Source: Microcaldota archaeon
Lineage (GTDB): Archaea; Micrarchaeota; Micrarchaeia; Micrarchaeales; CABMGC01
Length of the DNA stretch: 53,280 nucleotides
Assembly: GCA_021848065.1 (NCBI GenBank)
Contig: JAJZNA010000006.1
Location: 25,616-78,895 of the forward strand
Direction of reading: 5' to 3'
In this document: piece after piece, positions 1-53,280 of the stretch
Numbering within the stretch: position 1 is the stretch's first letter
Layout: each line of letters opens with the position of its first letter
Made by a program: the position numbers and the translations under genes
The notes under the pieces: model-generated
The model's input: the letters and a program-made list of their open reading frames with translations, nothing else
What the model was told of the DNA's origin: nothing
Databases searched by the model: none

Positions 1-114
1 AATGTTGTTTATTTATATGTTTGTGACCGCAGGATATCGCCAGGCATACGGCATAGGTGCATGCTGTACGCTCATGCATATTTATGCGGACAGTATCGGA
101 TTGTTGTGACGCGC

Positions 115-822
115 ATGAAGATGTACAATGATTTCACAGTTGTCCTGCCAACGCTTAACGAGGAGAAGAACATAGGTGTCCTCATACACCGGCTTCTTAG
201 GGAATACAAAGGCATACGCGTTGTGGTTGTCGATGACGGCTCGCGCGATGGCACTGCAGGAGTGGTAAAGAAGATAGGCAAATCGCACGGCAGCGTAGAA
301 TTCGTGGATAGGGCTGCGCAGGGAAGGGAGCGTGGGCTCACTGCAAGCGCGATAGACGGGATATCGTCCAGCCGCACAAAATTTGTCATAGTGATGGACG
401 CTGACCTGCAGCACCCAGCGGAAGTGGTCGGCAAACTGGCGGGGAGGCTTGCTTCTGGGAGCGGACTGACAGTGGCAGTCAGGGCAGACGTCAGGGGATG
501 GGAAGCACACAGGAAGCTTATATCAAAGACACTCATGTCCATGGGATACGCAATATTGATAGCGTCGGGAAGGGAAAGGTGCAAAGACATCTTCTCGGGA
601 TTTTTCGGGGTGGACAAGAAACTGTTCATCGAGACGCTTGAGGCGAACAAGGGGCGCTTCGTTTATGGGGGGTACAAGATACTATTCGATTTCCTCAAAT
701 GCAATTCCAGGGGCTCGCTGAACATATCCGAAGTGCCTTACTCTTTCGGGCTTAGGAAGCACGGCGCTTCGAAAGCGGGTATAAAGCAGGGAATGCTGCT
801 CTTCAAGTCGCTCTTGACTTGA
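115..822 (+). CDS. GT2-family glycosyltransferase (dolichol-phosphate mannosyltransferase-like)
   Basis: TVVLPTLNEEKNIGVLI..VVVVDDGSRDGT..VIVMDADLQHP motifs; start trimmed to internal ATG. Confidence 0.88.
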   Translation: MKMYNDFTVVLPTLNEEKNIGVLIHRLLREYKGIRVVVVDDGSRDGTAGVVKKIGKSHGSVEFVDRAAQGRERGLTASAIDGISSSRTKFVIVMDADLQHPAEVVGKLAGRLASGSGLTVAVRADVRGWEAHRKLISKTLMSMGYAILIASGRERCKDIFSGFFGVDKKLFIETLEANKGRFVYGGYKILFDFLKCNSRGSLNISEVPYSFGLRKHGASKAGIKQGMLLFKSLLT

Positions 823-2422
823 AATGGGCTATTGCTGCTTCAACTAGGCTGACAAATAGCGGCGCAGGGGCCTCGAACCTTGATTTAAGCTCGGGGTGGG
901 ACTGTGTGCCTATGCCAAAGCCATCGCCCCATTCCACGAACTCCACAAGCTTCCTGTCGCGCGTCATCCCGGTCAGCTTCAGACCCCTCTTCTTGAGGAT
1001 GTCCCTGTACGCATTGTTGAACTCGTACCTGTGCCTGTGCCGTTCGCTTACCACGCGTGATTTGTAGGAGTGATAAGCTATGGAATTGCTATCTGGAAGC
1101 ATGCAGTCCTGTGCCCCAAGTCGCATGGTGCCGCCTTTCTCAGTTATATGCCTCTGCGAGTCTAGCATCACTATTATCTTGTGCTTTGACTTGGGGTTAA
1201 ATTCCGATGAGTTTGCATCGTGCAGGCCTGCCATGCTTCTAGCGTACTCTACAGCCATCAGCTGCATGCCCAGGCATATGCCAAGGCATGGGATGCCCTT
1301 CTCCCTCGAGCGCCTTATTATGTTTATCATGCCTTCTGTGCCTCTTGTGCCAAAGCCCCCGGTGACAACTATGCCATCCATGTCGTCGACTATGGAGAAG
1401 TCATTGTCGGGGCGCTCGTAGCCGGAGGATTCTATCCAGGTCAGGTCTATTCTTGTATCGGTCCTTGCACCTGCATGTATCAGGGCCTCTTTGACGCTTG
1501 CGTAGGAGTCCCTGAGGTTTGTGTACTTCCCCACTATACCGACCTTTATTCTGCCTGAAGGGGAAATTGTCCTCTTGACATTGGATTTCCATGAATTGAC
1601 CTTTGATAGATTCCTTGCGTGGGGTCGAAGGCCAAGGTCCTTTATAAGCAGCCTGTCAAACCCCATGTCCATGAAATGCAAAGGTATGTTGTACAAAGTC
1701 TCCTGGTCCTTGTCATCTATTATCCTGTCCTTGCTTATGTTTGCGAAAAGTGCGAGCTTCTCTTTGGTGCTCTCAAGCAGTTTGGAGCTCGACCTGCATA
1801 TTATGAAATTGGGCCTTATCCCATCCTCCAGGAGCAACCTGAACCCTATCTGCGCAGGCTTTGTCTTCTGCTCGCCGACAACATCCAGGGTAGGGAGGTA
1901 TGTTAGGTTTATGAATACCACATCATGCTTCAGGGAGAGCTGCCTCATCGCCTCTATGAAATAGCTGTTCTCTATGTCCCCGACAGTGCCTCCGGTCTCT
2001 ATTATGAGCACGTCAGGCTTCTTGGACTCCGCTATCTTCTCCACGCGGCTTATTATCTCATTAGTCAGGTGTGGTATGATCTGGACTGTCTCGCCCAGAT
2101 ATCCTCCGGCCCTCTCCTTTGCTATCACTGAACCGAACAGCTTGCCTCCGGTGAGCGATAAGTCTCCGGTAAGGCTCTTGTTGAGGAAACGTTCATAGAT
2201 GCCAAAGTCCATATCGACTTCGCTGCGATCATCGAGAACAAAGACCTCGCCATGCTGATACGGATTCATTGTGCCGCAGTCAAAATTCAGGTATCCATCG
2301 AATTTTACAGGCAGGGCCTTGTAATCGTAGAAATCGAGCATCTTTAACATAGAGGCTGTGACTACTCCTTTTCCGAGGCCGCTCATTAGTGAACCGAGGA
2401 CCACGATATATTTTGTAGACAT
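803..2422 (-). CDS. pyrG: CTP synthase
   Basis: KYIVVLGSLMSGLGKGVV N-terminus, GATase domain with CLGICLGMQ. Confidence 0.97.
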   Translation of the reverse strand: MSTKYIVVLGSLMSGLGKGVVTASMLKMLDFYDYKALPVKFDGYLNFDCGTMNPYQHGEVFVLDDRSEVDMDFGIYERFLNKSLTGDLSLTGGKLFGSVIAKERAGGYLGETVQIIPHLTNEIISRVEKIAESKKPDVLIIETGGTVGDIENSYFIEAMRQLSLKHDVVFINLTYLPTLDVVGEQKTKPAQIGFRLLLEDGIRPNFIICRSSSKLLESTKEKLALFANISKDRIIDDKDQETLYNIPLHFMDMGFDRLLIKDLGLRPHARNLSKVNSWKSNVKRTISPSGRIKVGIVGKYTNLRDSYASVKEALIHAGARTDTRIDLTWIESSGYERPDNDFSIVDDMDGIVVTGGFGTRGTEGMINIIRRSREKGIPCLGICLGMQLMAVEYARSMAGLHDANSSEFNPKSKHKIIVMLDSQRHITEKGGTMRLGAQDCMLPDSNSIAYHSYKSRVVSERHRHRYEFNNAYRDILKKRGLKLTGMTRDRKLVEFVEWGDGFGIGTQSHPELKSRFEAPAPLFVSLVEAAIAHFKSRAT

Positions 2423-2519
2423 ACAGTACTATTATTAAACTGGGGAGGATTTAAATGGCTTTTTGTAATAAACAAGAATTATTAAGTGTTTGATAGAAAT
2501 AGTGGAAAAGGTGCAATCG

Positions 2520-3038
2520 ATGTTGAAATTAGATGCAGGCGCTGACGCCCCGGAGAAGGTAACGGCATTCATAGAGATACCGAAAGGCAGCAATGTGAAG
2601 TATGAATACGATGTCAAGACGGATATGATAAAGGTTGATAGGATCCTGTACACGTCGATGGTACTCCCTTACAACTACGGATTCGTTCCTGGAACCCTCG
2701 GAGAGGATGGGGATCCGCTGGACGTGCTCGTCATAAGCTCTGCGGCATTCGTGCCAGGAGTTACAGTGACAGTGAGACCCATAGGAGTGCTGCTCATGAG
2801 AGACGAAGAAGGAGTGGACAGCAAGATAATGGCAGTGCCTACGGAGAAGATAGACCCTTCATTTGCCGCGGTCAAGGATGTTAAGGACCTTACGGAACAC
2901 ACCCGAGGGCTGATATCGCATTTCTATTCGTACTACAAGAATACCGAGCCAGGGAAGTGGGTAAAGCTGGAAGGCTGGGAGTCTGCAGGCAAGGCCAAGG
3001 AACTTATAAAAGCGGCAATAGAGAAGGCGGGCAAATAG
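2520..3038 (+). CDS. ppa: Inorganic pyrophosphatase (family I, canonical)
   Basis: EIPKGSNVKYEYD, VDRIL, NYGFVPGT, EDGDPLDVLV, DEEGVDSKI, SYYK motifs. Confidence 0.95.
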   Translation: MLKLDAGADAPEKVTAFIEIPKGSNVKYEYDVKTDMIKVDRILYTSMVLPYNYGFVPGTLGEDGDPLDVLVISSAAFVPGVTVTVRPIGVLLMRDEEGVDSKIMAVPTEKIDPSFAAVKDVKDLTEHTRGLISHFYSYYKNTEPGKWVKLEGWESAGKAKELIKAAIEKAGK

Positions 3039-3105
3039 CCTGTCCAGGCCATGCTGACATAGGGCCGTACGAGAATGGCAGTCCCGCATTAATGAGAGTG
3101 CAAGC

Positions 3106-3876
3106 ATGGATATAGAGATAGACTTCACCAAATCTGCTCAGGACAATGCAGACTACTACTTCAGCCTTTCCAAGAAGCTCAAGAGAAAATCGGAAGGGGC
3201 CTCCATAGCTGTGAAGGACCTCGAAGCCAAGAGGAGCACCGTGGAAAAAAGGCCCGTGCAGGTCAGGCAGGTAAAGAAGATAGAGGAGAAGAAGTGGTAT
3301 GAGAAGTTCAACTGGTTCAACACCAGCAACAACATGCTCGCAATAGGAGGGAGGAGCGCCATACAGAACGAGCTCGTGAACTCAAGGTATTTTGAGAGCA
3401 AGGACCTCTTCTTCCACGCAGACATATTCGGCGCTTCGGTGGTGGTGCTCAAGGATGGCGCGGATGCCCCAAGGAACATACGCGAGGAAGTTGCACAGTT
3501 TGCTGCATGCTTCTCCAAGGCCTGGGAAAATGGGATGTCTTCTGTCAACGTTTATTCTTTGAAGAGGGAGCAGGTGACAAAGTCCAAGGAGAAAGGCTCG
3601 CTCGGCACTGGAAGCTTCCTGCTCGAAGGCGAGCGAGAATGGTTCAAGGGCGTGGGACTGGAATTGTGCGCTTACAAGGAGTTGGAAGGCCAGAAACCAA
3701 GCATAGTCCCGATCTCCACGTGCATGGCCATCGGCGTTCGCAAATATATGCTGCTCAAGCCTGGAAACATGAAGAAGTCCGATGCTGCCAAGCTCATTGC
3801 AAGGAAGCTGAACTTTAGCGATGTAGATTACATAATGCAGCATCTTCCTGCAGGTTCATTCTCTGTGAAGGAGTAA
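3106..3876 (+). CDS. Stand-alone NFACT-R (DUF814) domain protein, RqcH/Tae2 C-terminal-like
   Basis: KKWYEKFNWFNTSNNMLAIGGRSAIQNELV..DLFFHADIFGASVVVLK; no NFACT-N/FbpA domain in the ORF. Confidence 0.85.
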   Translation: MDIEIDFTKSAQDNADYYFSLSKKLKRKSEGASIAVKDLEAKRSTVEKRPVQVRQVKKIEEKKWYEKFNWFNTSNNMLAIGGRSAIQNELVNSRYFESKDLFFHADIFGASVVVLKDGADAPRNIREEVAQFAACFSKAWENGMSSVNVYSLKREQVTKSKEKGSLGTGSFLLEGEREWFKGVGLELCAYKELEGQKPSIVPISTCMAIGVRKYMLLKPGNMKKSDAAKLIARKLNFSDVDYIMQHLPAGSFSVKE

Positions 3877-4069
3877 GGTGTTGCAGTTTCAGGCAACGTA
3901 TATGTAGTGAGCTGCGGCAATGGCTAGAAGTGCCAGGCCGAGCAGTATCATTCCGGAATTTAAGCGCCTGTACAAGCAACCACGCTAGTCCTTGCGCCGA
4001 GCGCATATAAATAGTGTGGCAAATAGTTAGGTAATTGTCAGGTTTTGCGCTCCGTGACTTTAAGGGAAG

Positions 4070-4270
4070 TCATGGAGGTGCCAGGAATATCGAGTTTATG
4101 GCAAATGATATAAGGAACCCAAGTATCCCCAGTATAATTATCCCTATGAGGACTACCTTGAGGGTTCTCTTGAACGTGTCCATGTCAGGCTTATAGCTGA
4201 CGCTTGCCACGTGCTTGGCATCTGAGTAGAAACCCTTTACGATCTTTATGGGGTCTAATTTTATCTTCAT
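4070..4270 (-). CDS. secE: Protein translocase subunit SecE/Sec61-gamma
   Basis: 66 aa, single C-terminal TM, KPDMDTFKRTLKVVLIGIIILGILGFLI. Confidence 0.85.
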   Translation of the reverse strand: MKIKLDPIKIVKGFYSDAKHVASVSYKPDMDTFKRTLKVVLIGIIILGILGFLISFAINSIFLAPP

Positions 4271-4271
4271 G

Positions 4272-5339
4272 TCAATCTTCGAATATCTGGTCCAGGTCTA
4301 TTTCCTGGCCTTCTTCTATCTTCTGCTTTATTCCTGTTTCAGTGTATTCTGGAAATTCGACACCGCTCAGCACCACCATAACCTTCAGGTTGGATTTCTG
4401 CAGCTTGGTGTCTATCCTTGCACCCCATTTGAGAAGCGCATCTGGGCTTATCCTGCTTGATACGTTCTGGAATATTGCTTCTGCTTCCCTCAAGGTAAGG
4501 TCGTCACCGCCCACTATGTTTACCAGCGCCTTCTTCGCGGTTGAGATGTTAACATCGAGAAGCGGGCTTCTTAGGGTGTTCTCTATGGCTATGGTGGCCC
4601 TATCTTCAGAGTTTACCGAGTTTGCCTCACCCATGCCTATGACTGCATAGCCAGAGTCCTTGAGCACGGCCCTGAGGTCGGCAAAGTCTAGATTTACCAT
4701 GCCAGGCTTTGTGACCATCTCTATTATCCCTTTTGTTGCATTCGCAAGTATCTCATCGCTTATCTTGAACGCCATATTTAGAGGCAGGTCTGGAGCAACG
4801 TGAAGCAGCTTGTCATTAGGTATTATGAGCGTGGTGTCTGTGGACCTTTTTAGCCTTGACAGCCCCTCGAGAGCATTCCTCATCCTTATCCTGCCCTCAC
4901 TTGAGAACGGCAGCGTGACCACGCCTATGGTCAATGCGCCGCATTCCTTTGCCTCATGCGCTATAATGGGCGCCGAGCCTGTCCCGGTGCCTCCACCAAG
5001 ACCGCAAGTGACGAATACCAGCTGTGCATCGCCAAGTATGTGTTTAATGTCCTCCTTTGACTCGACTGCAGACTCCTCGCCGACCTTCGGATCGCTTCCT
5101 GCGCCTAGGCCGCGGGTTATCTTCTTTCCAAGCAGTATCTTTCTGTGAGACTTAGTCCTTGCAAGATGCGGAGCATCAGTATTCATTGCCACTATGTTTG
5201 CTCCTTCTATATTAAGCTCTGACATCCTTGTGGCAGTGTTAGAGCCGCTGCCCCCTGCGCCCACTACGTATATTTTTGGCTTTGCAGACTCGATGAACTT
5301 TAGCAATTCCTCGTCATCCTGTGACAATATCTCGGGCAT
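4272..5339 (-). CDS. ftsZ: Cell division protein FtsZ
   Basis: GAGGSGSNT, GLGGGTGTGSAP tubulin signature. Confidence 0.97.
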   Translation of the reverse strand: MPEILSQDDEELLKFIESAKPKIYVVGAGGSGSNTATRMSELNIEGANIVAMNTDAPHLARTKSHRKILLGKKITRGLGAGSDPKVGEESAVESKEDIKHILGDAQLVFVTCGLGGGTGTGSAPIIAHEAKECGALTIGVVTLPFSSEGRIRMRNALEGLSRLKRSTDTTLIIPNDKLLHVAPDLPLNMAFKISDEILANATKGIIEMVTKPGMVNLDFADLRAVLKDSGYAVIGMGEANSVNSEDRATIAIENTLRSPLLDVNISTAKKALVNIVGGDDLTLREAEAIFQNVSSRISPDALLKWGARIDTKLQKSNLKVMVVLSGVEFPEYTETGIKQKIEEGQEIDLDQIFED

Positions 5340-5408
5340 GGACTAAATCGCCAATTATAATAGTATTATGACGTTGTTAAATAGCTTTCGCTTAAATAGT
5401 GGCACCGG

Positions 5409-6497
5409 TTAGCTGAAAAGAGCCAGTATTTCCTGTTTCCGTCCTGCGAATTTGTCATGCACAGGCCGCGTTATCTTCCAGAGCGCGGATGCTGCGGCGG
5501 CCTTCAGGTCCATCGGGTGCAGCTTCTTCTCTGCAAAATCGTGCGAGAGCTGGTTATAGGACTCGTACACCAAGTCTCCACCGTACTTTGCATCCCTTTC
5601 TACCTTCAGCTCCGCGTTTATCGGGAAGATGGCATACCTGCACAATTCTAGCACAGGATTTTCATCGACTACCCCTGGAGGGCACCATGCGCTCTTCATC
5701 ACATTCCTTATCTCATCTTCGTCAGCCAGTATCGGTATCGATGACCCAGGCTTTGACTTCGACATTTTCATCGCTGCGACTATCTCCTCCTTCTCTGCGC
5801 TGCCAGATATCTTTGGAGGCTCTGCTAGGCTGGGCAGCAGGTGGTGATGCAGTGGGACTATCTCCCCTAGTTTCATGTCGCCGAAGAGTTCCAGTGCGAG
5901 CATGTGCACTTTCCTCTGGTCTATTCCGGCATGGGGTATGTCAGCATCAAGCGCCTTTATGTCTGCAGCCTGCATTATCGGGTATATGTATTGTGAGACA
6001 TGGAGCGTATCCTTCTCACTCCTGCCCATTATTACCAGCGTGCGTGTCGCCCTTGCCATGGTAACGCGCCGTGACATCTGTATTATCATCTTCCAGTAAT
6101 CGTCATTGTTGTGGTACAGCTCTGAGCCAAGTATTATTTCGGTGTTTGGGCAGTATTCCTTGAATAGCTCCTTGTAAAACTTGGCTGCCTTTATTATGCG
6201 GTCCCAATCGCCCCCAAGCTTGTTGTTGGCCATAGTATGCCAGTCTGCCAAGTATATCTGGGTCTTGACTCCTGCCTTGTCTAGGTCATTTATCTTCTTG
6301 CCTGCAACTATTACGTGGCCTATATGCGGCATGCCGCTTATCTCTATTCCGAGATAGTGCTTTGGGTGCGCCTTTGTCTCCAGCAGATTTTTCAGCCTTT
6401 CCTCAGTTATTATCTCTTCGGTAGGCTCAGACTTTATCAGGCGTATTTTCTCGTCAATGTCCATTGAATCAGCATAGGGCAATACGTAATATTGCAC
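5409..6497 (-). CDS. tyrS: Tyrosyl-tRNA synthetase (archaeal type); true start possibly internal MDIDEK
   Basis: KHYLGIEISGMPHIGH (HIGH-like), KMSKSKPGSSI (KMSKS). Confidence 0.93.
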   Translation of the reverse strand: MQYYVLPYADSMDIDEKIRLIKSEPTEEIITEERLKNLLETKAHPKHYLGIEISGMPHIGHVIVAGKKINDLDKAGVKTQIYLADWHTMANNKLGGDWDRIIKAAKFYKELFKEYCPNTEIILGSELYHNNDDYWKMIIQMSRRVTMARATRTLVIMGRSEKDTLHVSQYIYPIMQAADIKALDADIPHAGIDQRKVHMLALELFGDMKLGEIVPLHHHLLPSLAEPPKISGSAEKEEIVAAMKMSKSKPGSSIPILADEDEIRNVMKSAWCPPGVVDENPVLELCRYAIFPINAELKVERDAKYGGDLVYESYNQLSHDFAEKKLHPMDLKAAAASALWKITRPVHDKFAGRKQEILALFS

Positions 6498-6537
6498 CTA
6501 TGTTTTTATTAGTTGTTTGTGCAACTTCAATGTTAAT

Positions 6538-7230
6538 ATGAAGGCAGTAATACTCGCAGGTGGGCACGGCAAGAGGCTTAGGCCGCTTACAGAAACGGTA
6601 CCAAAGCCCCTGATAGAGGTAGCGGGGCAGCCCATAATAGACTGGCAGGTAAAATGGCTCATGTACCATGGGATACGCTCTTACATAATGCTTGTGGGGC
6701 ACCTGAAGGAGAAAGTTATCGAGCATTTCGACGGCATCAAGGATGAACTCGGAATAGAAGTGGAATACTCTGTGGAGAAGAGGCCACTGGGGACCGGCGG
6801 AGCACTCAGGAATGCTGAAAGCATGCTGTCTGGTGAGAAAAAGTTCTTCATGCTCAATGGCGACACCATAACCAACATGGACATAGGGATTATGAAGCTG
6901 GATGGAAGCATTGCATCCATAGCCCTTGTCCCGCTTAGGAGCCAATATGGCGTGACGCACCTTGACGGAGACAAGATAATCAAGTTTGAAGAGAAGCCCA
7001 TGATAAAGGATTATTGGATGAATTCAGGGCTTTACCTACTGTCAAGTGAAATATTCGGAAGGCTACCTGAAGAGGGTAATATTGAAACCGAGACGTTCCC
7101 GAAGCTGGCATCTGAAAGGAAGATAATAGGGACAAGATTCCCAGACGCGTACTTCAAGGGAGTGGACTCTGTGAAAGATATTGATGAAGTTACCAGTGAT
7201 CTGAAGAGTGGCAGGGTATTTGGCAGATAG
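6538..7230 (+). CDS. NDP-sugar nucleotidyltransferase
   Basis: MKAVILAGGHGKRLRPLTETVPKPLIEVAGQPII signature. Confidence 0.93.
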   Translation: MKAVILAGGHGKRLRPLTETVPKPLIEVAGQPIIDWQVKWLMYHGIRSYIMLVGHLKEKVIEHFDGIKDELGIEVEYSVEKRPLGTGGALRNAESMLSGEKKFFMLNGDTITNMDIGIMKLDGSIASIALVPLRSQYGVTHLDGDKIIKFEEKPMIKDYWMNSGLYLLSSEIFGRLPEEGNIETETFPKLASERKIIGTRFPDAYFKGVDSVKDIDEVTSDLKSGRVFGR

Positions 7231-7451
7231 AAAGCAGGTATCCATTTTTTCTTGCTGCTCCGAGATGCAGTAGTGGCAGATAAATAAACGTATCAATGAA
7301 TGGGAATTTCTCTGATATAAATAGATTTCTGTGGCTTGGATTCCTGGAAAAGTTCCTTGCAAAAGCTATATAAATGACCTATGGCACCATAACCTATGTT
7401 CTTTCTAATCTTGTATCAGTCACAGCGAGATTTTTGCATTTCTAGCTTCAG

Positions 7452-9458
7452 GTGGGGAATTTGAATTCGCTCGACAAGTATGACGGATATTTGGATGCTC
7501 TGCGCAGCTTGGGTGTGGCTGATGCCATTTCATCATCAGCAGAGCAGGATCTGCGGGAGGTGGCATTCCGGAGCATATTTTACTCTAGGCTGGACGAGCC
7601 CCAAAGGCATAATCCGCATGAGATGCTCCTTGATGGCGGCATAGACATAAGGGATGGGCACTTCCAGGACTATATGCTACTCCTCAGCTTGGACAAGATA
7701 GGCTTGCAACTCAAAGAGATGCAAAGAAGAGACATGCATATAGGTGACGTCACAGGAATGATGGAGGCGGCTTTTGGAAGCATGCTGGGGAGGTATAGCA
7801 ATAAGGGATACAGACAGTACACAAACAGGACAGGCGATACTGGAGTTTATGTCACGCTTGAGCCGCATCAGATCGGGGAAGAGCTCGAGTCCATAATAAA
7901 GGCATTCAATTCAAATGCGAATGACAACGCAGAGCTACTTTTGAATTCGCTTGTATTCTTCCTAGACTTCGTAAAATTGCACCCAAAGGAGAATGGAAAT
8001 GGGAGGCTGGCCCGATTGTTTTGCAATGGATATCTTACCGGAAATGGCATACTGCCAATGACGGTTGTGTCCTTGAAAGAGTCCAATGACATGTACCTCA
8101 GGAGCATAGGAGTTCAACACATGTCAGGATACATTGGGGGATTCCTTGGATGGGCAATAGTCTCGATGATTGGAAAGAGCAAGATCAGGGAGATACTGGA
8201 CAATGCGCCTCAACCGAGCCCCCATAATCCGCACGAAATAGAGCTGCATATAATATTATCAGTTCTTTCCAATGCCACGCTTGACAGGGATCGTGTGGGC
8301 AGGACTGCTGAATGGATGTATGAAAGGGGTGCTAAACTGGGGAACGAATCACTGAGACAGGCAGCATTGTGGATATCCACAATGACAAGGCTTGAAAACA
8401 CGCTTCTGGAAAAGGCAGTGTCCGAATGTGACGATGGCACGGTGGCTATGGGCTTGCTGTTAATGGAAATGCGTGACTATGACAGGTACGTTGACCATAT
8501 CAAAAAGATTGCGAAGTTTGGAGGAAACCATAGTAGAATGGCAGCCATCGGCATACTTGGAAGGCACGCTGGCGGTTTTGATGACGAATTGATAGAATGG
8601 GTAGTAAAAAACGAGCCCAATCCAAAGATAGTAGGATTGCTTGCCAGGGCATTGAGAGAGGTGGAAAGAGATAGAGCACTTGCCATAATAGAAAGGCTGA
8701 TGGGCAGGGACGAGGATGTTATAAGGTTCAATGCATACCGGTCCCAAATAGCCCTGGCAGAAGATGGCGAATTACCCAGGCTGATAAGGGCAAGCGTGGA
8801 GGTGGGCAGTGAAAGATTGGCAAAAGGGGTTATTGAAGTCGTAAGCGGCATGAGTAAGCTGGATACCCCAGGCGTCCCTGAAATCCTTTCTGAAGCGGCC
8901 AAGAGGAGAGGCGATATAAGAAAGGTGCTTCTTGGCGAGCTCCTTTTGAGCAGGCACGTTGACCCAGAATATGTGCACATGTGTTCACAGATAATGAAAG
9001 GGGATTATGATGCCATTGACAATGCTTACGCAACCTACCTTGTAGGCAGGGAGAAGGGGCTAGGATACATAAATAGCGAATTTGGAAGGGCCCCTTATGA
9101 TCCGGCAAGGAGTACTTTTGAGAACACTGCCACAATACTTGCATACGTAAAGGACCTTGGCGAAGGAAAAAATCCCCCTAGGATAAATGAGAGCGTGTTT
9201 AACGATCCAGATGCATTATTTGTATTGACCCTAGAGCTTTCAAGGAAGAGGGAGGATAAGGCAGTTTATGCTGAGCTTTCCAGAGTACTTGGCATTATTG
9301 AAGGCAGAAATGCCATGGAAGTTGCAATGCGCGGGCGCGATGTGGAAAGAGGAAGAAAATTCAGCAAGGCATTTGTGCTGCATGCAGCGAAAAGCTTTGG
9401 CTTTGATAAAGTGCATGTAAGTTCGAATGGAAAGCTGGGAAAGAAGGTCAGGATTTAG
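7452..9458 (+). CDS. Fic-domain protein with long C-terminal alpha-helical (HEAT-like) region
   Basis: HPKENGNGRLARLF matches the Fic core HPFx[D/E]GNGRxxR with F replaced by K; helical-repeat-like residues follow. Confidence 0.8.
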   Translation: MGNLNSLDKYDGYLDALRSLGVADAISSSAEQDLREVAFRSIFYSRLDEPQRHNPHEMLLDGGIDIRDGHFQDYMLLLSLDKIGLQLKEMQRRDMHIGDVTGMMEAAFGSMLGRYSNKGYRQYTNRTGDTGVYVTLEPHQIGEELESIIKAFNSNANDNAELLLNSLVFFLDFVKLHPKENGNGRLARLFCNGYLTGNGILPMTVVSLKESNDMYLRSIGVQHMSGYIGGFLGWAIVSMIGKSKIREILDNAPQPSPHNPHEIELHIILSVLSNATLDRDRVGRTAEWMYERGAKLGNESLRQAALWISTMTRLENTLLEKAVSECDDGTVAMGLLLMEMRDYDRYVDHIKKIAKFGGNHSRMAAIGILGRHAGGFDDELIEWVVKNEPNPKIVGLLARALREVERDRALAIIERLMGRDEDVIRFNAYRSQIALAEDGELPRLIRASVEVGSERLAKGVIEVVSGMSKLDTPGVPEILSEAAKRRGDIRKVLLGELLLSRHVDPEYVHMCSQIMKGDYDAIDNAYATYLVGREKGLGYINSEFGRAPYDPARSTFENTATILAYVKDLGEGKNPPRINESVFNDPDALFVLTLELSRKREDKAVYAELSRVLGIIEGRNAMEVAMRGRDVERGRKFSKAFVLHAAKSFGFDKVHVSSNGKLGKKVRI

Positions 9459-9470
9459 AAAGGTGGCATT

Positions 9471-10358
9471 ATGGCAAGAGTTGCATATCAAAGGGAAGGT
9501 GGTAAAAGCCTGGAGAATTTGAAGGCATGCGTGATGGTCGGCGTTGACAAGGATGGTGTTCTTGTAGATGATTCTAGGCTGCTTCATGAGAATAGATCAA
9601 GGGGATTCGAAGCGAATGGCTTGGAGTTCCCTTATAGTGTGCGCACAAATTATATGCTTGGAGGGATAAGCCACGCATACCATGGGGGCACACGGCCTAT
9701 AACCGCGCTGATTGCATTTGAAAAGGAACTGAAAAGGAATGGCCACAGTGCAGGCACTTCAAAGGAAGCAGAGTTGCTTAAGATCATACTTAGGGACGGA
9801 GCGGACATGGTATTTGACGGGCTTATAGAGAGGCATGTAGGAGAAGCGGAAAGAGAGCTTGCCAAGAGGATATATTGGTGGGATGGAGGGAGGTTCTTCA
9901 ATTCAGATGAAGCGGGGGAGTATGTTGTTCCTGTGCCGGGGGCGCGTGAGGCAGTATTGGGGCTTATGGACACGCTAATGGGAAATGTTGCAGTGGTTAC
10001 AAATGCGCATAGCGCAAAGATTGCACTGAGGGACCTGAGGGCATGTGGATTTTCAGAAAGGGAGATATCTTCAATCGTAATGGAAGTTGCGGCCAAGAAG
10101 CCCTCGCCTGAAGGCATATATAAGGCGCGTTTAAGGCTTGAGGAGAGGTCAGGAAAGGGCATACCGGGGCATAGTGTCGCATTCGCAGGCGATGCTGCAA
10201 TAGACATAACAACAGCAATAAAGGCAGGGGCAGTGCCGGTGGGGCTGCTTAGCGGCATGGGGCGCAGGAAGCATTTTATCTTAAGCGGCGCCCAGGTAGT
10301 CGTAGAGGACATAAGCGCCCTTGCCGCAGTATTAAGAAGGGATCATGGCTCGCAGTAG
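9471..10358 (+). CDS. HAD-superfamily hydrolase
   Basis: VGVDKDGVLVDD motif I, VVTNAHS motif II, AKKPSPEGIY motif III, AGDAAIDI motif IV. Confidence 0.8.
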   Translation: MARVAYQREGGKSLENLKACVMVGVDKDGVLVDDSRLLHENRSRGFEANGLEFPYSVRTNYMLGGISHAYHGGTRPITALIAFEKELKRNGHSAGTSKEAELLKIILRDGADMVFDGLIERHVGEAERELAKRIYWWDGGRFFNSDEAGEYVVPVPGAREAVLGLMDTLMGNVAVVTNAHSAKIALRDLRACGFSEREISSIVMEVAAKKPSPEGIYKARLRLEERSGKGIPGHSVAFAGDAAIDITTAIKAGAVPVGLLSGMGRRKHFILSGAQVVVEDISALAAVLRRDHGSQ

Positions 10359-10408
10359 TGTTTTTAATCCTTTTAACAATAGTTACCATATAATTAAACA
10401 GTGTTTAA

Positions 10409-11689
10409 ATGGCATCACATGGAAAGCGACTCTTGAAGGCGGACGCGGAAGGTTTTGTGAGACCTGACTATAATGGGCATTCACTTGTGAATGTGGCTAA
10501 TTCCGTATCCATGCTGCTAGGAGGTACGCCCACTGGAATTCCACTCGATGAATCATTATACAAAGACGCAATAGATGTGCATGGGATAAAAAAAGTAGTT
10601 ATGATAGTGCTTGACGGCTTTGGCTACGAGATGCTACTTGACGCAAAAAACGCCCCGTTCTTCAGGAAGTTTGCAAAGGCAGGGGTATTGAAACCCATAA
10701 CAACCGGTTTCCCTTCCACTACTGCGGCATCCATAACTACAATAAACACCGGACTTACGCCGCAGGAACATGGGCTACCGGAGTGGGTGATATACCTTAA
10801 TGAAATCTCAATGTTGGTTAACTCATTGCCATTCACATCAGTTGTAGGCAACGAACAGCTTGCCAGAAGGGGAGTGGATCCCAGTGTTCTGTATGGGGGC
10901 ACAACAATCTACCAGAAATTGAAGAGGCAAGGAATACCTTCGATAGCCTTCATGCACAAATCGCTTGTAAATACAGCCTACACAAAAATCATGCGCAAGG
11001 GAAGCGTTGCGCAGGGGTTCGCCAATGCTTCGGATGGAATACTTGAACTTGGAAGAAAGCTCGGATCGATAAAAGGCAGGGCTTACATAAATTTCTACGT
11101 GGATAACATAGACTCCGCTACACATTTTTACGGACCAAAAACAGACCAGTCTAGGGCGGCTATAGAATCGCTTTCATGCCTGTTCGAGAAGGAGCTTGTA
11201 AACAAAGTGTCAGCGAAGGTTGCAGAAGAAACCTTGATAATCCTAACGGCGGATCACGGCCACATAGGCGTTGATGGACAAAGGACACTTTTCCTCAACA
11301 ATGACCGCAAGCTTGCAGGCATGTTCAAGAAGGGGAGCGACGGTAAGCCCATAAATCCCAGCGGAAGCGCCAGAGATGTGTTTCTTAATGTTGAAGATAA
11401 GCATATTGATGAGGCATGCGACCACCTCTCTCTCAGGCTAAAAGGAATTGCCAAGGTCATGAAAACTGAGGACGCGATATCTTCCGGGCTGTTTGGCACA
11501 GGGAAGATAAGCGGCAGGTTCAGGAACAGGGTGGGCAATATACTGCTCCTGCCTTATGGAAATGGAAGGGTATGGTATGAACACGTTAAGGGCATGAAGT
11601 CGGTGCACAAAGGCGAGCATGGGGGGCTTAGCAGCAGTGAGATGCTCATACCGCTTGCTATGGCAAGACTTTCAGATCTGAAACAGTAG
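10409..11689 (+). CDS. Alkaline-phosphatase superfamily / type I phosphodiesterase-like protein
   Basis: VVMIVLDGFGYEML..TTGFPSTTAASITTINTGLTPQEHGLPEW; ILTADHGH. Confidence 0.87.
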   Translation: MASHGKRLLKADAEGFVRPDYNGHSLVNVANSVSMLLGGTPTGIPLDESLYKDAIDVHGIKKVVMIVLDGFGYEMLLDAKNAPFFRKFAKAGVLKPITTGFPSTTAASITTINTGLTPQEHGLPEWVIYLNEISMLVNSLPFTSVVGNEQLARRGVDPSVLYGGTTIYQKLKRQGIPSIAFMHKSLVNTAYTKIMRKGSVAQGFANASDGILELGRKLGSIKGRAYINFYVDNIDSATHFYGPKTDQSRAAIESLSCLFEKELVNKVSAKVAEETLIILTADHGHIGVDGQRTLFLNNDRKLAGMFKKGSDGKPINPSGSARDVFLNVEDKHIDEACDHLSLRLKGIAKVMKTEDAISSGLFGTGKISGRFRNRVGNILLLPYGNGRVWYEHVKGMKSVHKGEHGGLSSSEMLIPLAMARLSDLKQ

Positions 11690-11712
11690 GCGCTCCGATA
11701 CAAAGTATTGCG

Positions 11713-12390
11713 TCATCGTCCCAACAGCCTTAGCACAGCATCGGGCTTGTTGCTTGTTATCGAATCTATCCCCATTGAGACCATGCCCTTTATATGATTG
11801 GGATCATCAACGACCCACGCAGAAACGGTCTTCCCATGGCTTTGTAGTAGATCCACCGTTTTCTTGTCGATAGTATCGTATTTTATTGCAAGGCGGTCAG
11901 CCTTGGCAGAGTCAACAACATCTAGCACATTCAAGGGCAGCCCCTCAAGCAGGACGCCGGTCTTTACATCGGGGCATATGCTCTTTGCAGTTAGAACCCG
12001 TGAATGCCAGAAAGAGATTAAGAAAAAGTTGTTCGGATCGTAGCGCTTTATCAGTTTTGCAACAGCGGTCTCGGTGCCTTCCCCTTTGAGCTCTATCTGC
12101 AGAGTAACTTTGCCATATGCAAGGTCTATGACTTCCTGGAGAGTTGGTACCTGCTCCCCTTGAGCAATGCGCAACTTCTGTATCTGGCCCAATTGAAGAT
12201 CCCTTATCATGCCAGTGCCATCAGTGGTACGATCTACACTCGGGTCATGAATTACAACAACCTCTTTGTCCCTTGTAAGGTGGACATCCATCTCTATTGC
12301 ATCCACGCCCATCTTGATTGCTAGCCCGAAGGATTTCAGAGTGTTCTCTGGCGCATACGCAGGCGCGCCGCGATGTCCAGTCACTTCCAT
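11713..12390 (-). CDS. Glycerophosphodiester phosphodiesterase
   Basis: GHRGAPAYAPENTLKSFGLAIKMGVDAIEMDVHLTRDKEVVVIHD. Confidence 0.96.
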   Translation of the reverse strand: MEVTGHRGAPAYAPENTLKSFGLAIKMGVDAIEMDVHLTRDKEVVVIHDPSVDRTTDGTGMIRDLQLGQIQKLRIAQGEQVPTLQEVIDLAYGKVTLQIELKGEGTETAVAKLIKRYDPNNFFLISFWHSRVLTAKSICPDVKTGVLLEGLPLNVLDVVDSAKADRLAIKYDTIDKKTVDLLQSHGKTVSAWVVDDPNHIKGMVSMGIDSITSNKPDAVLRLLGR

Positions 12391-12558
12391 GATGGTTTAA
12401 TGCAGAATTACCCTTATAATCCAGCCACATTGGCGCGGAGATGCACAGTGCCTAGCCATCTGAAACATGGGGCTACCTGGCGCTTTGGAATTATGGGCGG
12501 AGGGGTAGTGCAGCCCATGGCTACGCCACAATTACAGTTGGATGTGCAGTCTTCAAGG

Positions 12559-13212
12559 TCATGCAGAGCCTACCTTGAGCACATGCTCAAGTAGGACCTC
12601 CTCAGGCTGGGCCCCTTCAAGATGAACTGAGTCGTTTATTACAATCCTCGGGACGCCCATAACCCCATATTGCTGGGAAAGTTCCATAAATTCCTGCGCC
12701 TCTATCATGCTCCCATGTATCAGGTTATTTTCGATTGCAAACTGGTGGGCAAGCCTCACTGCCATTGGACAGTATGGGCATGATGGTGTCACAAAGACCT
12801 TTATGTCTACAGGGTTCTTCACTGATTTCAGCTTCTCTTTTGTAGCCTCTGATAGGCGCGTAGAGCCTCTTGATGCATCAACTATGTCCTCTATAAGCGA
12901 AGAGAACTCATATCCAGAGGGGATTCCGAAATATGCAACATTGTATATCTTTTTGCCACCTACTATTAGTGCAGGCACCTTGTCCACTCCCAGGAACTTC
13001 GCCTCCTTTTGACTTTTCCCTATTTCGTATGTTGTAAGCTTTATTCTGCTGTCTATAGACGACAATTCTTTTACCAATTCCATAGTGGCGCTGCAGAACT
13101 GGCATTTTGCATCGGATGGATCATAAAACAGCATGAGATTCACCTCGCCAGACATGCCCTTTGAGAATGTCTCGGTTATCTGTTTTCGCGTTTCTTCGTT
13201 TATGAAGGCCAT
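12559..13212 (-). CDS. Protein disulfide oxidoreductase (tandem thioredoxin fold, PDO-like)
   Basis: Two CxxC sites: AKCQFCS and PSCPYCPM; GVMGVPRIVIN cis-Pro motif. Confidence 0.9.
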   Translation of the reverse strand: MAFINEETRKQITETFSKGMSGEVNLMLFYDPSDAKCQFCSATMELVKELSSIDSRIKLTTYEIGKSQKEAKFLGVDKVPALIVGGKKIYNVAYFGIPSGYEFSSLIEDIVDASRGSTRLSEATKEKLKSVKNPVDIKVFVTPSCPYCPMAVRLAHQFAIENNLIHGSMIEAQEFMELSQQYGVMGVPRIVINDSVHLEGAQPEEVLLEHVLKVGSA

Positions 13213-13240
13213 ATTCTATCAACTATAATAATGAAAGATA

Positions 13241-13600
13241 TCAACTGAACAATTTTCTCAATCTGGCCATGCTGCCAAACCATTCTGCTTCGAACTTGCG
13301 ATAGTTCTTCACAGCATCTTCGCCCTTCTTTGTTATGCAGTATTTGCGTTGTGCCTTTTCCCCTGAAGCAGTGGCATTGAGCGGCTTTGTGTATCCGTTT
13401 TGGCTTAGCCAATCCAGGGAAGGATAGATTGCGGATGCGCCTGGGCGCCATATGCCATCGGATTTGCTAGATATCTCGTGCATTATCTCAAACCCATGCA
13501 TGGGCTTTTTGGATATGAGAAACAACAGGTAAGGCTTTAGCATTCCCTGCGGCATCATATTGACCTTGAATGGCCCGCATGTGCAGTATCCGTTTGGCAT
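13241..13600 (-). CDS. PadR-family transcriptional regulator
   Basis: LKPYLLFLISKKPMHGFEIMHEI..WRPGASAIYPSLDWLSQNGY..RKYCITKKGE. Confidence 0.93.
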   Translation of the reverse strand: MPNGYCTCGPFKVNMMPQGMLKPYLLFLISKKPMHGFEIMHEISSKSDGIWRPGASAIYPSLDWLSQNGYTKPLNATASGEKAQRKYCITKKGEDAVKNYRKFEAEWFGSMARLRKLFS

Positions 13601-13611
13601 TTTATCAGCAA

Positions 13612-13629
13612 TATATCAGAACTGATATA
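13612..13629. promoter_or_regulatory. Inverted repeat TATATCAG-AA-CTGATATA upstream of padR-like gene
   Basis: 8-bp perfect arms, 2-nt spacer; extra half-site CTGATATATA at 13634-13643. Confidence 0.6.
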
Positions 13630-13702
13630 AGAACTGATATATAAAGCTTGCCAAAGAGGCAGGTATGCCTGCCATCGATTCGCAGTTTGGCCACGCCACA
13701 CG

Positions 13703-15133
13703 TCAGGCAGCAACAAGTTTTGGATCGAACCTGTGCAGCTCGATAAACTTGCGCATCCCTTCTTCGCTTATATCCTCTTCGGAAGATCTCACTAGGCTGA
13801 GATAGACTTCAATGCTTCGAGTAGCAGGATTTATCTTGTTTGAGAGATTGTGTTCAAGCGGCGCCAGATAGGAAGTTTCTTCCCCTATTGCGATCAGGCC
13901 TTTTCGCGCAATCTCAAGCATCTTTGCTGCTACATCGGTTATTGGAGTGTTTCCAAGCTTGGAATCCAAGCCATTCTTCTGCACATTCAGTCTTGCTTCA
14001 GAGAGCTGCTTTTGCGTGAAAGCGCCCAGGTACTCTTCAGCCTCTGTGCTGTTGGCTGCGAGTCCCAATGCCACGGAATTTATGGCCATTATCATATCGA
14101 TGTTGGGTTGGAATGGGCAGCACCTAAGCTCTACCGTGCCAAAGACGCTCTTAAGCCGGGCTTCCCACCATAGAGTGCCCTCCAGGAAGGCCATATCAGT
14201 TGGGGTTATGCGTATTTTAGTTGCGCTACCATCCTTCAGGTTATGCACTTCCACGTACTGCCCCAGATATTTGGCCATTGGTTCCTTGAGGCCTGGATCC
14301 GCAAAGCGGAACTCCTCACCACGCCTTGCAGTAAGTATGGGACTGAATTGGAGCATACGGTCAAAGTAAACGGGCACAGAATCGAACCTTTCTGCTATAC
14401 CCACCCGTCGTGCATCAATCTTGCCTGACTTTACCAACGAATCCCAGCCGCGTCTTCCGAATTCCACATGTTCAGTCATCTTGCCTTCCACTATTGCGGA
14501 GTTTGCTGTGAGAGCCTGCAGCGCAGGGGAGAAGCCATTGAGGGCATTTGATACTGTTGGAGCCTCCCCACGCGTGACCTCCACATGGCATTGTGCCGCG
14601 GCATTCATTGAGTTGATGCCCAGATGCTCCCCGAAGATTTCCAAGAAGGTCAAGTATCTGCCTTTTGGCATTACTAGCTTAGGCTCTGGTGAGGCATATG
14701 GCTGTATCCCCAGACCCAGTACATACATGCCGCTCTTCTCGGCCACATCGCACACTGTGCTTAGAGTCTCCCTCAGCCTCTCTTCGGCTTTGCGAAGAGT
14801 GGGCGAAGGAGTAACTGACGCCTCTATCTGCCCCGTCCCCACATCAGTAGATATGCAAGCATTGTATCCGCCGATCTTCTTGGATACGGATGTGCAGCAC
14901 ACCATCCACCGCCCATCTATGAACAAGTATCCATAGTTCTTTTGCCATCCGTTCCGCATTCTGGCAATATTTTCCAGAAATTGGACAGTCTGCCTGGCCG
15001 TTGGAGGCTTCAGCGTTTCCCTATCCACAGCTATGCATTCTATTTCCGGGCCTATCAGCCTGACTTGAAGCTCCTCCTTGAAACCCGCTAGGTATTTTTG
15101 CAGAAGACGGTCTCTGGTAGCCAATTTTTGCAT
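13703..15133 (-). CDS. Glutamate-cysteine ligase-like protein (GCS2 family)
   Basis: LIGPEIECIAVDRETLKP; WWEARLKSVFGTVELRCCPFQPNIDM; GCS2-like layout. Confidence 0.8.
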   Translation of the reverse strand: MQKLATRDRLLQKYLAGFKEELQVRLIGPEIECIAVDRETLKPPTARQTVQFLENIARMRNGWQKNYGYLFIDGRWMVCCTSVSKKIGGYNACISTDVGTGQIEASVTPSPTLRKAEERLRETLSTVCDVAEKSGMYVLGLGIQPYASPEPKLVMPKGRYLTFLEIFGEHLGINSMNAAAQCHVEVTRGEAPTVSNALNGFSPALQALTANSAIVEGKMTEHVEFGRRGWDSLVKSGKIDARRVGIAERFDSVPVYFDRMLQFSPILTARRGEEFRFADPGLKEPMAKYLGQYVEVHNLKDGSATKIRITPTDMAFLEGTLWWEARLKSVFGTVELRCCPFQPNIDMIMAINSVALGLAANSTEAEEYLGAFTQKQLSEARLNVQKNGLDSKLGNTPITDVAAKMLEIARKGLIAIGEETSYLAPLEHNLSNKINPATRSIEVYLSLVRSSEEDISEEGMRKFIELHRFDPKLVAA

Positions 15134-15176
15134 GAAGGACTGGTTGATGCCGCATATTTAAGGGTTATGGCCCAAG

Positions 15177-15194
15177 TTATTCCTTAAGGAATAA
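15177..15194. promoter_or_regulatory. Perfect 18-bp palindrome TTATTCCTTAAGGAATAA upstream of GCS2-like gene
   Basis: Directly read palindrome about 45 bp 5' of the start codon and upstream of a TATA-like CTTAAATATG. Confidence 0.55.
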
Positions 15195-15329
15195 TCACGC
15201 CTTTCGTCTGCAAAATTATGAAAGGATATGCATTGTAATAAACGATAAGGCAATGGATGAATGGGCTGTTTGCTATTTTCATCTGAGAAAAGATGCTGAA
15301 TAAAAGTTTATGACAAGTACAGGTCAGAA

Positions 15330-15400
15330 TGGGCCCGCGGAGAATCGAACTCCGGTCTCCGCCGTGTGAAGGCGATGTCTTACCATTGGACTACGAGCCC
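15330..15400 (-). tRNA. tRNA-Val (anticodon CAC)
   Basis: Acceptor GGGCTCG/CGGGCCC, anticodon loop TTCACAC, T-arm CGGAG-TTCGATT-CTCCG, discriminator A. Confidence 0.92.
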
Positions 15401-15446
15401 GTGCAGATTAAAATAATAGTATAGATAATTAATACATGTGGTATGA

Positions 15447-15992
15447 TTGCCTACAATATATTACACGGGAAAGGGGGATGACGGCACTACCGGCCTACTT
15501 GCAGAAGGCAGGCTTGGAAAGGAAGACGTTCTTGTGGAGGCGCTTGGAGACCTGGACGAGCTTAACAGCACTATGGGCATAGCCATGGCATATGTGAAGG
15601 ATGAGAAGGTGAGCGCGCAGCTTGGGATGATTCAAAACGACATATTCATACTTGGCGCAAATCTCGCCGCTGTGGCAAACACAAAGATGCAGAAGCGGCA
15701 GTTGGGCGATGAGCCTGTACAAAGGCTTGAGAGGGACATAAAGGAATTGGGAGAGATGGCGCCAGAGCTAAAGGAGTTTGTCCTGCCGGGAGGCAGCGAG
15801 GCTGGGGCACACCTTCACCTGGCAAGGGCGGTCTGCAGGAGGGCCGAAAGGAAGCTCGTGGCAGCCAGCAGGAAGTATGCTATGGAAAAAGATGCGATAG
15901 CGTACCTAAACAGGCTTTCGTCATACCTATTTGCTGCTGCGCGCTATGCCAACGCAAAGGACGGCGCTTCTGAGGCGCACCCCACATACTGA
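15447..15992 (+). CDS. Cob(I)alamin adenosyltransferase, PduO type
   Basis: YYTGKGDDGTTGLL..GDLDELNSTMG..GANLA..FVLPGGSEAGAHLHLARAVCRRAER; TTG start. Confidence 0.93.
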   Translation: MPTIYYTGKGDDGTTGLLAEGRLGKEDVLVEALGDLDELNSTMGIAMAYVKDEKVSAQLGMIQNDIFILGANLAAVANTKMQKRQLGDEPVQRLERDIKELGEMAPELKEFVLPGGSEAGAHLHLARAVCRRAERKLVAASRKYAMEKDAIAYLNRLSSYLFAAARYANAKDGASEAHPTY

Positions 15993-16044
15993 AAAGTACT
16001 ACTTATAAAAGCTTGGAAGGTGGAATACTGGATAGAGTGTTAAT

Positions 16045-16659
16045 ATGAACATGACATACATAGGAGTAGGAGTTTTGGTGGTGATAATAGTAGCCATAGC
16101 CCTTCTGTACCCTTACATAGGCGGCAATACTGCGGCAACAACGACCGTTGCACAGGCGCCGACCACGACACAGGGGAGCAATGCATACAATACAACCACA
16201 ACAGTCCTGCCTTCGAACTCTTCAGTACCTAGCAACGCGTCTGTAGGATGCACGCCTTCAAAGTACTACACGTGCAGCAACCTTACGTACACATATTTCG
16301 CGTCAAACGGCAGCTCAGCCATAAAAGTCACTGTGGGCCAGGATACGGGCTCCATGTGGAGCAGCTTCGGCATAGGATATGCGCCTGAAGGCACGAACAT
16401 AAGCGGGGGAGTTCCATCAGGAATAATGTTCTACACGGCCAATGACACGTCCGCCAGCAATGTCGGGACGAGCCTGTCCAGCGGAAACACGACTACGCTG
16501 ACGATACCTGCGGGCGCTAACCTTGGCAACAGCACAAAGGGCACCCTGTGGGTATGCTACGTCAACTCCGGCATACTCTATGTTGGAAGCACGTGCGTGG
16601 CCCAGAGAGGAGTCTCTGCTACATACGTGGCCATAGGAACAGTGAATGCCCAGTCCTGA
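16045..16659 (+). CDS. Hypothetical membrane-anchored extracellular protein, Ser/Thr-rich
   Basis: N-terminal TM (VGVLVVIIVAIALLYPYI), Thr/Ser/Asn-rich stalk, many N-x-S/T sequons. Confidence 0.7.
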   Translation: MNMTYIGVGVLVVIIVAIALLYPYIGGNTAATTTVAQAPTTTQGSNAYNTTTTVLPSNSSVPSNASVGCTPSKYYTCSNLTYTYFASNGSSAIKVTVGQDTGSMWSSFGIGYAPEGTNISGGVPSGIMFYTANDTSASNVGTSLSSGNTTTLTIPAGANLGNSTKGTLWVCYVNSGILYVGSTCVAQRGVSATYVAIGTVNAQS

Positions 16660-16696
16660 TGGACTGAGACCTTGAATGCTCTTGGAGGAAAAGGCA

Positions 16697-17158
16697 TCAT
16701 ATGCTGAAGTACTCCTTGAACTTTGGGGTTGTTGATATCGCTCTGCTTCTCTTGTATCTTTTTGACTCTATAAACTCCTTCTCTGTAAGCTCCCTTATGT
16801 GGTCGTACGTAGAGGTTCCGAAGTACTTTACCAGCTGGCTCTGCAGCACGCCTTCGTTCTTTGCGATGTATGCCAATACCCTAAGAGAGCCGCGGCTTAT
16901 GTCGGGACCGGTGGCAAGGGAGCTCACCTTGGAGATGTAAGGATCCTTCAGGCTGAACATGTACTTCCCGCTTATCTGCAGTATCTTCAGCGCGGTGCTT
17001 GCGGAATCGTACTCCGAGATAAGCTCGTTTAGCATGCGCTCCACGGCGCCTGGGGAGGCTATACCTGTGGCAGTGCAGATGTCATTGACGCTCATTGCAT
17101 TTGGGGACATGAAGAGCGCAGCCTCTATAAGCCTCTTGTAATCTATCTCGTCTGCCAT
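16697..17158 (-). CDS. scpB: Segregation and condensation protein B
   Basis: IEAALFMSPNAMSVNDICTATGI..; LRVLAYIAKNEGVLQSQLVKYFG; adjacent to scpA. Confidence 0.87.
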   Translation of the reverse strand: MADEIDYKRLIEAALFMSPNAMSVNDICTATGIASPGAVERMLNELISEYDSASTALKILQISGKYMFSLKDPYISKVSSLATGPDISRGSLRVLAYIAKNEGVLQSQLVKYFGTSTYDHIRELTEKEFIESKRYKRSRAISTTPKFKEYFSI

Positions 17159-17163
17159 TAAAT

Positions 17164-17874
17164 CTACTTCAGGGCTATTATTATTTCTGAGAAGAACTTT
17201 TCCTGCACCAGGGACACGCGCCCATTGTGCGCCAGGAACAGGAGAGGTATGAAGAGTCCTAGCAGTACGTCTTCATTTGAGGATATTGAGGAGAGATGGT
17301 TGAAAGTTATCATGCCGCTCTTGTCCACATTGCGATTTATCTCCTCGTAGAGGCGCTCTGTCTCCGCCTCTATGTCAAAATTCTCCAAGGATATGGGGAG
17401 CGCAGGCTGCAGCTTCTGAGGCACGAGGGTCCTCTTGTCCTTTATGCTTATTGCCTCATCAAGCGCAGATAGCAGCTCGTTTAGCGAGATCTTCCTTCTT
17501 GGGGCGAGCCTGAGCCTGAAGTTCAAGGGATCCACAGATATCTCGGGGCGTCCAACCTCCTCTGCGATCATGCCATCCTCGGGAATGGGCTCCTCGTATT
17601 CAGGCATAGACATGAGGTTGGACTTCATCCTAAGCAATATTGCCGCTGCCAGTATTATGTTTGCAGGAACCCTGAAATCCAGTACCTTGAGCCTTTTCAC
17701 AGTGTCTACATAGCTGTCCACTATCTCCATTATGTCTATGTTCCATGGATCTAGCTTGTTGCGGCCCACCAGGTCTATAAGGAGGTCCCTCCAAGTCGCC
17801 TCACGGTTGACCAATTCGATTACGTCAGAGCCGTTGTGTATCTCTACCTGAAGTTCCTTCTGCACTGGCGCCAT
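17164..17874 (-). CDS. scpA: Segregation and condensation protein A (kleisin)
   Basis: LLIDLVGRNKLDPWNIDIMEIVDSYVDTV; AAAILLRMKSNLM; start trimmed to internal ATG. Confidence 0.92.
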   Translation of the reverse strand: MAPVQKELQVEIHNGSDVIELVNREATWRDLLIDLVGRNKLDPWNIDIMEIVDSYVDTVKRLKVLDFRVPANIILAAAILLRMKSNLMSMPEYEEPIPEDGMIAEEVGRPEISVDPLNFRLRLAPRRKISLNELLSALDEAISIKDKRTLVPQKLQPALPISLENFDIEAETERLYEEINRNVDKSGMITFNHLSSISSNEDVLLGLFIPLLFLAHNGRVSLVQEKFFSEIIIALK

Positions 17875-18015
17875 AGGAATATTTTGGACTTCAAGCAATA
17901 AATACCTTGCGCAATCCTCGGATAATGCAGGCAGGAGTGGAGGTTGCCCATAACGACAGGTCAGGATAGGCAATGGAATATTTTTATAGTTTAAATTTGA
18001 GATACTTTAGGTTGC

Positions 18016-19635
18016 ATGCCATCTTTTGAGAATGAATTTACGTACAAGAAGTTCATTGAGAGCGGTAAGGAAGGGGATTTTGACGCGCTGTTTGATGGCG
18101 CGGCTGAGAGGGTAAAGAACAGCCTTCTGGGAAAGAAGGTTCCCATATACATAGATGGAAAAGAGGTATATGCCAACGAGGAGCTTAAGGAGACATCACC
18201 CATAGACGGATCACTCATGGGAAGGTTCCAGAAGGGAGACAGAAGTATTGCTGCGAGGGCAATAGATTCCGCTCTTGCGGCATTTGAGGCGTGGCGGGGA
18301 ATGAGGTACAAGGACAGGGCCGCGATATTCATGAGGGCCGCTAGCCTATTCTCGCAGAGGAAATTCGAGATTGCTGCAATACTGAGCATAGAGAACGGGA
18401 AGACACGGTACGAATCTGTTGGAGAAGTTGACGAGGCCATAGACTTCCTCAGGTACTACTCGATAGAGCTGCTCAGGAACAGGGGATACGTAAGGAAGAC
18501 TTCGCTTGCAGCGAGCCCAGCATCGGTCAAGGCAGGTTTCCAGGGAGCTCCGGGGAGGATGGAAAAGGTAAGCATCGTAATGAAGCCTTACGGAGTGTTT
18601 GGGGTCATAGCCCCATTCAATTTCCCGATATCAATATCGGTAGGCATGAGCGCAGGCGCGCTCATGACAGGAAACACAGTGGTGTTCAAGCCATCGTCCA
18701 CGGACAACATGACCATGCTGACCGGCCTCAAGATATATGAGATATTCAGGGATGCAGGTGTGCCTGCGGGAGTGTTCAACTACATCACCGGGCCGGGCTC
18801 CGAAGTGGGCGACGAGCTTCTTGTGAATCCCAAGGTAAGCGGCATCGTGTTCACAGGTTCAAGGGCGACTGGCATGGGGATGATAAAGAAGAGCTATGAT
18901 GCTGGCATGCAGAAGGTCTTCGTGGTGGAGATGGGCGGCAAGAACCCAGTCATAGTCTCAAAGCACGCGAACCTTGATGATGCAGTCTTAGGGATATCGA
19001 GCGCTGCGTTCGGGTTCAGCGGGCAGAAGTGCAGCGCGGCTTCGAGGGTTTATGTCCATGAGTCAATAAAGGAGGAATTCCTTAGCAAGCTTGCTGAGAA
19101 GGCCAGATCGATGAGGATCGGGGATCCGCTCAAGAAGGAGAATTATATAGGGCCGCTCATAAGCGGCAGTGCCCTTGCCAGGTACAAGGCGTCTGTTGAG
19201 GAAGCCGCTAAGGACGGAAGGATAGTGTACGGGGGCAAGGAAGTTGACATGGGGCTGGGAGGCATCTACGTGGAGCCGGTGATAGTTGAAGCGGGCCACA
19301 CCAGCCCGCTGTTCCACAACGAGCTATTCATACCTTTCCTTGTAGTGGACTCTTACAGGGAGTTCGATGAGGCCATAAACAAGGCCAACGATGTCCCTTA
19401 CGGCCTGACGGCAGGCCTCTACAGCAGCAACAACAAGGAAGTAGCAAGGTTCATGGACAGAATAGAGGCCGGTGTGGTGTACGTGAACAGGGAGACCAGT
19501 GCAACCACCGGGGCAATAGTTGGGCTGCATACATTTGTAGGATGGAAGGGAAGCGGGCTTACAGGCAAGGGCACAGGAAGCAGGTTCTACCTGCAGCAGT
19601 TCCTGCGCGAGCAGAGCGAGGCAGTAGTTAGATGA
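18016..19635 (+). CDS. Aldehyde dehydrogenase, 1-pyrroline-5-carboxylate dehydrogenase-like
   Basis: VVEMGGKNPVIV; AFGFSGQKCSAASR; PFNFPISI. Confidence 0.88.
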   Translation: MPSFENEFTYKKFIESGKEGDFDALFDGAAERVKNSLLGKKVPIYIDGKEVYANEELKETSPIDGSLMGRFQKGDRSIAARAIDSALAAFEAWRGMRYKDRAAIFMRAASLFSQRKFEIAAILSIENGKTRYESVGEVDEAIDFLRYYSIELLRNRGYVRKTSLAASPASVKAGFQGAPGRMEKVSIVMKPYGVFGVIAPFNFPISISVGMSAGALMTGNTVVFKPSSTDNMTMLTGLKIYEIFRDAGVPAGVFNYITGPGSEVGDELLVNPKVSGIVFTGSRATGMGMIKKSYDAGMQKVFVVEMGGKNPVIVSKHANLDDAVLGISSAAFGFSGQKCSAASRVYVHESIKEEFLSKLAEKARSMRIGDPLKKENYIGPLISGSALARYKASVEEAAKDGRIVYGGKEVDMGLGGIYVEPVIVEAGHTSPLFHNELFIPFLVVDSYREFDEAINKANDVPYGLTAGLYSSNNKEVARFMDRIEAGVVYVNRETSATTGAIVGLHTFVGWKGSGLTGKGTGSRFYLQQFLREQSEAVVR

Positions 19636-19644
19636 GGTGATCGG

Positions 19645-20046
19645 ATGTGCCTTTTCAGATTGCTAGGCAGGGGACTTAAGTACAAGGTAAGGAGAGCTAC
19701 ATGCAAGGGCAGGACCTTCGACCTCGAGATTGCGGATACGCAGCGAAAGCTCACTATAGGGCTCATGAACAAGGAGAAAATGTCAAAGAGGAGCGGGATG
19801 CTCTTCATATTTCCTAACGAGGCAAGGCATAAGTTCTGGATGCTGAACATGAAATTCGCCATAGACATATTATGGCTGGATGGACGGAAAAGAGTGGTGC
19901 ATGTGGCAAGGGATGCAAAGCCATGCGGCTCGATATTCACATGCAAGGGCATTGAGCCGTCACATGATGCCAGGTACGTGGTGGAGCTCAAGTCAGGGGT
20001 TGCCAGGGAAGCGGGTATCTCGGTGGGAGATTCATTCAAATTTTAG
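19645..20046 (+). CDS. DUF192 family protein
   Basis: QRKLTIGLMNKEKMSKRSGMLFIFPNEARHKFWMLNMKFAIDILWLD. Confidence 0.9.
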   Translation: MCLFRLLGRGLKYKVRRATCKGRTFDLEIADTQRKLTIGLMNKEKMSKRSGMLFIFPNEARHKFWMLNMKFAIDILWLDGRKRVVHVARDAKPCGSIFTCKGIEPSHDARYVVELKSGVAREAGISVGDSFKF

Positions 20047-20843
20047 AGGGCATTGGCAGAACCGCCCCTAAGGAGCCCCAGGATTATCTCATAGGCCTTG
20101 GGATTGAATATCATGCCGCCGTGGGTTCCTTTCACTTCGATGTTGTGGCAGTTTGGGCCATGGCGGACAGAAGTATCCCGCGAGATTATGCCATCCCGGC
20201 TTGGGAAGATGGAAAAATAAGGCACCCTCATCTGCCCATCTAGTTCCCTGAGGGCGCCCATGTCCTTCCATAAATTGCTTGAGTGGTGCATGGCATTTGC
20301 CATCTCTGAAAGAGCAACTGGTATAAGCATGATTGGGGCCATGCCTATGGTGCCGTTGGATACCGGCGCCAGGCCTATTACCTGCTCCACCTGCCCGGGG
20401 TGCCTGTTTGCAGCCACTATGGCCAAGGCAGCGCCGAGGCTGTGCCCTATGAGGGTTACTTTCCTTGCACCGCTTTCAGAGTATACCCTATCTATAGTGC
20501 CCTCAAGCTTTTGCAGCAGTAGCTTGGATCCGATATTATTGCGCCCCATGCCTGAGAAGGATGCGGAATAGCCCATGCGCAGCAGCCAGTTTCGCATCAC
20601 AGACATGGCCTTGTCAGGTAAGAACGCGGGAGGCACAAGTACAACGGGTTCGTAGTTGCCTTTGGCCGAGCGGTCATGGAATACATCGCTTCTTAGAAGG
20701 CGTGCCAATTCGGCAATGCCGGACAACTCATCGCTTGGATGCACGTAAGGTTTTGTAGAAAAGGATATGGCCACAAGCTCCGCTGCATGCACAGCATCGG
20801 CCATTCTTGCAGTGTTATGTGGGTTTTTCAGAAGATTCAGCAT
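20043..20843 (-). CDS. Alpha/beta hydrolase (lipase-like)
   Basis: VTLIGHSLGAALAIVAANRHP nucleophile elbow GHSLG. Confidence 0.85.
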   Translation of the reverse strand: MLNLLKNPHNTARMADAVHAAELVAISFSTKPYVHPSDELSGIAELARLLRSDVFHDRSAKGNYEPVVLVPPAFLPDKAMSVMRNWLLRMGYSASFSGMGRNNIGSKLLLQKLEGTIDRVYSESGARKVTLIGHSLGAALAIVAANRHPGQVEQVIGLAPVSNGTIGMAPIMLIPVALSEMANAMHHSSNLWKDMGALRELDGQMRVPYFSIFPSRDGIISRDTSVRHGPNCHNIEVKGTHGGMIFNPKAYEIILGLLRGGSANAL

Positions 20844-20939
20844 TTATGCACCATTCGCTTTGCGGAGGGGAGCAGATTGCAATTATAATGGAGAGGTAAA
20901 GAGGTTTTTAAAGTTATTCTGTGATATTATCTCATCTAT

Positions 20940-21827
20940 TTGCTCATGACGATGCTGATGAATGTAATCAAACGACCTATTTTGCCGGCACCCGTAAAGA
21001 AAAGCCTGGACAGAGTGTCCCGGAAGCTCTCGTCATTCGGCGTGCAGGATTTTGTCAATGAGGAACTCCATGGCCCATCGACACACCTCTTCAAGAAGAG
21101 AGGGAAGCTTGTCAGGCCGATACTGGTCCTCATGGGCGCGCATTTCATAGGATGCGATACGGATAAGTATGTGGACCTTGCGCTCGCTTCCGAACTCATG
21201 CACGTTTCATCCCTCATACATGACGATATAATAGACAACGATGGGGAGCGTAGAGGAATGCCTACGGTACACAGCAAGTATGGGGACAAGGCCGCAATAT
21301 TGGGGGGTGACGCGCTCATCGCCAAGTCAGTCATGATTGCATCCACATACGGCGGAAAGATAATGGAGGAGATGGCAAAGGCGAGCATGGATATGTGCGC
21401 AGGAGAGCTGCTTGACTATGGCTTCCAGAAGTCTGGAAAGGTTCCGGGAGTGGAAGAGTGCCTGGACATAGCGGGCCTTAAGAGCGCGTCGCTTATAGCG
21501 TCTTGCTGCAGCGTAGCCGCAGTGCACATGGGCAGGAAGCAGGCAGGGAACATGTACCGTTTCGGCAAGTCGCTTGGAATGGCATTTCAGATAAGGGACG
21601 ACATAATGGATTACATAGCCTGGTCAAAGGGCAGGAGAAGGAATGCGCTAGTGCCCAATATAGTCTCAAGCCTGGAAGCGGAGAACGGGGATAGGCGCAT
21701 GCAGTCTGTCCTTGACGCCGTTGAACTCAATGGCATGTACGTTACAAAGGCCATATCAGAACTCGATGACGTGCCCGAAGCCGAACTGCTCAAAGGGTAC
21801 GCAAGGCTAATACAGGTAAGCGCCTAG
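20940..21827 (+). CDS. Polyprenyl diphosphate synthase
   Basis: GKLVRPILVLMGA; LIHDDIIDNDGERRG (FARM-like DDxxD); FQIRDDIMDY (SARM). Confidence 0.95.
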   Translation: MLMTMLMNVIKRPILPAPVKKSLDRVSRKLSSFGVQDFVNEELHGPSTHLFKKRGKLVRPILVLMGAHFIGCDTDKYVDLALASELMHVSSLIHDDIIDNDGERRGMPTVHSKYGDKAAILGGDALIAKSVMIASTYGGKIMEEMAKASMDMCAGELLDYGFQKSGKVPGVEECLDIAGLKSASLIASCCSVAAVHMGRKQAGNMYRFGKSLGMAFQIRDDIMDYIAWSKGRRRNALVPNIVSSLEAENGDRRMQSVLDAVELNGMYVTKAISELDDVPEAELLKGYARLIQVSA

Positions 21828-22516
21828 GCTTTCCTGCCGGTTATCATGAACGCGACGCCAGCCCTAAGATCTTTTAGCTTTACCTCCTCAAATCCATGCG
21901 AGCGCAGTGTCTTGGCCATGTTCTCCTTGTCAAAGCGCCATATGCTGTAGGTTAGCCACCTGTAGGAACCTTTGCTTACGGTGCCTCCCACAAAGTTTAT
22001 CACACTGAAATACGCCCCCATGAATGCACGCTGGAACGCGTTGTCTGGCTTGGCCATGTCTATTAGCACGAATCTTCCGCCTTTCTTCAGCACCCTGTGC
22101 ATCTCTGCTGCGAACCTGTCCAGGTCATCGAAGTTTCTCAGGGAGAAAGCAGTGGTAACCACATCAAATGAGGAGGCAGGATAACCTGTTGAGAGCGCAT
22201 CCTTGATCTCAAATCTGATGTTCTTCAGCCCCTTCCTTTCGGCCTTCTGCCTTGCATGCTCAAGCATGTCATTATTGAAATCTGTTGCGATTATCTCAAG
22301 GTTTTTGCCCGCGGCGCTGCCAGTGGAGCTTACAGCTATTGCAAGGTCGCCTGTTCCGGTGGCGAGATCAAGTACCTTGTACTCGCCCCTTTGGAGCATT
22401 GCCTGCCTTGCGGCCTCCTTCCTCCAGCCTATGTCAAGGCCTGCGCTGAATAGATGGTTGAAGAAGTCGTAATGCTCGTGTATCCTTGAAAATGTTTCGT
22501 GTATTTTCTTGCTCAT
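21824..22516 (-). CDS. ubiE: UbiE/MenG-type quinone C-methyltransferase
   Basis: YDFFNHLFSAGLDIGWRKEAA; VLDLATGTGDLAI; PDNAFQRAFMGAYF. Confidence 0.92.
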   Translation of the reverse strand: MSKKIHETFSRIHEHYDFFNHLFSAGLDIGWRKEAARQAMLQRGEYKVLDLATGTGDLAIAVSSTGSAAGKNLEIIATDFNNDMLEHARQKAERKGLKNIRFEIKDALSTGYPASSFDVVTTAFSLRNFDDLDRFAAEMHRVLKKGGRFVLIDMAKPDNAFQRAFMGAYFSVINFVGGTVSKGSYRWLTYSIWRFDKENMAKTLRSHGFEEVKLKDLRAGVAFMITGRKA

Positions 22517-22524
22517 ATAATTAC

Positions 22525-23379
22525 CTATATTACAAATGCGATGAGTACGGATGAGAATAAGGCTATCGCAGCCGCAGTGTTGTATTTCACCACCCTGTCG
22601 AATATAGCTGCGTCATCGTTCACCTCTACTCCCGAATGCTCGGACATTAGGACGGCAGACGCACCCAAGGCCCCCGCAAATATCAGCGGCGACTTTAGCA
22701 TCACTGCAAACGAGAGGAACAGGATTGAGGCTATTACGTGCGAGTACATGGAATAATCCAGGGCCCGCGCTACCCCCACTGTTGATGCAAACGTCTTGAG
22801 CCCATTCTTTACGTCATATTTCCTGTTGATTATGGAGATTATCGCATCGAACCCCCCTCCAGTGAATATGACACCGATTGCAAGGATGTAGAGGACGGGA
22901 TTGATGGGCACAAGGCCCGAAGCGCCTATGTATCCCCCAAACACATCCATGGACTCCACAATACCCAGCACGTAGTGCCGCTTGTTTGTGTACTTCTTTG
23001 ACATGGGATCTGCTATCAGCAGTATTAGGACTACGGGGGCCAGTATTAGTGACAGCGTATTGAGAAGGTATGCACACCCTACAAAGATTGCGGAGGTTAC
23101 TATGACCAGGCCAAGCACGGTGCTTTTTGGCACGGAGAGGCTCACCATTCGCTTGACTTTCTTGGAGTTCTTCAAGTCCCCCTCGCGCCCTACGTACCTG
23201 TTTATCAGGACGCCTGCGGACCGGGCGGATATGAATGCGGCGCTCACCAGGGCCACGGTAGCCACAGATATGTGCACCGGAGACAGCATCACACCGATAT
23301 AAAGGAAGCACAGGTTGAAGATGATGAACTGCGGCGCGAGAAGTTCCTTTGCAAGCATTATCATTTTATTCTTTTCCAT
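22525..23379 (-). CDS. ubiA: UbiA-family prenyltransferase
   Basis: Multi-TM; SARSAGVLINRYVGREGD; DPMSKKYTNKRHYVLGIVESMDVFGGYIGASG. Confidence 0.9.
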   Translation of the reverse strand: MEKNKMIMLAKELLAPQFIIFNLCFLYIGVMLSPVHISVATVALVSAAFISARSAGVLINRYVGREGDLKNSKKVKRMVSLSVPKSTVLGLVIVTSAIFVGCAYLLNTLSLILAPVVLILLIADPMSKKYTNKRHYVLGIVESMDVFGGYIGASGLVPINPVLYILAIGVIFTGGGFDAIISIINRKYDVKNGLKTFASTVGVARALDYSMYSHVIASILFLSFAVMLKSPLIFAGALGASAVLMSEHSGVEVNDDAAIFDRVVKYNTAAAIALFSSVLIAFVI

Positions 23380-24761
23380 TTTTTCTCAGCCTCGCTTTCA
23401 ACAGGTCCGTCCATAGATATGGTCTCAGGCCATCCTCTCGCGTATCCTTCTTCCCGTGTCTTCTTTGTGGCGTCTATAAGCACCTTTGACCCGTACGCCG
23501 AAATGCTTGAAGCATGGTCCAGCGAATCTGTGGAAGTCCCCTTTATTATTTGTATATCCCTCTCTGGATCCACCCTGGTGGATAGGGCCCACATTGCGGT
23601 GCTTAAGTCACGTATATTGACATCATCATCGAACGCCACGACGATCTTGGTAAGCGATAGCTGGCCTAGGCCAAGGATCCCGAACATTGCCTTCTTGGCA
23701 TCTCCTGGGAAACGCTTCTTTATTGATATGAAACACATGTTGGTGAATGCGCCTTCAGAGGGTAGATATATGTCCACTATGCTGCTGTTTACGGCTTTTA
23801 TCATGGGCTTGAGGTAGCCCGAGAGGAATTCGGCTGCAACTGCATCCTCGCTCCATGGGAACCCTACAACGCTGGCCGCGTATATTGGATGCTCCTTCGC
23901 ATATATGGCATCCACATGAAATACGTGGGCAGGTTCAGGTATGGAATAGTAGCCAGTGTGGTCTCCGAACGGGCCTTCCATCTTCTTTTCGCCATCGACA
24001 TGGCCATTTATCACTATCTCTGAATTTGAAGGCACTGCCGGGTACTCGCCATTGCGCACAAGATTGGTGCTGCTGCCCCGCATCATACCTGAGAATGCGA
24101 ATTCGTTTATGCCCTGCGGCAGAGGCGCCACGGCAGCCATTAGGTTGTACGGGTCTGTGCCTATCGCAACTGAGACCTTGAGTGCAGTTCCCGCCTCTGC
24201 GGCCTCTGCGGCATGTATGGCCCCCCCTTTCTGAGACTGCCAGTGCATCCCGGTGGTTTCGGAATCGAAAACCTGCATACGGTATATTCCAACGTTTGTG
24301 GAGCCATCAGAGGGGCTGTTGGTTATGACAAGCGGGAGGGTTATGAACCTGCCGGAATCTTTAGGCCAGACCTTGAGAACTGGAAGTTCATCAAGGCCTC
24401 CGAGGCGCTTGTAGCCGCTGAGGCTTGCTGATATCTTAGGTTTGGAATCCATCACTGCTTTGGCGCCCTTGAGCATCTCCATCTTTCCAGCAGTGTGCAT
24501 CTTCAGTATGAGATCCGAGAGGGGCAGTTGGTTGAAGAGCTCGGATAGGGTAGGCAGGGAGCCGAGCAGGTTTGTTGCTACAGGCATGTCATAGCCATCG
24601 ACATTCTCGAAAACAAGTGCCCTGCTCTCATTCCTGTGCGTGCGGTTCTCCAGGTTGGTTATAGCGCTGATCTCGCATTCGGTGCTGACCTTTTCGCGTA
24701 TTGTCGCTGCGCGGCCCTTTTTGGAGAGGTAGGCAAGGTAGCCCGATAGGTCGTTTATCAT
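23361..24761 (-). CDS. ubiD: UbiD-family decarboxylase
   Basis: NLGIYRMQ-like NVGIYRMQVFD; GPFGDHTGYYS; E-R-E triad context; overlaps ubiX end. Confidence 0.92.
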   Translation of the reverse strand: MINDLSGYLAYLSKKGRAATIREKVSTECEISAITNLENRTHRNESRALVFENVDGYDMPVATNLLGSLPTLSELFNQLPLSDLILKMHTAGKMEMLKGAKAVMDSKPKISASLSGYKRLGGLDELPVLKVWPKDSGRFITLPLVITNSPSDGSTNVGIYRMQVFDSETTGMHWQSQKGGAIHAAEAAEAGTALKVSVAIGTDPYNLMAAVAPLPQGINEFAFSGMMRGSSTNLVRNGEYPAVPSNSEIVINGHVDGEKKMEGPFGDHTGYYSIPEPAHVFHVDAIYAKEHPIYAASVVGFPWSEDAVAAEFLSGYLKPMIKAVNSSIVDIYLPSEGAFTNMCFISIKKRFPGDAKKAMFGILGLGQLSLTKIVVAFDDDVNIRDLSTAMWALSTRVDPERDIQIIKGTSTDSLDHASSISAYGSKVLIDATKKTREEGYARGWPETISMDGPVESEAEKKWKRIK

Positions 24762-25357
24762 CTGTGCACCCTTTTGCGATGCGCCTCGCCAGTGCCCCCG
24801 TCCCATTCGCGCGTCAGCTCTGTGTTGATGCCAAACATCCCCAAGAGCCTGCCCACAGTAATGGAAATCAGCTCGTCCATGTCCTTGGTCTCAAAGTAGA
24901 ATGGGGGAAGGGGCGGCATTACCACTGCGCCTGCCTCTGCGACATGGAGCATGTTCCTTAAGTGTATTACGCTAAGAGGAGTCTCACGGGGCATTATCAC
25001 AAGCTTCCAGCGCTCCTTGAGCGCTATGGATGCGGCACGTATTATCAGGTTGTCTTCATATCCGTTGGCGATTCCTGAGAGCGTCTTCATTGAGCATGGG
25101 GCGACAAGGGTGCCGTCAAGCCTGAAAGATCCGCTTGAAATAGGCGCGGTTATGTTGCTCTCATTGTAGCTGAAATCTGCCAGCTTCTCTGCGTCAGACG
25201 GCCTCAGGCCAAGTTCCTGCTTGAGCACCATCCCAGCTGCCTTGCTCATCACCAGGTGCGTCTCAACCTCGTCAAGCTTTGAAGCCTCTTCAAGAAATCG
25301 ATAGCCGTATGCTATCCCAGATGCACCTGTCATCAGTACGGCTATACGCTTCTGCAT
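24758..25357 (-). CDS. ubiX: UbiX-family flavin prenyltransferase
   Basis: VLMTGASGIAYGYRFLE; LVAPCSMKTLSGIANGYEDNLIIRAASIALKERWKLVIMPRETPLS. Confidence 0.96.
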   Translation of the reverse strand: MQKRIAVLMTGASGIAYGYRFLEEASKLDEVETHLVMSKAAGMVLKQELGLRPSDAEKLADFSYNESNITAPISSGSFRLDGTLVAPCSMKTLSGIANGYEDNLIIRAASIALKERWKLVIMPRETPLSVIHLRNMLHVAEAGAVVMPPLPPFYFETKDMDELISITVGRLLGMFGINTELTREWDGGTGEAHRKRVHR

Positions 25358-25456
25358 ATTTTCATGTAAGTGAAAAAGTATTTAATTACGTTGATGCAGA
25401 TGGGCTGGAGTAGAATGCGTTTATAAGTTTTGATGCTACACTTCTAGCGTGGTTAT

Positions 25457-26317
25457 GTGGCTTTGAACGCAGGCATTGTTTGGGCAGTAGTAGTACTTAT
25501 AGCGTATAGCTTTGCTGATCTGTTCGGAAAGAAGGTGGTGCTTAAGTTCGGCTACAAGCGCGCAACGGCATTGGTAAGTGCCATAAGCACTGTGCCTTTC
25601 CTGATCCTTTATCTTGCGTATCCTGCACAGCCAATAACAGAATATTCCATAGAGCTGTCAGCAGTTGCAGGCATCTTCTACGGAGTAGGATTCATGCTCC
25701 TTTACAAAGCGCTGGTGACTGAACAGACAACCAACACATTCGCGCTTTCGGAGTTCTTCAAGGCCTGGCTGGTGCTATTCGGGGCGTTCATAGCCGGAAG
25801 CGTGCTTGGACTTGGACAATGGTCGGGCATAGCGCTCATATTCCTAGGCTCATTCATGGTTATAACCACCGAGAATCTCCACATAAACAAGAAGCTAGTC
25901 TACGCGCTTTCAGGGTTCATATGCTGGGCAGTGCTCTGGACGATGATGTACTACGCGATAATAAACTCCGGGACGTATGTGCCTGAGGGGCTTATCGCCG
26001 CTTTCTTCGCAGTGCTTAGCGCAATCATAGTTTACGCAATGTTTCCAGACAGGAAGCGTGCAGTGGCAGGGCATGGAGAGGTAAGGCATTGGGCAGGATA
26101 TGCTGCAATCGTAGGGATTGCAATAGGGTCCGGCAGCCTGATATTCGGATTCCTCATAATATCCAAGATGCTCGCCCAGGGAGCTGCCATAATAGCGCTC
26201 ACTCCGATAATTGTTGCGATAGCTTCAAAGAGGATATACCTGGATAAGCTTACCACAGTACAGATCGCAGGGATCCTCATTGCGGTCTTTGGAGCGCTTG
26301 TACTTGCCGTCCTATGA
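25457..26317 (+). CDS. EamA/DMT-like membrane transporter
   Basis: About 10 predicted TM segments with internal EamA-like repeat. Confidence 0.75.
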   Translation: MALNAGIVWAVVVLIAYSFADLFGKKVVLKFGYKRATALVSAISTVPFLILYLAYPAQPITEYSIELSAVAGIFYGVGFMLLYKALVTEQTTNTFALSEFFKAWLVLFGAFIAGSVLGLGQWSGIALIFLGSFMVITTENLHINKKLVYALSGFICWAVLWTMMYYAIINSGTYVPEGLIAAFFAVLSAIIVYAMFPDRKRAVAGHGEVRHWAGYAAIVGIAIGSGSLIFGFLIISKMLAQGAAIIALTPIIVAIASKRIYLDKLTTVQIAGILIAVFGALVLAVL

Positions 26318-26377
26318 ATATTAGCATGCAGACCAAGGTTAGGGCGGTCCTTGGATTGGGAATTAGAAGATCGGAGG

Positions 26378-26857
26378 TTACTTATTTACGATGCGCCTAG
26401 TTTCAAAACGGTCCCATGGGAATACGATCCATTTGTCCACTACCTTTAGGTAGAAGTCCGGCTCGAACTTGCTCCATGGCTTCTTGAAGAGCACAGCGGT
26501 CCTTATCTCAAGCGGCTTTTCCTTGGACAAAAACCCCAGCACAGTATGCATCGTCTCGCCTTCTTCTATAAGGTCGTCTACCAGGAGTACCCTTTTCCCC
26601 TTTATGCCGCTGGTAAGAGTCGAGAGTATCATAGGTTTGCCGCGCTGCCTTATGCCTGTGTAGGATTTTACGTTTATTATGTCCATCCTCACTTCAATTG
26701 CATCGGCAATAACCATGGCCAGAGGGATCCCGCCTCTTGCAATGCCTATTACAATATCGAACTTCGTGCCCTTCGCTTTTACCATGCTTGCAAGGGAGTT
26801 TGCCATGGTACCATACCTGGCCCATCCAAGATGCCAAAGACGATGTTTAGCCGCCAT
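26378..26857 (-). CDS. Phosphoribosyltransferase
   Basis: FDIVIGIARGGIPLAMVIAD; VLLVDDLIEEGETM PRPP motif. Confidence 0.9.
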   Translation of the reverse strand: MAAKHRLWHLGWARYGTMANSLASMVKAKGTKFDIVIGIARGGIPLAMVIADAIEVRMDIINVKSYTGIRQRGKPMILSTLTSGIKGKRVLLVDDLIEEGETMHTVLGFLSKEKPLEIRTAVLFKKPWSKFEPDFYLKVVDKWIVFPWDRFETRRIVNK

Positions 26858-26895
26858 AAGGAACTATCCTTTGGATTTTATATAAATGTTTGCAG

Positions 26896-27612
26896 CTAAG
26901 CGCGCGAGCCTGCTATTATGCCAAGAATGTCATCGCTGCGCTCAAGGCTTTCTACAAGATAATCTGGAGAATACCCCATGAGCTCCTCGCTGCTGAATGT
27001 GCCTGTTGGCAGGATTATTGTGGTAAACCCTGAAGCCTTCCCCATGCTTATATCATTTGGGGTGTCCCCAAAATAGAATATATTGTGGCTTGGGATTGTT
27101 GACTTGAACAGCGACTCCGCTTCCTTTACAGCCGCAGTGGCCAGGTCCAGCCTTTTTTCAGACATATCGCCGAAGCCTCCGAACTCGAAGTACCCCATCA
27201 AGCCAACTTTCTCAAGCTTGAGCTTGGCTGTCTCTTTGACGTTCCCGGTGATGAGCCCCATGTGATATCCTTTGGACTTTAGGCTCTCCAGGATCTCTGC
27301 CGCGCCTTTGGTGGCATGTATGTCTGCAATTTTTATCTTTTCTTTCAGGCTCTCTGTGTATGCTGCGATGAGTTCTGGCATGTGCCCCATCACCTCGGTG
27401 CGGCTTAGGCCGTAACTTTCAAGTAGCGCCAGCAATATTGCCGTGTCCGTTCTTCCAGCGTACTCTTTTTTGTTGATTCTAGTTATATCCGAATCGATGT
27501 TGAACACTTTCTTAGCTGCCGAATCGAAGCATTCTGCCAGGGACGTCCCATCAGAGCATTTGATCCCGGGTTTCACTAAAGTCCCATCTATATCGAATAG
27601 TATAACTTTCAT
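26896..27612 (-). CDS. HAD-superfamily hydrolase (phosphoglycolate phosphatase-like)
   Basis: VILFDIDGTLV; GLITGNVKETAKLKLEKVGLMGYF; FGDTPNDISMG. Confidence 0.9.
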   Translation of the reverse strand: MKVILFDIDGTLVKPGIKCSDGTSLAECFDSAAKKVFNIDSDITRINKKEYAGRTDTAILLALLESYGLSRTEVMGHMPELIAAYTESLKEKIKIADIHATKGAAEILESLKSKGYHMGLITGNVKETAKLKLEKVGLMGYFEFGGFGDMSEKRLDLATAAVKEAESLFKSTIPSHNIFYFGDTPNDISMGKASGFTTIILPTGTFSSEELMGYSPDYLVESLERSDDILGIIAGSRA

Positions 27613-27678
27613 AAATAGCAACTAGCGCGTGGGTAATGCTTGCCATTTATATACTATATACTTGATAATTAAGCTTAT

Positions 27679-27806
27679 GCCAAGGTGGCGGAATCCGGTA
27701 ACGCGTACGCCTGGAAAAACATTCCTGCAAGCGTATGGCCTCACGGCCATTAGGGTTCAAATAAATTCCTGTGACATCAGGAATTTTGAAAATCCCTACC
27801 TTGGCG
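27679..27806 (+). tRNA. tRNA-Ser (GGA) with two apparent introns (anticodon loop about 13 nt; T-loop about 31 nt)
   Basis: GCCAAGG/CCTTGGC acceptor, G discriminator, D-stem GCG/CGC, anticodon stem TACGC/GCGTA, variable arm TGGCC-TCAC-GGCCA, T-stem TAGGG/CCCTA; 128 nt gene gives an 84-nt mature tRNA after removing 13+31 nt. Confidence 0.82.
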
Positions 27807-27968
27807 TTCTACTAAAATGATAATCCCTTCCAGGGATATTAACCCGTTCTGTCGTCAATAATGCGAAATTCGTAGTAGGGATTTGGACCGGTGTTGAAAT
27901 CCATGAATGGGATTTCAAAGCTTAGAAGAGGTATAGCTTTTAATTAAATCCTTAGTTTAAATACTATT

Positions 27969-28832
27969 ATGATAAAGGCAGTAATTCTTGATGTTGACGG
28001 TGTAATTGTTGGGGAAAAAATAGGATATAATTCGCCATATCCCCATTCAAATGTACTTCGAGCACTGAAAACAGTTAGAGGAAAGGGAATACCTATTGCT
28101 CTTTGCACTGCAAAGCCACATTATGCTATTCAGGAGATAATAAAAAGAGCAGATTTACACAATCCGCACATTGCTGACGCTGGAGCAGTAATTATCGATC
28201 CGATTGATAATATATTTGTAGAAGAACATATAATTGAAGAAACCCTCGCAAAGAAAGTTTTAGAGACATGTATGCAGAATAAGATATACGTCGAATTCTA
28301 TACCGTTGATGACTACTTTATCCAACGGAGTGAAATATCAGCTATAACAAAGAAACATGCACATATTCTACAACGGAAACCAAAAGAACTTACGGACGCT
28401 GTTAAAGAGAGCACTAAGTATTCTATTACAAAGATTATGCCCATTTCGCTTAATGAGGATGACAAAAAAAGAGTGTCGAAGGTTTTAACACAATTTGATA
28501 ATGAACTTTCTATTAGTTGGGGAGTTCACCCTGTTGCATTACCATTACAGTTTGGCATTGTTACAGCAAAGGGAAGTTCCAAAAAGGAAGGGGCAGAAAC
28601 GATAGCAAGAAGCTTGAAGGTACCGATGGAGGATGTACTTGGAATAGGAGATAGTACGAGCGATTGGAAGTTTATTTCACATTGTGGTTATGGGGCGACA
28701 GTATCAAATGGAAGTAAAGACCTGAAAGACCGTCTAAAATCAAAGGATATAGGAAAATACCATATAAGCGACAAATCTGTCGATCAAAATGGTATTCTAG
28801 AAATACTGAAATATTTCTCTTTAATATCTTAA
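27969..28832 (+). CDS. HAD-superfamily (Cof-like) hydrolase in AT-rich context
   Basis: KAVILDVDGVIVGE; LGIGDSTSDWKFISHCGYGATVSNGSKDLK. Confidence 0.85.
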   Translation: MIKAVILDVDGVIVGEKIGYNSPYPHSNVLRALKTVRGKGIPIALCTAKPHYAIQEIIKRADLHNPHIADAGAVIIDPIDNIFVEEHIIEETLAKKVLETCMQNKIYVEFYTVDDYFIQRSEISAITKKHAHILQRKPKELTDAVKESTKYSITKIMPISLNEDDKKRVSKVLTQFDNELSISWGVHPVALPLQFGIVTAKGSSKKEGAETIARSLKVPMEDVLGIGDSTSDWKFISHCGYGATVSNGSKDLKDRLKSKDIGKYHISDKSVDQNGILEILKYFSLIS

Positions 28833-28857
28833 GAAACTCCTTTTGTTGGGCTAATAA

Positions 28858-28934
28858 GCGTTAATAACCGCTTCACTGGCGTTCTGCGACTTCATTAGAG
28901 GATATCCTTCAGCGCTTGAAACGCTACCTTGTCA
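28858..28934. repeat. Imperfect direct repeat copy 1
   Basis: Aligns to 29676-29755; shares exact 22-mer CAGCGCTTGAAACGCTACCTTG (28910-28931). Confidence 0.75.
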
Positions 28935-28967
28935 TATGCTTAAGCCTACACTGAATAGACGAAGTAG

Positions 28968-29369
28968 CTATAAAACTTTTACTGGAATCCCAAATTCTGC
29001 TTCTAAAATTTTGAAATGTTTTGAGTCCTTAGTCAAAATGGTCGCCCCTTTTTCCAGCGCATGCATTGCTATTATTATGTCAACGTCATCTACTTTCTTT
29101 CCTTTCACTATCAGCTTTGCTGCAATATCTGCAGCTTTAATAGCATCTGAATAGTTCAGAGTAACCGTTTCTATCTGCGCAAAGAATAATGATGCATGTA
29201 TGTAAGAGTTTTTAAAACCCTTAAGCTCGTTGTATTTCTCTCCTGTAAGTACTTCGTACGCACATAGTGCGTCAGTATACATTGCTTCAGCCCCTGTTAG
29301 GTTATCCTTTACCTGTTGGTTGCCTTTTAGGAACTCTATTACAATAGAGGAATCAAGAAAAAGCTTCAA
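28968..29369 (-). CDS. vapC: PIN-domain toxin, VapC family
   Basis: MKLFLDSSIVIEFLKG; VDDVDIIIAMHALEKGATILTKDSKHF. Confidence 0.9.
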   Translation of the reverse strand: MKLFLDSSIVIEFLKGNQQVKDNLTGAEAMYTDALCAYEVLTGEKYNELKGFKNSYIHASLFFAQIETVTLNYSDAIKAADIAAKLIVKGKKVDDVDIIIAMHALEKGATILTKDSKHFKILEAEFGIPVKVL

Positions 29370-29586
29370 GGCGATGCACCCTAAATTGCTTTCTGCGTTT
29401 TGCTACAAACTTCTGAAGCTGATCCGCCTCTTCCTTATCCATTATGCCGAAAAACTGCTCAATATCAGAAAATTTTGTTCCCTTTACCTTGTCTGCCATG
29501 TCCGAAAGCAATTCGGTAAAGCTCTTCTTGCCCTTTATTGCAGTCAGTTTTTCGTATGTCTCATCACTTACCATGATGCTCTTCAT
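29353..29586 (-). CDS. vapB: VapB-type antitoxin
   Basis: SIMVSDETYEKLTAIKGKKSFTELLSDM; overlaps vapC start. Confidence 0.85.
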   Translation of the reverse strand: MKSIMVSDETYEKLTAIKGKKSFTELLSDMADKVKGTKFSDIEQFFGIMDKEEADQLQKFVAKRRKQFRVHRLEAFS

Positions 29587-29675
29587 TTTCTCATCTATAT
29601 ATAGACTATATACATATAAATATTTTTCTATAGTGGTGTTGTCCAATGGATACCAACACGCCAGTTGATTTGTGA

Positions 29676-29755
29676 GCCCTGATAACCCCTTCACAGGCTC
29701 TTTGCGACTGCATCAGAGAATATCTTTAACCAGCGCTTGAAACGCTACCTTGGCG
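29676..29755. repeat. Imperfect direct repeat copy 2
   Basis: Aligns to 28858-28934; its end CTACCTTGGCGT (29745-29756) also matches the 3' end of tRNA-Ser (27796-27807). Confidence 0.75.
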
Positions 29756-29826
29756 TATCTTTTCTATATGGAACCCACCACCCTCTTGGTGCAGAGAGAA
29801 TTTTGCAGGGCATGGCGCAATGTGCA

Positions 29827-30309
29827 TCACTCATGCACTATGGAACGTTCCAGAATTTCTGCGGCTTGCGAAGCGTCACCATATCCCAATACGGCATTAT
29901 TTGCGCCGGGGATTCCATCCCTGTTGTGCTTGATCAATTCTGATAGATATTTACTTTGAGCAGTAGGCATTTCTGAAATTCTGGAGAGGTTTGACAGGCT
30001 CTTATCCGAAGCGTCCACGGAGATTATCTTGTCGTCTTCGCCCATTTCGTCACGGACGTACAGCACCCCGATGACCCTTGCAGACAAAAGCTCTGCCACT
30101 TTCAGTGGCCTTGAGCTTATGACAAAGGCATCGAGCTCTTCGCCGTCGCCGCTCTTCGTGCCGGGGATGCAGCCGTAATTGAATGGATGCGCCAAGTCCG
30201 CAGATAGCCTTCTCTGCAGAGCCATTTCGCCATCCGCATTGATTGCATATTTCAGGTTCGATCCTGCAATAAGCTCTATGCGCACATGAACAAGCAATAG
30301 GTTTTTCAT
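29827..30309 (-). CDS. Divergent inorganic pyrophosphatase paralog
   Basis: VRIELIAGSNLKYAI, NYGCIPGT, GDGEELDAFVI, VRDEMGEDDKII; several active-site positions changed. Confidence 0.82.
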   Translation of the reverse strand: MKNLLLVHVRIELIAGSNLKYAINADGEMALQRRLSADLAHPFNYGCIPGTKSGDGEELDAFVISSRPLKVAELLSARVIGVLYVRDEMGEDDKIISVDASDKSLSNLSRISEMPTAQSKYLSELIKHNRDGIPGANNAVLGYGDASQAAEILERSIVHE

Positions 30310-30382
30310 CAGATCAGCTTGCCGGGTCACTACAGTATGTCGGCTCGCAAACATTTATATTGATAAATGAAGAGATACAGGA

Positions 30383-33300
30383 ATGGGGACGCAGCTTCTT
30401 AGCGATAGTACTCCATCCGGAGGTGCTAGTCTGTCAAGCCGTATTGTAGTGGCCTTCAAAAAAGGGGAAATGGACCCGCTAGGCTCATCCTTGGAAAAAT
30501 CGGTTGGGAGATTCCTTAACATACATGCCCAGAGCATAAGGACAAGGAGAGTATACACAATTAATGCAGAAATAAGCAAGAATGAGGCAGACAGCCTTGC
30601 AGCAAACCTATTCGTTGACCCGGTCACCGAATGCCGCGCGAAGGATAGCGACAATGGCTTTGATTGGATTGTCGAAGTAGGGTACAAGCCAGGCGTTACC
30701 GACCCGGTGGGCAAGACGGCTTCTTCAGCAGCAAGGGAGATATTGGGAAGCAAAGCAGAATACGGGATTGGAACCGCTACGCAGTACCTTGTAAAGGGAG
30801 TTGGCAGGGAGGCAATTGACAGGATGGTCAACGAATTGCTCGTGAATCCGCTTATTGAGAATGTTAGGGTGTTTAGCAGGGAGGAAGTGCATGCATCTGG
30901 CATAAAGGCATTGCATTACGAACTAGGCGGCAGGGCAGTCCCGCAGGTAGGAGTTCGTGACCTGAATGTCAGCGACGATGAACTGGTTGGGATCAGCCGC
31001 AAGGGAGTGCTCTCCCTGAGCCTTGGGGAGATGAAGACAATACAGAAGCACACCCAGAGCATGCAGTTCACCGAATCGAGGAAAAAGATAGGGATGCCGC
31101 AAGAGTTCCTAAACAAGCTCACCGATGCGGAACTCGAAGTGATAGCACAGACACAATCAGAGCACTGCAAGCACAAGATCTTTAACGGCAACATAAGGTA
31201 CTCAGAAGATGGTGGCCAGGAGGAGGAAATCAACGGGCTGTTCGGCACATACATAAAGGCACCTACGGAGAGGATGCTCGCACAATATCCGTGGATACTG
31301 TCGGCGTTCAGCGACAACGCAGGCATAGTCGACTTCGGCAATGGCATGCTTATAGCTGACAAGGCTGAGACACACAATGCGCCGTCTGCGCTGGACCCGT
31401 ATGGAGGGGCAATAACGGGCATACTTGGAGTCAACAGGGATGTACTTGGAGCAGGGCTGGGTGCCAAGCCGATACTGAACATATTTGGCTACTGCTTTGG
31501 CAATCCTTTCTACAGCGGAGAGCTGAAAGGAGGCATACTGCATCCGTCAAGGATAAGGAACGGGGTGCATAGGGGTGTGATAGACGGGGGCAACCAAAGC
31601 GGGATACCGCTTGCTGACGGATTCGAGATATTTGACGATAGGTACGGATTCAGGCCGCTGGTTTATTGCGGTACGATAGGGATTATGCCAAAGTCAATAC
31701 TTGGAAGGAGTTCCTATGTAAAGAAGGCTGAGCCTGGAGACGCGGTAGTTATGGTTGGCGGTAGGATAGGCAAGGACGGGATACATGGAAACACGTTTGC
31801 ATCTGAGGCCCTTACAAGCAACTCTCCAGTGCAGGCCGTGCAGATAGGCGATTCCATAACCCAGAAAGTCATGGCGGATTTCCTTATAGAGGCGAGGGAC
31901 CTGGGCCTCTACAGGAGCATAACAGACAATGGGGCAGGAGGCCTCTCTTCCTCAGTGGGTGAGATGGCGAAGGATACCGGAGGCTGCACCATGGACCTTG
32001 AAAAGGCCCCGCTGAAATACAGCGGGCTTGAGCCATGGGAGATACTGGTGTCAGAATCGCAGGAAAGGATGACACTTGCAGTGGAGCCTGCAAAAGTAGA
32101 TGAGTTGGTAAAGCTCGCTGCAAAGAGAGGGGTGGAGGCCACTGTAATAGGGGAGTTCAATGGCTCAGGGATGTTTCACGTCAAGTACGGGCAGATGACA
32201 GTGGCATACCTTGACATGGGATTCCTTCATGGAGGGTTCCCCAAGATGGATATGGAAGCCCAATGGAAGACGGTTCTCCATGATGAGCCGGATTTTAAGA
32301 GCCCGGAGAAGCTTGATGGCACACTGAAAGAGATGCTCGCAAGATTGAACATATGCTCCAAGGAGTACCGCATGAGGCAGTACGACCATGAAGTGAAGGC
32401 CCTCAGCGTGGTGAAGCCATTTGTAGGGAAGGATTTGGACACCCCTAGCGATGCTACCGTGTCCATCATCAGACCGGGCAGCACCGAAGGGATAGTAGTG
32501 GCACGAGGCATGAACCCGTACTACTCCGACATTGACACTTACCACATGACAGCATCTGTGATAGACGAAGCCATACGCAGGGCCGTGGCAGTAGGCGCAA
32601 AGCTCCCCAGCAACAAGGATATCATGTATGCGCTGGACAACTTCTGCTGGAATTTGGCAGCAGTCGATTCTGACGAGGGAAAGCTCAAGATGGGGCAGCT
32701 GGTGAGGTCGAACCGCGCGCTGGCAGAGTACTGTGAGGCATTCGGCGTGCCGTGCATATCCGGTAAGGACAGCATGAAGAACGTCTGGAAGCTCAAGGAG
32801 AAGCTCGGGGACAAGGAGATAGAGAAGGTAATTTCGATACCGCCTACCCTCCTGTTCTCAGTGAGGGCAAAGATGGAGGACGTTAGCAGGGCAGTGACCA
32901 TGGACGCCAAGAAGGATGGGGACATAGTGTACGCGGTTGGTATGACTTATGATGAGCTTGGTGCATCTGAATATTTTGCATATATGGGGGAAAAGGCACG
33001 GGGTACGCCGTATATAGGAAACAGGGTGCCCAAGGTGGATGCACACAGGGCCAAGGAGACATATTCGGCGCTGGGGCGCGCAGTGGAGACTGGATGCATA
33101 GCCTCTGCGCACACACCGACAATTGGGGGGCTCGGAGTTGCAGCTGCGCAAAGCGCATTCGCCGGAGGGCTCGGTATGGAGATGGACCTTGCAAAAGTCC
33201 CATATTCAGGACAGGGTAGGGACGATTACATAATGTTCTCACAGTCTAACAGCAGATTCATTGTCACTGTGCCTCCTGAGAGGAAACGTGAATTCGAAGA

Positions 33301-33448
33301 CATCATGAAAGGCACAGTATTCGCAGAGGTAGGCAGGATAGATGGGAGCGGTATGCTTAGGGTAAAGGGCCTTTCTGGGGCATATGTAATTGACTCGGAC
33401 CTTGCCATGCTCAAAGATGCGTGGAAGAGGACGCTTGAGGGAGTATGA
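30383..33448 (+). CDS. purL: Phosphoribosylformylglycinamidine synthase with N-terminal PurS-like region fused to PurL
   Basis: AQTQSEHCKHKIF; AETHNAPSALDPYGGAITG; 1021 aa; N-terminal PurS-like segment. Confidence 0.92.
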   Translation: MGTQLLSDSTPSGGASLSSRIVVAFKKGEMDPLGSSLEKSVGRFLNIHAQSIRTRRVYTINAEISKNEADSLAANLFVDPVTECRAKDSDNGFDWIVEVGYKPGVTDPVGKTASSAAREILGSKAEYGIGTATQYLVKGVGREAIDRMVNELLVNPLIENVRVFSREEVHASGIKALHYELGGRAVPQVGVRDLNVSDDELVGISRKGVLSLSLGEMKTIQKHTQSMQFTESRKKIGMPQEFLNKLTDAELEVIAQTQSEHCKHKIFNGNIRYSEDGGQEEEINGLFGTYIKAPTERMLAQYPWILSAFSDNAGIVDFGNGMLIADKAETHNAPSALDPYGGAITGILGVNRDVLGAGLGAKPILNIFGYCFGNPFYSGELKGGILHPSRIRNGVHRGVIDGGNQSGIPLADGFEIFDDRYGFRPLVYCGTIGIMPKSILGRSSYVKKAEPGDAVVMVGGRIGKDGIHGNTFASEALTSNSPVQAVQIGDSITQKVMADFLIEARDLGLYRSITDNGAGGLSSSVGEMAKDTGGCTMDLEKAPLKYSGLEPWEILVSESQERMTLAVEPAKVDELVKLAAKRGVEATVIGEFNGSGMFHVKYGQMTVAYLDMGFLHGGFPKMDMEAQWKTVLHDEPDFKSPEKLDGTLKEMLARLNICSKEYRMRQYDHEVKALSVVKPFVGKDLDTPSDATVSIIRPGSTEGIVVARGMNPYYSDIDTYHMTASVIDEAIRRAVAVGAKLPSNKDIMYALDNFCWNLAAVDSDEGKLKMGQLVRSNRALAEYCEAFGVPCISGKDSMKNVWKLKEKLGDKEIEKVISIPPTLLFSVRAKMEDVSRAVTMDAKKDGDIVYAVGMTYDELGASEYFAYMGEKARGTPYIGNRVPKVDAHRAKETYSALGRAVETGCIASAHTPTIGGLGVAAAQSAFAGGLGMEMDLAKVPYSGQGRDDYIMFSQSNSRFIVTVPPERKREFEDIMKGTVFAEVGRIDGSGMLRVKGLSGAYVIDSDLAMLKDAWKRTLEGV

Positions 33449-34273
33449 ATGGCGGACAACAATAAAGTAAAGGTGCTCATACCTTCAGGCTACGGCCTTA
33501 ACTGTGAGGAGGAGACGGCGTTCGGATATAGGATGGCAGGGGCTGATGCGGACATAGTGCACATCAATGACATAATAGAAAAGCCGGGTACGATGGATGA
33601 CTACCATATACTGGCGCTCGTTGGCGGATTCTCTGATGGGGACCATATCGCTTCTGGGAAGGTCCACGCAAACAGGCTGAAATACAGGCTGGGCGAGCCG
33701 CTGCAGAAGTTCATAGATGAGGGGAAGTTGATTATAGGAGTGTGCAACGGATTCCAGGCAATGATCAAATCAGGCATTCTTCCAGCCGTTGGCAAGGACT
33801 ACGCAAGGCAGACGGTTACGCTTACGTACAATGATTCGGGCAAATTTGAGGACAGATGGGTGCACCTTAAATCCAACCCAAAATCCAATTGCATATGGAC
33901 TGCAGGCATAGACAGGCTTTACCTTCCGGTAAGGCATGGGGAAGGGAAGGTAAGGATACAGGATGAGAATGTGCTTAACAGCATCACATCCTCAGGGCAG
34001 ATAGCCCTTTATTATTCGATTCCTGAAAGCGGGGAGATAGCAATGGAAAAGGACTATCCACACAACCCAAACGGCTCTGCGCTAGGCATAGCGGGGCTCG
34101 CGGATCCTACAGGCAGGATCTTCGGGATGATGCCGCACTGGGAGGGATTCATGTCCCCATATAACCACCCTGCCTGGACCAGGCTGAAGAGGGAAGGCAC
34201 TCTCCCACGCGAAGGCCCGGGACTTGCAATAGCACGCAATGGAGTGAGGTATGCGGCAGAGAGACTGGTGTGA
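33449..34273 (+). CDS. purQ: Phosphoribosylformylglycinamidine synthase subunit PurQ
   Basis: VLIPSGYGLNCEEETAFGYRMAGAD; IIGVCNGFQAMIKSGILP; FGMMPHWEG. Confidence 0.93.
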   Translation: MADNNKVKVLIPSGYGLNCEEETAFGYRMAGADADIVHINDIIEKPGTMDDYHILALVGGFSDGDHIASGKVHANRLKYRLGEPLQKFIDEGKLIIGVCNGFQAMIKSGILPAVGKDYARQTVTLTYNDSGKFEDRWVHLKSNPKSNCIWTAGIDRLYLPVRHGEGKVRIQDENVLNSITSSGQIALYYSIPESGEIAMEKDYPHNPNGSALGIAGLADPTGRIFGMMPHWEGFMSPYNHPAWTRLKREGTLPREGPGLAIARNGVRYAAERLV

Positions 34274-35916
34274 CGCACATGCCAAAGATCAGAACATATC
34301 TTGACGTGGTCCCTGAAAGCGTTAAGGAGGATGTGTCACGCGAATGGGGGGAGAGGAAGAAAGAGACCATGGCATTCGCGAAGGAGCATGGAATAGAGAT
34401 AGGCGTTGGGGAGTCGTTCAACAAGGTGGTTACATTCTCCCTTTCAAGCGGTTACTACCACATGTTTTCAGGCATAACGTCCATCGCAGACATATCAGCA
34501 TTGGACGAAGTGAAAGGCAAGGTATCGGAATTGATAGCCAGGATGGCACATGACGAGGCAAGGAGAGGGTGTGTTCCGCTTATGGCATCCAACCTCTGTG
34601 ACTGGGATTCTGGATACGCAAAGAGCGTGGGCGCTAGCAGGGTGCTGAGCGATGCGATAATTTCGGCATGCGCAAAGGATAGGATAATACTTACTGGTGG
34701 GGAGACGGCAAACCTGGGAGACCAGATGAAGGGCAAGGGAATGGGATGGATGTTCACACTCCTGTCGAGATACGATGGCAAAATGCCTGGAGATGAGAAT
34801 GCTTATGGGGGAATGGACCTTGATCTCCAAGAGACTTTTGGGTTTGTGGCGGATAGAGGCAGGTTCGGAATTGTCAACTGTAATGGAATGCCGCTACTTC
34901 ACGTCAAGAACCCATCAAAATTCATAATCACGGCAGACGGTTCGGGGTCGAAGTCGATAGTTTGCGATAACATAGAAAAGAGGACAGACATATATGACAC
35001 TCTTGCAAGCGCAGGGGATGACCCCACACGGGACGGGGCGTTTCCGGTAGTTGCAAGCATAGGCGTGCACGCGGGCTCCGCTTCGGGAAAGGCGCAGATG
35101 CTTGGATACATGAAGGATGCGGCGAGGTCATGCATGCTACCGCTTGTAGGGTCTGTCTTCGATACCGCGCCTGACGTATACACGTACACGCTTAACGGAA
35201 CCGTCCTTAGTGAGGTCGTGGATATGGCAGGGCTGGACGGAAAGGGCATCTCCCCTGGCCTATCCCTGGTCATACTCTATGAACGCCAGAGGACCAATGG
35301 AATAACCCTTCAGAGAAGGGTGCTTGAGGAGGCCTTTGGAAAGGACTGGCATGGCATGAAACTGGACGAGGCAATAGGCATTATTGAAGGGGAATTGGGG
35401 GAGGGATACGCCAGTGGAAAGATACACGACCAGAACACCACGCTTGGCGAGATGGTGGCGCTGCCTTCCACACCATACTTCAGGATAGACCACAGAATGC
35501 CAAGAAGCATAATGGAAACGGTCAAACTGAAAATAAATGTATCGAGCGGTGGGCTCGTGGGCAAGACACGAAGATGTCTCGAGCCCATGGGAATTGGAGC
35601 AGAATATTCTAATCTATTCGAGGCACCTGACTTGGTTCTCCTGGTGCAGATGTCCAGCAGGCTGCGTAAATCCAGGGGTAGGATAAGCGACGAGGTAAGC
35701 TACCACACCTGGGGATGCGGGGTAGGATACGTGATAGGCACCAGCGACCCCGAGGGGGTTGTGGCACATTATACTGGCAACGGAATACGCGCAGTTGTTG
35801 GAGGAAGCATAATAGCAGAGCGGGGGATACGCGTGTCGTCCAAGGGTCTCGATTCAATGGACGTTGGCGGCACACAGGTTCTCAGATACAGGTACACGGA
35901 TAGGCCGCTGGGATAA
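34270..35916 (+). CDS. purM: AIR synthase (PurM)-family protein, atypically long (548 aa)
   Basis: ILTGGETANLGDQM; FIITADGSGSKSIV; PurM-position in purine operon. Confidence 0.72.
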   Translation: MTHMPKIRTYLDVVPESVKEDVSREWGERKKETMAFAKEHGIEIGVGESFNKVVTFSLSSGYYHMFSGITSIADISALDEVKGKVSELIARMAHDEARRGCVPLMASNLCDWDSGYAKSVGASRVLSDAIISACAKDRIILTGGETANLGDQMKGKGMGWMFTLLSRYDGKMPGDENAYGGMDLDLQETFGFVADRGRFGIVNCNGMPLLHVKNPSKFIITADGSGSKSIVCDNIEKRTDIYDTLASAGDDPTRDGAFPVVASIGVHAGSASGKAQMLGYMKDAARSCMLPLVGSVFDTAPDVYTYTLNGTVLSEVVDMAGLDGKGISPGLSLVILYERQRTNGITLQRRVLEEAFGKDWHGMKLDEAIGIIEGELGEGYASGKIHDQNTTLGEMVALPSTPYFRIDHRMPRSIMETVKLKINVSSGGLVGKTRRCLEPMGIGAEYSNLFEAPDLVLLVQMSSRLRKSRGRISDEVSYHTWGCGVGYVIGTSDPEGVVAHYTGNGIRAVVGGSIIAERGIRVSSKGLDSMDVGGTQVLRYRYTDRPLG

Positions 35917-35932
35917 GTGCGGAATCGGAGCG

Positions 35933-36466
35933 TCACTTCTTCTGCTCCAGGTACGCCTTGTATCCCATCTTCTCTAGCTTTTTGGATTTTTCTGATACGG
36001 AATCTGCCATAGACAGCTGATACCTCTCAAGCCTTGACTGGATAGATTTGTCGCCCGTGCCAAGGATTCTGGCCGCAAGAAGCGCTGCGTTCTTGGCGCC
36101 ATCTATAGCAACTGTAGCCACAGGTATGCCTGCAGGCATCTGCACTATGGACAGGAGCGAGTCTATGCCGCCCAGGTTCTTTAGCTGCCGTGGCACGCCT
36201 ATTACGGGAATGGAAGTCATCGAGGCCACCATGCCAGGAAGGTGTGCGGATCCCCCTGCACACGCTATTATCACCTTGAGCCCGTCCTTGGATGCAGATT
36301 TGGCATAAGAATACATGGCCTCTGGCGTGCGGTGCGCTGACACTATGGATATCTTGTAGGATATCCCGAGCTCTTCGAGCGTCTTTGCGGATTCCTGCAT
36401 AAGCGAAAGGTCGGAGTCCGAGCCCATGATTATTCCTACAAGGGGTTTTTCCATGCCACCAGCCAT
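35933..36466 (-). CDS. purE: N5-carboxyaminoimidazole ribonucleotide mutase
   Basis: [50 protein letters not shown]. Confidence 0.97.
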
Positions 36467-36483
36467 AATGATTGTTTACTTCG

Positions 36484-37620
36484 CTACACAGATATATAAT
36501 TCCGCGCGGAAGTTGCCCTTTTTATAGCCTCTTCGGCAGTCCTGCCAGTAGCAGTGATATGGCCCATCTTGCGCCCGGTCCTGGTGTCCTTTTTGCCATA
36601 TATGTGCACCGAGACGCCAGGTATTGACAATGCCTTTTCAAGCCCGGCCACCTTAGCTAGGCCGTTCCTGTTGCCTAGGATATTTACCATGGCAGCATGG
36701 GGCACTAGCATCTCGGTGCTTCCCAATGGAAGCCCCGTCAGTGCCCTTATGTGCTGCTCGAACTGGGACGTGGCACATGCCTCTATGGTGTAGTGCCCAG
36801 AATTGTGCACCCTTGGGGCTATCTCGTTTACCAGGACATTGCCGCGCTTGTCTAGGAACATCTCTATCCCGAACACACCTGCGCCCTCTAGATGGCGCAT
36901 GACGGACAGTGCTACAGAGTTTGCCTTTTTGCGCACGCGGGCGCTTACCCTTGCAGGGGCAATGGTAGTGTGCAGTATGCTGTTAATGTGCACATTCTCG
37001 GACACGGGATATACGGCTATGTTTCCATGCACATCGCGTGCAGCCATGACGGACAGTTCAGTCTTGAATCGCACCAGTCCCTCCAGGTATAAATCCCTGG
37101 TCCCAAGCTTCATCATCGCGGCAGGGATGCCGGCTGCGGAAGTCAGGAGCGCATTGCCATGCCCGTCATAGCCCCCAAAGCGTGCCTTGAGCATGACAGG
37201 ATATCCCAGCCTTTCTGACATATTCTTGATGTCGCTTATGGATCCCACCTCTGCAAATTCTGGGACTGGAATGCCATTGTCGCTTAGGAAGCGCTTCTGC
37301 GAAAGCTTGTCCTTGACCATGCGCAGCGTGCGTGGGGATGGATTGACCGTGACGCCCTTGTCAACAAAGCGCTGCAGTATCTTGTCGTTGGCCAGCTCCC
37401 ATTCGATGGTGATGAAGTCGGATTTTTTGGACAGAGTCCCCATTGCACCCTCATCATCAAGGCTTGCGACTATCTGTTCGTCGCACACTTGCCCTCCGGG
37501 GGAATTTGGTGAAGGATCTATGACAGTGACAATGAACCCCATGCGCTTGGCCTCGAAGGCAAGCATCCTTGCAAGCTGCCCGCCGCCCACGATGCCTATC
37601 CGGTTTTTCATGTGCGCCAT
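36484..37620 (-). CDS. purK: 5-(carboxyamino)imidazole ribonucleotide synthase
   Basis: GIVGGGQLARMLAFEAKRMG; NEIAPRVHNSGHYTIEAC. Confidence 0.97.
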   Translation of the reverse strand: MAHMKNRIGIVGGGQLARMLAFEAKRMGFIVTVIDPSPNSPGGQVCDEQIVASLDDEGAMGTLSKKSDFITIEWELANDKILQRFVDKGVTVNPSPRTLRMVKDKLSQKRFLSDNGIPVPEFAEVGSISDIKNMSERLGYPVMLKARFGGYDGHGNALLTSAAGIPAAMMKLGTRDLYLEGLVRFKTELSVMAARDVHGNIAVYPVSENVHINSILHTTIAPARVSARVRKKANSVALSVMRHLEGAGVFGIEMFLDKRGNVLVNEIAPRVHNSGHYTIEACATSQFEQHIRALTGLPLGSTEMLVPHAAMVNILGNRNGLAKVAGLEKALSIPGVSVHIYGKKDTRTGRKMGHITATGRTAEEAIKRATSARNYISV

Positions 37621-37626
37621 CCCGGA

Positions 37627-39051
37627 TTAAACCGCATTCTGCTTCCCAAGCTCCGACATCCGCTTTTCCCATGCATCAGCAACCTTCTCGGCCTTCTTTG
37701 AGGCTATGCCAACATACTTGGAAGGGTCTTTAAGTATCGATATCTGGGCCGGAGTGAATTTCTTTACATACGGCTCGAGACTCTTGTCTTTCATGACAAG
37801 ATCAGCCAGCCTTGTGCCCGTCTCGTTCGCCTGATCCGCAAGCTTGCCCATGTATTCGTGGGAGTTTGGATGGCCGTATGCCGCAAGCATGAGATGCAGC
37901 GGCTCTGCAAGAGCCTTGTCCGAGCCCATTGCAAAGTTCCTGAGCATGTTCTGCGCATGTGGCTTTATGCTTCCCGCAATCCTTGCCGCACGGCGAACCG
38001 AGTAGTCGAACTGGTCGAATAGCTGCGGTAGATAGCGCTGTGAAGCCGAATTGGTAAGGTCGCGCTGGTGGTCTGATATCTGGTCAAGGTACATAGTGGA
38101 CATGAAAGGCATGGTAACTTTCCACAGGCTCTTTATGTTTTCAAGCCCTACAGGGTTGGCCTTGTGGGGCATGGTTGATGAGCGGGATATGTCCTTGCCC
38201 CTAGGCTGCCCTATCTCAGCTATCTCCGGCCTCTGAAGGTTACGCATATCGTCAGCCCAGTTAGCGAGTATTGTAAAGCTGCTTACGGTGTAATGGAATA
38301 GGTCTGTCATAGGCTCAGGCTGCACTATCTGCGTCGATATCTCCGTAGGGGAAAGCCCCAGTTCATTAAGAACATCTTTTTCGAACCTCTCCGGGTCATT
38401 CACAAAGAGTGATGATGCATTGTATGCCCCCACCGCACCTGAGAACTTGCCTTTGAGATTTTCCACGGCATCAATTATCCGACCTATCCTGCCGCCTAGA
38501 CGGCTCACGTACCATGCCATGGTAAACCCAAAAGTTATGGGCTCCGCGTGCTGCAGGTGCGTCCTGCCTATCTGGAGAGTGTCCTTCTCCTGTCTCGCAA
38601 TGCGTATCCATGACCTTTCAAGCGCAATGAGGTCGGGTATTATTATCCTAGTGAAAGCGTCCTTGTACCTGAGCATGTTTGCGGAGTCTACCACATCGTA
38701 TGAAGTTGCGGTCCTGTGCACCCCCGTCCTTGCCTGGGCGCTCAGTCCCCGCTTTATGACATTTACCTGTGCTATAACATCATGTCCGGTCCTTGATTCC
38801 TCCTCGTAAACCGCCTTGGCGCTGACGCGCTCTGCAGACTTGGCTATCTCCCTGGCCGACTTTTCGCTTATCACCTTCCTTTTCGCAAGGACCGCTGCGA
38901 GGGCCGATTCAACCTTGGACTTATACTTCACATAGGCCTCTTCGGATAGGTATGGCAGAAGGTCTTTGACACAATACCTGTAATCGCTAGGAGAGAGCAT
39001 GTCGTATACTGATACTAGGTCGTCTTCCAATGCATCACCTGAAGGATTCAC
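37627..39051 (-). CDS. purB: Adenylosuccinate lyase
   Basis: GRTHLQHAEPITFG; SRSSTMPHKANPVGLEN signature. Confidence 0.95.
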   Translation of the reverse strand: MNPSGDALEDDLVSVYDMLSPSDYRYCVKDLLPYLSEEAYVKYKSKVESALAAVLAKRKVISEKSAREIAKSAERVSAKAVYEEESRTGHDVIAQVNVIKRGLSAQARTGVHRTATSYDVVDSANMLRYKDAFTRIIIPDLIALERSWIRIARQEKDTLQIGRTHLQHAEPITFGFTMAWYVSRLGGRIGRIIDAVENLKGKFSGAVGAYNASSLFVNDPERFEKDVLNELGLSPTEISTQIVQPEPMTDLFHYTVSSFTILANWADDMRNLQRPEIAEIGQPRGKDISRSSTMPHKANPVGLENIKSLWKVTMPFMSTMYLDQISDHQRDLTNSASQRYLPQLFDQFDYSVRRAARIAGSIKPHAQNMLRNFAMGSDKALAEPLHLMLAAYGHPNSHEYMGKLADQANETGTRLADLVMKDKSLEPYVKKFTPAQISILKDPSKYVGIASKKAEKVADAWEKRMSELGKQNAV

Positions 39052-39979
39052 CAGTTATGTCCTCGAAGAGTTTTATGTATATCCTGCTTACCTGGCTTAT
39101 TGTATCCTGCGGAAGGGCAGGTATTGGAGGCTCCGCATCGCCATGCTCGCGTGCCGACATTAGCCTTGAATGGTAGCCCGAATCCCTATAGAACTGCCTT
39201 ACAAACTCCTTTGACCTCTCAACGTATTTCCCATTATCGAATTCCGCTGAGTCCCAGAACCTATCTTCGTCTGGGGTTCCGAAAGTGTCTACAACCATAA
39301 ATGCCCTATCCCCATCGAATGCAAACTCTTTCTTGCCGTCCACGTGTATTAGCCCATGCCTCTTGACCCTTGAATTTATCTGGTCGTCTATCTTGAAGCA
39401 TAGCTCCCTCATCTGTTCGTACTCGTCGTTTGACATGGCAGATATCTTCAGTGCCTCTTCTGTGGAAAGGTTCCTGTCCACCTTCTCAAGCTTAGTGGTG
39501 ACTTCGAAGAATGGATCTGGAAGCGGCTCTGCCAGCTTCACTTCGTGGCCTGATGCAAATCCGAGCTGCTCCGGCTTTACCGTGCCGTTCCTGACGCGGT
39601 CCCACAAGGACCCATATACGAAATACCTCGTGACCAGTTCGAGCGGGATGAGGTAGTTCTTTGAGTTGCTGCCCAATTGAGAGTAGTCTGGCACGACGTT
39701 TACGCGCTTTACCCGCATCCTGTTTGGAGGTGTCAGTTTTATGAAATGCGTCTGTATTCCCAGTTTTTCCAGTACACCGAACCAATATGCGCTTGTCCTG
39801 CAAAGCGTCTCGCCCTTGTAAGGCACCTCGCTGGGGATTATCTTGTCGAATACGGATATCCTGTTTGAGAACACGAATTCCAGTTCATCTTCCCCAGCAG
39901 CATACACGTCCTTTACCTTCCCCGATCTTAAGAGCTCTTCCAAGTATTCACCCTGGATGCCATCAAGCATGCGAAGCAT
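39035..39979 (-). CDS. purC: SAICAR synthase
   Basis: GKVKDVYAAGEDELEFVFSNRISVFDKIIPSEVPYKG; LIHVDGKKEFAFD. Confidence 0.95.
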   Translation of the reverse strand: MLRMLDGIQGEYLEELLRSGKVKDVYAAGEDELEFVFSNRISVFDKIIPSEVPYKGETLCRTSAYWFGVLEKLGIQTHFIKLTPPNRMRVKRVNVVPDYSQLGSNSKNYLIPLELVTRYFVYGSLWDRVRNGTVKPEQLGFASGHEVKLAEPLPDPFFEVTTKLEKVDRNLSTEEALKISAMSNDEYEQMRELCFKIDDQINSRVKRHGLIHVDGKKEFAFDGDRAFMVVDTFGTPDEDRFWDSAEFDNGKYVERSKEFVRQFYRDSGYHSRLMSAREHGDAEPPIPALPQDTISQVSRIYIKLFEDITGESFR

Positions 39980-40152
39980 GTCCCCAGTATGCGCATTCGC
40001 TGGCAACCGTTTTAATATTGAAAAACAAAATATAATAAGATGCGTCTGTTGGTGTGCATACGCCTGTTTGCAGGCTGGGTCAAGCTGGCTGGAGAGCATT
40101 TATAATTTAGGTGCGCACATCTGAATTATCATAATCGGTCAGGTGTGCTTGA

Positions 40153-41325
40153 ATGGCTATAGAACGGGGTGAGATGCAGAAGGTGGCATCGTCATACGAT
40201 GCGAAGAACGTTACGATAGGCGTGCTAGGATCGCATACCGCTGAAGAGACAGGGGTGGCGGCCAAGGCACTCGGATTCAAGGTCGCAGTCGTATGCCAGA
40301 AGGGGCGCGACGAACTGTACACCAAATACAGCGGGCATCTCTTCGACCATAAGATAGTGCTTGACAGCTTCTCGGACATAATGAACGATGAAGTGCAGGA
40401 CAAGCTCATAGGAATGAACACGATATTTATACCGAACAGGTCCTTCTCAGTTTATGCAGGATACGGCAACATAGAGGATAAATTCAGAGTGCCGCTATAC
40501 GGCAGCAGGTACATGCTAAGGACAGAGGAGAGGCACGGAAAGAAGAACCAGTATGACCTGCTTGGAAGGGCAGGCATAAAGATACCCAAGAAGTTCAACA
40601 GGCCAGAGGACATAGACAGGATGTCGATAGTTAAGGTGCAGCAGAAGGAGAGGCCGCTTGAGAGGGCGTTCTTCTATGCAAAATCTTCGCAGGAGTACTA
40701 TGAGAATGGAGATAGGCTCGTAAAATCGGGCCTTATAGATGAAGCCGCACTTGGAAATGCCCACATAGAGGAGTATGTGCTGGGCCAGAAGTTCAACGCC
40801 AACTTCCAGAGCTGGGCCATGAAGGACCATTTCGGCGACATGGACTTCGTGGGATTCGATGATAGGAAACAGTCAAACCTTCACGGCGCCCTGGGGCTTC
40901 CGGCAAAGGAGCAGCTAGAGCTTGACGTTGCAATAACAAACGAGGAAGTAGGCCACTACGGGCTTACCATGAGGGAATCTTACAAACCTTTGGTATACAA
41001 GGCCGCGGAGCGCATGCTCGGCGCTTGTGTTAAGGAGTATCCCCCAGGACTCTTTGGCATGTTCGCCCTGCAGGGGGCCCTTGCACCGGATCCGGATGCT
41101 GGTAAGGCTGGGAAGCTCAGCTTCTACGTATTCGACCTGAGCCCGAGAGTGCCTGGATGCCCTTGCGTAGGCCCCACATCTCCGGAGATGAGGAGGCTGA
41201 GTCTTAAATACTCGGGAACGCTTGGAAGGTACGGGGTAGACAGGATAGAGACCGCAATGGACCTCCCAATGATGGACATAAAGGAAGCAGCATTGCAGGG
41301 CAGGCTTGATGAGGTGGTTACTTGA
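40153..41325 (+). CDS. purP: FAICAR synthetase PurP
   Basis: IGVLGSHTAEETGVAAKALGFKVAVVCQKGRD; DLSPRVPGCPCVGPTSPEMRRLS. Confidence 0.9.
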   Translation: MAIERGEMQKVASSYDAKNVTIGVLGSHTAEETGVAAKALGFKVAVVCQKGRDELYTKYSGHLFDHKIVLDSFSDIMNDEVQDKLIGMNTIFIPNRSFSVYAGYGNIEDKFRVPLYGSRYMLRTEERHGKKNQYDLLGRAGIKIPKKFNRPEDIDRMSIVKVQQKERPLERAFFYAKSSQEYYENGDRLVKSGLIDEAALGNAHIEEYVLGQKFNANFQSWAMKDHFGDMDFVGFDDRKQSNLHGALGLPAKEQLELDVAITNEEVGHYGLTMRESYKPLVYKAAERMLGACVKEYPPGLFGMFALQGALAPDPDAGKAGKLSFYVFDLSPRVPGCPCVGPTSPEMRRLSLKYSGTLGRYGVDRIETAMDLPMMDIKEAALQGRLDEVVT

Positions 41326-42425
41326 TGACTAAAGAGCAGATAGACAGAGTAGTTGAAGGGTATGACAAAAAGGATATCAGGATAGGCACCATATGCTCGC
41401 ATTCGGCACTGCAGATATTCCACGGTGCCAGGCAGGAAGGATTCAAGACGATAGGCATATGCACCAAGGACAGGGTGCAGACATACAAGGCCTTCCCATG
41501 GGCCATGCCTGATGAATTTATGGTGGTGGACAAATTCTCGGATATACTCCAAGAGGAGAAGCAGGAGTTCCTTAGGGAAAGGAATACGGTCATAGTGCCG
41601 CACGGATCCTTCGTGCAGTACGTAGGTGCCAATAACATAGAGGAATCGTTCAACGTGCCATTGTTCGGCAACCGCATGACGCTTGGCTGGGAAAATGACA
41701 GGAAGAAGCAGCGCAAATGGATAGAGGGCGCTGGCATAAAGATGCCCAAGGAGTACCCAGATGCGTCCAAGGTGGATTCAAGGGTATTCGTGAAATTCTC
41801 CGGTGCCAGGGGCGGCAGGGGATTTTTCTCGGCAGGTTCGAAGGAAGACCTAGAGAGGAAGCTTGCGGAAAGGGTGGCGTCAGGAATCATAGACAGCAAC
41901 GATGCGAAGAATGCCGCAATACAGGAGTTTGTGCCTGGAGTAAGGTACTACTTCCAATATTTCTACTCCCCTTTCGAAGAGCCCATAGGGCAGCTTGAAA
42001 AGGGGCGCGTGGAACTGCTTGGAATAGACAAGAGGATAGAGACAATAGACGAAGCGTACAGGGGCCTTCCGGAAGTTCCCCAGGAGTTCTTTGATTATAC
42101 AGTCACGGGCAACCAGCCTGTGGTCATAAGGGAGAGCCTGCTCCCGGATGTCATGGATATGGGGGTGAAGGTGGTGGCAAGGTCCAAGGAACTCTTTGCG
42201 CCAGGGATGCAGGGCGCATTTTGCCTTGAGACAGTATACCACCCGGACCGAGGCTTCACGGTGTTTGAGGTGTCTGCAAGGATAGTCGCAGGATCCAACC
42301 TATACACACAGGGATCGCCTTACTCGTCCATGATATTCAATGAGCCGATGTCTACCGGGCGCAGGATTGCCAGGGAGATGCGCAGCGGCATGGCGTCAGG
42401 GGAACTGGAGGAGATAATTTACTGA
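41322..42425 (+). CDS. purP: PurP paralog
   Basis: IGTICSHSALQIFHGARQEGFKTIGICTKDR; FVKFSGARGGRGFF; FEVSARIVAGSNLY; overlaps purP1 stop. Confidence 0.9.
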   Translation: MMTKEQIDRVVEGYDKKDIRIGTICSHSALQIFHGARQEGFKTIGICTKDRVQTYKAFPWAMPDEFMVVDKFSDILQEEKQEFLRERNTVIVPHGSFVQYVGANNIEESFNVPLFGNRMTLGWENDRKKQRKWIEGAGIKMPKEYPDASKVDSRVFVKFSGARGGRGFFSAGSKEDLERKLAERVASGIIDSNDAKNAAIQEFVPGVRYYFQYFYSPFEEPIGQLEKGRVELLGIDKRIETIDEAYRGLPEVPQEFFDYTVTGNQPVVIRESLLPDVMDMGVKVVARSKELFAPGMQGAFCLETVYHPDRGFTVFEVSARIVAGSNLYTQGSPYSSMIFNEPMSTGRRIAREMRSGMASGELEEIIY

Positions 42426-42610
42426 AGGGCTGGAGCTTTGCACTTTTACCACAGTCATCCGCAGCGCCAGGGGTATTTATATAATACTGTAAGCAACTAT
42501 CGAGGGAGGAGTGTACCTGTAATGCAGGTGAATTATTAGAAAGATTAAAAAACCTTGCATACATAATATATTTCGAGTTTCTGTATAACTCAAAACTGTA
42601 CAGCGGCTTA

Positions 42611-42631
42611 TTTCCTTAAGTTTTAAGGAAA
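42611..42631. promoter_or_regulatory. Inverted repeat TTTCCTTAA-GTT-TTAAGGAAA upstream of rpsM
   Basis: 9-bp perfect arms with 3-nt spacer, just upstream of TATA-like TTTTAATAATT. Confidence 0.5.
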
Positions 42632-42663
42632 TTTTAATAATTATACCTTTATTGTGTGGTTTA

Positions 42664-43248
42664 TTGGCAAAGGAACAAGAAGGAACAAACGAGTCAAAGG
42701 GTCAGCAGCCTAAGAAGGCAACTGTCATGAATATAGTCAGAATTTCGGGCAGGGACATAAACGGAGACCTGGACATACCCAATGCGTTAAGGCAGATAAA
42801 GGGTATAGGATACAATCTTGCACATGCTATTTCTCTTGGAATAGAAAGCCAGTTCGGCATATCATCCGAGACAAAGATAGGCTCTCTTGAAGAGGATAAG
42901 ATGCTTCAGGTAGAGTCCGTCATAAAGGACCCTAGGAAGGCCAACGTGCCGCAGTTCCTCTTCAACAGGAAGAAGGACAACGAGACAGGAACAGACACCC
43001 ATCTCGTAGGCACTGATCTCATAGTAAGGACAAGACAGGACATAGATAATGATATCAAGATTCAGAGCTACAGGGGCTTCAGGCACAGGTACGGGCAGAA
43101 GGTACGCGGACAGAGGACAAGATCCACTGGAAGGACTGGTGCCACTATCGGAGTCACAAAGGCAAAGGTCGAGGCTGCAGCAAAGCCAGCGCCAAAGGCA
43201 GCACCTGGAGCAGGCTCATCCGCATCGAAGCCAGCTGCGGGAAGTTAG
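42664..43248 (+). CDS. rpsM: Ribosomal protein uS13 with low-complexity C-terminal tail
   Basis: IVRISGRDINGDLDIPNALRQIKGIGYNLAHAI; FRHRYGQKVRGQRTRSTGRTG; start ambiguous (TTG). Confidence 0.93.
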   Translation: MAKEQEGTNESKGQQPKKATVMNIVRISGRDINGDLDIPNALRQIKGIGYNLAHAISLGIESQFGISSETKIGSLEEDKMLQVESVIKDPRKANVPQFLFNRKKDNETGTDTHLVGTDLIVRTRQDIDNDIKIQSYRGFRHRYGQKVRGQRTRSTGRTGATIGVTKAKVEAAAKPAPKAAPGAGSSASKPAAGS

Positions 43249-43261
43249 ATGAGGTGTACTG

Positions 43262-43810
43262 ATGGGAGATCCAAAAAGGAATAGGAAGAAGTATCAACGC
43301 TCAAAAGTCATGTGGAACAAGGTCAGGATTGACCATGAACACGAGATAAAGGAGAAGTACGGACTTAAGAACCTGAGGGAACTCTGGAAGGCAGGCACGG
43401 AAGTCAGCAGGATAAAAAGGAATGCCAGAGAGGTCCTTTCCAACAAGGCTGGCAGCAAGGTGGGCAGCGACATGATAGCCAGGCTCGTGAGATACAGCAT
43501 AATAGAGAAGGGAGCCAAGGTGGATGACCTCCTTAGCATAACCCCTGAAGCCATACTTAACAGGAGGCTGCAGTCAGTAGTTCTCAAAGCAGGACTTGCA
43601 AGGACCGCAAAACAGTCCAGGCAGCTCATAGCCCATGGATTCATAGCCATAAACGGAAGGAAGGTAAAGTCTCCAGGATACTTGGTAGCCGCTGATGAAG
43701 AATCCAGGATAGGATACTACAAGCCGATCAACCTTGAAGTCAAGCCGCAAGAGGAAGAGACAGCAAAGGCAGAAGCAAAGGTCGAGGCACCTAAGGCAGA
43801 AACAAAGTGA
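43262..43810 (+). CDS. rpsD: Ribosomal protein uS4
   Basis: [46 protein letters not shown]. Confidence 0.95.
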
Positions 43811-44328
43811 TATTTATGGCAGGAAAAAAGAAAGCCGAACCCAAGCAGAAGGATAAGCAGCAGAGGAAGCCTACGGAAGGTAAGGATACAGTATCATATG
43901 AAAAAGTTGCAATGGAGGCGCAGCAGAAGTACAGCACCCCTAAGGCAATCAGATGGGGAGTTGCGCACATATACTCATCAAAGAACAACACCATAATAAC
44001 CTTGACGGACCTGTCTGGCAGCGAAACAATAGCCACAGGAAGCGGAGGGATGGTGGTAAGCGCGGATCACGAAGAAGGCTCGCCATATGCTGCCATGCAG
44101 GCTGCATACAAGGTAGCCGCCACAGCCATAGAAAAGGGAGTCACCAACATAAACATAAAGATAAGGGCTCCTGGAGGCCACGGATCCAAGATACCTGGAC
44201 ACGGAGCGCAGTCTGTCGTAAGGTCGCTGGCTAGGAGCGGAATAAAGATAGGCAGCATAGAGGACGTGACACCCATACCTACGGACACTACAAAGAGACC
44301 CGGAGGCAGGAGGGGAAGGAGAGTATAA
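43807..44328 (+). CDS. rpsK: Ribosomal protein uS11
   Basis: [59 protein letters not shown]. Confidence 0.97.
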
Positions 44329-44453
44329 GCCAAATTACGGAGGCTTATACCAACCGCATTCAGAGAATACACGCCTAGGCTAGCCAGTATTCTGCGGATT
44401 TCCCAGACGGCATTTTTCAGCAGTTGGGCTTGCGCATGCGCTATTTCTGCAGT

Positions 44454-45827
44454 TCAGCCAACTGAGGTTATGAATGATGCTGCGCTGTTTGCCAGGCCTG
44501 CGATAGGTGCAGGGAATATGCCAAACAAGACAGTTATGACAAGACAGACGGCTATTGCTGCAGATACTGTAAGAGGCAGGGCAAGGGGCCTTGCGCCTTC
44601 CTTGCTAGCGTACATCGCCATAATAACCCGGGCATAGTAGAACACCGATATTGCAGTGTTTATTATGCCGAATATTGCAAGCCAGAGGAGGCCGGAGTTA
44701 ACCGCGCTCATGAATAGGAGGAACTTCCCAACAAAGCCCGTTGTCATAGGTAGGCCTATAAGCGAAAGCATGAAAACACTCATGGCGAACGCTGCAAAAC
44801 GGTTTTCTCCGCTAAGGCCTATGACATCATCCACTTCTGACCTGTTCCTTGACTCAAGCACTGCGATTACTGCAAGCATGCCTATGAATATGAATAGGTG
44901 CGAGAAGATCTGGAAGATTGTAGCAGCTATCCCGGAGCTTCCGGACACAGCTATTCCTATCAACATGTACCCTGCCTGGGATATCGACGAGTATGCAAGC
45001 ATCCTCTTTGTGTTCCTCTGCATCAGGGCGACTATATTCCCGTAGAACATGGTAAGCACCGAGAGGATGGCTATGACCATGAATGCAGTGCTTGAGGTGG
45101 CAAACAGTATGACGAGTACCTGTATCAGGGCTACGTATCCGACCTTCTTGTTTATGCCCCCGAGCATTGCTGTCACGTATGCAGGTGCGCCGGTGTATAT
45201 GTCAGGCACGAGGATATTGAAAGGGAATATTGACGCCTCAAAACCAAGGGAGGCTATGAACAGGAGCGCGGCGAAGGAGAGCAGCGTCGCCTTGCCGTAA
45301 TAGCTAAGCGCGAAGCTGTTCGTGCTGCCGTATGCAAGTATTATGGCGAAGGAGAGCACGGCTATGGATATTGCTGCCATTATGAAAAGCTTGGCGGCAG
45401 ACTCCAGGCCCCTGGTGGAGAAGAGTATTATGAACACCATGGGAAGCACTGACATCTCAAGTCCGAGGAAGATGGTTATCAGGGATGTTGAAGAGGCAAC
45501 TACGTACATGCCCGCCAGGGCGAAGCTTGATATCACCGCGAAGTCCCCGTATTCGTCGGAATAAGGGAAAGCTATGAGATTCACCAGCATCAATCCCACG
45601 GTGAATAGGGATGCGAATAGCAATGAGAACGGGTTTGCCGAGAACGTGCCGAGAAGGACCCCGGATGCGCCTGTGAGAAGCATGTATGCGAACATGGAAA
45701 GAAGGGATGCCAGCACGAGCATATTGAAAGTGAATTGAATCTTCTTGCCGCCGGCAAGGCGCACGGCCAGGTTGCCGAAGACCAGCACGGCTGCTGCCGC
45801 GGCGATTGCGTATAGGGCGTAGGTCAG
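44454..45827 (-). CDS. nuoN: Complex I subunit NuoN (probable CTG start at 45827)
   Basis: Antiporter-like membrane subunit; LALLFI..VPDIYTGAPAYVTAMLGGINKKVGYVA; KRMLAYSSISQAGYMLIG. Confidence 0.88.
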   Translation of the reverse strand: MTYALYAIAAAAAVLVFGNLAVRLAGGKKIQFTFNMLVLASLLSMFAYMLLTGASGVLLGTFSANPFSLLFASLFTVGLMLVNLIAFPYSDEYGDFAVISSFALAGMYVVASSTSLITIFLGLEMSVLPMVFIILFSTRGLESAAKLFIMAAISIAVLSFAIILAYGSTNSFALSYYGKATLLSFAALLFIASLGFEASIFPFNILVPDIYTGAPAYVTAMLGGINKKVGYVALIQVLVILFATSSTAFMVIAILSVLTMFYGNIVALMQRNTKRMLAYSSISQAGYMLIGIAVSGSSGIAATIFQIFSHLFIFIGMLAVIAVLESRNRSEVDDVIGLSGENRFAAFAMSVFMLSLIGLPMTTGFVGKFLLFMSAVNSGLLWLAIFGIINTAISVFYYARVIMAMYASKEGARPLALPLTVSAAIAVCLVITVLFGIFPAPIAGLANSAASFITSVG

Positions 45828-47608
45828 ACGATCACCAGGAAATACATTGCAGCGAATAAGCATATTATGCCGGACACAACGGCAAGGGCATACAGGTTTA
45901 TGTCTCCGGCAGATACCCGCCTTATAGTAGTTGCTGACATCATGGTGAAGTGGCCGATGTAGTCGAACGCGGAGCTGAGCCACGAGTCGAATATGTCAGC
46001 CCCCTCGGCAACGTAGTATATGAACGATGCGATTATGCCGTACGCAAATGTCATTGCAGGGTTCGTGTACATTATTTTCCCTATAGCTCCAAGCTTAATG
46101 TGCGTGCCCCTTGCGTAAGCAATGTAGCTTACGGCCGCTCCGGCGAACACTAGGGCGGAAAGTATAATGCTGTCTTCAATGTTTATGCCCATGGAGAGCC
46201 CGGACAGGAATGGGAGCGAGCCACCGTAAGCCATGAATGAGGGCATGTAGACAAATGCTGCTGAAGCTGCGAGTGTGAGTAGTGCCAGAAGTGCCATTGG
46301 ATATACCATGGACTTTGGCTGCGAGAGATAGTTGCTGCGGACCGAATGGTTCTGCGTGCTTCTTGAAGGATAGAAGAACCACCTGAATATGTACACGCTT
46401 GTAAGGAAGCTTATCAGGGACATTACCAGGTATTCGCTGACGTCCTTTGAGAGGGCTACGCTTATGCCTTCGGTGGAGAGGAACCCGGAGAAGGGGATGA
46501 ATCCTGCAAGCGATAGTACGCCGGCCAATGTCGTAAGGTATATCAGCCTGTTGGACTTGAGACCGTACTGCTCATTTATGTAATCGCGGCCAGTGGCCTC
46601 CATGACGTTGCCAGAAGTGAAGAATAGAAGCGATTTGTAGAAAGTCTGTACGAAGAAGAAGTATATCGCAGCAAGCAGGGCGCCGCTGCCTATGGCAACC
46701 AGCATTATGGAGAGCTCCTGGACCGTGGAGTACGCTATGACCTTCTTTATGTGGAACTCCCTGAGGGCGGCCAGAGTGGAGATTACTGCAGTGACGATGC
46801 CGAAGGCTGAAATCAGGTACAGCACGCCTGCGGCCTGGAATATTGGGAAGAGAAGCACAGCGGCGAATACGCCTGCCTTAACCATAGTGCTGGAGTGCAG
46901 GTACGCAGACACAGGGGTGGGGCCTTCCATCGCATCTATCAGCCACTCATGGAAGGGAAACTGTGCGGACTTTGTGAATATGGCAATTAGCAGAAGCATC
47001 ACTGCGAGATAGAGCCCGGGAGGCACGGACACGCTAAGCGATGACATTATGGCAGTGAACGAGAGCGTGGCGAAAAGGTTCCAGAATAGCACGATGGATC
47101 CAAGCAAGGCCAGGTCGCCGAGGAATATGATTATGAGAACCTTCCTTGCTGCGCGTGTCGCCCTGTCCCGGTTGTGCCAGAACCCTATCAGCAGATAGCT
47201 CGTGAGGCTCAGGAACTCCCAGGCGATGAATAGGGTTATGAAGCCGCCGCTTATTGAGAACAACGCCATTGCGGCCTCGAATGCCAAAAGCTCGATGTAG
47301 AATCGCCTCTGCTCGCTCTGCGCCGACATGTACCCTGCGGAATATATCATCACCAGGGTGCCTATGAACATTACCAGTACAAGCAGCATGAAATTCAGCG
47401 GCGCCACGAGGATGTCTATGGCGAACGCGTGCCCCCCGATTGAGAACCAGTCCCACGAGAACGAGCCGTAGCTTGCCAGGCATGCGAGGGCAAGGCCCAC
47501 AGCGCTTGCAGCAGCAGCGATGAGCTTGGGATAGCGTGGGTTCCTGATGGATGCGACTGCGGCCATGCCGGCCAGGACCGGGATCAGTGAGAATAGGGCG
47601 TTTATCAT
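45824..47608 (-). CDS. nuoL: Complex I subunit NuoL
   Basis: FIAWEFLSLTSYLLIGFWHNRDRATRAARKV; QFPFHEWLIDAMEGPTPVSAYLHSSTMVKAGV. Confidence 0.95.
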   Translation of the reverse strand: MINALFSLIPVLAGMAAVASIRNPRYPKLIAAAASAVGLALACLASYGSFSWDWFSIGGHAFAIDILVAPLNFMLLVLVMFIGTLVMIYSAGYMSAQSEQRRFYIELLAFEAAMALFSISGGFITLFIAWEFLSLTSYLLIGFWHNRDRATRAARKVLIIIFLGDLALLGSIVLFWNLFATLSFTAIMSSLSVSVPPGLYLAVMLLLIAIFTKSAQFPFHEWLIDAMEGPTPVSAYLHSSTMVKAGVFAAVLLFPIFQAAGVLYLISAFGIVTAVISTLAALREFHIKKVIAYSTVQELSIMLVAIGSGALLAAIYFFFVQTFYKSLLFFTSGNVMEATGRDYINEQYGLKSNRLIYLTTLAGVLSLAGFIPFSGFLSTEGISVALSKDVSEYLVMSLISFLTSVYIFRWFFYPSRSTQNHSVRSNYLSQPKSMVYPMALLALLTLAASAAFVYMPSFMAYGGSLPFLSGLSMGINIEDSIILSALVFAGAAVSYIAYARGTHIKLGAIGKIMYTNPAMTFAYGIIASFIYYVAEGADIFDSWLSSAFDYIGHFTMMSATTIRRVSAGDINLYALAVVSGIICLFAAMYFLVIV

Positions 47609-47609
47609 G

Positions 47610-47918
47610 CTACCACCTCATCCTCGACAGCTTCCTCACGTCCAGATCCGTGCCTGTGTGCTTAAGATAAATATAAAATGCCACTACGGCAATCACCTCG
47701 ACTGCGGCCACAGAGAATATGGACAGGAGCATTACGGCTACGCCAGGGTTAGGCGGCGAATTCACATCGAAGAACCCGACCAGCGCGACTATGCTGGCCA
47801 TGAATATGATCTCTACGGAAAGCATTATCACTATGAAGTGCCTGTCGGCTGCAAGACCCGCTAGGCCTATGGAGAGGAGCGCGAGGCTTAGGGCAAATGG
47901 ATATACTACAGGTATCAG
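47610..47918 (-). CDS. nuoK: Complex I subunit NuoK (probable CTG start; track ORF truncated at GTG 47831)
   Basis: In-frame upstream translation LIPVVYPFALSLALLSIGLAGLAADRHFIVIMLSVEIIF restores about 102 aa NuoK. Confidence 0.83.
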   Translation of the reverse strand: MIPVVYPFALSLALLSIGLAGLAADRHFIVIMLSVEIIFMASIVALVGFFDVNSPPNPGVAVMLLSIFSVAAVEVIAVVAFYIYLKHTGTDLDVRKLSRMRW

Positions 47919-48394
47919 ACTATCAGCCTCGAGAATCTCCTGAGCACCATTGTGCTGCTTATCGCTATTGAGAACAGAAGCAGTACCATTAGGTACAGGA
48001 CAGGATAATCTGAACGGAAAGATGACGAAACCGCGCTGGCGAAGCTTGGAGCCAGGGGCTGCTGGTAGGTTTGCGGGAGATAGTTAAGAAGCAGCGAGAA
48101 CATCATGAACAGGACCAGCGACAATGCAAGCATGTAGGGGATGTTTGCGGTTATGTATGTACGCTCCTCTGAGGCTATTGCCACCATTAGGTACACTGAG
48201 AAGCCGCCAACGAATACCAGGAGGCTAAGTATGGCGATCAGCGTCTGGCCAAGGTCGATGAAAAGGATTGAGCTGCCGGCGAAAACGACCGTTAGGCATA
48301 TGACAGAATACAGCAGCCTTTTCTGGAAGAAGATCAGGAGTGCGGATGCGACCACTATCGCTGCGACTGCATAAAATGCGTACAAGTCGAGCAT
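47915..48394 (-). CDS. nuoJ: Complex I subunit NuoJ
   Basis: Position between NuoI and NuoK, 5 TM, LLIFFQKRLLYSVICLTVVFAGSSILFIDLGQTLIAILSLLVFVGGFSVYLM. Confidence 0.87.
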   Translation of the reverse strand: MLDLYAFYAVAAIVVASALLIFFQKRLLYSVICLTVVFAGSSILFIDLGQTLIAILSLLVFVGGFSVYLMVAIASEERTYITANIPYMLALSLVLFMMFSLLLNYLPQTYQQPLAPSFASAVSSSFRSDYPVLYLMVLLLFSIAISSTMVLRRFSRLIV

Positions 48395-48402
48395 GCAGTT
48401 AC

Positions 48403-48777
48403 CTACTCCAGCTCCTCAGGCCTTGTAAGAAGCTCCCTCTTATCATAGGCCTCGTAGTCATAATTCTTGGAAAGGGTGAGGCATTTGGGCGGGCATACCT
48501 CTGCGCATAGGGCGCAGAACAGGCATCTCTCATGGCCGACCTGCGGCATCACCTTGTCGCCCTTGTCCGTGATGACGCTCACCATGGTTATGGTCTTGTT
48601 GGGGCATATTATGGCGCATGCAGAGCAGCTTATGCACGTATCCATATCAAGCCTCAGCCTTCCGCGGTAGTTGTCCGGCAGGGACTCCCTGACCTCAGGG
48701 TACTCGGTCGTGTAGGGTTTGCCAAGGACAGCAGTCTTTATCGTCTTTATTATAGGCCCTATCATCCCATCACGCAA
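48403..48777 (-). CDS. nuoI: Complex I subunit NuoI (2x[4Fe-4S] ferredoxin)
   Basis: CISCSACAIICP and CLFCALCAEVCP. Confidence 0.95.
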   Translation of the reverse strand: MRDGMIGPIIKTIKTAVLGKPYTTEYPEVRESLPDNYRGRLRLDMDTCISCSACAIICPNKTITMVSVITDKGDKVMPQVGHERCLFCALCAEVCPPKCLTLSKNYDYEAYDKRELLTRPEELE

Positions 48778-49786
48778 TGAACAGTATATATGTTATTACA
48801 ATATTTATTAATGAGAGAGGTATCAGCCAGAGCCACCCAAACCTGAGCACCCGATCTATCCTCATCCTGAACGTTGTGGCCCTCACCATTATTATGAAAA
48901 TTGCTATTATGAAGGCCTTTGCAATTAGCCAGAACAGCGGCGGCGCGATGGATGGCCCGCTCCAGCCCCCAAAGAACAGGATTGCCAGTATCACACTGCC
49001 TAGGAACATCCTCGCGTAGTCGAGGAAGAGCGAGAGTGCGTAGTATGGGGAGCTGTAGTCTGTGAGCCAGCCAGCTATGAGTTCGGAGTCTGCCTCCTTG
49101 AGGTCGAAGGGAGGGCGTTCGAACTCTGCGAGGAGGGTTATGAACAGGATGACGAAGCCTATGGGCATGAGAACCACATAGTAAAACTGCGACTGGGCCG
49201 ATACTATGCTCTGCAGGCTGTACGAGTTCGACAGCATGCCTATGGCGGCTATGACCATCAGGGTAGGTATCTCATAGCTCAGGAGTATGAGCACTGACCT
49301 CTGCGCGCTTATGCCTGCAAACTTGTTGCCAGTGGCTACGGCAGTCATGAACAGAAGAAGCGGCATGAAGCTGATTATGGTGAACACCGCTATGAGGCCT
49401 AGTCCGAGGTTTGTAGCCTGGAGCGCAGGAGAGTATGGAATTAGAAGTATTATGAATATGGAAAATGAGAGCATCAGAGGCAGCGAGATGGCGTATAGCA
49501 GCCTGCTCCCCTTGGCAAGCGATACTTCCTGCTTGGATAGCAGCTTTATCAGGTCAGCCATGTTCTGCAGTATGCCCCACATGCCCACATAAGTGGGGCC
49601 GTGCCTGTACTGCACCCTGGCTATGAGCTTGCGCTCGAGCCACCCTACAGTGTACCCGAACACGGAGAATATGATGAATACCATGATAAGGTAGATGATC
49701 GCCCCTATAGCGTTGTAGAGCAGGCTGGGGGAGGACATCCAGAAAGATATGTTAAGTATATTGTTGATCAGGTCATTTGCGAGCAT
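48770..49786 (-). CDS. nuoH: Complex I subunit NuoH
   Basis: GWLERKLIARVQYRHGPTYVGMWGILQNMADLIKLLSKQ; AEFERPPFDLKEADSELIAGWLTDYSS. Confidence 0.97.
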   Translation of the reverse strand: MLANDLINNILNISFWMSSPSLLYNAIGAIIYLIMVFIIFSVFGYTVGWLERKLIARVQYRHGPTYVGMWGILQNMADLIKLLSKQEVSLAKGSRLLYAISLPLMLSFSIFIILLIPYSPALQATNLGLGLIAVFTIISFMPLLLFMTAVATGNKFAGISAQRSVLILLSYEIPTLMVIAAIGMLSNSYSLQSIVSAQSQFYYVVLMPIGFVILFITLLAEFERPPFDLKEADSELIAGWLTDYSSPYYALSLFLDYARMFLGSVILAILFFGGWSGPSIAPPLFWLIAKAFIIAIFIIMVRATTFRMRIDRVLRFGWLWLIPLSLINIVITYILFIA

Positions 49787-50880
49787 TATCTATCGACACC
49801 TCCCATCACTAGGTCAAGGCTTCCCATTATGGCGAAAAGGTCCGCCATCCTTGCCCCCTTTGACATATGCCTTAGCGCAGCAAGGTTTATGAAATTTGGC
49901 GATCTTATGGAGAGCCTGTAAGGCTTCTGCGGGTCTGCCACCAGGTACATGAAGACCTCGCCCCTTGGCAACTCGCGGCTGGAGGTGGCTATGCGGTTGG
50001 CGGGATTTGGGCTCCTAAGCTTGACAGGCATGCCCAGCGCATCTCCGCCGGGAAGCGATTCGAGTACAGAGCGCACTATCCTTATGCTCTCGCGCATCTC
50101 CAGCATCTTGACCTTGTACCTTGCAAAATTGTCTCCGGAAGTCAGAACTTTCGGATTGAAATTCAGCTTGGAGTAAATGTAATACGGATTGTTTTTACGC
50201 GCATCGAAGTTGACTCCGGAAGCCCTGAGAACCGGACCTGTGACCCCAAGGTTCTTGGCCTGCTCGGCAGATAGCACACCAACGCCCCTCATCCTCTCCA
50301 TGAAGATTGGATTCTTCTCTATGTAATCCTCGTACTCGCCTATCCTGCGCTCCATGTAGTCCATGACTTTCATTGCATGGCCGTGAAATTCCGGACCTAT
50401 GTCCTGGTTAAGGCCGCCTAGGCGCATGTTGACATAGAACATCCTGGATCCTGCAGCTTCCTGCAGCAGGTCTAGCACTATATCCCTGTCCTTGAAAGCC
50501 CACATGAATACAGTGAACATCTGGCCAAGGTCATTGCACAGCGTGCCGATGCCGAAGAGGTGGCTTGCAATGCGCTGCAGCTCTAGGAGCATCGTGCGCA
50601 GGTATTGCGCACGCTCCTTTACCTCGATCCCCATTGCCGCCTCCACCGCGGAGACATAGGCCTCGTTGAATGCCATAGGGGCGACGTAGTCGAGCTTCTC
50701 CATGTAAGGTGGGCACTGCATGTACATGCGCGTCTCCACGAGCTTCTCCACCCCTCGGTGCAGGAAGCCTATGTGGGGCTCCACGTCGACTATTGTGTCC
50801 CCGTCCAGATCCACCTCAAGGCGTATGACGCCGTGTGTGCTCGGATGGACGGGCCCTATGTTTATTCTTGTGACTGGCAT
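49786..50880 (-). CDS. nuoD: Complex I subunit NuoD
   Basis: INIGPVHPSTHGVIRLEVDLDGDTIVDVEPHIGFLHRGVEKL. Confidence 0.97.
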   Translation of the reverse strand: MPVTRINIGPVHPSTHGVIRLEVDLDGDTIVDVEPHIGFLHRGVEKLVETRMYMQCPPYMEKLDYVAPMAFNEAYVSAVEAAMGIEVKERAQYLRTMLLELQRIASHLFGIGTLCNDLGQMFTVFMWAFKDRDIVLDLLQEAAGSRMFYVNMRLGGLNQDIGPEFHGHAMKVMDYMERRIGEYEDYIEKNPIFMERMRGVGVLSAEQAKNLGVTGPVLRASGVNFDARKNNPYYIYSKLNFNPKVLTSGDNFARYKVKMLEMRESIRIVRSVLESLPGGDALGMPVKLRSPNPANRIATSSRELPRGEVFMYLVADPQKPYRLSIRSPNFINLAALRHMSKGARMADLFAIMGSLDLVMGGVDR

Positions 50881-50886
50881 AAAATA

Positions 50887-51273
50887 TCACTGTGGACTGT
50901 CCATGTTCCTGTAAGGCGCGGACCATGTGAATGACTTGCGCAGGGGAGGATCCACCCCGTCCCATTTCTCCAGGAGCAGCCTGCCTGCGCGCCTGCCCCT
51001 TATCTCGATTCCGAACATCTCGCCCATCTCTCGCTCGTACCAGTCCGCGGAGAGATGCACGTCTATTATAGTAGGCACCCATGCGTCTGTTGCAGGCATA
51101 TCTACCTCAATGATCTCGTCCTTTGATTCGGAGATGTTGCGCAGCACGTACACCGCCTCGAGCTTGTCTGCATAGTCTACAGCAGTTATCTTGACCAGAT
51201 AGTCGTAGCCTTTGCGCTTCATCTCGCTTATCGTGCCCTTGAGTTCTTCCCTCTCAACCTTCAACAACACCAC
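50887..51273 (-). CDS. nuoC: Complex I subunit NuoC
   Basis: VHLSADWYEREMGEMFGIEIRGR. Confidence 0.92.
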   Translation of the reverse strand: MVLLKVEREELKGTISEMKRKGYDYLVKITAVDYADKLEAVYVLRNISESKDEIIEVDMPATDAWVPTIIDVHLSADWYEREMGEMFGIEIRGRRAGRLLLEKWDGVDPPLRKSFTWSAPYRNMDSPQ

Positions 51274-51841
51274 CTATCTTTTTCTGCAGCTTCATCAGCG
51301 CGCCGAAGAGGTTTTCCGGCCTCGGAGGGCATCCTGCAACGTAAACGTCTACTGGAAGGACCTCGTCTATGCCCTTGACGATGTTATAGCTCTCCCACCA
51401 CGGCCCGCCGCATGTGGCGCACTCGCCGAAAGCTATCACATACTTGGGGCTGAGCATCTGCTCGTAGAGCCTCTTGATCTCAGGCACCATGGACTTGGTC
51501 ACCCACCCTGCAATGACCATCACGTCGCATTGCCTTGGGGTGCTCCTGAAGAGCAGGAAGCCTTTCCTCTCCGCATCTATCCTTGCGGAGCCGAAGTCCA
51601 TGAGCTCTATGGCACAGCATGCAAGGCCGAACTGCAGGGGCCATACGGAGTTCGACCTCGACCATTTCACAATATCCTTGCTTAGAGGCATCGCCTTTGC
51701 CAGGTCGGCCATGCGCGCAAAAAGGGCGTTTGGCTTCATCTCCCTGCCCTTGAGCGATTCGTAGACTAGGCTGTCCATCTCCCTCTTGGCGTTTGCGAAT
51801 TCCTCGCTGCTGTAATCCACGTTTTCTTCTGGCATAAACAT
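51254..51841 (-). CDS. nuoB: Complex I subunit NuoB
   Basis: FGLACCAIELMDFGSAR; GECATCGGPWW; AGCPPRPENLFGAL. Confidence 0.96.
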   Translation of the reverse strand: MFMPEENVDYSSEEFANAKREMDSLVYESLKGREMKPNALFARMADLAKAMPLSKDIVKWSRSNSVWPLQFGLACCAIELMDFGSARIDAERKGFLLFRSTPRQCDVMVIAGWVTKSMVPEIKRLYEQMLSPKYVIAFGECATCGGPWWESYNIVKGIDEVLPVDVYVAGCPPRPENLFGALMKLQKKIGGVVEG

Positions 51842-51842
51842 C

Positions 51843-52124
51843 TCACTTGTTCAGGTTCAGCATATCATTTAGATAGGAAGTCGCACCACGCACGCCTTTC
51901 CCAGATGACATAATTATGGGCACTCTGAAAAGATGTTTTTCCCTTGAATCGTAGAGTTCTGCATACGCGTTGCTTAGGTCCTCTAGCCCCCTAATGCTCT
52001 GACCTAGTAATTTGATGGAGTAGTACTTTATTCCATAAGAACCCATGGTTTTCCTGAACCGTTCCCAGTTTTCCAAGGTTGGCGACCTTCCAAGTTCCCC
52101 AGTTATTTTAGATATGTTGGCCAT
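51843..52124 (-). CDS. Hypothetical small soluble protein, first gene of nuo cluster
   Basis: 93-aa ORF one base upstream of nuoB, same strand, no TM, no family recognised. Confidence 0.6.
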   Translation of the reverse strand: MANISKITGELGRSPTLENWERFRKTMGSYGIKYYSIKLLGQSIRGLEDLSNAYAELYDSREKHLFRVPIIMSSGKGVRGATSYLNDMLNLNK

Positions 52125-52135
52125 TCTTACACCAG

Positions 52136-53275
52136 TTATTTGGAAGGTTTATTGCGCGATTTCTTCTCCGTTCCCATGCTGTTCGAAGGCGCTACAGTGG
52201 TGACTGTGCTGGTCGAACCTAACCCTCCCGTTGAAGAGGAACTTTTGATTATGCCGCTGCCGTCGGACAATGAATTGGACGTGGTTAACTGCGTGGATTG
52301 GCCTGGAACAGTATACGCGTTGCCTAGGTATGGCGCAGCGCCTCCCACAGTAGCAGTCTTGGTTCCATTGAGGCTTCCGGAAGTGCCGTAGCTTATGGAC
52401 GGCTGCACGTTGTTAGGCGGCTGCGTCCTGAATCTGACATAATATATGAAGTACTTCATGCCTGAAGTGAATGTCGAAGAGCCTCCGAAATCAATGTTAG
52501 AGGTGAGATATTGCGAGTTATTTACATAACTTATGATGCTGTAATTATCAGCAACGTACGCCGTTCCTCCTGCAGACCATATTGAGAATAGGGATATTGC
52601 AGTAGGAGTGGCCACTGACGAGATGGTGCCGTATGTTTCACATAGGCTGCCGCTGCATGAAAGAAGATCGCTTCCTGCGCCGCTGCTGCTCCCTATCTTG
52701 AGCCCGTAACCGTTACATCCATCAGTAGACACGCCTCCGGTGCTATAGCAGACCCATTGTGCATCGTATCCCGAAGTAGTGCCTGCAATTGATCCTAGGA
52801 AGTCAGTATCATTTGTCAGGCCATTTATAGGAATTACAGATGACAGCCAGCTGTCCTGACTGCCCATGGTGAATGTCACGCTGTTGTTTACAGTTGCAGT
52901 GCCTGCACGGGCATACCATTTGGAATCCAAAGTCGTACCACTGAAGTTGTCGTAGAAATTGAATACGGCATTGCCATTGTCTGCACCTGCGTAGGAAGAC
53001 GCGGGACAGTTGTGCGGGCTGCCGCAGTAGAGCTGCGGAGCGGCGCCGAGTTGCGCAATGGAGTTTCCGTAAAGATCTGTTGATGAAGGCGCAAGGCCGA
53101 AGTACCAGTTGCTATCTGTTGAGAGTGCAGGTATTGAGTTGGGAATCCTGCACCAGTACAATATGTTTGCAGAAGTGTAAAGGTTCTGTGACTGCGTTTC
53201 GTTTAAGGTATTGCCTTCAAGCCAGCATGGGGCAGTGTTGCCATCGCTGGCATTGTATATGAATACATTCATCAT
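52136..53275 (-). CDS. Large secreted/surface protein, 5' end possibly beyond window
   Basis: DUF2341/LamG-like text NFYDNFSGTTLDSKWYARAGTATVNN; Ser/Thr/Asn-rich; C-terminus GTEKKSRNKPSK. Confidence 0.65.
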   Translation of the reverse strand: MMNVFIYNASDGNTAPCWLEGNTLNETQSQNLYTSANILYWCRIPNSIPALSTDSNWYFGLAPSSTDLYGNSIAQLGAAPQLYCGSPHNCPASSYAGADNGNAVFNFYDNFSGTTLDSKWYARAGTATVNNSVTFTMGSQDSWLSSVIPINGLTNDTDFLGSIAGTTSGYDAQWVCYSTGGVSTDGCNGYGLKIGSSSGAGSDLLSCSGSLCETYGTISSVATPTAISLFSIWSAGGTAYVADNYSIISYVNNSQYLTSNIDFGGSSTFTSGMKYFIYYVRFRTQPPNNVQPSISYGTSGSLNGTKTATVGGAAPYLGNAYTVPGQSTQLTTSNSLSDGSGIIKSSSSTGGLGSTSTVTTVAPSNSMGTEKKSRNKPSK

Positions 53276-53280
53276 GTTTG

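Follow-up and report, generated by a model that had tools for sequence, protein, structure and literature searches.

A tRNA-Ser(GGA) gene of Micrarchaeota with two small predicted introns, one of them in the T-loop

Results

The forward-strand segment 27679-27806 of the window (the whole 53,280-nucleotide stretch of DNA analysed here) reads, from its sequence, as a real serine tRNA gene of Micrarchaeota that is interrupted by two small introns. We are highly confident that it is a functional, single-copy tRNA-Ser(GGA) gene whose introns would be cut by the splicing endonuclease at positions 59/60 and 37/38, with RtcB joining the exons. This explanation is built on the observed sequence, its fold, the empty sites of orthologues, the conservation of register and the presence of the enzymes. 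The first-pass annotation had given the same sequence and coordinates and had called a class II tRNA-Ser(GGA) with the archaeal Ser discriminator G and 84 nt after splicing, all of which proved correct. Its proposal of two introns in one tRNA-Ser(GGA) is also the best reading now that empty sites have been seen in relatives and an endonuclease and a ligase are found to be encoded. The features are as follows.

27645..27653, + strand: predicted TATA-like promoter element, TTTATATAC, lying some 30 nt before the 5′ end of the mature tRNA; from sequence
27679..27806, + strand: class II pre-tRNA-Ser(GGA) gene, a cloverleaf once 44 nt are removed; 51 copies read; discriminator G at 27806
27679..27716, + strand: exon 1, with the acceptor 5′ strand, D-arm, anticodon stem 5′ strand and positions 32-37, including the anticodon GGA; conserved in all parsed orthologues
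27717..27729, + strand: anticodon-loop intron, 13 nt, at the canonical position 37/38; relaxed bulge-helix-loop; present in 49/49 parsed copies
27730..27761, + strand: exon 2, with A38, anticodon stem 3′ strand, variable arm, T-stem 5′ strand and T-loop positions 54-59 (TTCAAA); from sequence and orthologues
27762..27792, + strand: T-loop intron, 31 nt, at position 59/60; canonical hBHBh′; from empty-site orthologues, the register test, fold z of -4.4 and hairpin covariation
27793..27806, + strand: exon 3, with T60, T-stem 3′ strand CCCTA, acceptor 3′ strand CCTTGGC and discriminator G; CCA not encoded

Removal of the introns restores a standard tRNA. Read by sequence, all cloverleaf stems pair in the 84-nt form, which has the acceptor GCCAAGG/CCTTGGC, discriminator G, anticodon GGA, a variable arm TGGCC-TCAC-GGCCA and the T-loop TTCAAAT; the unconstrained minimum-energy fold of the 84-mer differs from the full cloverleaf. 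Against dinucleotide shuffles, the fold of the unspliced 128 nt, at -52.3 kcal/mol, has a z of -5.6 and that of the insert-bearing T-arm, at -17.5 kcal/mol, a z of -4.4, with 0/200 shuffles as good in either case. In 35/50 copies, a crude AT-motif scan picked up an A/T-rich box, located roughly between -28 and -40. The tRNA gene lies between two divergently transcribed ORFs, 26896-27621 (-) and 27969-28832 (+), by eye HAD-type phosphatase-like.

When the locus was compared by BLAST with 61 genomes from the genus, family and order, 58 gave matches, some of them only to a short D-arm region common to other tRNAs. We read 51 copies, comprising 50 full loci (including the window's own) and the copy in the complete genome of Ca. 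Micrarchaeum sp. A_DKE, whose T-loop intron measures 16 nt. Of these copies, 49 could be parsed by a script that required pairing of both the acceptor and the T-stem, and the other two (L069 and L081) were read by eye. In the genomes read, the orthologous gene has retained these exons and this discriminator. The T-loop is interrupted by 13-43 nt in 40/51 copies, while 11/51 have no insert, their TTCAAAT running straight into the T-stem; three of the intronless copies (G004, G005 and G010) belong to the same genus as the window genome. The T-loop of the intronless orthologues is identical to the predicted spliced T-loop, and these relatives, as natural empty sites, show the insert to be an addition to an otherwise standard gene. 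The T-stem is TAGGG/CCCTA in most intronless copies and TTGGG or CTGGG in all intron-bearing copies except the window's own, a difference that could reflect phylogeny or a structural link.

At the exon-intron borders of the T-loop intron, two 3-nt bulges flank a 4-bp helix, which is the canonical bulge-helix-bulge (BHB) arrangement. In the window copy the T-stem TAGGG/CCCTA serves as helix h, AAT forms both the 3′ and the 5′ bulge, TTCA pairs with TGAA in the central helix between them, and the hairpin within the intron has 9 bp. The first-pass annotation had described this perfect hairpin, AAATTCCTG-TGACAT-CAGGAATTT, which is indeed present in the insert. Cutting after the second base of each bulge (AA|T, AA|T) removes 27762-27792. 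The insert had previously been placed at 27763-27793; its presence and length of 31 nt stand, whereas its boundary was set one base late and is corrected here to 27762-27792 (59/60). The mature sequence is identical under either boundary. Among intron-bearing copies, TTCAAA is followed by T in 19, A in 18 and C in 3, whereas the 3′ T-stem strand is directly preceded by T in 40/40. Since the former position varies and the latter is always T, T60 is assigned to the 3′ exon. We rejected the boundary that keeps the T at 27762 in the exon, since relatives differ at that base and the bulge geometry also speaks against it.

All four pairs of the central helix, TTCA/TGRA, are formed at the predicted register in 38/40 copies, compared with 0/40 at each of the other slides tested, from -3 to +3. 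Counted from the bulge that it abuts, the intron hairpin measures 3.3 bp on average, against 0.65 bp in shuffles. In four aligned 31-nt introns, 5/9 hairpin pairs have changed on both sides, and some hairpin pairs have been lost in individual orthologues. The covariation score of the whole T-arm structure is 0.333, versus 0.168 when shuffled, and every slid version scores lower. Within the central helix, the 40 intron-bearing copies contain wobble variants but no two-sided covariation, because its exon bases never vary.

The 13-nt insert at 27717-27729, after position 37, and the GGAA/TTCC pairing over the anticodon were both confirmed as first annotated. An intron of 10-17 nt follows position 37 in every parsed copy (49/49). 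Its helix is formed by C32-G, U33xU, G34-C, G35-C, A36-U and A37-U, with a 3′ bulge of CA|A and the 5′ site in a loop. The pairs are kept at position 32 in 48/49, at position 34 in 48/49 and at position 35 in 47/49 parsed copies, and U33 is mismatched in 41/49. Because U33 faces a mismatch in most copies, the 37/38 site is not a strict BHB, in which positions 32-35 would form a 4-bp helix accompanied by two 3-nt bulges, and the window copy is without the second bulge and inner helix. Epsilon2 enzymes have been reported to cut relaxed motifs (PMC6379350; PMC4033280).

The host genome belongs to Micrarchaeota and comprises 1.2 Mb in 35 contigs, being about 93% complete. A second, uninterrupted tRNA-Ser(GGA), which the first-pass annotation had named as the case against its reading, was looked for with the 84-nt spliced sequence and was not found in this ~93%-complete genome, where the search returned only this locus and short T-arm matches. 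The tRNA inventory of the genome was compiled by model, BLAST and pattern searches, and some genes may be missing from it.

A splicing endonuclease gene was found in the genome with PF01974. Its product matches the EndA of Candidatus Micrarchaeum acidiphilum ARMAN-2 (PDB 4fz2) over its full length (own residues 6-385; E 1.3e-151; 219/379 identical, 58%). The closest named relatives are MAGs of Candidatus Micrarchaeota, with protein identity of up to 70%. In the RNA-bound structure of the ARMAN-2 enzyme, Y160/K161 belong to the ASL, K228, S252, R275 and W384 contact RNA, and Y236/H251/K282 form the triad (PMC12397907). All nine mapped residues (Y160, K161, K228, Y236, H251, S252, R275, K282 and W384) are kept in the host enzyme, which is of the epsilon2 type, with three units in a single chain and both the ASL pair and the triad retained. 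By analogy with its ARMAN-2 relative, we infer that it has broad specificity. The genome also encodes an RtcB ligase (E 5e-166; rtcB at G000:C28:14073-15377).

T-loop insertions had been described as uncommon, which does not hold for this family. A family-wide pattern search recovered the T-loop motif in 47/59 genomes, against a handful of matches with the reversed pattern; a few of the T-loop pattern matches are due to chance and lie in protein genes, such as the endonuclease gene of the window genome. In 40 fetched matches and the window genome's own Ser(CGA), the hosts of the T-loop intron were tRNA-Arg(UCU), Arg(CCU), Ala(GGC), Pro(AGG), Ser(GGA) and Ser(CGA), the Arg and Ala genes being those of relatives. 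Three further tRNAs of the window genome have T-loop inserts, namely Ser-CGA (G000:C30), Pro-AGG (G000:C21) and Leu-CAA (L040).

The tRNA-Ser(CGA) gene (L179; G000:C30:30512-30556 plus about 80 nt upstream on the same strand) has, besides its T-loop intron, a 13-nt insert in the 5′ part of its anticodon loop, near 31/32 or 32/33 rather than at 37/38; the relatives L191, L197, L215 and L220 have this insert too. The tRNA-Leu(CAA) gene (G000:C28:15627-15725), located about 250 bp from rtcB on the opposite strand, has a 14-nt T-loop insert with a non-standard 5-nt 3′ bulge. The tRNA-Pro with a T-loop intron (L225; G000:C21:79259 onward) has the anticodon AGG and is the only CCU/CCC-reading proline tRNA that model, BLAST and pattern searches found in the ~93% complete genome. 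Its A34 is kept in at least six relatives (L185, L190, L199, L203, L216 and L222). A34 is unusual in archaea. The sole deaminase-family match in the genome looks, from its motif as read by eye, to be of the cytidine-deaminase type rather than TadA.

Introns of different tRNA hosts share 7-mers in 50 pairs, compared with a shuffled mean of 16 and maximum of 27; because the introns were hand-picked and the shuffle keeps only base composition, we take this sharing as suggestive only. Introns may have transposed between tRNA hosts, although the sharing is weak and confined to short words.

ARAGORN and the Rfam tRNA model both left the gene undetected in the window, where the sole Rfam match was a tRNA-Val. 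ARAGORN had been proposed as a check by the first-pass annotation; when run, it missed the unspliced gene. With introns allowed, it detected 0/41 T-loop-interrupted genes unspliced, versus 39/41 after in silico removal of the T-loop intron, and the two genes still missed lie at contig ends. This set consists of 40 fetched pattern matches and the window genome's own Ser(CGA). Some ARAGORN isotype labels were wrong for Ser genes with an anticodon intron, and the isotypes of Ser genes were therefore assigned by reading the sequence. One ARAGORN call, a tRNA-Pyl(CTA) with an 11-nt intron (L033; G000:C23:4975-5062), reads by eye as a tRNA-Arg(UCU) with a 13-nt intron at 37/38, the Pyl call being an artefact of misplaced intron borders. 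T-loop-interrupted tRNA genes thus escape ARAGORN, which exposes an annotation gap: such genomes can seem to lack essential tRNAs.

Discussion

From these observations we infer transcription, cleavage and ligation in the following order of events. The precursor is probably transcribed from the TATA-like promoter, and because this lies upstream, the T-loop intron would not block transcription. The epsilon2-type endonuclease would cut the T-arm between 59 and 60, at the canonical bulge-helix-bulge, and the anticodon loop between 37 and 38, at the relaxed bulge-helix-loop. RtcB would then join the exons, producing the 84-nt class II tRNA with the T-loop TTCAAAT.

The failure of ARAGORN and the Rfam tRNA model to detect the gene, and the incompleteness of the genome, would be compatible with a decayed tRNA pseudogene with insertions, UCC/UCU being read by another tRNA-Ser. 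All stems pair, however, the orthologues keep the same exons and discriminator, and the ~93%-complete genome yielded no other tRNA with the anticodon GGA, which makes decay very improbable. We give just as little credence to the notion that only the anticodon intron is removed and that the tRNA works with the T-loop insert retained and its T-loop enlarged. Unusual T-arms are tolerated in some tRNAs, and the insert does fold as a neat hairpin. Its sequence varies, however, and its length ranges from 13 to 43 nt, while the flanking TTCAAA, the register of TGRA and the last T stay constant, which is what constraint on splice sites would predict, and the insert-free orthologues have exactly the loop predicted from splicing. 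Both of these readings were rejected on the orthologue evidence.

The chance that the T-loop insert is removed by another route, for example as a mobile self-splicing element, appears slimmer still. Inserts come and go between close relatives, as such a route might entail, but Rfam matched only the tRNA-Val in the window, the BHB geometry fits the endonuclease, and to our knowledge 13-43 nt is too short for known self-splicing introns. Excision of both introns by the splicing endonuclease is therefore the explanation that we prefer.

Introns of this kind are already known, as the 59/60 position, multi-intron tRNAs and the epsilon2 endonuclease have all been published. Archaeal tRNA introns at 59/60 and multi-intron tRNAs have been described in Crenarchaeota/Thermoproteales and Nanoarchaeum (PMC4090602; PMC4033280), and the first-pass annotation had likewise mentioned multi-intron tRNAs in Thermoproteales and some small-genome archaea. 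Those systems share with the present one the same 59/60 position, BHB or relaxed motifs, two introns in a single tRNA and a broad-specificity endonuclease, but their enzyme is (alpha-beta)2, whereas the Micrarchaeota lineage studied here has an epsilon2 endonuclease. ARMAN-1 and ARMAN-2 have intron-rich tRNAs and an epsilon2 endonuclease (PMC12397907; PMC6379350; PMC4033280). They resemble our case in lineage, in endonuclease type with the ASL Y160/K161, in canonical and relaxed BHB substrates and in multi-intron tRNAs; the difference is that the T-loop site is here traced across the family as a recurrent present-or-absent site.

Our analysis adds that, throughout the family, introns are present or absent at a single T-loop site, a pattern seen in no fewer than six types of tRNA. 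We tentatively propose that the 59/60 T-loop site may be a Micrarchaeota-wide intron hot spot, where small BHB introns are gained and lost and may also pass from one tRNA to another (Ser-GGA, Ser-CGA, Arg-UCU, Arg-CCU, Ala-GGC, Pro and Leu), in parallel to but independently of the Thermoproteales case. The position is fixed, and nature provides dozens of pairs with and without the intron there, which makes the site a good system for studying the gain and loss of tRNA introns.
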